The translations under genes were made by a program, and so were the position numbers. A DNA stretch of 38,324 nt, taken from contig JALWYO010000117.1 of NCBI GenBank assembly GCA_026992735.1, positions 1 to 38,324 on the forward strand, read 5' to 3'. The notes below the pieces were generated by a model. It searched no databases. It was not told where the DNA came from and saw only the letters and a list, made by a program, of their open reading frames with translations. Of this stretch, positions 1-38,324 are shown in pieces. The DNA is from Deltaproteobacteria bacterium. GTDB taxonomy: Bacteria > Desulfobacterota > Dissulfuribacteria > Dissulfuribacterales > QOAL01. Every line of letters begins with the position of its first letter. Position 1 is the first letter of the stretch.

Positions 1-85
1 ATTCATTGTCATTGGCAAAAGAGAAAATGCTAGATTGCACCAGACAGACAAATTTGCCCCAATGTAACCAAGTGTCAGATTAAGT

Positions 86-271
86 CTAGTTCAGTACAGC
101 TAAGAAGATCTTCTCAACTGCATTTTCTGGAAGCCCTGCGGCCACGGCAATTTTCCAAGCTATAAAGGCCGTCCTCATCTGGTGTGACGCTATTTGAGGA
201 CTTGCTATGTCTATCGCATCTGACATAGACAATAAAAAGTTACTAAATTGTGTATTAAATTCCTTTAACAT
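86..271 (-). pseudogene. 3'-truncated HD/HD-GYP-type phosphohydrolase remnant
   Basis: The 61-residue reading frame resembles the start of an HD or HD-GYP domain: a segment reading SDAIDIASPQIASHQMRTA followed by an IA...GLPENAVEKIFLAVLN helix, where the first metal-ligand His and the helix leading to the catalytic His-Asp pair are expected. The frame stops exactly where family members continue into the HD pair, and none of the three frames in the remaining 85 bases restores such a motif. It therefore looks like a decayed fragment without phosphodiesterase activity. There is no well-placed ribosome binding site. It could also be a chance short frame; the similarity is judged by eye. Confidence 0.4.
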
Positions 272-331
272 ATAAAATCTGCATATCCTCAGATAAGTTT
301 ATAGAGTGAATGATGAACTGGTTTTGGCGGG

Positions 332-1255
332 CTATCCCGAAGGGCAGGTCAGTCTTCCATGTGGGGTAACAACAGAATTTTTAATGGTTTCGTTGGCCCT
401 TACCCGTGCATAAGGCCAGATGATAGAATCTTCTATGCAAGAGTTGTCTCCGATCAGCGCTTCCCGGCCAATGATAACCCTGCCTTTTATCTTAATGTCT
501 CTTCCCAGAGATGTCTTGGGAGATATTATTGTATGTTTTCGGCCCATGGTCTGCCAGTTTCCCTGAAGATAACCACAGGGAGTGCCTATGTCCTCCCATA
601 CCCATTCTGATGCACGGGTACAGCTTTTGTCAGCCCGGATATACTTTATATCCTGCCCCTGGGTAATTGCCTTCTCCCATACCGTTACCATAGAACAGGG
701 TTTTAGCGGTATCTCCCTGAAGAGTTCAGGTGATATTACAGAGATGCCGGTATATGCCAGTGTTTCTGTTTCTGGACTCCTGTGATGGAATGAAACCACG
801 TTGTTTCCATCTGTATGTATCTTGTTGAATTCCGGCCTGTCATGGAGGCATAGCAAGGCTGGAGGACAGCCGAGATGGAAGTATTCTTTCAGCAGTATGG
901 CTGGATCAAGATTGCACACGATATCCGCATTGTATACCAGGATGGGAAGGTCGTATCCAAGGTAATCAAAGGCGTTTTTGACAGCGCCTCCGGTGCCGAG
1001 AAGAATATCTTCCTGCAGAGGACGGATTATTCCGGACCGTGGATAAGATGCAGATAGCCATTGCATCATTTTCCCCTTCAAATGGTGGATATTCAGGGCA
1101 ATCTTGGTCACAGCCGGAATAGAGAGAATCTTAATGACTTTTTCTATCGCAGGTGTTCCGGCTACTGAGAATAGCGGCTTTGGAATGAAATTGGTGACAG
1201 GCAGCAGCCTTGTTCCCCGTCCAGCTGCCAATATCAGGGCATGGCTGCTAGCCAT
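332..1255 (-). CDS. sugar-phosphate nucleotidyltransferase (GlmU/ManC/MurU-like)
   Basis: This 307-residue protein probably transfers a nucleotidyl group from an NTP to a sugar 1-phosphate, making an activated sugar for envelope glycans or peptidoglycan recycling. Residues 9-28 hold the family's nucleotide loop (LAAGRGTRLLP followed by PKPL), residues 87-91 the GTGGA motif, and Asp111 in YNAD is the expected metal ligand. After about residue 245 the isoleucine/valine-spaced hexapeptides (IKIKGRVIIGREALIGDN) suggest a short left-handed beta-helix tail. The sugar and base cannot be read from sequence; MurNAc-1-phosphate uridylyltransferase and mannose-1-phosphate guanylyltransferase are both possible. 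It lies 29 bases after the upstream tatA on the same strand, so it is probably the last gene of the tatA-resB-ccsB-tatA run. Confidence 0.85.
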   Translation of the reverse strand: MASSHALILAAGRGTRLLPVTNFIPKPLFSVAGTPAIEKVIKILSIPAVTKIALNIHHLKGKMMQWLSASYPRSGIIRPLQEDILLGTGGAVKNAFDYLGYDLPILVYNADIVCNLDPAILLKEYFHLGCPPALLCLHDRPEFNKIHTDGNNVVSFHHRSPETETLAYTGISVISPELFREIPLKPCSMVTVWEKAITQGQDIKYIRADKSCTRASEWVWEDIGTPCGYLQGNWQTMGRKHTIISPKTSLGRDIKIKGRVIIGREALIGDNSCIEDSIIWPYARVRANETIKNSVVTPHGRLTCPSG

Positions 1256-1284
1256 ATCGTGCAGATAATGAACTCTTTACAGGC

Positions 1285-1500
1285 TTAGACAGTGGTGCTG
1301 ATCTTAGTCTCGTTTTTTTCCAGCTTGTCTGGTTCCTTGTCTTCCTGTTTGACGTCTTCGTTTATGTCATTGAGTCCTTTTTTGAAGGCTCTTAGGCCCT
1401 TGCCAAGGCCTGCTCCGACTTCTGGCAGTTTTTTACCGCCGAACAGGAAAAGCGCTATTATAAGAATGATAAGAAGTTCCTGGGTGCCCAGTCCAAACAT
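1285..1500 (-). CDS. tatA: Sec-independent translocase component TatA/TatE (copy 1)
   Basis: A 71-residue TatA-family protein: a short N-terminal transmembrane helix (residues about 5-21, ELLIILIIALFLF), the hinge FGGKKLPEVG, an amphipathic helix (GLGKGLRAFKKGLND) and an acidic, lysine-rich tail. TatA polymers form the pore that carries folded proteins across the cytoplasmic membrane. A good ribosome binding site (GGGGAGG) lies five bases before the ATG. It follows ccsB on the same strand after a 163-base gap. A second TatA-like gene sits at 3945-4133; neither tatB nor tatC is visible here. TatA and TatB cannot be separated with certainty by eye, but the FG hinge and short tail favour TatA/E. 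Confidence 0.9.
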   Translation of the reverse strand: MFGLGTQELLIILIIALFLFGGKKLPEVGAGLGKGLRAFKKGLNDINEDVKQEDKEPDKLEKNETKISTTV

Positions 1501-1563
1501 GATAACCTCCCCGGCGCAGTATTTATTGCCGCATTGTCGAGTTTTTATATATCAGGCATTGTC

Positions 1564-1614
1564 ATAGAGGATGGATTGAAATTTGACTCCAGTATCCAGA
1601 CAGATATCCTCTAT
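1564..1614. repeat. inverted repeat between ccsB and tatA
   Basis: A perfect 9-base inverted repeat, ATAGAGGAT (1564-1572) and ATCCTCTAT (1606-1614), encloses 33 bases, with a second short GGAT/ATCC pair inside. It lies in the gap between ccsB and the downstream tatA. There is no following T-run in either direction, so it is not a classical terminator. It may be an mRNA processing or stabilising hairpin, or a chance pairing. Confidence 0.35.
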
Positions 1615-1663
1615 AACGAGTTACATTATAAGATAAACTTGCAATAGTTCCTTGTGCTAAGGT

Positions 1664-2506
1664 TTAGCTTGATCCATAGCTGTGCAATCCTGACAGAAGA
1701 AAGTTTACACCGAAATATGTAAAAACAACAGAGATAAAACCTATGATGGAGAGATAGGCGATTTTTTTGCCGGCCCAGCCCCGCACAAAACGTGCATGAA
1801 GCGCTGTTGCATAAATAAACCAGGTTATCAGGGACCATGTTTCCTTGGGGTCCCAGCTCCAGTATGTTCCCCAGGCCTGGTTGGCCCAGACAGCCCCGGT
1901 AATTATACCTACCGTGAGCCATAGAAATCCAAAAATGATGGTCTGGTGCATCAGCTCATCCAGCACTTTTCTTGAGGGTAATGCGCCGAGCAGACCGTCT
2001 CCCTTGGAATTGCCTCTGATAAGGTACATGATGCCAAAACCGCAGGCCACTGCAAATGATGCATAGCCCAGAAAGCATGTAATAACATGGGCCAGGAGCC
2101 AGTTGCTCTGCAGGGCAGGAATAAGCGGCTGGATACTGTCCTGCACGTTCGGACTGAAAGAAGCATATGCCATTGCAAGGCAGGCAAACGGAGTGGCAAA
2201 TGCCCCTATGACCTTGTTCTTGGTCTTAAATTCAAGTACAAGGTAAACGAGAATCGTTACCCATGAAAAGAATATAAGAGACTCGTACAGGTTGGACAGT
2301 GGTGCATGCCCGTATCCGAGTTCGTAGGATTCCTTCCAGCGCAGGAGGATGCCGGCAGTCTCTATGCAGAAGCCTGCGATAGTGGTAACAGTGGCCAGAA
2401 TGCCCACCTTGTCCAGTCTGAAAATCCAGTAGATAAGGTAGATAGCAGCTGCGCCAAGGTAAAAGAACGTGGTTATGCTTAACAGGTAAGAGCTTGTTAT
2501 ATGCAT
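1664..2506 (-). CDS. ccsB: cytochrome c biogenesis protein CcsB/CcsA-type (heme handling)
   Basis: A 280-residue polytopic membrane protein of the CcsA/CcmC/CcmF heme-handling superfamily. It carries the WWD signature at about residues 207-222 (WANQAWGTYW then SWDPKE), which binds heme at the outer face of the membrane. Together with ResB/Ccs1 it forms the System II cytochrome c synthase, exporting heme and attaching it to CXXCH motifs of apocytochromes. Its ATG directly follows the resB stop (TAA then ATG), so the two genes are translationally coupled, as is usual for the pair. The name CcsB is used as in delta- and epsilonproteobacteria; CcsA is a synonym in other groups. Confidence 0.93.
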   Translation of the reverse strand: MHITSSYLLSITTFFYLGAAAIYLIYWIFRLDKVGILATVTTIAGFCIETAGILLRWKESYELGYGHAPLSNLYESLIFFSWVTILVYLVLEFKTKNKVIGAFATPFACLAMAYASFSPNVQDSIQPLIPALQSNWLLAHVITCFLGYASFAVACGFGIMYLIRGNSKGDGLLGALPSRKVLDELMHQTIIFGFLWLTVGIITGAVWANQAWGTYWSWDPKETWSLITWFIYATALHARFVRGWAGKKIAYLSIIGFISVVFTYFGVNFLLSGLHSYGSS

Positions 2507-3871
2507 TTATGTCTCTCCCAGACTGTCTTGTATTTCCTGTTCGATCTTCCTGAAATGCTTTTCAAATGATACACGATTTTTGTTGGTCTGGCCTGCCAAT
2601 ATCACTTGGAGCCCGTTGTTATTCCTGCCAATCCAAAGCCAGTATCTCTCATGGCCAACCCAGAATACTACGCCGAATCCCAGTATCAGGAGGGTGCATC
2701 CAAGCCACACTATCCAGACCCCGGGATCCTTTTTGACCTGCAGGCCTGTCATGTATTTTTCGCCTCCCTCAACCATGTCAAGCCTGAAAACCTTGTCTCC
2801 TATCCGGTATTCTTTCCAGTGGTTTTTTAGCAGCCAAAGGGCATCACCGTTTCCGGAAGGATCACCGATGTATATCCTTGCGGCAGGGCTTCCATGTACA
2901 TTGGGAATGTACTTTATCAACCCTATTACCATGCCGGTCTCCGGCCATATGGCCTTGTCAAAGGCAGAAATCTGCAAGAGTCTTTGCTTGCCATCAGGCG
3001 ATATGATTTTCACCTTCACGCTGGGTAGGGACTGGTAGGAAGACTGATAGAACGTGATTCCTTCATAAGTTAGCGGATCATTGACCACTATGGATTTTTT
3101 CTTCACTTCTTTGCCATTTTTAATAATGGTCAGATCAGACTGGAATAACTTTGGCGCGCCATTTGGATAAAACTCCACGCGGAATTTGTTGCACTTAATG
3201 GAGAAGGGCAATGGTATCTTCTTGATATTGCCGTTTGGTGCCATTTTCATTGCCTGGTTAGTAGTCTCGCCCTCCAGCAGCATGATCCTTCCCTTGAACC
3301 CGGTGAAGGAACCAAATACTGCCCCGGCAAAGATTACCAGAATACTCACGTGGATCATGTAAACGCCCCAGTAATTCCAGCGTCCTTTTTCGATCAGCCG
3401 GAGTTCTCCGCCATCCACATCATGCTTTGTCCGGAGCTTCCCTCTAATACTGGAAAATATACTAATAATCTTGGGGACTGCTGTGTTGTCATCATTTTTA
3501 ACTTTCCATTGTTTCTTTAGCGGACGCCTGAGCAAATCATCCTTGGAAAGCTGAAGAGAGTCCTTGTTGTAGAGCCTTATAGTGTAGGGCAGACGTCTTA
3601 TGGTGCATACTATCAGATTGATGCTGAACAGGCCCAGGAGCGAGAGATACCACCATGAATGGTAGGTGTCATATAGCTGCAGGGATTTTATGATCTTGAA
3701 CCAGGTGGGGCCAAAATTTTCCAGATAAAACTGGAGGGTCTCACCCTGTGGGAGGACTGTTCCAATGATAGAGGTAATGGCCAGAAGAATGAAGAGCGTA
3801 ATGGCCAGTTTAACCGATGAGAAAAAATTCAGAATAATATTGGATTGAGAATTTGCCTTTTTTGATTTCAT
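2507..3871 (-). CDS. resB: ResB/Ccs1 cytochrome c biogenesis protein
   Basis: A 454-residue partner of CcsB in System II cytochrome c maturation. N-terminal membrane helices are at about residues 18-40 (SVKLAITLFILLAITSIIG, then TVLPQGE) and 75-95, a third near 165-190 (YMIHVSILVIFAGAVFGSF), then a large periplasmic domain and a final helix (WIVWLGCTLLILGFGVVFWVGH) before a cytoplasmic tail. The YWGVYMIHVSI segment contains a conserved heme-proximal His of the family. Length and topology match typical ResB. Only 73 bases separate it from the preceding tatA, which suggests one transcript. The presence of this machinery implies that the organism makes c-type cytochromes. Confidence 0.93.
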   Translation of the reverse strand: MKSKKANSQSNIILNFFSSVKLAITLFILLAITSIIGTVLPQGETLQFYLENFGPTWFKIIKSLQLYDTYHSWWYLSLLGLFSINLIVCTIRRLPYTIRLYNKDSLQLSKDDLLRRPLKKQWKVKNDDNTAVPKIISIFSSIRGKLRTKHDVDGGELRLIEKGRWNYWGVYMIHVSILVIFAGAVFGSFTGFKGRIMLLEGETTNQAMKMAPNGNIKKIPLPFSIKCNKFRVEFYPNGAPKLFQSDLTIIKNGKEVKKKSIVVNDPLTYEGITFYQSSYQSLPSVKVKIISPDGKQRLLQISAFDKAIWPETGMVIGLIKYIPNVHGSPAARIYIGDPSGNGDALWLLKNHWKEYRIGDKVFRLDMVEGGEKYMTGLQVKKDPGVWIVWLGCTLLILGFGVVFWVGHERYWLWIGRNNNGLQVILAGQTNKNRVSFEKHFRKIEQEIQDSLGET

Positions 3872-3944
3872 GGGATATTTCTCGGATCAGATAAGATGTC
3901 TGGGGTCGGTAAGAGAAGGATGGACTGAAAAATATTAATTTTTT

Positions 3945-4133
3945 CTATTTTTCGTCCCGGGATGTATTTGTGTCTGAGCTGTCATTATCATCGTCATCCT
4001 GCTTTAAAGATTTTTTGAAATTGCTGATGCCTTTACCAAGGCCTTCACCTATCTGGGGCAGTTTCCCTGCGCCAAAGATGATAAGTATGATGAACAATAT
4101 TATCAGCAGTTCCGGCAATCCCAGCCCAAACAT
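3945..4133 (-). CDS. tatA: Sec-independent translocase component TatA/TatE (copy 2)
   Basis: A 62-residue TatA paralogue: N-terminal helix ([14 protein letters not shown]), GAGKLPQIG hinge, amphipathic helix ([15 protein letters not shown]) and an Asp/Ser-rich tail. Its first 45 residues closely resemble copy 1 at 1285-1500, but the tails differ completely. A ribosome binding site (GGAGACGAG) precedes the ATG. As first gene of the minus-strand run it may be co-transcribed with resB and ccsB. Tat export carries folded cofactor proteins such as Rieske proteins, hydrogenases and dehydrogenases, which fits the cytochrome-biogenesis neighbourhood, but the link is contextual only. Confidence 0.9.
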
Positions 4134-4627
4134 TTAATCTCGTCTCCCTGAAAGTGGACCATGATAAAAAAATGCTGCCTCAGCCCATTGCAGAATGAAT
4201 GGCAGAATATATTCCGGGAATGGCCCATCATCCCGGCCCTGACCACAGCATGTTCTATAACTATCAAGCTAATTTAATGCCCTGCAATCCATGTGTCAAT
4301 CAAACAGTTGTCGCAGGCCGGGCCTGTTTTGCCGAAATCACAGCTATTGTTTACCTTGGGGAGCGCAATATTGCAACTATAATCATCTTATTTGTCTTTT
4401 TGTCTATTTCCTATGTTGCGAAAACAGTTACATGACAATATTATGCATCTGTTTTTGTGCCTTGGAAATGAACGAAAATCCGGCATATTGTCACATTTAT
4501 TTCATGACAGTTCCTTAACTTCAAGTTATAGATTGGCTTCATCTCATTTGTGTCTTGCCGGAGGCTGCAGCCGTTTCTGGTTTACTGTCAGGATGGGGCA
4601 TCTCTGGAAAAATGGAAGGTAATTAAT
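4134..4627. other. divergent intergenic region tatA / ppx
   Basis: About 490 bases without a convincing gene. An open frame from 4199 to 4435 exists, but it lacks a ribosome binding site and family resemblance. The region holds a plausible promoter toward ppx (4416-4444) and a small hairpin at 4314-4326 (CAGGC, three-base loop, GCCTG) followed by TTTT, which could be a weak terminator or attenuator. The transcript leader before ppx would be about 175 bases. I recognise no riboswitch. Confidence 0.5.
4416..4444 (+). promoter_or_regulatory. candidate sigma-70 promoter for ppx-guaB
   Basis: TTGCGA (4416-4421) and TATTAT (4439-4444) are separated by 17 bases, a near-consensus -35/-10 pair facing the ppx gene. 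No other equally good pair was seen in the region. Inferred by eye. Confidence 0.4.
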
Positions 4628-7031
<2,404 letters not shown>

Positions 7032-7272
7032 TCACCATATATTGCCAGGTGAGATTTTTATCTGTTTCTGACCTGCTGGATGTCTTGCGTCCTGTCTTGA
7101 GAAAAATTATACTATCTGAATAACTGCATCGATGGGTGAGGCGTCTTTCTTTTCAAAGCAGAATCAGATGATAATGAACCGGGGTTGCCTGCTTAAGAAG
7201 GTGCATCGAGTTGGCATTATGAGAGATTTCCAGTTTTAGTTAAGTTAGTTAGGTGTCACCCACAAAGGTATT

Positions 7273-7545
7273 ATGAACTTAACAAGATTTTTAACCATAT
7301 TTATTGCAGTATTTGTGGCTGAGCTTGGTGATAAAACCCAACTTGCAACAATGCTGTTTGCTGCAGATAAGGAACTAAGCAAATATATTGTATTTTTTGC
7401 TGCTTCTGCGGCACTTGTTGTAGCTTCTGCGATAGGAGTGTTGGCAGGCTCTCTTCTTTCTGACTATATCAACGAGAGATATCTTCATTATATTGCTGGT
7501 GTCGGCTTTGTTGGTATCGGAATATTTACTTTGTGCAATGCATGA
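7273..7545 (+). CDS. UPF0016/GDT1 (TMEM165) family cation exporter, single-repeat form
   Basis: A 90-residue membrane protein with the family signature ELGDKTQLAT at residues 17-26 and three hydrophobic helices (about 6-16 with 22-30, 38-58, 73-88). Full-length members have two such repeats in inverted orientation; many bacteria encode single-repeat proteins, often as adjacent pairs. The family exports Mn2+ or Ca2+ in exchange for protons. Here only one half-size gene is present and no partner follows. The 241-base gap upstream (7032-7272) shows no recognisable Mn2+ riboswitch. The gene is visibly richer in A and T than its neighbours. AAAGGT lies before the ATG. Confidence 0.8.
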   Translation: MNLTRFLTIFIAVFVAELGDKTQLATMLFAADKELSKYIVFFAASAALVVASAIGVLAGSLLSDYINERYLHYIAGVGFVGIGIFTLCNA

Positions 7546-7650
7546 AATGTATACCAGGCTGTTTCGTCTGACCGTTGACTGCCCAGAAGCCATTTCTGGC
7601 ACAGCTTTTAGCCTGCAGGATAGTAACAAAAGGAATACACCAAATTACCT

Positions 7651-9081
7651 ATGAAAAGAAATTCGTCTGATCAGAGGCTCCTCATAGTGGATGACAGGGA
7701 GGATATGTTAAAGGTCCTCAAGCAGGTCATCAAAGGCAAGTGTTCGTGCAAGATAGACTTGGCAAGATCAGGTTATGAGGCAATAGACAAGGTAAAGAAG
7801 ACCGATCCCGACGTGGTGCTTACAGATATAAAGATGCCTGATCTGGATGGCCTGAGCCTTTTGCGGGAGGTCCTGGCCTTTGATTCCTCCATTTCCGTTA
7901 TTATTATGACCGGATATGCTACTGTGGAATCCGCAGTGGAAGCCCTGAAAGACGGTGCCCTGGATTTTTTTCAGAAGCCTTTTGACAATGACATGGTTAT
8001 TCATGCAGTGAAGAAAGGCATGGAGCGTACATGGCTTCTCAGGGAGAATAGAAGGCTGCAGCAGCAGATTGCGTCCAGGCAGGAGCATTATGGCTTGGTG
8101 GGAAAGTCTTCTCCCATGATGAAGGTCTTGGAGCTCATGAACCGTGTGGCTGATACGGATGTCACTGTCCTGATCCGCGGTGAGAGCGGGACCGGAAAGG
8201 AATTGGCTGCCAGAGCCATTCATCAAATGAGCAACAGGGCCAAGAGAAAAATGATTACCGTTAATTGTCCCGCCCTGCCGGAACAGATACTGGAGAGCGA
8301 ACTTTTTGGTTACAAAAAAGGTGCGTTTACCGGGGCTTCAACAGATAAGACAGGCCTGTTTCTCGCCGCCAATGGTTCCACAATACTTCTGGATGAAATA
8401 GCGGACATCCCGCTCTCCATTCAGACCAAGTTGCTGAGAGTGCTGCAGGAAAAGGAGATACGGCCCCTTGGCGCTACTTCCTATATGAAGGTTGATGTAA
8501 GGGTCATAGCCTCAACCAACCAGGACCTGGAGGAAAAGATTGCCAAGGGTACATTCAGGGAAGACCTATATTACAGGCTCAATGTTGTCACTGTTACCAT
8601 GCCGTCTCTCAAGGAGATGTCTGAAGACATTCCTGTCCTGGCACAGCATTTTCTCAGGCAGTATTCCGAGGAATACGGGAAAGAGGGCCTGCAATTTGCG
8701 CCTGAAAGCATAAGATGTCTCATGCAGAGAGAGTGGAAGGGCAATGTCAGGCAGCTTCAGAATGCAGTAAAAAGGGCGGTTTTACTTGCTAGCAGCGATG
8801 TCATCTGGCCTACAGACATACCAAGCGATTCTGAAAAAAACGGCTCAAGCAATGTTATTACAATGCCTTGCGTATCACATCTGCCTTATAAGAAAGCCAA
8901 GGAGGAGATAGTGAACAGATTTTCCGTTGCATATCTGAGCAAGGCATTACAGGCTTCTGACGGCAATGTCACTGCTGCTGCCAGGCGCTGTGGCCTGGAA
9001 AGGCAGAGCCTGCAGCGGCTTTTGAAAAGGCACGGGTTGAACCCTGCCAGTTTCCGCCATCATAGTGCCGAAAAGACATGA
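7651..9081 (+). CDS. sigma-54-dependent response regulator (NtrC family)
   Basis: A 476-residue regulator with the full NtrC layout. A receiver domain occupies residues 9-125 (acidic pocket Asp14-Asp15, phosphoacceptor Asp59 in LTDIKMPD, Lys in FFQKPFD). An AAA+ sigma-54 activator domain spans about 145-375, with Walker A GESGTGKE, the sigma-54-contacting GAFTGA loop, and the LLDEIADIPL Walker B region. A Fis-type helix-turn-helix ends the protein (NVTAAARRCGLERQSLQRLLKRHG). All key residues are intact, so it should activate sigma-54 promoters upon phosphorylation. The partner histidine kinase is not adjacent and the targets are unknown; I saw no clear -24/-12 promoter in the window. Confidence 0.95.
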   Translation: MKRNSSDQRLLIVDDREDMLKVLKQVIKGKCSCKIDLARSGYEAIDKVKKTDPDVVLTDIKMPDLDGLSLLREVLAFDSSISVIIMTGYATVESAVEALKDGALDFFQKPFDNDMVIHAVKKGMERTWLLRENRRLQQQIASRQEHYGLVGKSSPMMKVLELMNRVADTDVTVLIRGESGTGKELAARAIHQMSNRAKRKMITVNCPALPEQILESELFGYKKGAFTGASTDKTGLFLAANGSTILLDEIADIPLSIQTKLLRVLQEKEIRPLGATSYMKVDVRVIASTNQDLEEKIAKGTFREDLYYRLNVVTVTMPSLKEMSEDIPVLAQHFLRQYSEEYGKEGLQFAPESIRCLMQREWKGNVRQLQNAVKRAVLLASSDVIWPTDIPSDSEKNGSSNVITMPCVSHLPYKKAKEEIVNRFSVAYLSKALQASDGNVTAAARRCGLERQSLQRLLKRHGLNPASFRHHSAEKT

Positions 9082-9161
9082 TGGCTGGTGCGCAAAGATA
9101 AAAAACATCTGTCTCTCTCCAGGGGCACTATCCCTCTTGTGATTATCTGAGAAGCCAGCTT

Positions 9162-9254
9162 CTACATCAGGCCGCTCTTTTTAAGAAGTATCATGGACCC
9201 CTGAAGCGAAAGAACGATTGTTATTATCCAGCCAACTATGAGCAATGCCTGCAT
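9162..9254 (-). CDS. 30-residue CydX-like membrane protein of the bd oxidase operon
   Basis: A very short frame starting with MQALLIVGWIITIVLSL and ending KKSGLM: one hydrophobic helix of about 20 residues followed by a positively charged end. A strong ribosome binding site (AGGAGG, 9262-9267) lies seven bases before the ATG, and the gene follows cydB by 39 bases on the same strand. Small single-helix subunits (CydX, CydS, CydH/Y types) stabilise cytochrome bd oxidases and their genes typically follow cydB. Size, topology, position and ribosome binding site all fit that role. Sequence identity to E. coli CydX is not evident, so the family assignment is by context. Confidence 0.7.
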   Translation of the reverse strand: MQALLIVGWIITIVLSLQGSMILLKKSGLM

Positions 9255-9293
9255 GGTTCAACCTCCTTTTTCATTTATTTCCACAAAACCCGG

Positions 9294-10439
9294 TCAATAG
9301 TTCTCATCTGCCTCGATCCCGGTCACTTCCGCGGCCTCGAGCCGCTTTTTGTCCATGAGGGACCAAACATAGGCGACATAGGCCAGGACGAGCGGGATGA
9401 GAAAAGCCACGTATGTCATGATAGTTAGCGTGTAATGGGAGCTTGAAGCATTGTAGATGGTAAGGCTCGACTGGAGATCTGCCCTTGAAGGGTAGAACGG
9501 TGTATGGTTAAACCCCGCAGTGAAAAAGACAGACAGGCCCACCAGGACTGTTCCAAGGCCGGCAAACCAGATCCCCTTGTCCTGTTCCTTGAACTTCGCA
9601 GAGATCACTCCAAATATCACCAGAGCAAGGCCAGCCAGCAGGAGCACCAGGACCGGGGGCATTGCAAGCAGGTTCTTCAGGTACTTGAATGCCACCATAT
9701 CGACCTGGCCGGTTGCAGGATCGAAATTGAACCCCTTCATGGTCAGCAGTCCCACAACCACAACCAGCAGGAATGGCAGTGCGGCCAAGAAATTGCTGAA
9801 AACCGCATCCCGTGTCCGCTGTCTGAATGCCTCCATGTCTGAAAAATCTATGTTGTTCAGGAGGTAGAGGGCACCAAGCACCCTGGAATTGAATACGAGA
9901 AACAGGCCAAGGCTTATGTTGAAGATATTCTGCGCTGCTTCCAGACCCCTGAATGGAGTTGTCCAGCTGACCAGGTTGTATTCGTTGAGGACAAAGTTGG
10001 ACCCTGTGAAAAATGTTCCTACTGCAGTTCCTATGAGAAGGATACCTATCGAGCCGTTAATGAACAGGAATACCTCGTAACCCAGGCTGCCCAAGATGTT
10101 TCCTGGTTTTTTCCTGTATTCGAAGCTGACTGCCTGCACGATAAAGGTGAAGAGTATTGCCATCCAGACCCAGTAGGCACCGCCGAAGCTTGTTGCGTAA
10201 AACTTGGGAAATGCTGCAAAAAGAGCGCCGCCGAAGAGCACCAGGGTAGTGAATGTAAGTTCCCACTTGCGCCCTATGGAGTTGATAATGAGGGATTTTT
10301 CAGTCTCATTCCTGCCAAGCTGCCATAACAGGGTCTGCCCACCCTGGACAAAGGTCAGAAACAGAAAGAGCGAGCCTACTGTCGAGGCAAGAATCCACCA
10401 GAGTTCCTGTAAAACAGTCTGATCAAGGCTTCCTATCAT
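9294..10439 (-). CDS. cydB: cytochrome bd quinol oxidase subunit II
   Basis: A 381-residue CydB with about nine hydrophobic helices. The stretch TLVLFGGALFAAFPKFYATSF and the following VSFEYRKKPGN are characteristic. In E. coli a WDGNEVW segment precedes the GGALFAA motif and holds Asp58 of a proton path; here the aligned stretch reads RKWELTF, so the acid is Glu. CydB supports CydA in the membrane complex that oxidises quinol and reduces O2 to water with high affinity. It starts one base after the cydA stop, and its AGGAGGTGA ribosome binding site lies inside the cydA 3' end, so translation is coupled. Confidence 0.95.
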   Translation of the reverse strand: MIGSLDQTVLQELWWILASTVGSLFLFLTFVQGGQTLLWQLGRNETEKSLIINSIGRKWELTFTTLVLFGGALFAAFPKFYATSFGGAYWVWMAILFTFIVQAVSFEYRKKPGNILGSLGYEVFLFINGSIGILLIGTAVGTFFTGSNFVLNEYNLVSWTTPFRGLEAAQNIFNISLGLFLVFNSRVLGALYLLNNIDFSDMEAFRQRTRDAVFSNFLAALPFLLVVVVGLLTMKGFNFDPATGQVDMVAFKYLKNLLAMPPVLVLLLAGLALVIFGVISAKFKEQDKGIWFAGLGTVLVGLSVFFTAGFNHTPFYPSRADLQSSLTIYNASSSHYTLTIMTYVAFLIPLVLAYVAYVWSLMDKKRLEAAEVTGIEADENY

Positions 10440-10440
10440 C

Positions 10441-11979
10441 TTATTTCACCTCCTCGGGGCCGATCTGGATCTGCTTGAGCATGATTTTTACCTCTGCAAT
10501 GAGAAGCAGGGTAAACGTGGCAAGAAACATGAAAAAGGTGAGCTTAACGTTATCAGGTGCTATGTCCGTGCGGGCTATGGACACCGGAAGCAGGCCCTGT
10601 ATGGCCCAGGGCTGCCTGCCGACCTCGGCCACGACCCATCCTGCCTCACCTGCCATGTATGCCAGGAAAAAGAACAGGACACCAAAGGGATAAAGCCAAG
10701 TCGCCTGTTCAACAGTGCCCCTTGCAGTAGTAAAAAGATAGAGAAGAAATATGAGGATCATGCCTGTGCCCACTGCTACCATCATGTGAAAGGAATAAAA
10801 GGTGATGGAGACCGGAGGAACTGCATCTTCCGGGGCCTTCAGAAAGCCGTATCCGAAATAGTTCCTGTACTTGTTGAATTCGTCCAGGGCGGCAGACGCC
10901 TTCTGGATATCCCCCGCCTTTTTGGCATTCTTGTAGGCGGCAAGTGATTTGGCAGCGCGCCTGCCCATTTCTATCTTCTGTTCTGCCCCGGTTATCCCCC
11001 TTTCTTGGTTTCCAAACACGAGGTCGTTTATTCCGGGCACGAAGCTGCCAGGCTGCCTGTTTGCAAGGATGGAAAGCAGGCCCGGTATCTTGAGCGAGTA
11101 CACGAACGGCTCATGGAAATCACCCGGTTTTTTCATGCCGTTTACGATCCCAAGGGCCACGACAGGTGCGTTGTTGGCCCCGTCCCAGAGTCCTTCCATG
11201 GCCGCAAGCTTCATGGGCTGATGTTTTCCATCCATGAAGGCAGCCTCGTCCCCGGTAAGCCCCAGCAGGAGCGAGGCCAGAAGGCCGAACACAGAGGCAA
11301 CGGCAATGCTTCTTCTGGCCATCAGGACATGGCGCCTCCTGGCAAGATACCAGGATGAAACTGCTATGACGAACAGGGAGGAAAGGGCAAAGCCGGACGT
11401 GGTGGCGTGGGTAAACTTGCTGATGGCATAGGGAGAAAGGATAACGTCAAAAAAGTTGTGCATTTCAAAGCGGGCGGTGTCCGGGTTGAATACCATCCCT
11501 GTCGGGTACTGCATCCAGCCGTTTGCCACCAGTATCCACAGGGCCGAAAGGTTTGAACCGATTGCCACCATCCAGGTTGAAAATAGATGAAAGTCTTTGG
11601 ACACCCTGTTCCAGCCGAAAAACATGACGGCAAAAAAGGTGGCTTCTAAAAAGAACGCCACTATGCCTTCAATGGCAAGGGGCGCACCAAATATGTCGCC
11701 CACCATCCATGAATAGTTGGCCCAGTTAGTGCCGAATTCAAATTCGAGGATGATGCCTGTGGCAACACCGATGGCGAAATTTATCCCGAACAACTTCATC
11801 CAGAACCTGGTAAGCGCCTTCCATTCCTCTTTCCCTGTCTTGACGTAGATGGTTTCAAAAAAGGCGCACAAAAAGGTCAGGCCCAGGGTCAATGGCACAA
11901 ACAGCCAGTGGTACATGGCAGTAAGTGCAAACTGAGCCCTTGCCCAGTTGACCAGGCTTAGATTGACATGCTCAAGCAT
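10441..11979 (-). CDS. cydA: cytochrome bd quinol oxidase subunit I
   Basis: A 512-residue CydA, the heme-carrying subunit. His24 in ALTAMYHWLFVPLTLG matches the heme ligand corresponding to E. coli His19; the AIEGIVAFFLEATF segment carries the two conserved Glu; the SKFTHATTSGF His and the FHMMVAVG Met match the b558 ligands; and GRQPWAIQG closes the conserved C-terminal region. The quinol-binding loop includes KLAAMEGLWD. The oxidase allows O2 scavenging or microaerobic respiration even in otherwise anaerobic bacteria. The ribosome binding site (AGGAGG) lies within the end of the upstream DUF4492 gene, three bases before this start. Confidence 0.96.
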   Translation of the reverse strand: MLEHVNLSLVNWARAQFALTAMYHWLFVPLTLGLTFLCAFFETIYVKTGKEEWKALTRFWMKLFGINFAIGVATGIILEFEFGTNWANYSWMVGDIFGAPLAIEGIVAFFLEATFFAVMFFGWNRVSKDFHLFSTWMVAIGSNLSALWILVANGWMQYPTGMVFNPDTARFEMHNFFDVILSPYAISKFTHATTSGFALSSLFVIAVSSWYLARRRHVLMARRSIAVASVFGLLASLLLGLTGDEAAFMDGKHQPMKLAAMEGLWDGANNAPVVALGIVNGMKKPGDFHEPFVYSLKIPGLLSILANRQPGSFVPGINDLVFGNQERGITGAEQKIEMGRRAAKSLAAYKNAKKAGDIQKASAALDEFNKYRNYFGYGFLKAPEDAVPPVSITFYSFHMMVAVGTGMILIFLLYLFTTARGTVEQATWLYPFGVLFFFLAYMAGEAGWVVAEVGRQPWAIQGLLPVSIARTDIAPDNVKLTFFMFLATFTLLLIAEVKIMLKQIQIGPEEVK

Positions 11980-11982
11980 TAT

Positions 11983-12246
11983 CTACCTCCTGTCGGTTGA
12001 TTTCCTGATATGCGGTGCCGGAATGGTACCAGGCACACGCGCCAATACCTCCATGACATGCTCCGCTTTCTCGGAATCGGTTCTGAAGTGTTTTTCAAAC
12101 ATGTCCGGGAAGAAAAAGATCTTGAAGACGAAAAAGATGATGAAAAGCTTTATGGCGATAATCTTCCAGAGCGTCCTGCCAAGGGTCATGGACTTCAGCC
12201 CCTCGACGTAAAAATTTGTTATCCGCCTGAAGATATTACGTTTCAT
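11983..12246 (-). CDS. DUF4492 family small membrane protein, leader gene of the cyd operon
   Basis: An 87-residue protein with one central transmembrane helix (about residues 26-45, LWKIIAIKLFIIFFVFKIFFF) after a conserved basic segment reading NFYVEGLKSMTLGRTLW. This pattern matches DUF4492, a family I know from genes directly upstream of cydA in Bacteroidota and some Campylobacterota and Desulfobacterota; its biochemical role is not established to my knowledge. The gene ends three bases before cydA and contains the cydA ribosome binding site, so expression is coupled. A role in assembly or stability of the bd oxidase is inference. Confidence 0.8.
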   Translation of the reverse strand: MKRNIFRRITNFYVEGLKSMTLGRTLWKIIAIKLFIIFFVFKIFFFPDMFEKHFRTDSEKAEHVMEVLARVPGTIPAPHIRKSTDRR

Positions 12247-12324
12247 TGAGAAGCCTTCTTTTCGTTACTATGATGACCTTTAATCAGCAAACTGTGATCT
12301 TGGAAAGAGCATACCCAACATTTA

Positions 12325-12360
12325 AGATAATTTTTATCTCCTTCTGGGATGATTTGTCAA
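12325..12360 (-). promoter_or_regulatory. candidate promoter and operator of the cyd operon
   Basis: On the minus strand a perfect TTGACA (12360-12355) is followed after 17 bases by ATAAAA (12337-12332). A palindrome AGATAA-TTT-TTATCT (12325-12339) overlaps this -10 region and could be an operator. It does not match the FNR (TTGAT-N4-ATCAA) or Rex consensus. Predicted leader to the DUF4492 start is about 80 bases. Confidence 0.45.
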
Positions 12361-12421
12361 GTAAAAAAGACAGACAATAATGCCGAACCCTGTAAAACTT
12401 AAGGCAGCGTCCTCCGTCTTG

Positions 12422-12446
12422 TATCTGCGCCCGCCTATAAGCAGAT
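12422..12446. repeat. 25-base direct repeat, copy 1 (short palindrome)
   Basis: Begins TATCTGCGCCC and ends ATAAGCAGAT; identical to 12558-12582. The ends are mutually complementary (ATCTGC and GCAGAT), so each copy is also a small hairpin. The ends resemble the outer arms of the larger palindromic elements at 32131-32239. Confidence 0.8.
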
Positions 12447-12492
12447 CAATAACCCCATATATATTACAAGTTTTTGGACACAGATGAACAGA

Positions 12493-12525
12493 GAAAAACA
12501 CAGATTTTTTGTCTTTTATCTGTGT
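12493..12525 (-). terminator. candidate terminator downstream of the Nudix gene
   Basis: Read on the minus strand, ACACAGAT (12525-12518), a 12-base loop and ATCTGTGT (12505-12498) are followed by a T-rich run (TTTTC). It lies about 100 bases after the Nudix stop. The 8-base AT-rich stem is modest, and the same motif may be part of a dispersed repeat. Confidence 0.35.
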
Positions 12526-12557
12526 ATGAAGTCTGCGTTTATCTGCCTCCTAATTAT

Positions 12558-12582
12558 TATCTGCGCCCGCCTATAAGCAGAT
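12558..12582. repeat. 25-base direct repeat, copy 2 (short palindrome)
   Basis: Identical over 25 bases to 12422-12446, with one more matching pair at the palindrome's edge (TATCTGC at the left, GCAGATA at the right). The two copies bracket 111 bases with the ACACAGAT hairpin. Confidence 0.8.
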
Positions 12583-12624
12583 ACAGGAGAATTTCACGGA
12601 TTTATTTGGGTTAACTCTTTTATA

Positions 12625-13104
12625 TTATAGTATTTTTCTTTTTTTGCACAGGCTGAAAAGATATTCGCTGTCAGGTGTAAAGTTGCCGCTGTATATGCTG
12701 TCTTCCAACTCCTGAATACGGAAGAAACGTCCCCATTCCACTTCTTCTTCCTGGAAATCAAGGCCATTACACCAGGTGCAGGAAAATAGCCTTCCCCAGA
12801 CCCTGTTAGTCTCGTCTTCGAAGTAGAAATCAAAATGAAATTGCAGGGGAACTTCCTTGATGCCTGTTTCTTCCTGGAGTTCACGCATGGCGGATTCTGC
12901 CCGTGTCTCTCCCTGGCATACTACTCCGCCTGCTGCTATCTCCAGCATGCCGGGATAAATGTCCTTGGTATCGCGCCTTTTTTGAACCAGTATCTTTTGT
13001 TTTTGGGGCCGGAAGACAATGATATACGTGGCTCTGTGAATGAGCCTGTTTTGGCGCATAACAGCTCTTGGAACGCAGCCGGTTATCCGGTTGCGTCTAT
13101 CCAC
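12625..13104 (-). CDS. Nudix hydrolase
   Basis: A 159-residue Nudix-family pyrophosphohydrolase. The Nudix box is perfect at residues 60-82: Gly60, Glu66, then REL at 74-76, EE at 78-79, Gly81 and a final Ile. The layout (N-terminal DRRNRITG, then HRATYIIVF, then QKRRDTKDIYPGMLEIAAGG) resembles the isopentenyl-diphosphate isomerase-like/YfcD branch, whose substrates are poorly known. The assigned start is a GTG without a clear ribosome binding site. The upstream residues in the same frame (SAEPVIIV) look like the usual family N terminus, yet no ATG, GTG or TTG precedes them, so the true start may be non-standard. It follows the PilZ gene on the same strand by 109 bases. Confidence 0.85.
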   Translation of the reverse strand: MDRRNRITGCVPRAVMRQNRLIHRATYIIVFRPQKQKILVQKRRDTKDIYPGMLEIAAGGVVCQGETRAESAMRELQEETGIKEVPLQFHFDFYFEDETNRVWGRLFSCTWCNGLDFQEEEVEWGRFFRIQELEDSIYSGNFTPDSEYLFSLCKKRKIL

Positions 13105-13213
13105 AATTATGACAGGTTCTGCGGATGCGTTATTTCCCCGGCTTGCCTGGCAAGTCTGTCTTTTGCAGGGCTGGTCTGCAGGTCTGATTGAATTTTTTGG
13201 GTCCGTAGGTGTA

Positions 13214-13558
13214 CTATCCTCTCAGGCGAGTAACCAAGTCATGTATCTTCTGCCGGTCTTTCTGGGCTATGTCCATGAATCTTACGCCCATTCCCCTCTT
13301 TTTCTTGTGGGATACAGGCCTTTTCCTGGTCCATACCACTTCTGCCTTGGTCCTGATTTTTGACGTGGAATCCGGAAGCAGAAATTCCAGGAATACCACT
13401 GTTCCCTGGGCAAGGGGACTCGGAGTACAGAGAAACATGCCTCCTATGCTCATATTTTCTGCATAAGTGGTATAAAACTGATCAACGTTCCTGTAGTCAA
13501 CTTTTAGAATCAGGGGCGCTCTAAGGTGCCGTCTATTTTCCCTTACTTTTATGTTCAA
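13214..13558 (-). CDS. PilZ-domain protein (c-di-GMP binding)
   Basis: A stand-alone 114-residue PilZ protein. The c-di-GMP-binding signature is present: an arginine-rich RxxxR motif at residues 6-13 (RENRRHLR) and NMSIGG at 35-40, matching the (D/N)xSxxG motif. The rest is beta-rich (VVFLEFLLPD, TKAEVVWTRK, GMGVRFMD), as in the PilZ barrel. Such proteins act as receptors that pass the c-di-GMP signal to motility, secretion or polysaccharide systems. No effector gene is adjacent; the Nudix gene downstream may share the transcript. It is divergent from rpmB. Confidence 0.9.
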   Translation of the reverse strand: MNIKVRENRRHLRAPLILKVDYRNVDQFYTTYAENMSIGGMFLCTPSPLAQGTVVFLEFLLPDSTSKIRTKAEVVWTRKRPVSHKKKRGMGVRFMDIAQKDRQKIHDLVTRLRG

Positions 13559-13615
13559 GGGAATTTATCCTCCTTCCTCTCCTGATGATATATATATGAT
13601 ATATTCATTTTAATA

Positions 13616-13644
13616 TTGCAAGTTGAAAGTCAAGCGATTATAAA
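13616..13644 (+). promoter_or_regulatory. candidate promoter of rpmB
   Basis: TTGCAA (13616-13621), a 17-base spacer and TATAAA (13639-13644) face rpmB, giving a leader of roughly 45 bases. The preceding 30 bases are strongly AT-rich (alternating TA). Confidence 0.5.
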
Positions 13645-13695
13645 TCGAGAGCTATTTTTTTGTATCTTGAATCTCAAGTGAGGAGCAATAAGATC

Positions 13696-13914
13696 ATGTC
13701 CAAGGTTTGTGATATATGTAAAAAAGGTCCTGTAACCGGCTGCAATGTCAGCCATGCCAATAATCATACCAGGAGGCGTTGGTTGCCCAATCTTCAGACT
13801 GTCAGGGTCAGCATCAATGGTAGGACCAGGCGCATGCGTGTATGCACCAGGTGTCTCCGTTCGGGCAGGGTGCAGAAACCAATGCTCAGGAATAAAGCAG
13901 CAGAAGCAGAATAG
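13696..13914 (+). CDS. rpmB: 50S ribosomal protein L28
   Basis: A 72-residue L28 of the large ribosomal subunit. It is the zinc-ribbon (C+) type: Cys5/Cys8 (CDIC) and Cys50/Cys53 (CTRC) form the likely zinc site. The [20 protein letters not shown] segment is the family signature. The ATG at 13696 is preferred because AGGAG stands ten bases upstream and it gives the canonical MSKVC start; an upstream in-frame start at 13660 would add an atypical N terminus. Monocistronic, between the divergent PilZ gene and the convergent rel gene. Confidence 0.97.
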
Positions 13915-14084
13915 AAATTAAATTGTGATAGTATAAAACGCAATTTCCTATAACCAGCTGCGTTGGATTACTGTTGCAGGCGGGCTGGATATATTAGCGA
14001 TGCAAGGCAGGGGTTTTGAATGCATAGCCTGTTTGCAGGGCAGATGTTCGGGAGGTAGTTGGACAGCAATGGCTATGCATATAT

Positions 14085-16238
14085 CTATCTGGAAGTCTGT
14101 CTTGATACCCGCATTACTCCTCCAACCTGTTTAATCCCGGAAAATACCTTCTTTAGATGGGCGCTGTCCCTGACCTCGGCCACGAATGTAAAATGTGCGC
14201 TCTGGTCAGGGGTTGTAACTACGTTTGCCTCCAATATATTTGCCTCGGCAGCGCTGATGGCATTGCTTACTGCAGCCAGCATGCCTTTTTGATCTGCAGT
14301 GATGACATTCAGCTTTACCGGATAATTGACATCCTTGTCTGTAGTCCAGGCAACCTCTACCTTTCTGTCCGGTTCCAGTGCGGCTATGTTCGGGCAGTTT
14401 TCCCTGTGAATGGTGACACCTCGCCCGCGTGTAATGTAGCCTACCACCTCGTCACCTGGAACAGGCATGCAGCATTTGGCAAGGTGTATCATGATGTCGT
14501 CATGGCCGTGTATCAGGATGCCTTCTTTTGAGGTCTTTCTGGTCTTTGGCCTGGACTGGATATCTACTATATCTGTATCCTTTAGATCGACTCCTTCTTC
14601 GTGTTTGATCTTCAGGTATCTTTTTACGACCTGCAGCGGGGAGATCTTTCCATAGCCTACCGCGATTAGCATATCATCTACTGTCTTGAATGACAGGCCG
14701 GATGCCACCTTTTCAGCGTCTGTTTTTATGAAATCATTAAAATTAATCCTGTGCTTCTTAAATTCCCTGGAGCACAGATCTTTCCCAAGCGCCAGGCTCT
14801 TTCCCCTCTCCTCGGTCTTGATCCACTGGCGGATCCTTGCCCTTGCCTTGCTGGTCTTTGCTATTTTCAGCCAGTCCCTGCTGGGAACATGGTGTTTGGA
14901 CGTGATAATCTGTACCACATCGCCGTTCTGGAGCTGGTATTTAAGAGGCACCATTTTTCCGTTTACCTTTGCCCCTGCACAGTGATGCCCTACTTCTGTA
15001 TGTATGGCATAGGCGAAATCTATAGGAGTGGCACCCACAGGAAATTCCTTGATCTCCCCGTTGGGGGTAAGGGCATAGACCTCGTCCGGGAACAGGTCCA
15101 TCCGCACGGATTCCAGGAATTCTCTTGGATCCTCCAGCTCTTTCTGCCATTCCATGAGCCGTTTGAGCCAGTCGAACTGCCTGGCCTGGTCCTTCGAGAT
15201 AATCCGTCCCTCCTTATACAGCCAGTGGGCAGCAATACCCTCGCTGGCTGTCTTGTCCATCTCTTCCGTGCGGATCTGGATTTCCATCCTTTCACCGTAT
15301 GGCCCTATTACTGTGGTATGAAGGGACTGGTACATATTGGCCTTTGGGAGGCTGATGTAGTCCTTGAATCTGCCTGGCACAGGCTTCCAGAGGGAGTGTA
15401 TTATTCCAAGGGCTTCATAGCATTCGGTTACGCTCTTGAGGATGATGCGGAATGCAATCAGATCGTATATTTCGTCAATGGTTACATTCTGACGGCGCAT
15501 CTTCCTGAATATGCTATAGATGTGCTTGGGCCGTCCGAGGACCCTGCAGGACAGGCTGAATTCCGCCATCTTTTTGGAGATGATCTCCTTCACCTCTTCC
15601 ACGTATGCCTTGCGTTCGCCAAGCCTGGTTTCCACCTCCTGCTTCAGTTCATTGTATTCCTCTGGATAGAGAAAGGAGAAGGCCAGATCCTCGAGTTCCC
15701 TTTTCATCCAGTCTATTCCAAGGCGGCTGGCCAGGGGAGCATAGATGTCCAGTGTCTCCCTGGCAATCTTGATTCTCTTGTACTCTTTCTGGTACTGGAG
15801 AGTCCGCATGTTGTGCAGGCGGTCAGCGAGCTTGACCAGCAGAACCCGGATGTCCTTGGACATGGCAAGGATCATCTTCCTTATGTTTTCCGCCTGTTTC
15901 TGTATCTTGCTCTGGAATTCTATCTGGCTGATCTTCGTGACGCCGTCTACTATCCGGGCCACGTCCTTGCCGAACATATCTTCCAGCTCTTCCATGGTGG
16001 CAAGAGTGTCTTCCACGGAATCGTGGAGGAGCCCGGCGGTTATACTGGCCAGGTCAAGACGCTGCTGGGCCAGGATGAAGGCTACTGCCAGAGGATGGGA
16101 TAGGTAGGGTTCGCCTGAAAGGCGTTTCTGGCCTGCATGGACCTTGGCTGAATACACATAGGCCTTTTCCACCATCGTGGTGTCTGCATCAGGCATGTAT
16201 GAGTGGATCTGGTCCAGGATGTCGTTGATTCTGATCAT
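14085..16238 (-). CDS. rel: bifunctional (p)ppGpp synthetase/hydrolase (Rel/SpoT)
   Basis: A 717-residue long RSH protein controlling the stringent response. The hydrolase HD domain is intact (His48, then His72-Asp73 in LLHDSVEDT). The synthetase domain follows (GRPKHIYSIFRKM, YDLIAFRII, GRFKDYISLPK, NMYQSLHTTV, and EIQIRTEEMD). Next come a TGS domain (VYALTPNGEIKEFPVGATPIDFAY), a conserved Cys/His region (CCMPVPGDEVVGYITRGRG) and a C-terminal ACT domain. Both active sites look complete, so it should make and degrade ppGpp. It is 89 bases downstream of proS on the same strand. The ppx/GppA gene of this window may act on the same nucleotides. Confidence 0.96.
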   Translation of the reverse strand: MIRINDILDQIHSYMPDADTTMVEKAYVYSAKVHAGQKRLSGEPYLSHPLAVAFILAQQRLDLASITAGLLHDSVEDTLATMEELEDMFGKDVARIVDGVTKISQIEFQSKIQKQAENIRKMILAMSKDIRVLLVKLADRLHNMRTLQYQKEYKRIKIARETLDIYAPLASRLGIDWMKRELEDLAFSFLYPEEYNELKQEVETRLGERKAYVEEVKEIISKKMAEFSLSCRVLGRPKHIYSIFRKMRRQNVTIDEIYDLIAFRIILKSVTECYEALGIIHSLWKPVPGRFKDYISLPKANMYQSLHTTVIGPYGERMEIQIRTEEMDKTASEGIAAHWLYKEGRIISKDQARQFDWLKRLMEWQKELEDPREFLESVRMDLFPDEVYALTPNGEIKEFPVGATPIDFAYAIHTEVGHHCAGAKVNGKMVPLKYQLQNGDVVQIITSKHHVPSRDWLKIAKTSKARARIRQWIKTEERGKSLALGKDLCSREFKKHRINFNDFIKTDAEKVASGLSFKTVDDMLIAVGYGKISPLQVVKRYLKIKHEEGVDLKDTDIVDIQSRPKTRKTSKEGILIHGHDDIMIHLAKCCMPVPGDEVVGYITRGRGVTIHRENCPNIAALEPDRKVEVAWTTDKDVNYPVKLNVITADQKGMLAAVSNAISAAEANILEANVVTTPDQSAHFTFVAEVRDSAHLKKVFSGIKQVGGVMRVSRQTSR

Positions 16239-16327
16239 ATATTACAGAATGCAATCAGATAGTTGATGTTTTTTTAAACTTTTAGATTCAACATGTGCCT
16301 TATATGTCTTATAGAGCAGGTAATATA

Positions 16328-18034
16328 TCATGCAATGCCATTTATTGTTATGAGTACCTGGTCTAACGGTATATCTTTTGTTTCACCGGTTGAACGAATG
16401 GTAAATTCCACCATGCCTTTTTCCTTTAGCTTTTTGCCTACGGTAATTCTTACAGGGATACCTATAAGCTCTGCGTCTTTAAATTTGACACCAGGGCGTT
16501 CCTCGCGGTCGTCAAGGAGGACATCCAGGCCGTTTTCAGTAAGCTCCCTGTATATCTTATCTGCAGCCGCCATCATCTCATTATCCTTTACATTTATCAC
16601 AGAGATGATGACATCGAACGGTGCCAGCGGGCCAGGGAATACTATACCCTTGTCATCGTGGTTCTGCTCTATGGCAGCCGCCACTGTCCGTCCTACCCCG
16701 ATACCATAACATCCCATTATTATAGGTTTTTCTTTTCCGTTAGCATCCAGGAAAGTGGCACCCATGATTTCGCTGTACTTGGTTCCCAGTTTGAATATGT
16801 GGCCTACTTCTATGCCCTTTTTTATCTCTATCCGGCCGCCGCATCTCGGACATGGATCTTTTTCAGTTATGACCCTGAGATCGAACAGCTTGGGAAGTGC
16901 CGCATCCCTCTGCCAGTTGACGCCAACGAGATGGGCATCTGTTCTGTTGGCGCCTGTGATGAAATTTTTCATATCTGCAATAGCCAGGTCTCCAACAATG
17001 GTCATGTCAGAAGGGAGTCCTACAGGACCGGCAAAGCCCACATCAGCACCTGTAATATTTTTGACAGTTTCGGCATCGGCCATGTCCATCTGTTGTACAC
17101 CAAGGACATTTTTCAGCTTTACTTCATTGAGATCGTGGTCACCTCTCATTAAAACTGCCACAGGTTTTTCGTCAGCCAGGAAGATCAGGGTTTTTACGAG
17201 TTCCGATGCCTTTTTCTTTAGAAATTGCGTGACTTCATCGATGTTCTTTTTGCCCGGTGTCTCCACCAAACGCATTTCTTCTTTGGCAGGTGAATCATCT
17301 CTGGAATTTGGTGATGCCTTTACCTCTGCCAGCTCCACATTTGCTGAAAAGCTGCATGAAGTACAGCAGGCAATAAAATCTTCACCTGTTTCTGCCAGCA
17401 CCATGAATTCGTGCGATGCATGGCCGCCTATGCTTCCTGTGTCAGCCTCAACAGGCCGGAAGTCAAGGCCGCAGCGTTCGAATATGTTACAGTATGCCTT
17501 GTACATTGCCTGATATGTTCTGTCCAGGCCTTCTTCATCTGCTGCAAAGCTGTATGCATCCTTCATTATGAATTCTCTCGCCCTCATGACGCCGAACCTG
17601 GGCCTTATCTCGTCCCGGAATTTGGTCTGAATCTGATAGAGATTCATTGGGAGATCTCTGTAAGACCGCACGTGTTTTCTCACAAGGTCGGTTATGACCT
17701 CTTCATGTGTTGGGCCGAGACAGAAATCCCTGTCATGCCGGTCTTTGAAACGCAGGAGCTCTTTGCCGTAATGGTCCCATCGGCCGCTCTCTTTCCAGAG
17801 TTCCGCAGGCTGTACTACAGGCATCAGGAGTTCCATTGCTCCCGCCTTGTTCATTTCCTCCCTGATTATGTTTTCAACCTTTCTGAGGGATTTCAGGCCC
17901 AGAGGAAGGAAGGTGTAAAGCCCGGATGCAAGTTTCCGTATCATGCCAGCCCTGAGCATGAGCCTGTGCGATGCTATCTCGGCCTCGGCAGGACATTCTT
18001 TAAGTGTTGGAAGAAAAAATTCAGAATATCTCAT
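16328..18034 (-). CDS. proS: prolyl-tRNA synthetase (bacterial type)
   Basis: A 568-residue class II synthetase that charges tRNA-Pro with proline. Class II motif 1 is in the N-terminal [16 protein letters not shown] region; motif 2 is the [28 protein letters not shown] stretch around residues 140-165 (given here only as the family hallmark); motif 3 is [17 protein letters not shown]. The insertion between motifs 2 and 3 (about residues 225-400) corresponds to the editing domain that clears mis-charged Ala-tRNA. A C-terminal anticodon-binding domain follows. Length is typical for the bacterial ProS form. It lies 78 bases after ispG and is probably co-transcribed with ispG and rel. Confidence 0.97.
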
Positions 18035-18112
18035 GGTATTATTCCGTCTGTTTCATCAGCTATTTTTCAGCATATCGACTTTTCTGTTATTAAAGGCAGT
18101 CTCCATGCGTTT

Positions 18113-19222
18113 TTAGTTGTCAGAACTGTCGTTAAGGCCGCTTTTTGAAATAAGAGCCTGGACTTCCTTCCAGAAGGCCTCGAGAAGTTCGTCCTCTTTG
18201 ACCTTTTTTAATATCTTTTCCCCTTTGAATATGATCCCGACACCTTTTCCTCCAGCAAGGCCCAGGTCAGCCTCTCTTGCTTCTCCAGGTCCGTTTACAA
18301 TGCAGCCCATGACTGCAAGTTTCACAGGATCGGGAATTGCCCTGGCACGCCTTTCAACCTCTTCGGCAATGGAAAACAGGTCTATTTCGCAGCGGCCGCA
18401 TGTGGGGCAGGAGATGATCTCCGGGCCCCTGTTCCGGAGCCTGACGGCCCTCAGTATCTCGTAGGCTACCTGTATCTCCTCGACAGGGTCCCTGGTCAGG
18501 GAGACGCGCATGGTGTCACCTATGCCATCCATGAGCAGGCTGCCGAGGGCCACGCTGCTTTTGACCGTGCCGGCAATCAGCCCTCCTGCCTCGGTGACAC
18601 CGAGGTGTAATGGGAAGTTGGTTTTCCCGGACAGCAGCCGGTATGCCTGGATCGTGGATATGACATCTGAGGATTTTATAGAAATCTTGATCTCCTCGTA
18701 ACCCATGTCTGTGACAAGCCCTATGTTTCTCAAGGCGCTTTCTACCAGTGCTTCTGGAACCGGGCTGCCATATTTTTTGAGTATGTCTTTTTCAAGGGAC
18801 CCTGAATTAACTCCTATCCTTATGGGTATATTCCTTGTCCTGGCCTTTTTAATGACTTTTTCAAGCCTGTCCCTGCCGCCAATATTACCGGGGTTGATCC
18901 TGATTCCATCAGCACCGGAATCCATAGCGGAAACGGCCAGGCGCCAGTCAAAATGTATGTCCGCAATCAAAGGAATGGAGATAGCCTTTACGATTTCGGA
19001 GATGGCCTCTGCAGCCTTTTCATCCGGTACCGCCACGCGAATGATCTCACAGCCTGCAGACTCGAGTTCTTTTATCTGCCTGACAGTTGCATCTACATCC
19101 CTGGTGTCAGTGTTGCACATGGACTGGACCACAACTGGATGATTGCCGCCTACAGGCACGGAACCAACGTGAATGGTCCTGGTCTTTCGTTTGGTTGTTA
19201 TTTTATCTGCTATGTCTTTCAT
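18113..19222 (-). CDS. ispG: 4-hydroxy-3-methylbut-2-en-1-yl diphosphate synthase
   Basis: A 369-residue IspG/GcpE, the iron-sulfur enzyme of the MEP isoprenoid pathway that converts MEcPP to HMBPP. The N-terminal TIM-barrel shows VQSMCNTDTRD and GADGIRINPGNIGG; the C-terminal domain carries the 4Fe-4S ligands in SCPTCGR and VMGCIVNGPGEA. Length matches the two-domain bacterial form. The isoprenoid product also feeds undecaprenyl phosphate, recycled by uppP in this window. First of the ispG-proS-rel run on the minus strand. The start has only a weak ribosome binding site (AAAGAC). Confidence 0.97.
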   Translation of the reverse strand: MKDIADKITTKRKTRTIHVGSVPVGGNHPVVVQSMCNTDTRDVDATVRQIKELESAGCEIIRVAVPDEKAAEAISEIVKAISIPLIADIHFDWRLAVSAMDSGADGIRINPGNIGGRDRLEKVIKKARTRNIPIRIGVNSGSLEKDILKKYGSPVPEALVESALRNIGLVTDMGYEEIKISIKSSDVISTIQAYRLLSGKTNFPLHLGVTEAGGLIAGTVKSSVALGSLLMDGIGDTMRVSLTRDPVEEIQVAYEILRAVRLRNRGPEIISCPTCGRCEIDLFSIAEEVERRARAIPDPVKLAVMGCIVNGPGEAREADLGLAGGKGVGIIFKGEKILKKVKEDELLEAFWKEVQALISKSGLNDSSDN

Positions 19223-19273
19223 GTCTTTAATGCCAGAATTATAACTGCATGATAATTAAGCCGTTGCGAGTCG

Positions 19274-19324
19274 GCAAGCCGGTGAGCCTGCATGTCGTCC
19301 GGCATGTTGAGGTTGCCGGCTTGC
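19274..19324. repeat. inverted repeat downstream of the beta-CASP gene
   Basis: GCAAGCCGG (19274-19282) pairs perfectly with CCGGCTTGC (19316-19324), enclosing 33 bases that include a near-palindromic GCATG...CATG core. It lies between the beta-CASP gene and ispG. No T-run follows on either strand, so it is more likely a repeat or mRNA-stabilising hairpin than an intrinsic terminator. Confidence 0.55.
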
Positions 19325-19334
19325 ACTGTGTTCA

Positions 19335-20744
19335 TCAGACCGGATAATGCTGCCCGAGTCTTGGAACATGTGTCTCTGTGGCAGGCAGGGCCTTTTGCAG
19401 AGACTTGGCAAGCATCTTTTGTGCATCCGGCTCTCCATGTACTATAAAGAGTTTTTTAGGACGGGCCTTCTTTGCATAGGCTAACAGGTTGGTCCTGTCA
19501 GCGTGGGCTGAAAATCCATTGATGGTATAAACCCTGGCCCTTACTGCCACAGGCTCTCCAAAGATACGGACCTGGTCTGCGCCTTCTATGATTCTCCTGC
19601 CAAGGGTCCCCTGGGCCTGAAAGCCTACTATTATCAGAGTGGTTGAGTCTTTCCAGAGCAGGTGCTTAAGGTGGTGCTTGATTCTGCCTCCGGTCATCAT
19701 GCCGCTGCCTGCCAGCACGATTTTAGGCCCTGTAACGCCGTGTATCGCCTTTGATTCTTCCACGGTTTCCGTAAAAAACAGGCCTGGAAATTCAAACGGA
19801 GAATGCCTTCTGTCAAAGCGGCCTGATTTGAACATGTGGCAGTAATCGCAGTGTTTTTCATAGATGCGGGTTATGTTTATAGCCAGGGGGCTGTTGAGGA
19901 AGACAGGGATTCTCTTGGAGAGCTTACCTGAGCGCTTCATGTTTCCGATGTGATAAAGCATCTCCTGGGTTCTCTCCAGCGCAAATGTCGGTATCAGGAC
20001 CGTGCCCCTGCGTTTTATGGTGGAAGTTATGGCTTCTTCCAGCTCTTCCACCGAGGCCTCATAAGATTTGTGGTCTCTGTCTCCATAGGTGGATTCCATG
20101 ATAAGAGCATCTATGTCCTTTTCAGGCGGTGCAGGGTCGTCTACAGTGGGCCTGTTGCCGTCACCAAGGTCCCCTGTGAACAGGATTTTCCTGGTTTCCC
20201 CGCGTTTTTCTCTGTATTCCAGGACAATCTGGGCTGAACCCAGGATGTGGCCCGCATCATTGAGATGAAATGTCAGGTTTACATCCGGAGCTATTGCTAT
20301 CTTCCTGTTGTAGGGGACGCCCCTGCGAAACAGGTTCAGGCAGTAATAAACATCTTCTATGGAATACAGGGGTTCTTTCACCTTTATGCCGGCCCTGGTA
20401 AGCCGTCTCTGTTTCCAGACAAACTCTTCCTTGAGTATATGGGCGGAATCCATGAGTATCAGCATGGCTATGTCTGCCGTAGGAGGCGTGCAGTATATTT
20501 CCTTGTCAAAGCCCCTTTTTTTCAAGAGGGGGATCCTGCCGCAGTGATCCAGATGACCGTGGCTTAGTATTAGCCCCTGTACGTTAGAAGGCATGAAGCC
20601 GAATTTGCCGTAATTTAGTTTTTCTATCTCCCATGGTCCTTGGAACTGACCGGCATCCAACAGGAATCTGCGATTTCCTATGGTGAGCATGTGACATGAG
20701 CCTGTTACCGTTTGTGCTGCGCCGAAAAACTGGATTTTTGCCAT
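19335..20744 (-). CDS. beta-CASP metallo-beta-lactamase-fold RNase (YSH1/CPSF-like)
   Basis: A 469-residue predicted RNA-processing nuclease. The metallo-beta-lactamase motif HxHxDH is complete (His62, His64, Asp66, His67 in SHGHLDHCG), followed by the FTGDLGDGNRP Asp motif. The beta-CASP motifs appear as LIPTFALERTQEM, GSGMMTGGRIKHHLKHLL and GFSAHADR, and the last ligand as FIVHGEPDA. These proteins form a bacterial branch related to archaeal/eukaryotic CPSF-73 and RNase J; the exact RNA substrates are unknown. An AAGGGGAAA ribosome binding site precedes the ATG. It is upstream of ispG on the same strand, separated by an inverted repeat. Confidence 0.92.
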   Translation of the reverse strand: MAKIQFFGAAQTVTGSCHMLTIGNRRFLLDAGQFQGPWEIEKLNYGKFGFMPSNVQGLILSHGHLDHCGRIPLLKKRGFDKEIYCTPPTADIAMLILMDSAHILKEEFVWKQRRLTRAGIKVKEPLYSIEDVYYCLNLFRRGVPYNRKIAIAPDVNLTFHLNDAGHILGSAQIVLEYREKRGETRKILFTGDLGDGNRPTVDDPAPPEKDIDALIMESTYGDRDHKSYEASVEELEEAITSTIKRRGTVLIPTFALERTQEMLYHIGNMKRSGKLSKRIPVFLNSPLAINITRIYEKHCDYCHMFKSGRFDRRHSPFEFPGLFFTETVEESKAIHGVTGPKIVLAGSGMMTGGRIKHHLKHLLWKDSTTLIIVGFQAQGTLGRRIIEGADQVRIFGEPVAVRARVYTINGFSAHADRTNLLAYAKKARPKKLFIVHGEPDAQKMLAKSLQKALPATETHVPRLGQHYPV

Positions 20745-20868
20745 ACTGGTTTTCCCCTTGTCAGTGGATTACAATCCGGTTCTAATAGCGCGCCGTGCCT
20801 TTTTCAAGTGTTTTGCCGGTAATATATACCCTGTGCGCACTGTGTATGTTCGACTTGCAATATGTTTC

Positions 20869-20896
20869 TTGACTTATGGGAATCCATGTAATAATT
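20869..20896 (+). promoter_or_regulatory. candidate promoter of the thiC operon
   Basis: TTGACT (20869-20874), a 16-base spacer and ATAATT (20891-20896) lie just upstream of the TPP riboswitch. A transcript start near 20903 would place the aptamer about 15 bases from the 5' end, as is usual. Confidence 0.45.
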
Positions 20897-20916
20897 GTCC
20901 TAATTAACGGGATCAA

Positions 20917-21013
20917 CTCGTTGGGGGAGCCTGGGGGGACCAGGCTGAGAGGTCGGCTGATCCGCTGACGACTCCTGTACCTGATCTGGGTAATTCCAGC
21001 GTAGGGAAGCGAC
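20917..21013 (+). ncRNA. TPP riboswitch (THI element)
   Basis: The conserved thi-box features are present: GGGGGAGCC, GCTGAGAGG, the P4/P5 arm with ACCTGATCTGG then TAATTCCAGCG, and the closing TAGGGAAGCG. P1 forms between TCGTT (20918-20922) and AGCGA (21008-21012). Binding of thiamine diphosphate represses the downstream thiC-thi4 operon. A strong terminator follows 30 bases later, indicating control by premature termination. Confidence 0.96.
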
Positions 21014-21041
21014 TTTTGATTTGAAATATTGCAGCATGGTC

Positions 21042-21076
21042 AAAGCCGTCTCCAGCAAGCTGGGGATGGCTTTTTT
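21042..21076 (+). terminator. riboswitch expression-platform terminator
   Basis: AAAGCCGTCTCCAG (21042-21055) pairs with CTGGGGATGGCTTT (21060-21073) through a 4-base loop, and six Ts (21071-21076) follow. It lies between aptamer and thiC, so it is the off-state terminator. Confidence 0.9.
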
Positions 21077-21134
21077 AGTTAATGGGTATTTTGCCCAGAT
21101 ATGGCTCAGGCTGTATTTAAATCTGGAGGAATGA

Positions 21135-22433
21135 ATGGCTTACACATTATTACAGGAACTTAGAAATGGCAGGATTCCCGGCGGGCTGGAAGAGGTTGCC
21201 AGAAAAGAAGGCATCAGGCTGGATCTCCTGGTTTCCAATATCCTTCGGGGATTTGCCGTGGTGCTTGGTTACAGGACAGGCCGTGGGACCATGGTTGTTG
21301 GAAGAGATGTCTCTACCAAGGTTAATGCCAATATCGGGGCAAGTACGCTTACTTCATCACTGGAAAACGAGCAGAAAAAGCTCAGGGCCGCCATCAGGGC
21401 AGGCTCAGATGCTGTAATGGATCTTTCCCTGTCTGACAACATACCGGATATAAGGAAGATGGTGCTTAATGAATCCAATGTGCCCATTGGTACCGTGCCT
21501 ATCTATGAGGCAGCAACCATGGCAAGGCACAGGCGCGGTGCAGTTGTAAAGCTGGATGCCGGTGAGATGTTCCAGGTTATCGAGGACCAGATGAAGGAAG
21601 GGGTGGATTTTGTCACCGTGCACTGTGGCGTGATAAAGGAGCTTATTGAAAAATACCCTCCAGAGTTTCGCCTAGAGGGCATTGTTTCCAGGGGTGGTGC
21701 GATCACTGCTGCCTACATCAGGGAATCCGGTAAGGAGAATCCTCTTTACGAATATTATGACAGGCTTCTGGACCTGGCTGAGACCTATGACTGCGTATTG
21801 AGCCTTGGAGACGGTATGCGCCCTGGTGCGGTTCATGATGCCTCGGATGCCCTTGAGGTAGGTGAGCAGGAGGTATTAGGCGAGCTTCAGCGACGTGCAT
21901 TCGACAGGGGTGTAATGGCCATGATAGAAGGCCCTGGCCATGTGCCTCTGCATCTCGTGGCAGAATCAGTGAAGAGGATAAAGACATATACCAATGGCGC
22001 GCCACTCTATCTGCTGGGACCGATAGTTACAGATGTTGCGCCTGGCTATGATCACATCACCTCAGCCATTGGTGCAGGTGTCGCTGGTATGTCCGGCGCC
22101 GATTTTATCTGTTACGTCACGCCTTCTGAGCATTTAGGGCTGCCCGGAGAGCAGGATGTATTTGACGGAGTTATGGCTGCCAGGATAGCGGCACATGCTG
22201 CGGATATTGCCAAGGGATTCCCCGGCGCGCTGGAATGGGACCGCAGGATTTCCATGGCCAGGAAGGCCCTGGACTGGGACAGGCAGATAGAGCTTTCCAT
22301 TGATCCTGAAAAGGCCAGGAGAGTGAGGGCTGAAAGATCGGGTGAAGGGGCATGCACCATGTGTGGAGAATACTGTGTTTTCCTCGTGTTAAATGAAAAA
22401 GGGCGTGAGCATAGTCCAGAAGGAGATAAGTAG
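21135..22433 (+). CDS. thiC: phosphomethylpyrimidine synthase ThiC
   Basis: A 432-residue radical-SAM enzyme that rearranges aminoimidazole ribotide to HMP phosphate, the pyrimidine half of thiamine. IEGPGHVPLH and the LGPIVTDVAPGYDHITSAIG region are family hallmarks. The C-terminal cluster motif is Cys407, Cys410, Cys414 (CTMCGEYC, CX2CX3C); the long proteobacterial and plant ThiC has CX2CX4C. The protein also lacks their N-terminal extension, so it belongs to the short clade seen in archaea and anaerobes. ThiC paralogues of the BzaA/B/F type make hydroxybenzimidazole instead, but the TPP riboswitch and the thi4 gene argue for ThiC. Ribosome binding site GGAGG at good spacing. Confidence 0.93.
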   Translation: MAYTLLQELRNGRIPGGLEEVARKEGIRLDLLVSNILRGFAVVLGYRTGRGTMVVGRDVSTKVNANIGASTLTSSLENEQKKLRAAIRAGSDAVMDLSLSDNIPDIRKMVLNESNVPIGTVPIYEAATMARHRRGAVVKLDAGEMFQVIEDQMKEGVDFVTVHCGVIKELIEKYPPEFRLEGIVSRGGAITAAYIRESGKENPLYEYYDRLLDLAETYDCVLSLGDGMRPGAVHDASDALEVGEQEVLGELQRRAFDRGVMAMIEGPGHVPLHLVAESVKRIKTYTNGAPLYLLGPIVTDVAPGYDHITSAIGAGVAGMSGADFICYVTPSEHLGLPGEQDVFDGVMAARIAAHAADIAKGFPGALEWDRRISMARKALDWDRQIELSIDPEKARRVRAERSGEGACTMCGEYCVFLVLNEKGREHSPEGDK

Positions 22434-22436
22434 GCA

Positions 22437-23210
22437 ATGAGAGAGATAGATATAACAAAAGGCATTGTGGAGAGCCATGTCAAAAGCCTGGACAAGGCCT
22501 TGCAGAGCGACGTGGTTATAGTTGGAGCAGGTCCGTCAGGGCTGGTAGCTGGCGGCTACCTTGCAGAAAAGGGTTATAATATCACTATGCTGGAAAAACG
22601 GCTGTCCCCTGGAGGCGGTATCTGGGGAGGAGGAATGGGATACAAGTTCGTCATCATCCAGGAGGAAGCCAGGCAGGTCCTGGAGGACTTTGACATCCCG
22701 TTCAGCAGGTACGGAGACAAGTATCTGAGCGTGGATGCAATAACATTTGCATCAGGCCTGATATACAAGGCCAGCAGCATGGGCGTGAACATTTTCAACA
22801 TTACTGTCTGTGAAGACCTCCTGGTAAGGGAGGGCAGGGTGGCCGGAGTGGTGATAAACAACAGCCTTGCAGAGATTAACCATCTTCCAGTAGACCCGCT
22901 TACACTGGAGGCAAAGGCAGTGGTGGATGCCACTGGTCACGATCACGATGTGGTGCGCACATTTTCCAGCAAGAATGATGTCAGGCTGAATACACCTACA
23001 GGCAAGCCTGTTGGCGAGAGGTCCATGTTTGCCAGCACGGCAGAGGACGCAGTGGTGGAGAATACCTCGGAAGTATATCCCGGGCTGTTTGTATGCGGGA
23101 TGTCAACTGCTGCCGTATACGGCGGTTACAGGATGGGCCCGATTTTCGGTGGCATGCTGCTTTCTGGAAAGAAGCTTGCAGGCCTCCTTGAAGAGGCCTG
23201 CAGCAGATAA
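22437..23210 (+). CDS. thi4: Thi4-type thiazole synthase (sulfide-using type inferred)
   Basis: A 257-residue FAD-fold protein of the Thi4 family, which builds the adenylated thiazole of thiamine from NAD and glycine. The dinucleotide loop is Gly30-Gly35 (VGAGPSG), followed by LEKRLSPGGGIWGGGM, GHDHD and the C-terminal CGM...YGGYRMGPIFGGML. In yeast Thi4 the sulfur comes from a Cys just before an MDP motif; archaeal proteins have His there and use free sulfide. Here the aligned position is Pro151 (NHLPVDPLT), with His149 two residues before. It therefore cannot be the suicide type, and sulfide use is inferred. It starts three bases after thiC; AAGGAG lies in the thiC 3' end. No thiG, thiH, thiS or thiF is visible. 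Confidence 0.92.
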   Translation: MREIDITKGIVESHVKSLDKALQSDVVIVGAGPSGLVAGGYLAEKGYNITMLEKRLSPGGGIWGGGMGYKFVIIQEEARQVLEDFDIPFSRYGDKYLSVDAITFASGLIYKASSMGVNIFNITVCEDLLVREGRVAGVVINNSLAEINHLPVDPLTLEAKAVVDATGHDHDVVRTFSSKNDVRLNTPTGKPVGERSMFASTAEDAVVENTSEVYPGLFVCGMSTAAVYGGYRMGPIFGGMLLSGKKLAGLLEEACSR

Positions 23211-23270
23211 CCAGGCTGGTACAACCCCTGAATACCCAGGGTCGAAAGAAACAAAGTAAACCCGAATAGC

Positions 23271-24092
23271 TCAGAGGCCCTCAACTATGTTGTTGAGGGC
23301 CTTTTTTACCGGGTGGCTTTCATCCAGGTTAGAGAGGGCCTGCCCTGCATCCCCTGACTGCACAATGGCCTTGTCTATCGGAATGGCGCCCAGGAATTTT
23401 ATGCCTGTTTCCCTGGCCAGGTTTTCACCGTTTCCGCTTCCAAAGATGTCAACGGAGTCACCGCAGGTAGGGCATATGAAGCCGCTCATGTTTTCTATGA
23501 TGCCTGCCACAGGGTTACCGACCTTTTCGCAGAATGTGATCGATCTCCTTACATCGTCGATGGATACTGCCTGAGGAGTCGTCACTATGACAGCCTTGGC
23601 GTCCTTGCCCAGTATCTGGAGTACAGAAAGAGGCTCGTCACCTGTGCCTGGAGGGCAATCAACCACCAGGTAATCCAGGTTTCCCCAGGCCACTTCCTCT
23701 ATGAACTGCTTTATGAGGCTGCCCTTTACCGGCCCCCTCCATATCACTGCCTCGTTGTCATCAGGTAGGAGGAAGCCCAGGGAAATAACCTTGAGATTCT
23801 CTGCCCATTTCACTGGTATGAGCCAGGGTGCCTTGACCTTTGCCTTTTGTCCCTTGAGGCCCATGATGCGTGGAATGCTTGGGCCGTGAATATCCACGTC
23901 AAGGAGACCGACACTGTAGCCCTTTTCGGCAAGGGCTATTGCGATGTTGGCGGCAACCGTGCTCTTGCCTACGCCACCCTTGCCGGAAAGGATTACCAGT
24001 TTGTTTTTAATGTGGTCTAGGCAGGCTTTATCGCCTGAACCCTTTGATTTGCAGTCTGATATATTGCAACTACTACACTTGTTTTCTGCCAT
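23271..24092 (-). CDS. mrp: Mrp/Nbp35-family iron-sulfur cluster carrier ATPase
   Basis: A 273-residue P-loop ATPase of the Mrp/ApbC/Nbp35 family, a carrier that delivers 4Fe-4S clusters to target proteins. The deviant Walker A GKGGVGKST is at residues 37-45, followed by LLDVDIHGPSIPRIMGL and VVDCPPGTGDEPL. Cysteines occur at the N terminus (Cys6, 9, 14 and 24), as in Nbp35, and at the C-terminal CPTCG motif, the bridging cluster site of the family. It lacks the DUF59 domain of E. coli Mrp. ThiC, IspG and other iron-sulfur enzymes of the window are possible clients. AGGAGA precedes the ATG. Convergent with thi4; divergent from acs. Confidence 0.93.
   Translation of the reverse strand: MAENKCSSCNISDCKSKGSGDKACLDHIKNKLVILSGKGGVGKSTVAANIAIALAEKGYSVGLLDVDIHGPSIPRIMGLKGQKAKVKAPWLIPVKWAENLKVISLGFLLPDDNEAVIWRGPVKGSLIKQFIEEVAWGNLDYLVVDCPPGTGDEPLSVLQILGKDAKAVIVTTPQAVSIDDVRRSITFCEKVGNPVAGIIENMSGFICPTCGDSVDIFGSGNGENLARETGIKFLGAIPIDKAIVQSGDAGQALSNLDESHPVKKALNNIVEGL
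23275..23307 (+). terminator. terminator of thiC-thi4 embedded in the mrp 3' end
   Basis: AGGCCCTCAAC (23275-23285), a 6-base loop and GTTGAGGGCCT (23292-23302), then five more Ts: an 11-base perfect stem with a T-run on the plus strand. The same bases read on the minus strand encode the last residues of Mrp (ALNNIVEGL, stop at 23271-23273). It serves the thiC operon only; the minus strand has no T-run after the stem. Confidence 0.88.
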
Positions 24093-24411
24093 TTTTTATA
24101 TTCTCCTGAAAATTATTATGGTAGCGTTCTTGCCCGGGCCTGAATCTTTCATGTCATACTGCAGCTGTTTAGCCCTGTTATGATAAAATAGAGCACGGCA
24201 GGATATTATGTATTTTCACTGCGGTATGTCAAGAAAAGAAAATGCCGGGCTTCCTCCTTTACCTTTGAACAGCTTGAGTATAAATTACCGCCAGTGAACA
24301 TGCAGTGCGCTGTTTATTCTCCAATGTGCATATTGTTTTTATGCCTGAGCAGTGCTGCTGCCATGCTGCATTTGATTGCCCGTGAATAAAACTATAGAGG
24401 AGGCCAATATA
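24093..24411. other. divergent intergenic region mrp / acs
   Basis: A 319-base gap containing the mrp promoter (24203-24232). Toward acs I see only weak pairs, for example TTTACC and TATAAA with 15 bases between. No repeat, riboswitch or small gene is recognisable. Confidence 0.5.
24203..24232 (-). promoter_or_regulatory. candidate promoter of mrp
   Basis: On the minus strand, TTGACA (24232-24227), an 18-base spacer and TAATAT (24208-24203) face mrp and predict a leader of about 100 bases. Confidence 0.45.
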
Positions 24412-26313
24412 GTGGAAGCTAATTTTGAATCGCAGATCCAGGCACTTACAAGCATAAAAGACAAGATAGAACCACCACAGAGGGTCAAGAATGAGGCGTT
24501 TATAAAGGACTACGATTCGGTCTATGCCTACTCTATCAGGGACCCGGAAGGATTCTGGGGGCAGATAGCCCAGGAACTGGACTGGTTTGAGCCTTGGACC
24601 AAGGTGAGGGAGATAGATCTGCCCAATCACAGGTGGTTTGTGGATGGCAAAACCAATATTACGCTCAATGCCCTGGACCGCCATGCAGACTCCTGGCGCA
24701 GAAACAAGGTGGCTTTTATCTGGCTTTCAGAAGAAGGCAAAGAGCTGACAGCCACCTATGGCCAGTTGAGGGACAGGGTCAACCAGTTTGCCAACGGCTT
24801 GAAGTCCAAGGGCATCAAAAAGGGTGACAGGGTCATTATCTACATGCCACTTACCATAGAGGGCGCCATTGCCATGCTGGCCTGTGCCAGGATCGGGGCA
24901 ATTCACTCTGTGGTATATGCAGGAATGGGGTCAGGGGCTCTGCGTTCCAGGATAGAGGATTCACGTGCCAAGGCTGTGGTATGCGCAGACGTGGGGTTCA
25001 GGCGCGGTAAGGTGGTAAGGCTGAAGGCGGTGGTGGACGATGCCCTGCACGACCTGGACTATGTAGAGAGCGTGATAGTGCTCAGGCGGCAGGAGCCCGG
25101 GATAGAGCTTAACGAGTGGGAAACGGATTTCTGGGAACTTCTTAATGCCCAGAGCCACCATTGTGCCCCTGAAGTCATGGATGCGGAAGACCCCCTGTTC
25201 ATACTCTATACCTCCGGCACCACTGGTAAGCCAAAGGGAGTGGTCCATGTCCACGGAGGTTTCATGGTGGGCACATACTACCTGACCAGGGCCTTCTTTG
25301 ACGTGAAGGACAAGGATGTTTACTGGTCCACGTCTGATATCGGCTGGATAGTTGGCCATTCATATATAGTCTATGGTCCTCTTGTTGCTGGTGCCACTGT
25401 TCTTATGAGAGAAGGGGCTCCTGATTATCCACATCCTGGCGTTATATGGGAGATGGTCCAGAAGTACGGCGTTTCATGCATGTTTACCGCTCCCACCGCC
25501 CTGCGGATGTTCATGAGGTTTGGGAAGGAGCACATAGAGAAATTTGACCGTTCCACCCTCAGGATAATAGCATGCGCCGGAGAGCCTTTGAACCCTGAGG
25601 CCTGGCATTTTGCCCAGGAGATCATCCTCGATAACAACGGTCACTGCATAGATAATTTCTGGCAGACAGAAGTGGCCTCTCCAATCCTGGGCACCATGCC
25701 GGCCATGCCCAACAAGCCAGGCCGCTGCGGCAAGCCCATGCCCGGTGTGGTGGCGGACGTGGTTGATGAAAAGGGAAATCCTGTGGAAGCAGGAAAAGGA
25801 GGCAATCTTGTGCTTCGTCAGCCGCTTCCCTATATGATGAGGACTATCTATGGTGATCCCGAGAGATATGAAGAGATCTGGAACGTGATACCTGGCTGTT
25901 ATTTTACAGGGGACGTGGCGGTCTGCGATGAGGATGGGTATTTCTCGGTTCTGGGGCGTTCCGACGATGTGCTGAACATTGCAGGTCACAGGATAGGCAC
26001 TGCCGATGTAGAGAATGCCCTTGTAAGTCATTCCTCAGTTGCCGAGGCGGCAGCCATAGGCCTGCCCGATCCTGTAAAGGGAGAGTACATCAAGGTCTTT
26101 GTTGTGCTAAGGGCAGGGAAAGAGCCTTCGGATTCACTTAGGCAGGCCATAATAAGGCATGTGCGGCACGAGCTTGGTCCAATTGCCACTCCCAAGGAGG
26201 TGGAATTTGCTGACAAGCTGCCCAAGACCAGGTCGGGCAAGATCATGAGGAGGCTTCTCAAGGCCCAAGAGCTTGGGCTGGAACTCGGCGATACATCCAC
26301 CCTGGAGGATTAA
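24412..26313 (+). CDS. acs: acetyl-CoA synthetase (AMP-forming acyl-CoA ligase)
   Basis: A 633-residue ANL-superfamily ligase converting acetate (or a similar short acid), ATP and CoA to the acyl-CoA. The P-loop YTSGTTGKPKGVVH, the WSTSDIGWIVGHSYIVYGPL region, the FTGD Asp motif, GRSDDVLNIAGHRIGT hinge and the acylatable lysine motif KTRSGKIMRR are present. The pocket Trp that limits substrate size in Acs is kept in FWQTE, but the next residues are VASP instead of the usual TGG. The GTG at 24412 is chosen because GAGGAGG stands eight bases upstream; an upstream TTG at 24376 lacks one. It leads the acs-galU-priA run. Confidence 0.9.
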   Translation: MEANFESQIQALTSIKDKIEPPQRVKNEAFIKDYDSVYAYSIRDPEGFWGQIAQELDWFEPWTKVREIDLPNHRWFVDGKTNITLNALDRHADSWRRNKVAFIWLSEEGKELTATYGQLRDRVNQFANGLKSKGIKKGDRVIIYMPLTIEGAIAMLACARIGAIHSVVYAGMGSGALRSRIEDSRAKAVVCADVGFRRGKVVRLKAVVDDALHDLDYVESVIVLRRQEPGIELNEWETDFWELLNAQSHHCAPEVMDAEDPLFILYTSGTTGKPKGVVHVHGGFMVGTYYLTRAFFDVKDKDVYWSTSDIGWIVGHSYIVYGPLVAGATVLMREGAPDYPHPGVIWEMVQKYGVSCMFTAPTALRMFMRFGKEHIEKFDRSTLRIIACAGEPLNPEAWHFAQEIILDNNGHCIDNFWQTEVASPILGTMPAMPNKPGRCGKPMPGVVADVVDEKGNPVEAGKGGNLVLRQPLPYMMRTIYGDPERYEEIWNVIPGCYFTGDVAVCDEDGYFSVLGRSDDVLNIAGHRIGTADVENALVSHSSVAEAAAIGLPDPVKGEYIKVFVVLRAGKEPSDSLRQAIIRHVRHELGPIATPKEVEFADKLPKTRSGKIMRRLLKAQELGLELGDTSTLED

Positions 26314-26348
26314 TCAGCACAGATTTGACAGAGTCAACTGGAGGTTTC

Positions 26349-27218
26349 ATGTTACCCACAAAGGCAGTCATCCCGGTTGCAGGGCTTGGCACCAGGTTCC
26401 TGCCGGCCACCAAGGTGATACCCAAGGAAATGCTTACTGTTGTGGACCGTCCCACCATCCAGTACATAGTGGAAGAGGTGGTTGCATCCGGCATAAAGGA
26501 GGTGGTCCTGGTAACTGCTTCAGGCAAGTCAGTTATAGAGGATCATTTTGACTATTCCTTTGAACTGGAAACCTTCCTGGCCCAGAAGGGCAAGATGGAC
26601 CTCCTGAACGAGGTACGCCATATATCAAGGCTTATAGAAGTGGTATCAGTGAGGCAGAAAGAACCTCTCGGCCTTGGACATGCCGTCAATGTCACCCGTC
26701 AGGTCATTGGTGATCAGCCTTTTGTGGTATGTCTTGGCGACGACCTGGTGGAGTCAGAACAGCCCTGCGTGTACCAGATGCTCAGGGTATTCGAGAAATA
26801 CCAGGAGTCAGTTGTGGCAGTCCAGGAAGTGCCTGAGGAAGACGTGAACCGTTATGGCATTGCGGAAGGCCAGGAGGTAGAGCCCAGCGTCTTTCAGGTG
26901 GACAGGATTGTTGAGAAGCCCCAGCCGGGAGAGACGAGTTCCAGGCTGGCAGTCATCGGTAGATATGTTCTGAGGCCGGAGATATTTGACTGTCTGGATC
27001 GCACTCTCCCGGGTATTGGCGGAGAAATACAGCTTACTGACGCCCTGGATACCCTGCGGAAGGAAAGAAAGTTATATGCCTGCAAGTTCCAGGGCAACAG
27101 GTTCGATGCAGGAGACAAGCTCGGCTATCTCCAGGCAACGGTGCACTTGGCCATGGACCACCCTGATCTTGGTCCTGCATTCAAGAGGTACATAAAAGAG
27201 ATAGCAGAAAAACTCTGA
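26349..27218 (+). CDS. galU: UTP-glucose-1-phosphate uridylyltransferase
   Basis: A 289-residue GalU making UDP-glucose from UTP and glucose 1-phosphate for polysaccharide and LPS synthesis. The N terminus has the family form AVIPVAGLGTRFLPATKVIPKEML, followed by PTIQYIVEEVVASGI, the metal-site LGDDLV, and IVEKPQPGE; the AGDKLGYLQA end is typical. The ATG at 26349 follows GGAGG; an upstream in-frame TTG at 26325 is unlikely. It starts 35 bases after acs, so the two are probably co-transcribed although functionally unrelated. The other nucleotidyltransferase of the window (332-1255) belongs to a different subfamily. Confidence 0.95.
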   Translation: MLPTKAVIPVAGLGTRFLPATKVIPKEMLTVVDRPTIQYIVEEVVASGIKEVVLVTASGKSVIEDHFDYSFELETFLAQKGKMDLLNEVRHISRLIEVVSVRQKEPLGLGHAVNVTRQVIGDQPFVVCLGDDLVESEQPCVYQMLRVFEKYQESVVAVQEVPEEDVNRYGIAEGQEVEPSVFQVDRIVEKPQPGETSSRLAVIGRYVLRPEIFDCLDRTLPGIGGEIQLTDALDTLRKERKLYACKFQGNRFDAGDKLGYLQATVHLAMDHPDLGPAFKRYIKEIAEKL

Positions 27219-27260
27219 TTTTGTCCCTGTTGTCCCCGTATCTTATTGGCACTTGTATCC

Positions 27261-29411
27261 ATGGTTAAGGCCGCAGGTACAGACCATCCCCTGCTGGTAA
27301 ACTGTATAGTGCCGCTGCACATGCAAGGTCCGCTTACCTACAGGTGGCCCTTTGATACCACGTTGCCAGAAAGGGGCACCAGGCTGCTCCTTCCCCTGGG
27401 GCACAGGCGGATAGTAGGTATATGCTGGGGGCCTGCCAGGGAGTTCCTGGACGAATCCCGGCTCAAGGATGTCCTGAAGGTGATGGAGGAACAGCCGCTC
27501 ATCCCAGGAGGCCTGTTGAACTTCATAGAATGGGCAGCATCCTATTATTATTATCCTCTGGGACCTGCCCTTTCCGAGGCCCTGCCTGCCGGTTTCCTGT
27601 CCGCCACCAGGAAGGCAACGGAGCAGGCAACTGACAGGGGTATTGGCCCGGGCAGATCACGTTTTGACGTAAAGGCCTGGTCGCATGGTACTGTGAGGAA
27701 GCTTACCGCAGAGCAGGAGAATGTCCTGTCAGAGATCGCAAAGGCTGTAACAGCAGGGGTATTCAGCCCTTATTTGCTGTTTGGCATTACCGGCAGTGGC
27801 AAGACGGAAGTATACATGAGGGCTGTGGAGCATTGCCTGGCATCCGGCAGAAACGCCTTGGTGCTTGTACCCGAGATATCCATGACAGGCCAGATTGCAG
27901 GCTGGTTTGCAGGCCGTTTTGCCCAGGGTCTTAGTCTGTTGCACAGCGGTCTTACAAGAGAACAGCGCAGGGATCAGTGGTGGAAGATAAGGAGCGGTGA
28001 GTCCAGAATAGTAGTCGGTGCGCGTTCGGCCATCTTTGCGCCCTTGCAGAACATCGGTCTTGTAATCATAGACGAAGAGCATGATCCTTCTTACAAGCAG
28101 GCTGACAAGTTTAAGTACAATGCCAGGGATCTTGCTGTGATGCGGGGCAGAATGGAGGGAGCGACAGTTGTGCTCGGTTCAGGGACCCCGTCTGTCACCA
28201 GTTATTTTAATGCATTAAGCGGGAAATACTGTCTCCTTGAAATGAAAGAAAGGGCAGGAGATGCGCGGTTGCCCTCTGTGGAGATTGTGGACCGTCGTGT
28301 CAGGTCCCGGAAGAAAAGGCGTGATGTCAAAAAGGATGCAGGCAGGTCCGGGGCAAGGAGCGACGAGACTCCCTGGCTCTCTTCCAGGCTGAGACATGCC
28401 ATCTCCTCTACTCTTGAAGCAGGCCACCAGGTGTTGCTGTTTCTCAACCGCAGGGGATTTGCAACCTATGTCTTTTGCCAGGAATGCGGCCATGTATTCA
28501 AGTGCAGGTCATGTGACGTCGTGCTTGCATGGCACAGGGGAAACAAGGCACTTCTCAGGAATGTGGATACAGAAAAGTTCAAGGGGCCGGGGGTCCTGTG
28601 CTGCCATTATTGCGGGCAGCTCTATCCAGCACTGCCGGCCTGTGACAAGTGCAGCGGGCAGGCGGTTCGAGCTTCCGGATTTGGCACGGAAAAGGTGGCC
28701 AATGATTTTTTACAGGAATTCCCCGGTACAACTGTGGCACGCATAGACAGGGATACTGTGGGCCACAGGAAGAAGATGGAGAGAATACTTCATTCCTTCA
28801 GGAAGGGGGAAATAGACTGTCTAATAGGGACGCAGATGATAACCAAGGGACATGATTTTCCTAACCTGGCACTGGTAGGGGTGATTGCCCCGGACATGGG
28901 CCTTAACGTGCCGGAATACTGTGCTGCTGAGAGAACATTCCAGTTAATGGCGCAGGTGGCAGGCAGGGCTGGCAGGAGCGCGGTGAAGGGCCGGGTGATA
29001 ATTCAGACCTACATGCCGGATCACTATGCCATGGAATGCGCCACTGCACATGATTACCGCCGTTTTTACGAGATCGAGATAGCAAAAAGAGAGGCCCTTG
29101 GTTATCCTCCATTTAGCCGTCTGGTAAATGTCAGGCTGTCTGCTGCAAAAAAGGCAGCAGCAGAGGAGGCGGCGCTGAAGCTTGCCGATGTTGCAGAAAA
29201 AGCTGCTGGTAACAGGAAGGATATAATAATATTGGGCCCGGTGCAGAGCCCGCTGGCGCGTATCAGTTCAAGGTACAGGTACCAGTTGATGATAAAGGGG
29301 GCAATGAAGCCTGTCAGAAGGCTGTGCTCCGAGATTGACAGACGGGTTGGCAGTCTGGTACCCAGTAATGTGAGAGTGGAAATAGATGTAGATCCGCTCA
29401 ATTTCATGTGA
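27261..29411 (+). CDS. priA: primosomal replication restart helicase PriA
   Basis: A 716-residue superfamily 2 helicase that reloads the replisome at stalled forks. The N-terminal DNA-binding domain (VPLHMQGPLTYRWPFD) is followed by Walker A GITGSGKTEVYMRA, the DEEHD box, VLGSGTPSV, and the helicase C-terminal IGTQMITKGHDFPN and QVAGRAGR motifs. The zinc-binding segment in between has paired cysteines (CQECGHVFKCRSC, then CCHYCG and CDKC), eight or more as expected. The start is uncertain: ATG at 27261 gives a good N terminus but has no clear ribosome binding site; TTG at 27246 is the alternative. It ends ATGTGA, overlapping a possible GTG of the next frame. Confidence 0.95.
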   Translation: MVKAAGTDHPLLVNCIVPLHMQGPLTYRWPFDTTLPERGTRLLLPLGHRRIVGICWGPAREFLDESRLKDVLKVMEEQPLIPGGLLNFIEWAASYYYYPLGPALSEALPAGFLSATRKATEQATDRGIGPGRSRFDVKAWSHGTVRKLTAEQENVLSEIAKAVTAGVFSPYLLFGITGSGKTEVYMRAVEHCLASGRNALVLVPEISMTGQIAGWFAGRFAQGLSLLHSGLTREQRRDQWWKIRSGESRIVVGARSAIFAPLQNIGLVIIDEEHDPSYKQADKFKYNARDLAVMRGRMEGATVVLGSGTPSVTSYFNALSGKYCLLEMKERAGDARLPSVEIVDRRVRSRKKRRDVKKDAGRSGARSDETPWLSSRLRHAISSTLEAGHQVLLFLNRRGFATYVFCQECGHVFKCRSCDVVLAWHRGNKALLRNVDTEKFKGPGVLCCHYCGQLYPALPACDKCSGQAVRASGFGTEKVANDFLQEFPGTTVARIDRDTVGHRKKMERILHSFRKGEIDCLIGTQMITKGHDFPNLALVGVIAPDMGLNVPEYCAAERTFQLMAQVAGRAGRSAVKGRVIIQTYMPDHYAMECATAHDYRRFYEIEIAKREALGYPPFSRLVNVRLSAAKKAAAEEAALKLADVAEKAAGNRKDIIILGPVQSPLARISSRYRYQLMIKGAMKPVRRLCSEIDRRVGSLVPSNVRVEIDVDPLNFM

Positions 29412-29434
29412 GATTTTACAGGTTGGTGAACAGA

Positions 29435-29863
29435 ATGGAATCAGAGGCGAAAGATAGACAGGCAACAACAGGTGAAACTTCTGTGCCCGGGGAGCAGGAA
29501 GAGGTCTTGAAGGACGGTAAAGATCAGGAACAGGAGCAGAAGGCCGTTTTTACCTGGGAAGACAAGAAGTTTATTGCTGCCATGGTCTTGGTCACCATTG
29601 GTTTCAGCCTGCGAGCCGGTGAATTCCCAGGTTGCGTGCTTGCCTCCCTGAGGCAGATACTGTCAGCATTTATCTATGGATTTGGTATAGTCTTTCTCTT
29701 TATTGGCATGACAAAGAAGACGTTTAAGTACAATCCTACAAAGGTCCAGATAGTCCGCTGGGCCGTGGCCATTGCTGCCATTTTTGCCTTGAGCGAGCTG
29801 TTTCATGCGGCATTTCTGGTATGGACGGGCCAGATGCCTGCCCCCAGCATAGGTAAGTTTTGA
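29435..29863 (+). CDS. small membrane protein of unknown function
   Basis: A 142-residue protein that I do not recognise. A charged, Glu/Gln/Lys-rich N-terminal tail of about 42 residues is followed by three hydrophobic helices: about 46-62 (FIAAMVLVTIGFSL), 71-95 (LRQILSAFIYGFGIVFLFIG) and 107-130 (VRWAVAIAAIFALSELFHAAFL). The last two are separated by a basic loop (MTKKTFKYNPTK). It starts 24 bases after priA and is likely on the same transcript. An in-frame GTG at 29408 overlapping the priA stop is an alternative start. The ribosome binding site is weak. The reading frame and amino-acid composition look genuinely coding. Confidence 0.6.
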   Translation: MESEAKDRQATTGETSVPGEQEEVLKDGKDQEQEQKAVFTWEDKKFIAAMVLVTIGFSLRAGEFPGCVLASLRQILSAFIYGFGIVFLFIGMTKKTFKYNPTKVQIVRWAVAIAAIFALSELFHAAFLVWTGQMPAPSIGKF

Positions 29864-29912
29864 GGCATTCTTCGTGTCAATAAACAGGTTGCCTGCTCTG
29901 CCCTGTCCGGTT

Positions 29913-30842
29913 TCAAGGTGAAAGTATTTCTTCTTTCTTTCTCTCATAGGTTGTCCGGCTTATTGCTCCGCTGTTGTATAGTTCTCTCAGTATCTGCAGC
30001 TTTCTCCTTGCCTCAGGGTTGTCAATAATTCCTTGATTTGCAGGCCTTGCATGGGCTGGTTGGCTCCGGCCATAGTCAACCGGGGTTGTTTCTTCCTCTG
30101 GTTTTTCCGTCACAGGGGCGGGCTGCGTTATGATCCTTTCAAAATGTTTTACAGTGGTCTTCCTCGGCCTGTAAACCCTGCCGGTATCCAGGATGAGCCA
30201 GTTGGAATAGTAAGACTGCTGAAAGAACCCGATGCCCTTCTTGTGATGTTTTTTTAGAGACATACCGGGCATGAGGACAAATTCCCACTCGTTTTTCAAT
30301 GCCCTGCTGGTTGGATCACTTACGAACTGCCTGACAGCTGTCTGATAGTTATCACATTGATAGTTCACCACTCTCATCACTATGTTGAGCTTGCCGTTTT
30401 TCCTGAACATAATGCCACTGGTGAATAGATCATGGTTGAATATAAGCATGAAGCTCTTGCCCAGAAGAAATGAAAAGTCTATCACTTCGTCAGGCTGCGC
30501 CTTGCTGAATGCTTCCCGGATCGGGTCCAGCAGGATCTGCCTGACCTTTGGAGGAAAGACCTGCTGCTTTCCCTTTTTTCCAATAACATTGGCTTCTCTT
30601 ACATATATGGAGGCAAGGAGGTTGTTGAGTTTTGCCCTGGATATATCAAAAGGGTGTTCAAAACCGCCTTTGGTGACGAATTCTGACCCAGAGGAATACT
30701 TGACCAGGCGGACGCGCCAGTCATCCCCTTTTGCAACAGGCCGGTATTCATTGCGCGGGATTATGGCACAGCTGCACATCAGAATGACCAGTAAAATCGC
30801 CGCTGCGGATTTTTTCGTATGAAGATACAGGATATTGGCCAT
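29913..30842 (-). CDS. predicted lipoprotein with C-terminal SHOCT domain
   Basis: A 309-residue protein (from the ATG at 30842). The signal peptide has a basic start, a hydrophobic core (AAAILLVILM) and a lipobox ending in Cys25 (MCSC), so it is probably anchored to a membrane. The body (residues about 30-250) is unknown; it contains DWRVRLVKYSSGSEF and a tyrosine-rich WEFVLMPGMSLKKH region. A proline/glutamate-rich linker leads to a C-terminal helix pair (ARRKLQILRELYNSGAISR followed by TYERKKEEIL), matching the SHOCT oligomerisation motif. Upstream starts at 30884 or 30935 would give an unusually long signal N-region. None has a good ribosome binding site. Function unknown. Confidence 0.7.
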   Translation of the reverse strand: MANILYLHTKKSAAAILLVILMCSCAIIPRNEYRPVAKGDDWRVRLVKYSSGSEFVTKGGFEHPFDISRAKLNNLLASIYVREANVIGKKGKQQVFPPKVRQILLDPIREAFSKAQPDEVIDFSFLLGKSFMLIFNHDLFTSGIMFRKNGKLNIVMRVVNYQCDNYQTAVRQFVSDPTSRALKNEWEFVLMPGMSLKKHHKKGIGFFQQSYYSNWLILDTGRVYRPRKTTVKHFERIITQPAPVTEKPEEETTPVDYGRSQPAHARPANQGIIDNPEARRKLQILRELYNSGAISRTTYERKKEEILSP

Positions 30843-30988
30843 GAAGGAACTTGTGTTCCCGGCTCTTTTTAATAAAGAATACATGATTGAGAGAATACAC
30901 GACCATCGCATGGGCGCAAAGTACTTAGATGTCACTTGGCACTCATTTAATCCCGGTTAATTGCTATGTTTATGTTCCTTCTGTCTTG

Positions 30989-31014
30989 TATCTGCTGAAC
31001 ACTGCAGGCAGATA
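30989..31014. repeat. short palindrome TATCTGC...GCAGATA downstream of nagZ
   Basis: TATCTGC (30989-30995) and GCAGATA (31008-31014) form a 7-base stem around 12 bases. The preceding CTTG and the arm sequence match the 12422 repeats and the outer arm of the element at 32131-32239, so it may be an internally deleted member of the same family. Confidence 0.5.
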
Positions 31015-31031
31015 AAGGTCAAGCAGGGCCT

Positions 31032-32063
31032 TTATGAATCAAAGTCGTCGACTTTGGAACGGATTCGTTCTATTGTCCTGGCTCTTCTGTCTATACTGGA
31101 ACACAGTCTTTCCTTTGGGATTTTACCCGTCTTAACAGCGTCTCTCATTGCCGATAGTGCCTGTACAACATAATCCTGGTTGTTGCAGATCAGGCAGATG
31201 TCATGGCCAGCCAGAAATGCCGTTACTGCAGCCTCTCCAGGCCCGACATGACTGGTAATGCCTTTCATTTCCAGGTCATCGGAGAGGAGAAGCCCTTGGA
31301 AGCCCAGTTCATGCCTGAGCATGTCCGTTGCTATAATTCTGGAAAATGTGGCAGGTCTTTCCGGGTCTATAGCTGTGTACACTACATGTGAGGTCATGAC
31401 TGCTGCAACACCGGCTTTCACAGCCCTCTGGAACGGAATGAGCCCGTCCAATATTTCCTGCCAGGTGGATTTTACCACGGGTCTTGCCAGGTGTGGATCA
31501 ACCTTTACAGAACCAATGCCTGGAAAGTGCTTGGCAGTGGCCAGGATTGCACCGGCCTGGAGCTCCCGGATGTAAGTTGACCCCAGCCTTGCCACTACTT
31601 CCGGATCGGAGCTGAAACACCTTCCCCTGAGCACGTTATCCGCAGCCTCCATGCAGAGATCCAGTACAGGTGCAAGATTCATGTTCAGGCCGGCATTGTG
31701 GAGCATGTCAGCGGTTATGCAGGCAAGTTTCTTCACGAGTTCCTGTGGATCTGCCGAAGAAGTGACATCTGCAGCAGACGGCATGTCCGGGAAGAGAGGA
31801 GGGGTTAGCCTGCGGACCGGCCCGCCTTCCTGGTCAATGGCGATGAGGGGCTGGATGCCTATGTACATGCACAATTCTGTTATGGAATTGCACAGACTGG
31901 CAAGCCTGGCCGGACCTGCTTCGGCGTTCCTGGTAAATATGATGAAGTTTGAGACCCCGTACTCCTCTATGAGGCATCTGGTGTCCTGATCCAGATCCAG
32001 GCCGGAAAGCCCTGCCATGATAGTGTTACCAATGCCGGTATCATGCCAGAAATTGGATTTCAT
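31032..32063 (-). CDS. nagZ: beta-N-acetylhexosaminidase (GH3, NagZ-like)
   Basis: A 343-residue single-domain GH3 enzyme that removes N-acetylglucosamine from anhydro-muropeptides during peptidoglycan recycling in the cytoplasm. No signal peptide is visible. Family motifs are IDQEGGPVRRL near residue 77, the KHFPG catalytic loop, and LLSDDLEMKGI with the nucleophile Asp. The loop reads KHFPGIGSVKVDPHL, whereas NagZ commonly has KHFPGHG...DSH: the Asp and His of the catalytic dyad remain, but the preceding His is Ile and the Ser is Pro. Substrate specificity may differ from standard NagZ. It is divergent from uppP, which serves the same peptidoglycan cycle. Confidence 0.88.
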   Translation of the reverse strand: MKSNFWHDTGIGNTIMAGLSGLDLDQDTRCLIEEYGVSNFIIFTRNAEAGPARLASLCNSITELCMYIGIQPLIAIDQEGGPVRRLTPPLFPDMPSAADVTSSADPQELVKKLACITADMLHNAGLNMNLAPVLDLCMEAADNVLRGRCFSSDPEVVARLGSTYIRELQAGAILATAKHFPGIGSVKVDPHLARPVVKSTWQEILDGLIPFQRAVKAGVAAVMTSHVVYTAIDPERPATFSRIIATDMLRHELGFQGLLLSDDLEMKGITSHVGPGEAAVTAFLAGHDICLICNNQDYVVQALSAMRDAVKTGKIPKERLCSSIDRRARTIERIRSKVDDFDS

Positions 32064-32081
32064 CTTGTGACAACCCGGTTA

Positions 32082-32109
32082 TTTATATTGGAATTATGTA
32101 ACTTCTCAA
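32082..32109 (-). promoter_or_regulatory. candidate promoter of nagZ
   Basis: On the minus strand TTGAGA (32109-32104), 16 bases and TATAAA (32087-32082). The start would lie about a dozen bases before the nagZ ATG, giving a very short leader. Confidence 0.4.
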
Positions 32110-32130
32110 TAAATCCGCACAAATTTTTCT

Positions 32131-32239
32131 GTATCTGCTTACAGGGTGTTGCAGATACAAGGCAGAGGACGCGCAGGCGTACTTCCTGTACTTCAAGCGT
32201 CCGACCACGCTGTAGATGCGGTACCTTGTGAGCAGATAC
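32131..32239. repeat. palindromic intergenic element, copy A (109 bp)
   Basis: A nested palindrome. Outer arms GTATCTGCTTACA and TGTGAGCAGATAC pair with one G-T wobble. An inner stem GGACGC...GCGTCC surrounds a central hairpin GTAC-TTCCT-GTAC (32179-32191). Its inner part (GCAGAT, CAAGGC, CGCGCAGGCGTAC, CTGTACTTC, AGATG) matches copy B at 36487-36597, while the outer arms differ. No coding potential. Confidence 0.88.
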
Positions 32240-32372
32240 GGAATTATATTGTCTCATGTGGCTATTTGAATTAGTCTCCACGACCAGATCCAGTTGTGTT
32301 TGGTTTAAGGATAAGATGGTTAGTTGGCCGGTCATGCCAGGGCCGGTATTATAATCTCTCAAAGATTAACAT

Positions 32373-33164
32373 ATGAACATCTTCGAAGCATTATTTTTAG
32401 GCATCCTGCAGGGTATAACGGAATTTCTTCCTGTTTCCAGTTCAGGTCATTTGGTCCTGGCAGAGTATTTTCTGGGGATCAAGGGCACCTCGCTTGCCTT
32501 TGATGTAACATTGCACATGGGCACGCTGCTGGCAGTCCTGGCATTTTTTTACAGGGACTGGATCGGTATGCTTTGCGCTCTGCTGCCAGGTAGCAGGCAC
32601 GAGAAGGACAGGAACATGCTGCTCTATCTTGTTGCCGGAACAGTGCCCGGGGCAGTGGCCGGATTCCTGCTGGAACATGCCGTATCCACATACCTGCGTT
32701 CCCCATGGGTGGTGGTCTGCACCCTTGGAGGAGTGGCGGTCTTGCTTGGGCTGGCCGAAAAAATGGCCCGGCATAGAAGGGGTTTTTCCGCCATCTGGAT
32801 GTCTGATGCCCTGCTCATAGGCATCTCTCAGGCCCTTGCAGTTATCCCTGGTGTTTCAAGGAGCGGTATCACCATGACCTGCGGCCTCTTCCTCGGACTT
32901 GACAGGGAGGCTGCCGCACGTTTTTCTTTCCTTCTGTCAGCTCCTATCATTGCCGGTGCAGGTTTCTATGAGGGGCTGAAGCTTCTCAAGGCCGGGGGGG
33001 CAGATCTGAACTTGAATTTTCTCTGGGGCTTCATTGCTTCAGCGGTTTCTGGTTACCTGGTAATTGCATTTTTGATGAATTACCTGAAGACACACACGTT
33101 TTATCCATTCGTTATCTACAGGCTGTTGGTGGCAGCAGTGGTAGCAGCAGTGCTTGTCTTGTAG
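32373..33164 (+). CDS. uppP: undecaprenyl-diphosphatase UppP/BacA
   Basis: A 263-residue polytopic membrane enzyme that dephosphorylates undecaprenyl diphosphate to recycle the lipid carrier of peptidoglycan and O-antigen synthesis; it also confers bacitracin tolerance. The family motifs are clear: ILQGITEFLPVSSSGHLVL at residues 10-28 with the catalytic Glu, and PGVSRSGITMTCGLFLG near residue 165, followed by FSFLLSAPIIAGA. About eight helices, normal length. The ATG has only a weak ribosome binding site. Divergent from nagZ across a palindromic element; convergent with der. Confidence 0.96.
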   Translation: MNIFEALFLGILQGITEFLPVSSSGHLVLAEYFLGIKGTSLAFDVTLHMGTLLAVLAFFYRDWIGMLCALLPGSRHEKDRNMLLYLVAGTVPGAVAGFLLEHAVSTYLRSPWVVVCTLGGVAVLLGLAEKMARHRRGFSAIWMSDALLIGISQALAVIPGVSRSGITMTCGLFLGLDREAAARFSFLLSAPIIAGAGFYEGLKLLKAGGADLNLNFLWGFIASAVSGYLVIAFLMNYLKTHTFYPFVIYRLLVAAVVAAVLVL

Positions 33165-33193
33165 TGCTGCTTTTTACAGGCAGCTTTGTCTGC

Positions 33194-34552
33194 CTAACGC
33201 TCTCTCAGTAATATTTTTATCGGTGTGCCGGGAATATCCAGTTCCTGTCTGAAAAAGTTTTCCAGAAATCTCCTGTAGTGCATGGGGAAAAGCCGGGGAT
33301 AATTGGCAAAAAAGGCTAGTACAGGTGGTTTTGTCCCGATCTGGGTCACGTAGTATATCTTGAGAAAATGGCCCTTGGTAACAGGTGGATTGCGGCGCAG
33401 CAAAGCCTGTTTCAATATCCTGTTAAGCCTTCCCGTGGATTCCTGGAAGGTATAATCCCTGTAAACCTGGTCTATAAGCAGGAATATCTTATTGATATTT
33501 CTGCCTGTCGCGGCAGAGACATTGATATGCGGTGCATACGGTACCATCTTTTTCAGGAATTTGGCTTCCTGATTTAGTACCTTTCTGAGTTTGCTGTCAT
33601 CTTTTACCAGGTCCCACTTGTTAAATACGGTTATGCATCCCTTGGAATACTCTCTTGTATAACCTACCAGGCGTCTGTCCTGTTCGGTTATGCCTTCTGA
33701 CGCATCGAATACGCATATACAGATATCAGAAGTCCTGATGGATTCTATTGCCTTGATAACACTGAATTTCTCCACCCGTTCTCTTACCCGGGAGCGTTTC
33801 CTTATGCCCGCCGTGTCCACGAATATGATGTCAGACAGGCCTTCCCTTTCAAATAGGCAATCTATACTGTCCCTGGTTGTCCCTGGTATATCTGAGACAA
33901 CCATGCGTTTCTGCCCGACCAGGCGGTTCATTATGGAAGATTTGCCGACATTTGGCCTGCCGATGAGGCATACCTTGATTGAAGGCGTTTCTTCTTCATC
34001 TGGAAAAGATACTTGATCATCTTTGGCATATCGCAGGCTTTTGCACATATTCCCAAGTTTCCCTGTGAGCTCGGGCAGGCCCCGGCCTGTCTTGGCGGAG
34101 ATCAAGGTGAAATCCGCTACCCCTGTTTCGTAAAATTCCAGCGCATTGGCCTTCAGATTTTCAGATTCCACCTTGTTGATAACAGCAAGCCAGGGTTTGA
34201 AGGATTTCCTGGCAAGCTCTACCATGTCTATATCTTCTGGCTGTAGGCCGCTTCTTCCGTCAAAGAGCAGGCACAGGCAGTCTGCTTCTTCTATTGCTCT
34301 TCTGGTTTGTTCCTGAACCTGCTCCTTAAGGGCATCGGGGTCGGCAGAGGCAGACAGGCCAGCCGTGTCTATTAGTTCCAGCTCTGTATCTTCAAGGTCT
34401 ATTGGTGCATATCGCCGGTCCCTGGTAAGGCCTGGAGTGCGGTCAACGAGTGCGTTTTTTGTCCCTGCCAGCCGGTTAAAGAGGGTGGATTTACCAACAT
34501 TTGGCCTGCCTATCAGTGCAACCACAGGTCGTTTTTTACATGTCTTTTTCAT
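33194..34552 (-). CDS. der: ribosome assembly GTPase Der (EngA)
   Basis: A 452-residue GTPase with two tandem G domains and a C-terminal KH-like domain, needed for maturation of the 50S subunit. The first domain has GRPNVGKSTLFN, the DTAGLS switch and NKVE; the second has GRPNVGKSSIMN, DTAGIRKRSR and NKWD. The C-terminal KIYYVTQIGTKPPVLAFFAN is typical of the KH domain. The start at 34552 is preferred over an in-frame upstream start at 34609, because the extra 19 residues would be encoded by a palindromic repeat and the family begins near MKKTCKKRPVVALIG. Confidence 0.96.
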   Translation of the reverse strand: MKKTCKKRPVVALIGRPNVGKSTLFNRLAGTKNALVDRTPGLTRDRRYAPIDLEDTELELIDTAGLSASADPDALKEQVQEQTRRAIEEADCLCLLFDGRSGLQPEDIDMVELARKSFKPWLAVINKVESENLKANALEFYETGVADFTLISAKTGRGLPELTGKLGNMCKSLRYAKDDQVSFPDEEETPSIKVCLIGRPNVGKSSIMNRLVGQKRMVVSDIPGTTRDSIDCLFEREGLSDIIFVDTAGIRKRSRVRERVEKFSVIKAIESIRTSDICICVFDASEGITEQDRRLVGYTREYSKGCITVFNKWDLVKDDSKLRKVLNQEAKFLKKMVPYAPHINVSAATGRNINKIFLLIDQVYRDYTFQESTGRLNRILKQALLRRNPPVTKGHFLKIYYVTQIGTKPPVLAFFANYPRLFPMHYRRFLENFFRQELDIPGTPIKILLRER

Positions 34553-34571
34553 AGTCTTTATATTATCCTGG

Positions 34572-34670
34572 ATTATGCAGCTCGCAAGTTTGCCGAAGAT
34601 GCGAGGCAAAGGGCGCGCAGACGTACTTTGGCATTTTAAGATCTTTGTTATTCTGAATCATTATGCAGCT
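34572..34670. repeat. half copy of the palindromic element (copy D) with flanking direct repeats
   Basis: Bases 34590-34628 (GCCGAAGATGCGAGGC, then GGGCGCGCAGACGTACTTT) match the left half of copies A and B up to the central GTAC. The right half is missing and replaced by AT-rich sequence. The segment is bounded by an 11-base direct repeat ATTATGCAGCT at 34572-34582 and 34660-34670. It lies upstream of der and the flavodoxin gene. Confidence 0.65.
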
Positions 34671-34734
34671 GCAGGGTGATAAGTAAAATTTTCCCTTTCG
34701 TTCAAAGTAAATCGTGCTTATTTATTTCTTAAGC

Positions 34735-34761
34735 TTGCGACAAAATACACAATATTATAAT
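34735..34761 (+). promoter_or_regulatory. candidate promoter of the flavodoxin-like gene
   Basis: TTGCGA (34735-34740) and a perfect TATAAT (34756-34761) with a short 15-base spacer, about 115 bases before the ATG. Confidence 0.35.
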
Positions 34762-34876
34762 CTTATCTACATCTGCTGTGCAGGATTATGGTGGATAAAA
34801 TGATATATGTCTTGCTTGTTATTCCCGACAAGGGCCTTCTGTCTATTCACCATAGAAATTCAAAGGAGGGAACTAT

Positions 34877-35365
34877 ATGAAAAATTTGGTGGTTTATTCT
34901 TCTAAGACAGGCAACACAAAGAAACTGGCGGAAGCTATTTATGAGCATATACCTGAAGAGAAGGAGATTAGCCCTGTTTCAGGAGCTCCTGATCCCGAGG
35001 GATACACGTTTATAGCTGCCGGTTTCAGGATAGAGAATGGCGAGCCTGACCGTGAAATGCAGGAATACCTGAAGCGGATAATTGATGATTGCCAGGTTTT
35101 CCTGTTTGCTACGCATGCGTCAGAGCGTGGTTCTGATGTGGTAAAGGCAGCCATGAAAAAGGCCCGTGATCTTGCCAAAAGGGCCAGGATAGTGGGCGAG
35201 TTTGATTGCTTTGGAGAGGTGCCAGAGGATAAGCTGAACGAAGCCAGGCAGCAGCAGCCTCAGCCTGAATGGGTCAAGTATGCTGAAGAGGCAAAGGGCC
35301 ATCCAAACGAAGAAGACATCAGGGAGATGTTGAAGCTCATCGACAGCTTGGATCTGCCCTGGTAA
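34877..35365 (+). CDS. flavodoxin-like protein
   Basis: A 162-residue flavodoxin-fold protein. The FMN phosphate loop SSKTGNTKKLAEAI is at residues 8-21, and the fold continues with YTFIAAGFRI, VFLFATHASERGSD and ARIVGEFDCFGEV. It probably carries electrons with FMN in an anaerobic pathway. The Gln/Pro-rich stretch at about 122-133 and the acidic helical tail (EEDIREMLKLIDSLDLPW) are typical of the family that acts as single proteins rather than as long-chain flavodoxins. Strong ribosome binding site (AAAGGAGGG) before the ATG suggests high expression. No partner reductase is adjacent; it lies alone between two palindromic elements. Confidence 0.88.
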   Translation: MKNLVVYSSKTGNTKKLAEAIYEHIPEEKEISPVSGAPDPEGYTFIAAGFRIENGEPDREMQEYLKRIIDDCQVFLFATHASERGSDVVKAAMKKARDLAKRARIVGEFDCFGEVPEDKLNEARQQQPQPEWVKYAEEAKGHPNEEDIREMLKLIDSLDLPW

Positions 35366-35378
35366 CAGCCTGAGAAAT

Positions 35379-35429
35379 TGTAACTGCTCGCGACGCCGGA
35401 TCTGCTGCGGCATCCCGTGAGCAGTTACA
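35379..35429. repeat. compact palindromic element, copy C
   Basis: Perfect 11-base arms TGTAACTGCTC (35379-35389) and GAGCAGTTACA (35419-35429) around an inner GCCG...CGGC stem. Located between the convergent ends of the flavodoxin and metallophosphoesterase genes. The arms have the same build as copies A and B (…CTGCT / AGCAG…) but their own sequence. The GTAC core is missing, so it is a shortened or related form. Confidence 0.8.
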
Positions 35430-35437
35430 CGAATTGT

Positions 35438-36379
35438 TCAGCAAGGCAAGGTAAATTCCCTGATATCCCTTGTGACAAAGCCTTCAGTAAGGGATTCAAA
35501 TCCGTGCGTAATTACCTTGCATTTCCATTCATTTGGATCTTCTTTTTTAATTTCACAGATAAAAAATCTGGCGCGGTGTTTTTTGCGCCTGCTGATGGAG
35601 AGGGCTGACGGCGCCTCTATTGCCGGTATTTTGTAGCCGGGTCCGTTTATTGAATAGATGGATGCATTGTGTGAGTGCCCGTGAAGGACAAGTTCGCAGC
35701 CAGAGTGCGCAATGATACGGGAAAGCCCTGTTATGTCAATGAGCCTTTTCCTTCTGCCTACCTTGCCGGGTACAGGAGGGTGATGCAGGGCTATGATGCG
35801 GAAGAGTCTCCTGGCCTTTGCTGCCTTCAGTGCTGTCTCGATTCTCTCAAGCTGCTCATGGCCGATACGCCCTGTCGCAAGATGCCAGCCGCATGACTGG
35901 GCTGTCGAAATCCCAATGATGGCCACGTTTTTTCTTATATGCAGAGTGGGAAACAGGGCATCTATGCTGGCAGGTGGGATTTCTCCAGTATAAGAAGAAT
36001 ACGGCAGTATATAATTCCCCCAGAATGAAAAATTTTCTTCCCAGGGGGCAGGTACATAGACGTCATGATTTCCCGGGACAATAGTTATGGAGTCCGCAGG
36101 GGCAATACTATCCAGCCAGCCTGCAACATGCTGGAACTCTATGGCAAGCCCAAGGTGTGTAAGGTCCCCGGTCAATACCACCTGGTCCGGCCTGAGCCTC
36201 TGTATTTCCTGCCTGATCAGGGGGAGTATCCTGTATTCGTATTCCCTACTGCGCCCTGTATGCCACCTGATATATCCCAGAATCCTCTTGTTGAGGAGTG
36301 AACGCCATGAAATTTTGTCAAGGCATGCAAGGTGCATGTCCGACAGGTGCATGATTCGGACGGTATCAAGGCTGGTCAT
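35438..36379 (-). CDS. calcineurin-like metallophosphoesterase
   Basis: A 313-residue two-metal phosphoesterase. The five family motifs are intact: LSDMH (residues 12-16), GDLTH, GNHDVY, LHHPP and GHSHNA. It could act on nucleotides, cyclic nucleotides or lipid diphosphates such as UDP-diacylglucosamine; sequence alone does not decide. No signal peptide is seen. The ATG at 36379 has only a weak AGCAGG upstream. A much stronger AGGAGG lies at 36409-36414, eight bases before an in-frame ACG at 36400, which would add seven residues (TATEAGT). It is divergent from the CDP-alcohol transferase, so a role in lipid metabolism is possible but unproven. Confidence 0.87.
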   Translation of the reverse strand: MTSLDTVRIMHLSDMHLACLDKISWRSLLNKRILGYIRWHTGRSREYEYRILPLIRQEIQRLRPDQVVLTGDLTHLGLAIEFQHVAGWLDSIAPADSITIVPGNHDVYVPAPWEENFSFWGNYILPYSSYTGEIPPASIDALFPTLHIRKNVAIIGISTAQSCGWHLATGRIGHEQLERIETALKAAKARRLFRIIALHHPPVPGKVGRRKRLIDITGLSRIIAHSGCELVLHGHSHNASIYSINGPGYKIPAIEAPSALSISRRKKHRARFFICEIKKEDPNEWKCKVITHGFESLTEGFVTRDIREFTLPC

Positions 36380-36399
36380 GGTGCCTGCTTCTGTGGCCG

Positions 36400-36414
36400 T
36401 GGCTGTTTCCTCCT
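36400..36414 (-). promoter_or_regulatory. strong ribosome binding site facing an in-frame ACG
   Basis: AGGAGG on the minus strand (36414-36409), eight bases before ACG (36400-36398), seven codons upstream of the ATG of the metallophosphoesterase gene and in frame with it. No stop lies between. Either the ACG is a rare start or an ancestral ATG has mutated. Confidence 0.5.
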
Positions 36415-36486
36415 TTTCCGGCTTTTATAAAAATTTGCTAACTGATCACAGGGTTATGTCGAGTTTTGTTACACACTTCCCCATTC

Positions 36487-36597
36487 TATAAGCGTTCACA
36501 GGATGCCGCAGATGCAAGGCGGCGGGTGCGCAGTCGTACTCCCTGTACTTCCAGCGCCCGCCAACACAGCAGATGTGGTGCCATGTGAACGCTTATA
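36487..36597. repeat. palindromic intergenic element, copy B (111 bp)
   Basis: Outer arms TATAAGCGTTCACA (36487-36500) and TGTGAACGCTTATA (36584-36597) are perfectly complementary over 14 bases. Inside are GGCGGGTGC...GCGCCCGCC arms and the central hairpin GTAC-TCCCT-GTAC (36536-36548). The order of inner blocks matches copy A at 32131-32239. Confidence 0.9.
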
Positions 36598-36711
36598 AAA
36601 TTTGCTTGTGAAGTTGCATACCATTTCTGTTAAAGTTTCAGCAATAATCCATGATCAGGCAAGGGCTTAAAGACGTTGAATTCAGTCCCTTCTGCCTGCT
36701 TAAGAGGCATG

Positions 36712-37917
36712 ATGGCCATATATCTATATTTTGTCAAAGATTGCAATGTGAGAATATGGGGGCTTACCCCTAAAGAACGTACTGAAAAAGTCCTTGCAGG
36801 CATTGCAACACCTGTCGAGGACCTCACTTCTGTTGGCAATTCAGACCATGTCCTGATTCTGCGCGGTGATTATGTACTGGAAGACAGGCTTCTTAAACAG
36901 ATCGCTTCACTGTCTGACTGCATGTTGCTGGTAAGGCAGGGACAGAACAGGGTTCCTGTAGCAGCCAATGTTTCCGGGGCCATGGCAAAGAAGGCCGAGG
37001 CTGCTATAAGGGCAGCTCATGAGCCTGCTGGAGCCGATGGCCTTGCCCGGCATAGCCTTGAGAGTATTTCCGTTTCCTTTGATCAGAAGCTGAGGAAGTT
37101 TGAGCCGCCGTTTGCGGTCCAGGTCACAGAGAATACCGCAAAGCAGATCGAGAGACGTCTGTTTGACTGGTCCTACAAGGGTGTTACCGATCTGGTGACA
37201 AAGTGGCTCTGGCCTAAGCCTGCAAGCTGGGCTGTAAGGCAGTGCGTTCGCCTTGGTATCCGTCCGAATCAAGTCACCTTTGCCGGTTTCTTGCTGGTTA
37301 TTCTTGCTGGTTGGCTTTTTGCAAGGGGATATTTGGGCTGCGGCCTTCTCGCCGGCTGGCTGATGACATTTCTTGATACCGTTGACGGTAAACTTGCCAG
37401 AGTTACTGTGACATCCAGCAAATTCGGCCATTACTTTGATCACATTATCGACCTGGTACATCCCCCGATCTGGTATATGTTATGGGGAATGGGCCTGGAG
37501 TACACGGGTCAATACCATCTGGATATTTCTCCATCCATCCTCTATTGGCTGATATTTGCGGGATATATCCTTGGACGTCTTGTGGAAGGAATTTTCCAGT
37601 GGTATGTGGCTGGGTTCGAGATATTTTGCTGGAAACCAGTGGATTCATTCTTCAGGCTCGTTACGGCCAGAAGAAACCCCTGCCTGATCCTGCTTACCCT
37701 GTTTTATCTGTCCGGACGTCCTGATCTCGGTTTCTTGGGCGTAGCTTTCTGGACCGGGGCTACAACCCTTTTCCTGCTTTTCAGGCTGTTCTACGCCCTT
37801 TATGAAAAATCCAGGCATGGTAGCCTGAAGTCGTGGCTGCAGGAGATAGACTGGTCATCAAGGCCATATAGCCTGGCGATACGATGGTTCACCAGGAGTG
37901 ATGCAGTTTCAAGGTGA
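36712..37917 (+). CDS. CDP-alcohol phosphatidyltransferase with N-terminal nucleotidyltransferase-like segment
   Basis: A 401-residue membrane protein. The C-terminal part carries the CDP-alcohol phosphotransferase signature at about residues 222-247 (D..DGKLAR, then GHYFDHIID), among six or so hydrophobic helices. It should join a CDP-activated alcohol to a second alcohol in phospholipid synthesis. The N-terminal 140 residues include ILRGDYVLEDRLLKQI, which resembles the second half of sugar-nucleotide transferases, but the GxGTR nucleotide loop is missing. In archaeal-type fused enzymes (IPCT-DIPPS) a full cytidylyltransferase precedes the same domain. Product unknown. Of the tandem ATGs at 36709 and 36712 the second is better spaced from AGAGG. 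It overlaps the next gene by 17 bases. Confidence 0.85.
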   Translation: MAIYLYFVKDCNVRIWGLTPKERTEKVLAGIATPVEDLTSVGNSDHVLILRGDYVLEDRLLKQIASLSDCMLLVRQGQNRVPVAANVSGAMAKKAEAAIRAAHEPAGADGLARHSLESISVSFDQKLRKFEPPFAVQVTENTAKQIERRLFDWSYKGVTDLVTKWLWPKPASWAVRQCVRLGIRPNQVTFAGFLLVILAGWLFARGYLGCGLLAGWLMTFLDTVDGKLARVTVTSSKFGHYFDHIIDLVHPPIWYMLWGMGLEYTGQYHLDISPSILYWLIFAGYILGRLVEGIFQWYVAGFEIFCWKPVDSFFRLVTARRNPCLILLTLFYLSGRPDLGFLGVAFWTGATTLFLLFRLFYALYEKSRHGSLKSWLQEIDWSSRPYSLAIRWFTRSDAVSR

Positions 37918-38324
37918 TAGCAGTGCCAATGGGGCTGCAGGCATAAGGCCAGGCGTTCTGATAAATCCTCTTGGGGGCAGGAACAGAAGGGAGGGCAGGC
38001 GGCTGCTCAGGGCCGCAAAGGCGTCTTTTGACCTTGTTCATCAGGCAAGCCGTCCCCGTGATATGGAAAAGATCCTGCATTCCTTTGTGCAGGAGGGGGT
38101 AAACCTGCTTCTGGTCAGTGGCGGAGACGGCACCATCCAGGCGCTCCTGACCATGCTTTTCAGAAACAGGCTGTTCGAGCCTGTTCCCCTGCTTGGAATT
38201 TTGCCTGGAGGCACAACGAATCTAATTGCAGGAGATGTTGGCATAAAAGGCAGTCAGCCTGCAGCCTTGAAGTGTGTCCGCCGCCTTTTGGAACATGAGG
38301 ATGATGCCGGGCATGGTTTTCATG
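37901..38324 (+). CDS. diacylglycerol kinase-family lipid kinase (partial, runs off the window)
   Basis: The first 141 residues of a lipid kinase of the DAGK catalytic family; the frame is open at the window end. It shows LINPLGGRNRR near residue 22, the nucleotide motif SGGDGTIQ at about 72-79 and GILPGGTTNLIA near 105, all diagnostic. The start ATG at 37901 lies inside the end of the upstream gene and AGGAG stands three bases before it, so translation is coupled. Acting next to a CDP-alcohol transferase, it probably phosphorylates diacylglycerol or a related lipid; long-chain base kinases and NAD kinase-like relatives share the motifs. Confidence 0.9.
   Translation, partial: MQFQGDSSANGAAGIRPGVLINPLGGRNRREGRRLLRAAKASFDLVHQASRPRDMEKILHSFVQEGVNLLLVSGGDGTIQALLTMLFRNRLFEPVPLLGILPGGTTNLIAGDVGIKGSQPAALKCVRRLLEHEDDAGHGFH

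Follow-up and report, generated by a model that had tools for sequence, protein, structure and literature searches.

The thi4 gene of a deltaproteobacterial contig raises the question of what a proline means at the sulfur-donor position of a Thi4 thiazole synthase, where suicide enzymes carry a sacrificial cysteine and methanogen enzymes carry a histidine. The gene lies in a 38,324-nucleotide stretch of DNA that was analysed as a whole and is called the window here. The features on which the answer depends are listed below, with residue numbers of the window Thi4; the Pro clade and the sequence pattern are defined further on.

20913..21024, + strand: TPP riboswitch aptamer (RF00059), 5′ of thiC; cmscan 67.5 bits, gathering score 54.3
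21044..21076, + strand: terminator-like hairpin with a trailing T run, separating the riboswitch from thiC; stem −15.3 kcal/mol, putative role
21135..22433, + strand: thiC, phosphomethylpyrimidine synthase, 432 aa; NF009895 547 bits and TIGR00190 519.1 bits, both above cut-off
22437..23210, + strand: thi4, predicted sulfide-dependent ADP-thiazole synthase, 257 aa; TIGR00292 281.6 bits, model matching 7RK0
22881..22883, + strand: codon of His149, the candidate of an earlier note on this DNA; from the translation, His in 17/27 of the Pro clade
22887..22889, + strand: codon of Pro151, counterpart of Thermovibrio ammonificans Met158; from translation and alignment, the pattern match starting at 22887
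22893..22895, + strand: codon of Asp153, counterpart of metal ligand Asp160 of 7RK0; Asp in 91/91 sequences
22938..22940, + strand: codon of His168, counterpart of metal ligand His175 of 7RK0; His in 91/91 sequences
22944..22946, + strand: codon of His170, two residues past the metal ligand His168

Judged by its profile scores, the window protein is a true Thi4. The open reading frame is well above the cut-off of TIGR00292 (148.3 bits), which NCBIfam names "sulfide-dependent adenosine diphosphate thiazole synthase", and scores 248.5 bits with the Pfam Thi4 profile. An AlphaFold2 model computed from 67 sequences (window and loci) has a pLDDT of 96.7, and a fold search with this model, which predicts a Thi4 fold, ranks THI4 of T. 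ammonificans (TaTHI4, PDB 7RK0) first (Z 40.5, 0.9 Å over 256 residues), followed by the methanogen Thi4s (Z 38.2–38.6) and the plant and fungal Thi4s (Z 32.3–35.1).

Residues 148–154 of the window Thi4 read NHLPVDP. The translation agrees with the earlier note that Pro151 directly precedes V-D-P, with His149 two residues before it, and that the only cysteines are Cys125 and two near the C terminus (Cys220 and Cys255). Alignments to 7RK0, 6HK1 and 4Y4M are ungapped around the motif, put Pro151 at the donor position, and leave His149 two residues upstream of it. Specifically, Pro151 pairs with the residue preceding V-D-P in 7RK0 (NHLM-VDP there, NHLP-VDP in the window), while the methanogen enzymes 6HK1 and 4Y4M have His at this position. 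The note's central observation, that neither Cys nor His occupies the donor position, is thereby confirmed: the window Thi4 has neither the Cys before (M/V)DP of suicide enzymes nor the His before (V/I)DP of methanogen enzymes. The alignment to plant Thi1 (1RP0) has a three-residue gap directly before MDP, so pairing Pro151 with the plant Cys depends on taking (M/V)DP as the anchor and on the mapping given in the literature.

Published work describes other occupants of this position. TaTHI4 has Met158 where suicide enzymes have the sacrificial Cys, its M158H, M158K and M158C variants complement similarly to wild type, and its authors concluded that residue 158 has no role in catalysis (PMC8454699). 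In their survey of 199 non-Cys THI4s, His occupies the donor position in 171 and Pro is listed among the natural residues there (PMC8454699); a 2014 paper reports proline at the Cys205 position in some archaeal homologs (PMC4215014). Proline at the donor position has thus been published at least twice. Among tested enzymes, the available text of PMC8454699 names His, Met, Leu, Tyr and Ser at this position and no Pro-type Thi4, and reports little or no activity in 7 of 23 tested non-Cys enzymes. Our search of the open-licence literature found no tested Pro-type Thi4, and the accessible portions of PMC8825276 and PMC11933848 contain nothing bearing on the donor-position residue.

Variation at the donor position and its tolerance of substitutions are already established, so Pro151 would be an ordinary occupant of it. 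We consider it very likely that the window Thi4 is a standard bacterial sulfide-using, non-Cys Thi4 in which Pro151 is mechanistically unremarkable. The earlier note had proposed a further variant of the sulfide-dependent, multiple-turnover enzyme. As to class, the proposal is probably correct, since a donor position without Cys or His makes the sulfide-using, multiple-turnover class most likely. The step from Pro151 to a further catalytic variant is unsupported, because TaTHI4 has Met158 and its swaps are harmless (PMC8454699).

The metal site of the window Thi4 is intact. TaTHI4 binds its metal through Asp160 and His175 (PMC8454699), and the counterparts Asp153 and His168, as well as Arg232, are present in 91/91 distinct sequences of a sample that includes the best 80 of 306 relatives. 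In the same sample, best 80 of 306 included, the position of Glu53 is Glu in 27/27 Pro-clade sequences and 59/64 others, with Asp in 5/64. Asp171 occupies the position of the adenine-contacting Ser178 of TaTHI4. We infer catalysis with sulfide as donor and multiple turnover as most likely: NAD and glycine would give a metal-bound glycine imine, with the metal held by Asp153 and His168, the glycine carboxylate bound by Arg232, and the ribose bound by Glu53 and Arg55, as in TaTHI4; sulfur would be taken up from free sulfide; and the adenylated thiazole would be released, with many turnovers per enzyme. Residue 151 would be the Cys site of suicide enzymes but chemically idle in sulfide enzymes, and Pro should therefore be as good at 151 as His, Met or Leu.

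The Pro form is widely shared among the window's kin. A first set comprised 30 loci from 41 genomes searched, in which all 22 loci at 68–100% identity (window included) have Pro and all 8 loci at 43–47% identity have His. A sequencing error or a lone oddity is ruled out by the 22/22 Pro sequences. With 22 Pro and 8 His loci, a single order thus harbours two types of Thi4. The Pro type (L001–L022) and the His type (L023–L030) are divided between genomes of this order, and even of one family, a split that suggests transfer or replacement.

Addition of 80 named loci, the best 80 of 306 relatives, gave 110 loci and 91 distinct sequences, with His at the donor position in 55, Pro in 31 and Phe in 5. 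Because the best 80 of 306 were chosen, these counts lean towards the window's kin and do not give frequencies for the family as a whole. On a tree made without the columns of the donor site itself (quick method, SH-aLRT support only), Pro versus the rest requires at least four changes, and Pro would accordingly have arisen at least four times on this tree. The main Pro clade contains 27 distinct sequences with a support of 98, in the sample including the best 80 of 306 relatives. Its members are Thermodesulfobacteriota (records titled Deltaproteobacteria or Thermodesulfobacteriota) and WOR-3 MAGs, and the Pro clade as used here, defined by Pro151 plus His170, is identical to this 27-row tree clade. 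Pro sequences outside it belong to Lentisphaerota (L073, L088), Myxococcota (L075) and FCPU426 (L108). On the same tree, the Thi4 of L035, a contig that binning assigned to Marinilabiliaceae (Bacteroidota), is nearly identical to that of L009 from the window's family, and L035 is probably a mis-binned contig.

Furthermore, a pattern of Pro-(V/I)DP with D-x-TGH after it was found in 13/395 genomes of the phylum, indicating at least 13 Pro-Thi4 genomes, a lower bound because the pattern overlooks Pro-Thi4s in other motif contexts; the reversed-pattern control matched in none of the 395 genomes. Ten of the 13 genomes belong to the same order as the window; of the other three, G205, G263 and G411, the last two proved to carry a Thi4, at 40–42% identity.

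Can another residue stand in for the missing Cys or His? His149, the note's candidate, is unlikely to do so, being non-conserved in the Pro clade, where position 149 is His in 17 sequences, Gln in 5, Gly in 4 and Asn in 1 (n = 27; best 80 of 306 relatives included); with His in only 17/27, it was rejected as a functional substitute. That the enzyme is a suicide enzyme giving sulfur from another cysteine is hardly credible. Cys125 and Cys255, present in 12/27 and 16/27 Pro-clade sequences (best 80 of 306 relatives included), were rejected as donors. Cys220 is invariant in the clade (27/27, from the same best 80 of 306), which would suit a donor, but it is shared by the methanogen enzymes 6HK1 and 4Y4M, whose donor residue is His and which are regarded as catalytic (PMC8454699); across the 64 non-clade sequences, best 80 of 306 included, its counterpart is present in 17, and TaTHI4 has Ser.

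The same Cys220, or His170, could instead replace the absent His or Cys at 151 from a place near the metal, making the Pro clade a mechanistic subclass. His170, in the model part of the loop preceding helix 171–179, is present in 27/27 Pro-clade sequences and 0/64 others, as is Phe198, in the sample with the best 80 of 306 relatives. However, the published swaps show that nothing at the donor position of TaTHI4 needs replacing (PMC8454699), TaTHI4 is active although its counterparts of residues 170 and 220 are Ala and Ser, and the Pro sequences L073, L075, L088 and L108 lack His170. Moreover, the clade is itself defined by Pro151 plus His170, and common descent alone would give any clade some residues of its own. 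We therefore regard such a subclass as improbable. Similarly doubtful is its fuller version, in which coupled changes (Pro151, His170, Phe198, Asn/Ser142 and the invariant Cys220) would remodel the place near the metal where sulfide enters, and His170, instead of a His at 151, would deliver or activate the sulfide. His170 is the sole opening for a novel reading, and we rate it low. A counterpoint to regarding Pro151 as ordinary is that proline restricts the backbone in a way that the three tested replacements (His, Lys and Cys) do not. Pro is invariant in the 27-sequence clade (best 80 of 306 relatives included) while positions 149 and 150 vary, a conservation pattern compatible with some structural selection at 151.

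The gene neighbourhood ties the window Thi4 to thiamin synthesis. The thi4 start lies three bases past the thiC stop, and thi4 would be expressed together with thiC under the TPP riboswitch. A TPP riboswitch is present at 17/20 related Pro loci given to the search, with none found at L043, L051 and L053. thiC lies directly 5′ of thi4 in 24/27 Pro-clade sequences (exceptions L014, L015 and L016), and any ThiC match occurs in the flanks of 4/64 others; these counts come from the sample with the best 80 of 306 relatives and from flanks of varying length, 1.5–2.5 kb at most, searched with the window ThiC, so that distant ThiCs may escape. No match to ThiG (PF05690) was found in the window's genome, which is 98.85% complete, nor in 18 further genomes, making 19/22 Pro-Thi4 genomes with none; matches occur in the other three, strong in G022 and G030 and weak in G024 (E 9.7e-4). 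Since G022 and G030 combine a Pro-Thi4 with a strong match to ThiG, Thi4 is not the sole candidate thiazole source everywhere. ThiE is above cut-off in 8 of 11 Pro-Thi4 genomes searched, the window's own among them, and the ThiM-family kinase (PF02110) in 0/11, with a weak match in G005 and no match in the window's genome.

With thiC and a TPP riboswitch adjacent, ThiE present and no ThiG or ThiM match, the window Thi4 very probably serves as the functional thiazole synthase of its genome. The same context speaks against the protein being a ribose-1,5-bisphosphate isomerase, an activity formerly ascribed to Thi4 homologs of archaea. That name does appear in some PDB records of homologs, but PMC4215014 itself, in its available text, states that the assignment may be incorrect, and we give the isomerase reading almost no weight.

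Two further loci of the window stand out. Genes near the operon that match cytochrome bd oxidase subunits, at 9294–11979 (− strand; cydB above its cut-off, a cydA-like gene below its cut-offs), point to some oxygen handling. A 469-aa MBL/beta-CASP protein at 19335–20744 (− strand) scores 402 bits with the NCBIfam Cas14 (type VII CRISPR) model, whose cut-off is 800, and is probably an ordinary beta-CASP nuclease.

On the reading of the window Thi4 as a standard sulfide-using enzyme, Pro151 leaves the known Thi4 mechanism unchanged. A large natural clade with fixed Pro fits the published view that this residue is dispensable in sulfide-using enzymes. Non-suicide Thi4s are wanted to replace the enzyme of plants, which is costly, and the Pro clade offers an additional, apparently untested group in which to search for them.

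Among known systems, the nearest solved relative is TaTHI4 (44% identity), a non-Cys, aerotolerant enzyme active in E. coli ΔthiG. The two proteins share the NHLxVDP motif, the metal ligands and a donor position with neither Cys nor His, and they differ in that TaTHI4 has Met158, Ser178 and Ala177 where the window Thi4 has Pro151, Asp171 and His170. The methanogen Thi4s (4Y4M, 4Y4N and 6HK1) resemble the window Thi4 in fold, ligands and the Cys at position 220, whereas their donor residue is His and Gly stands where the window Thi4 has His149. The Cys-type suicide Thi4s of yeast, Arabidopsis and Haloferax belong to the same family, and the solved yeast, Neurospora and plant structures have the same fold; the suicide enzymes differ in the sacrificial Cys before (M/V)DP, which is absent from the window Thi4.
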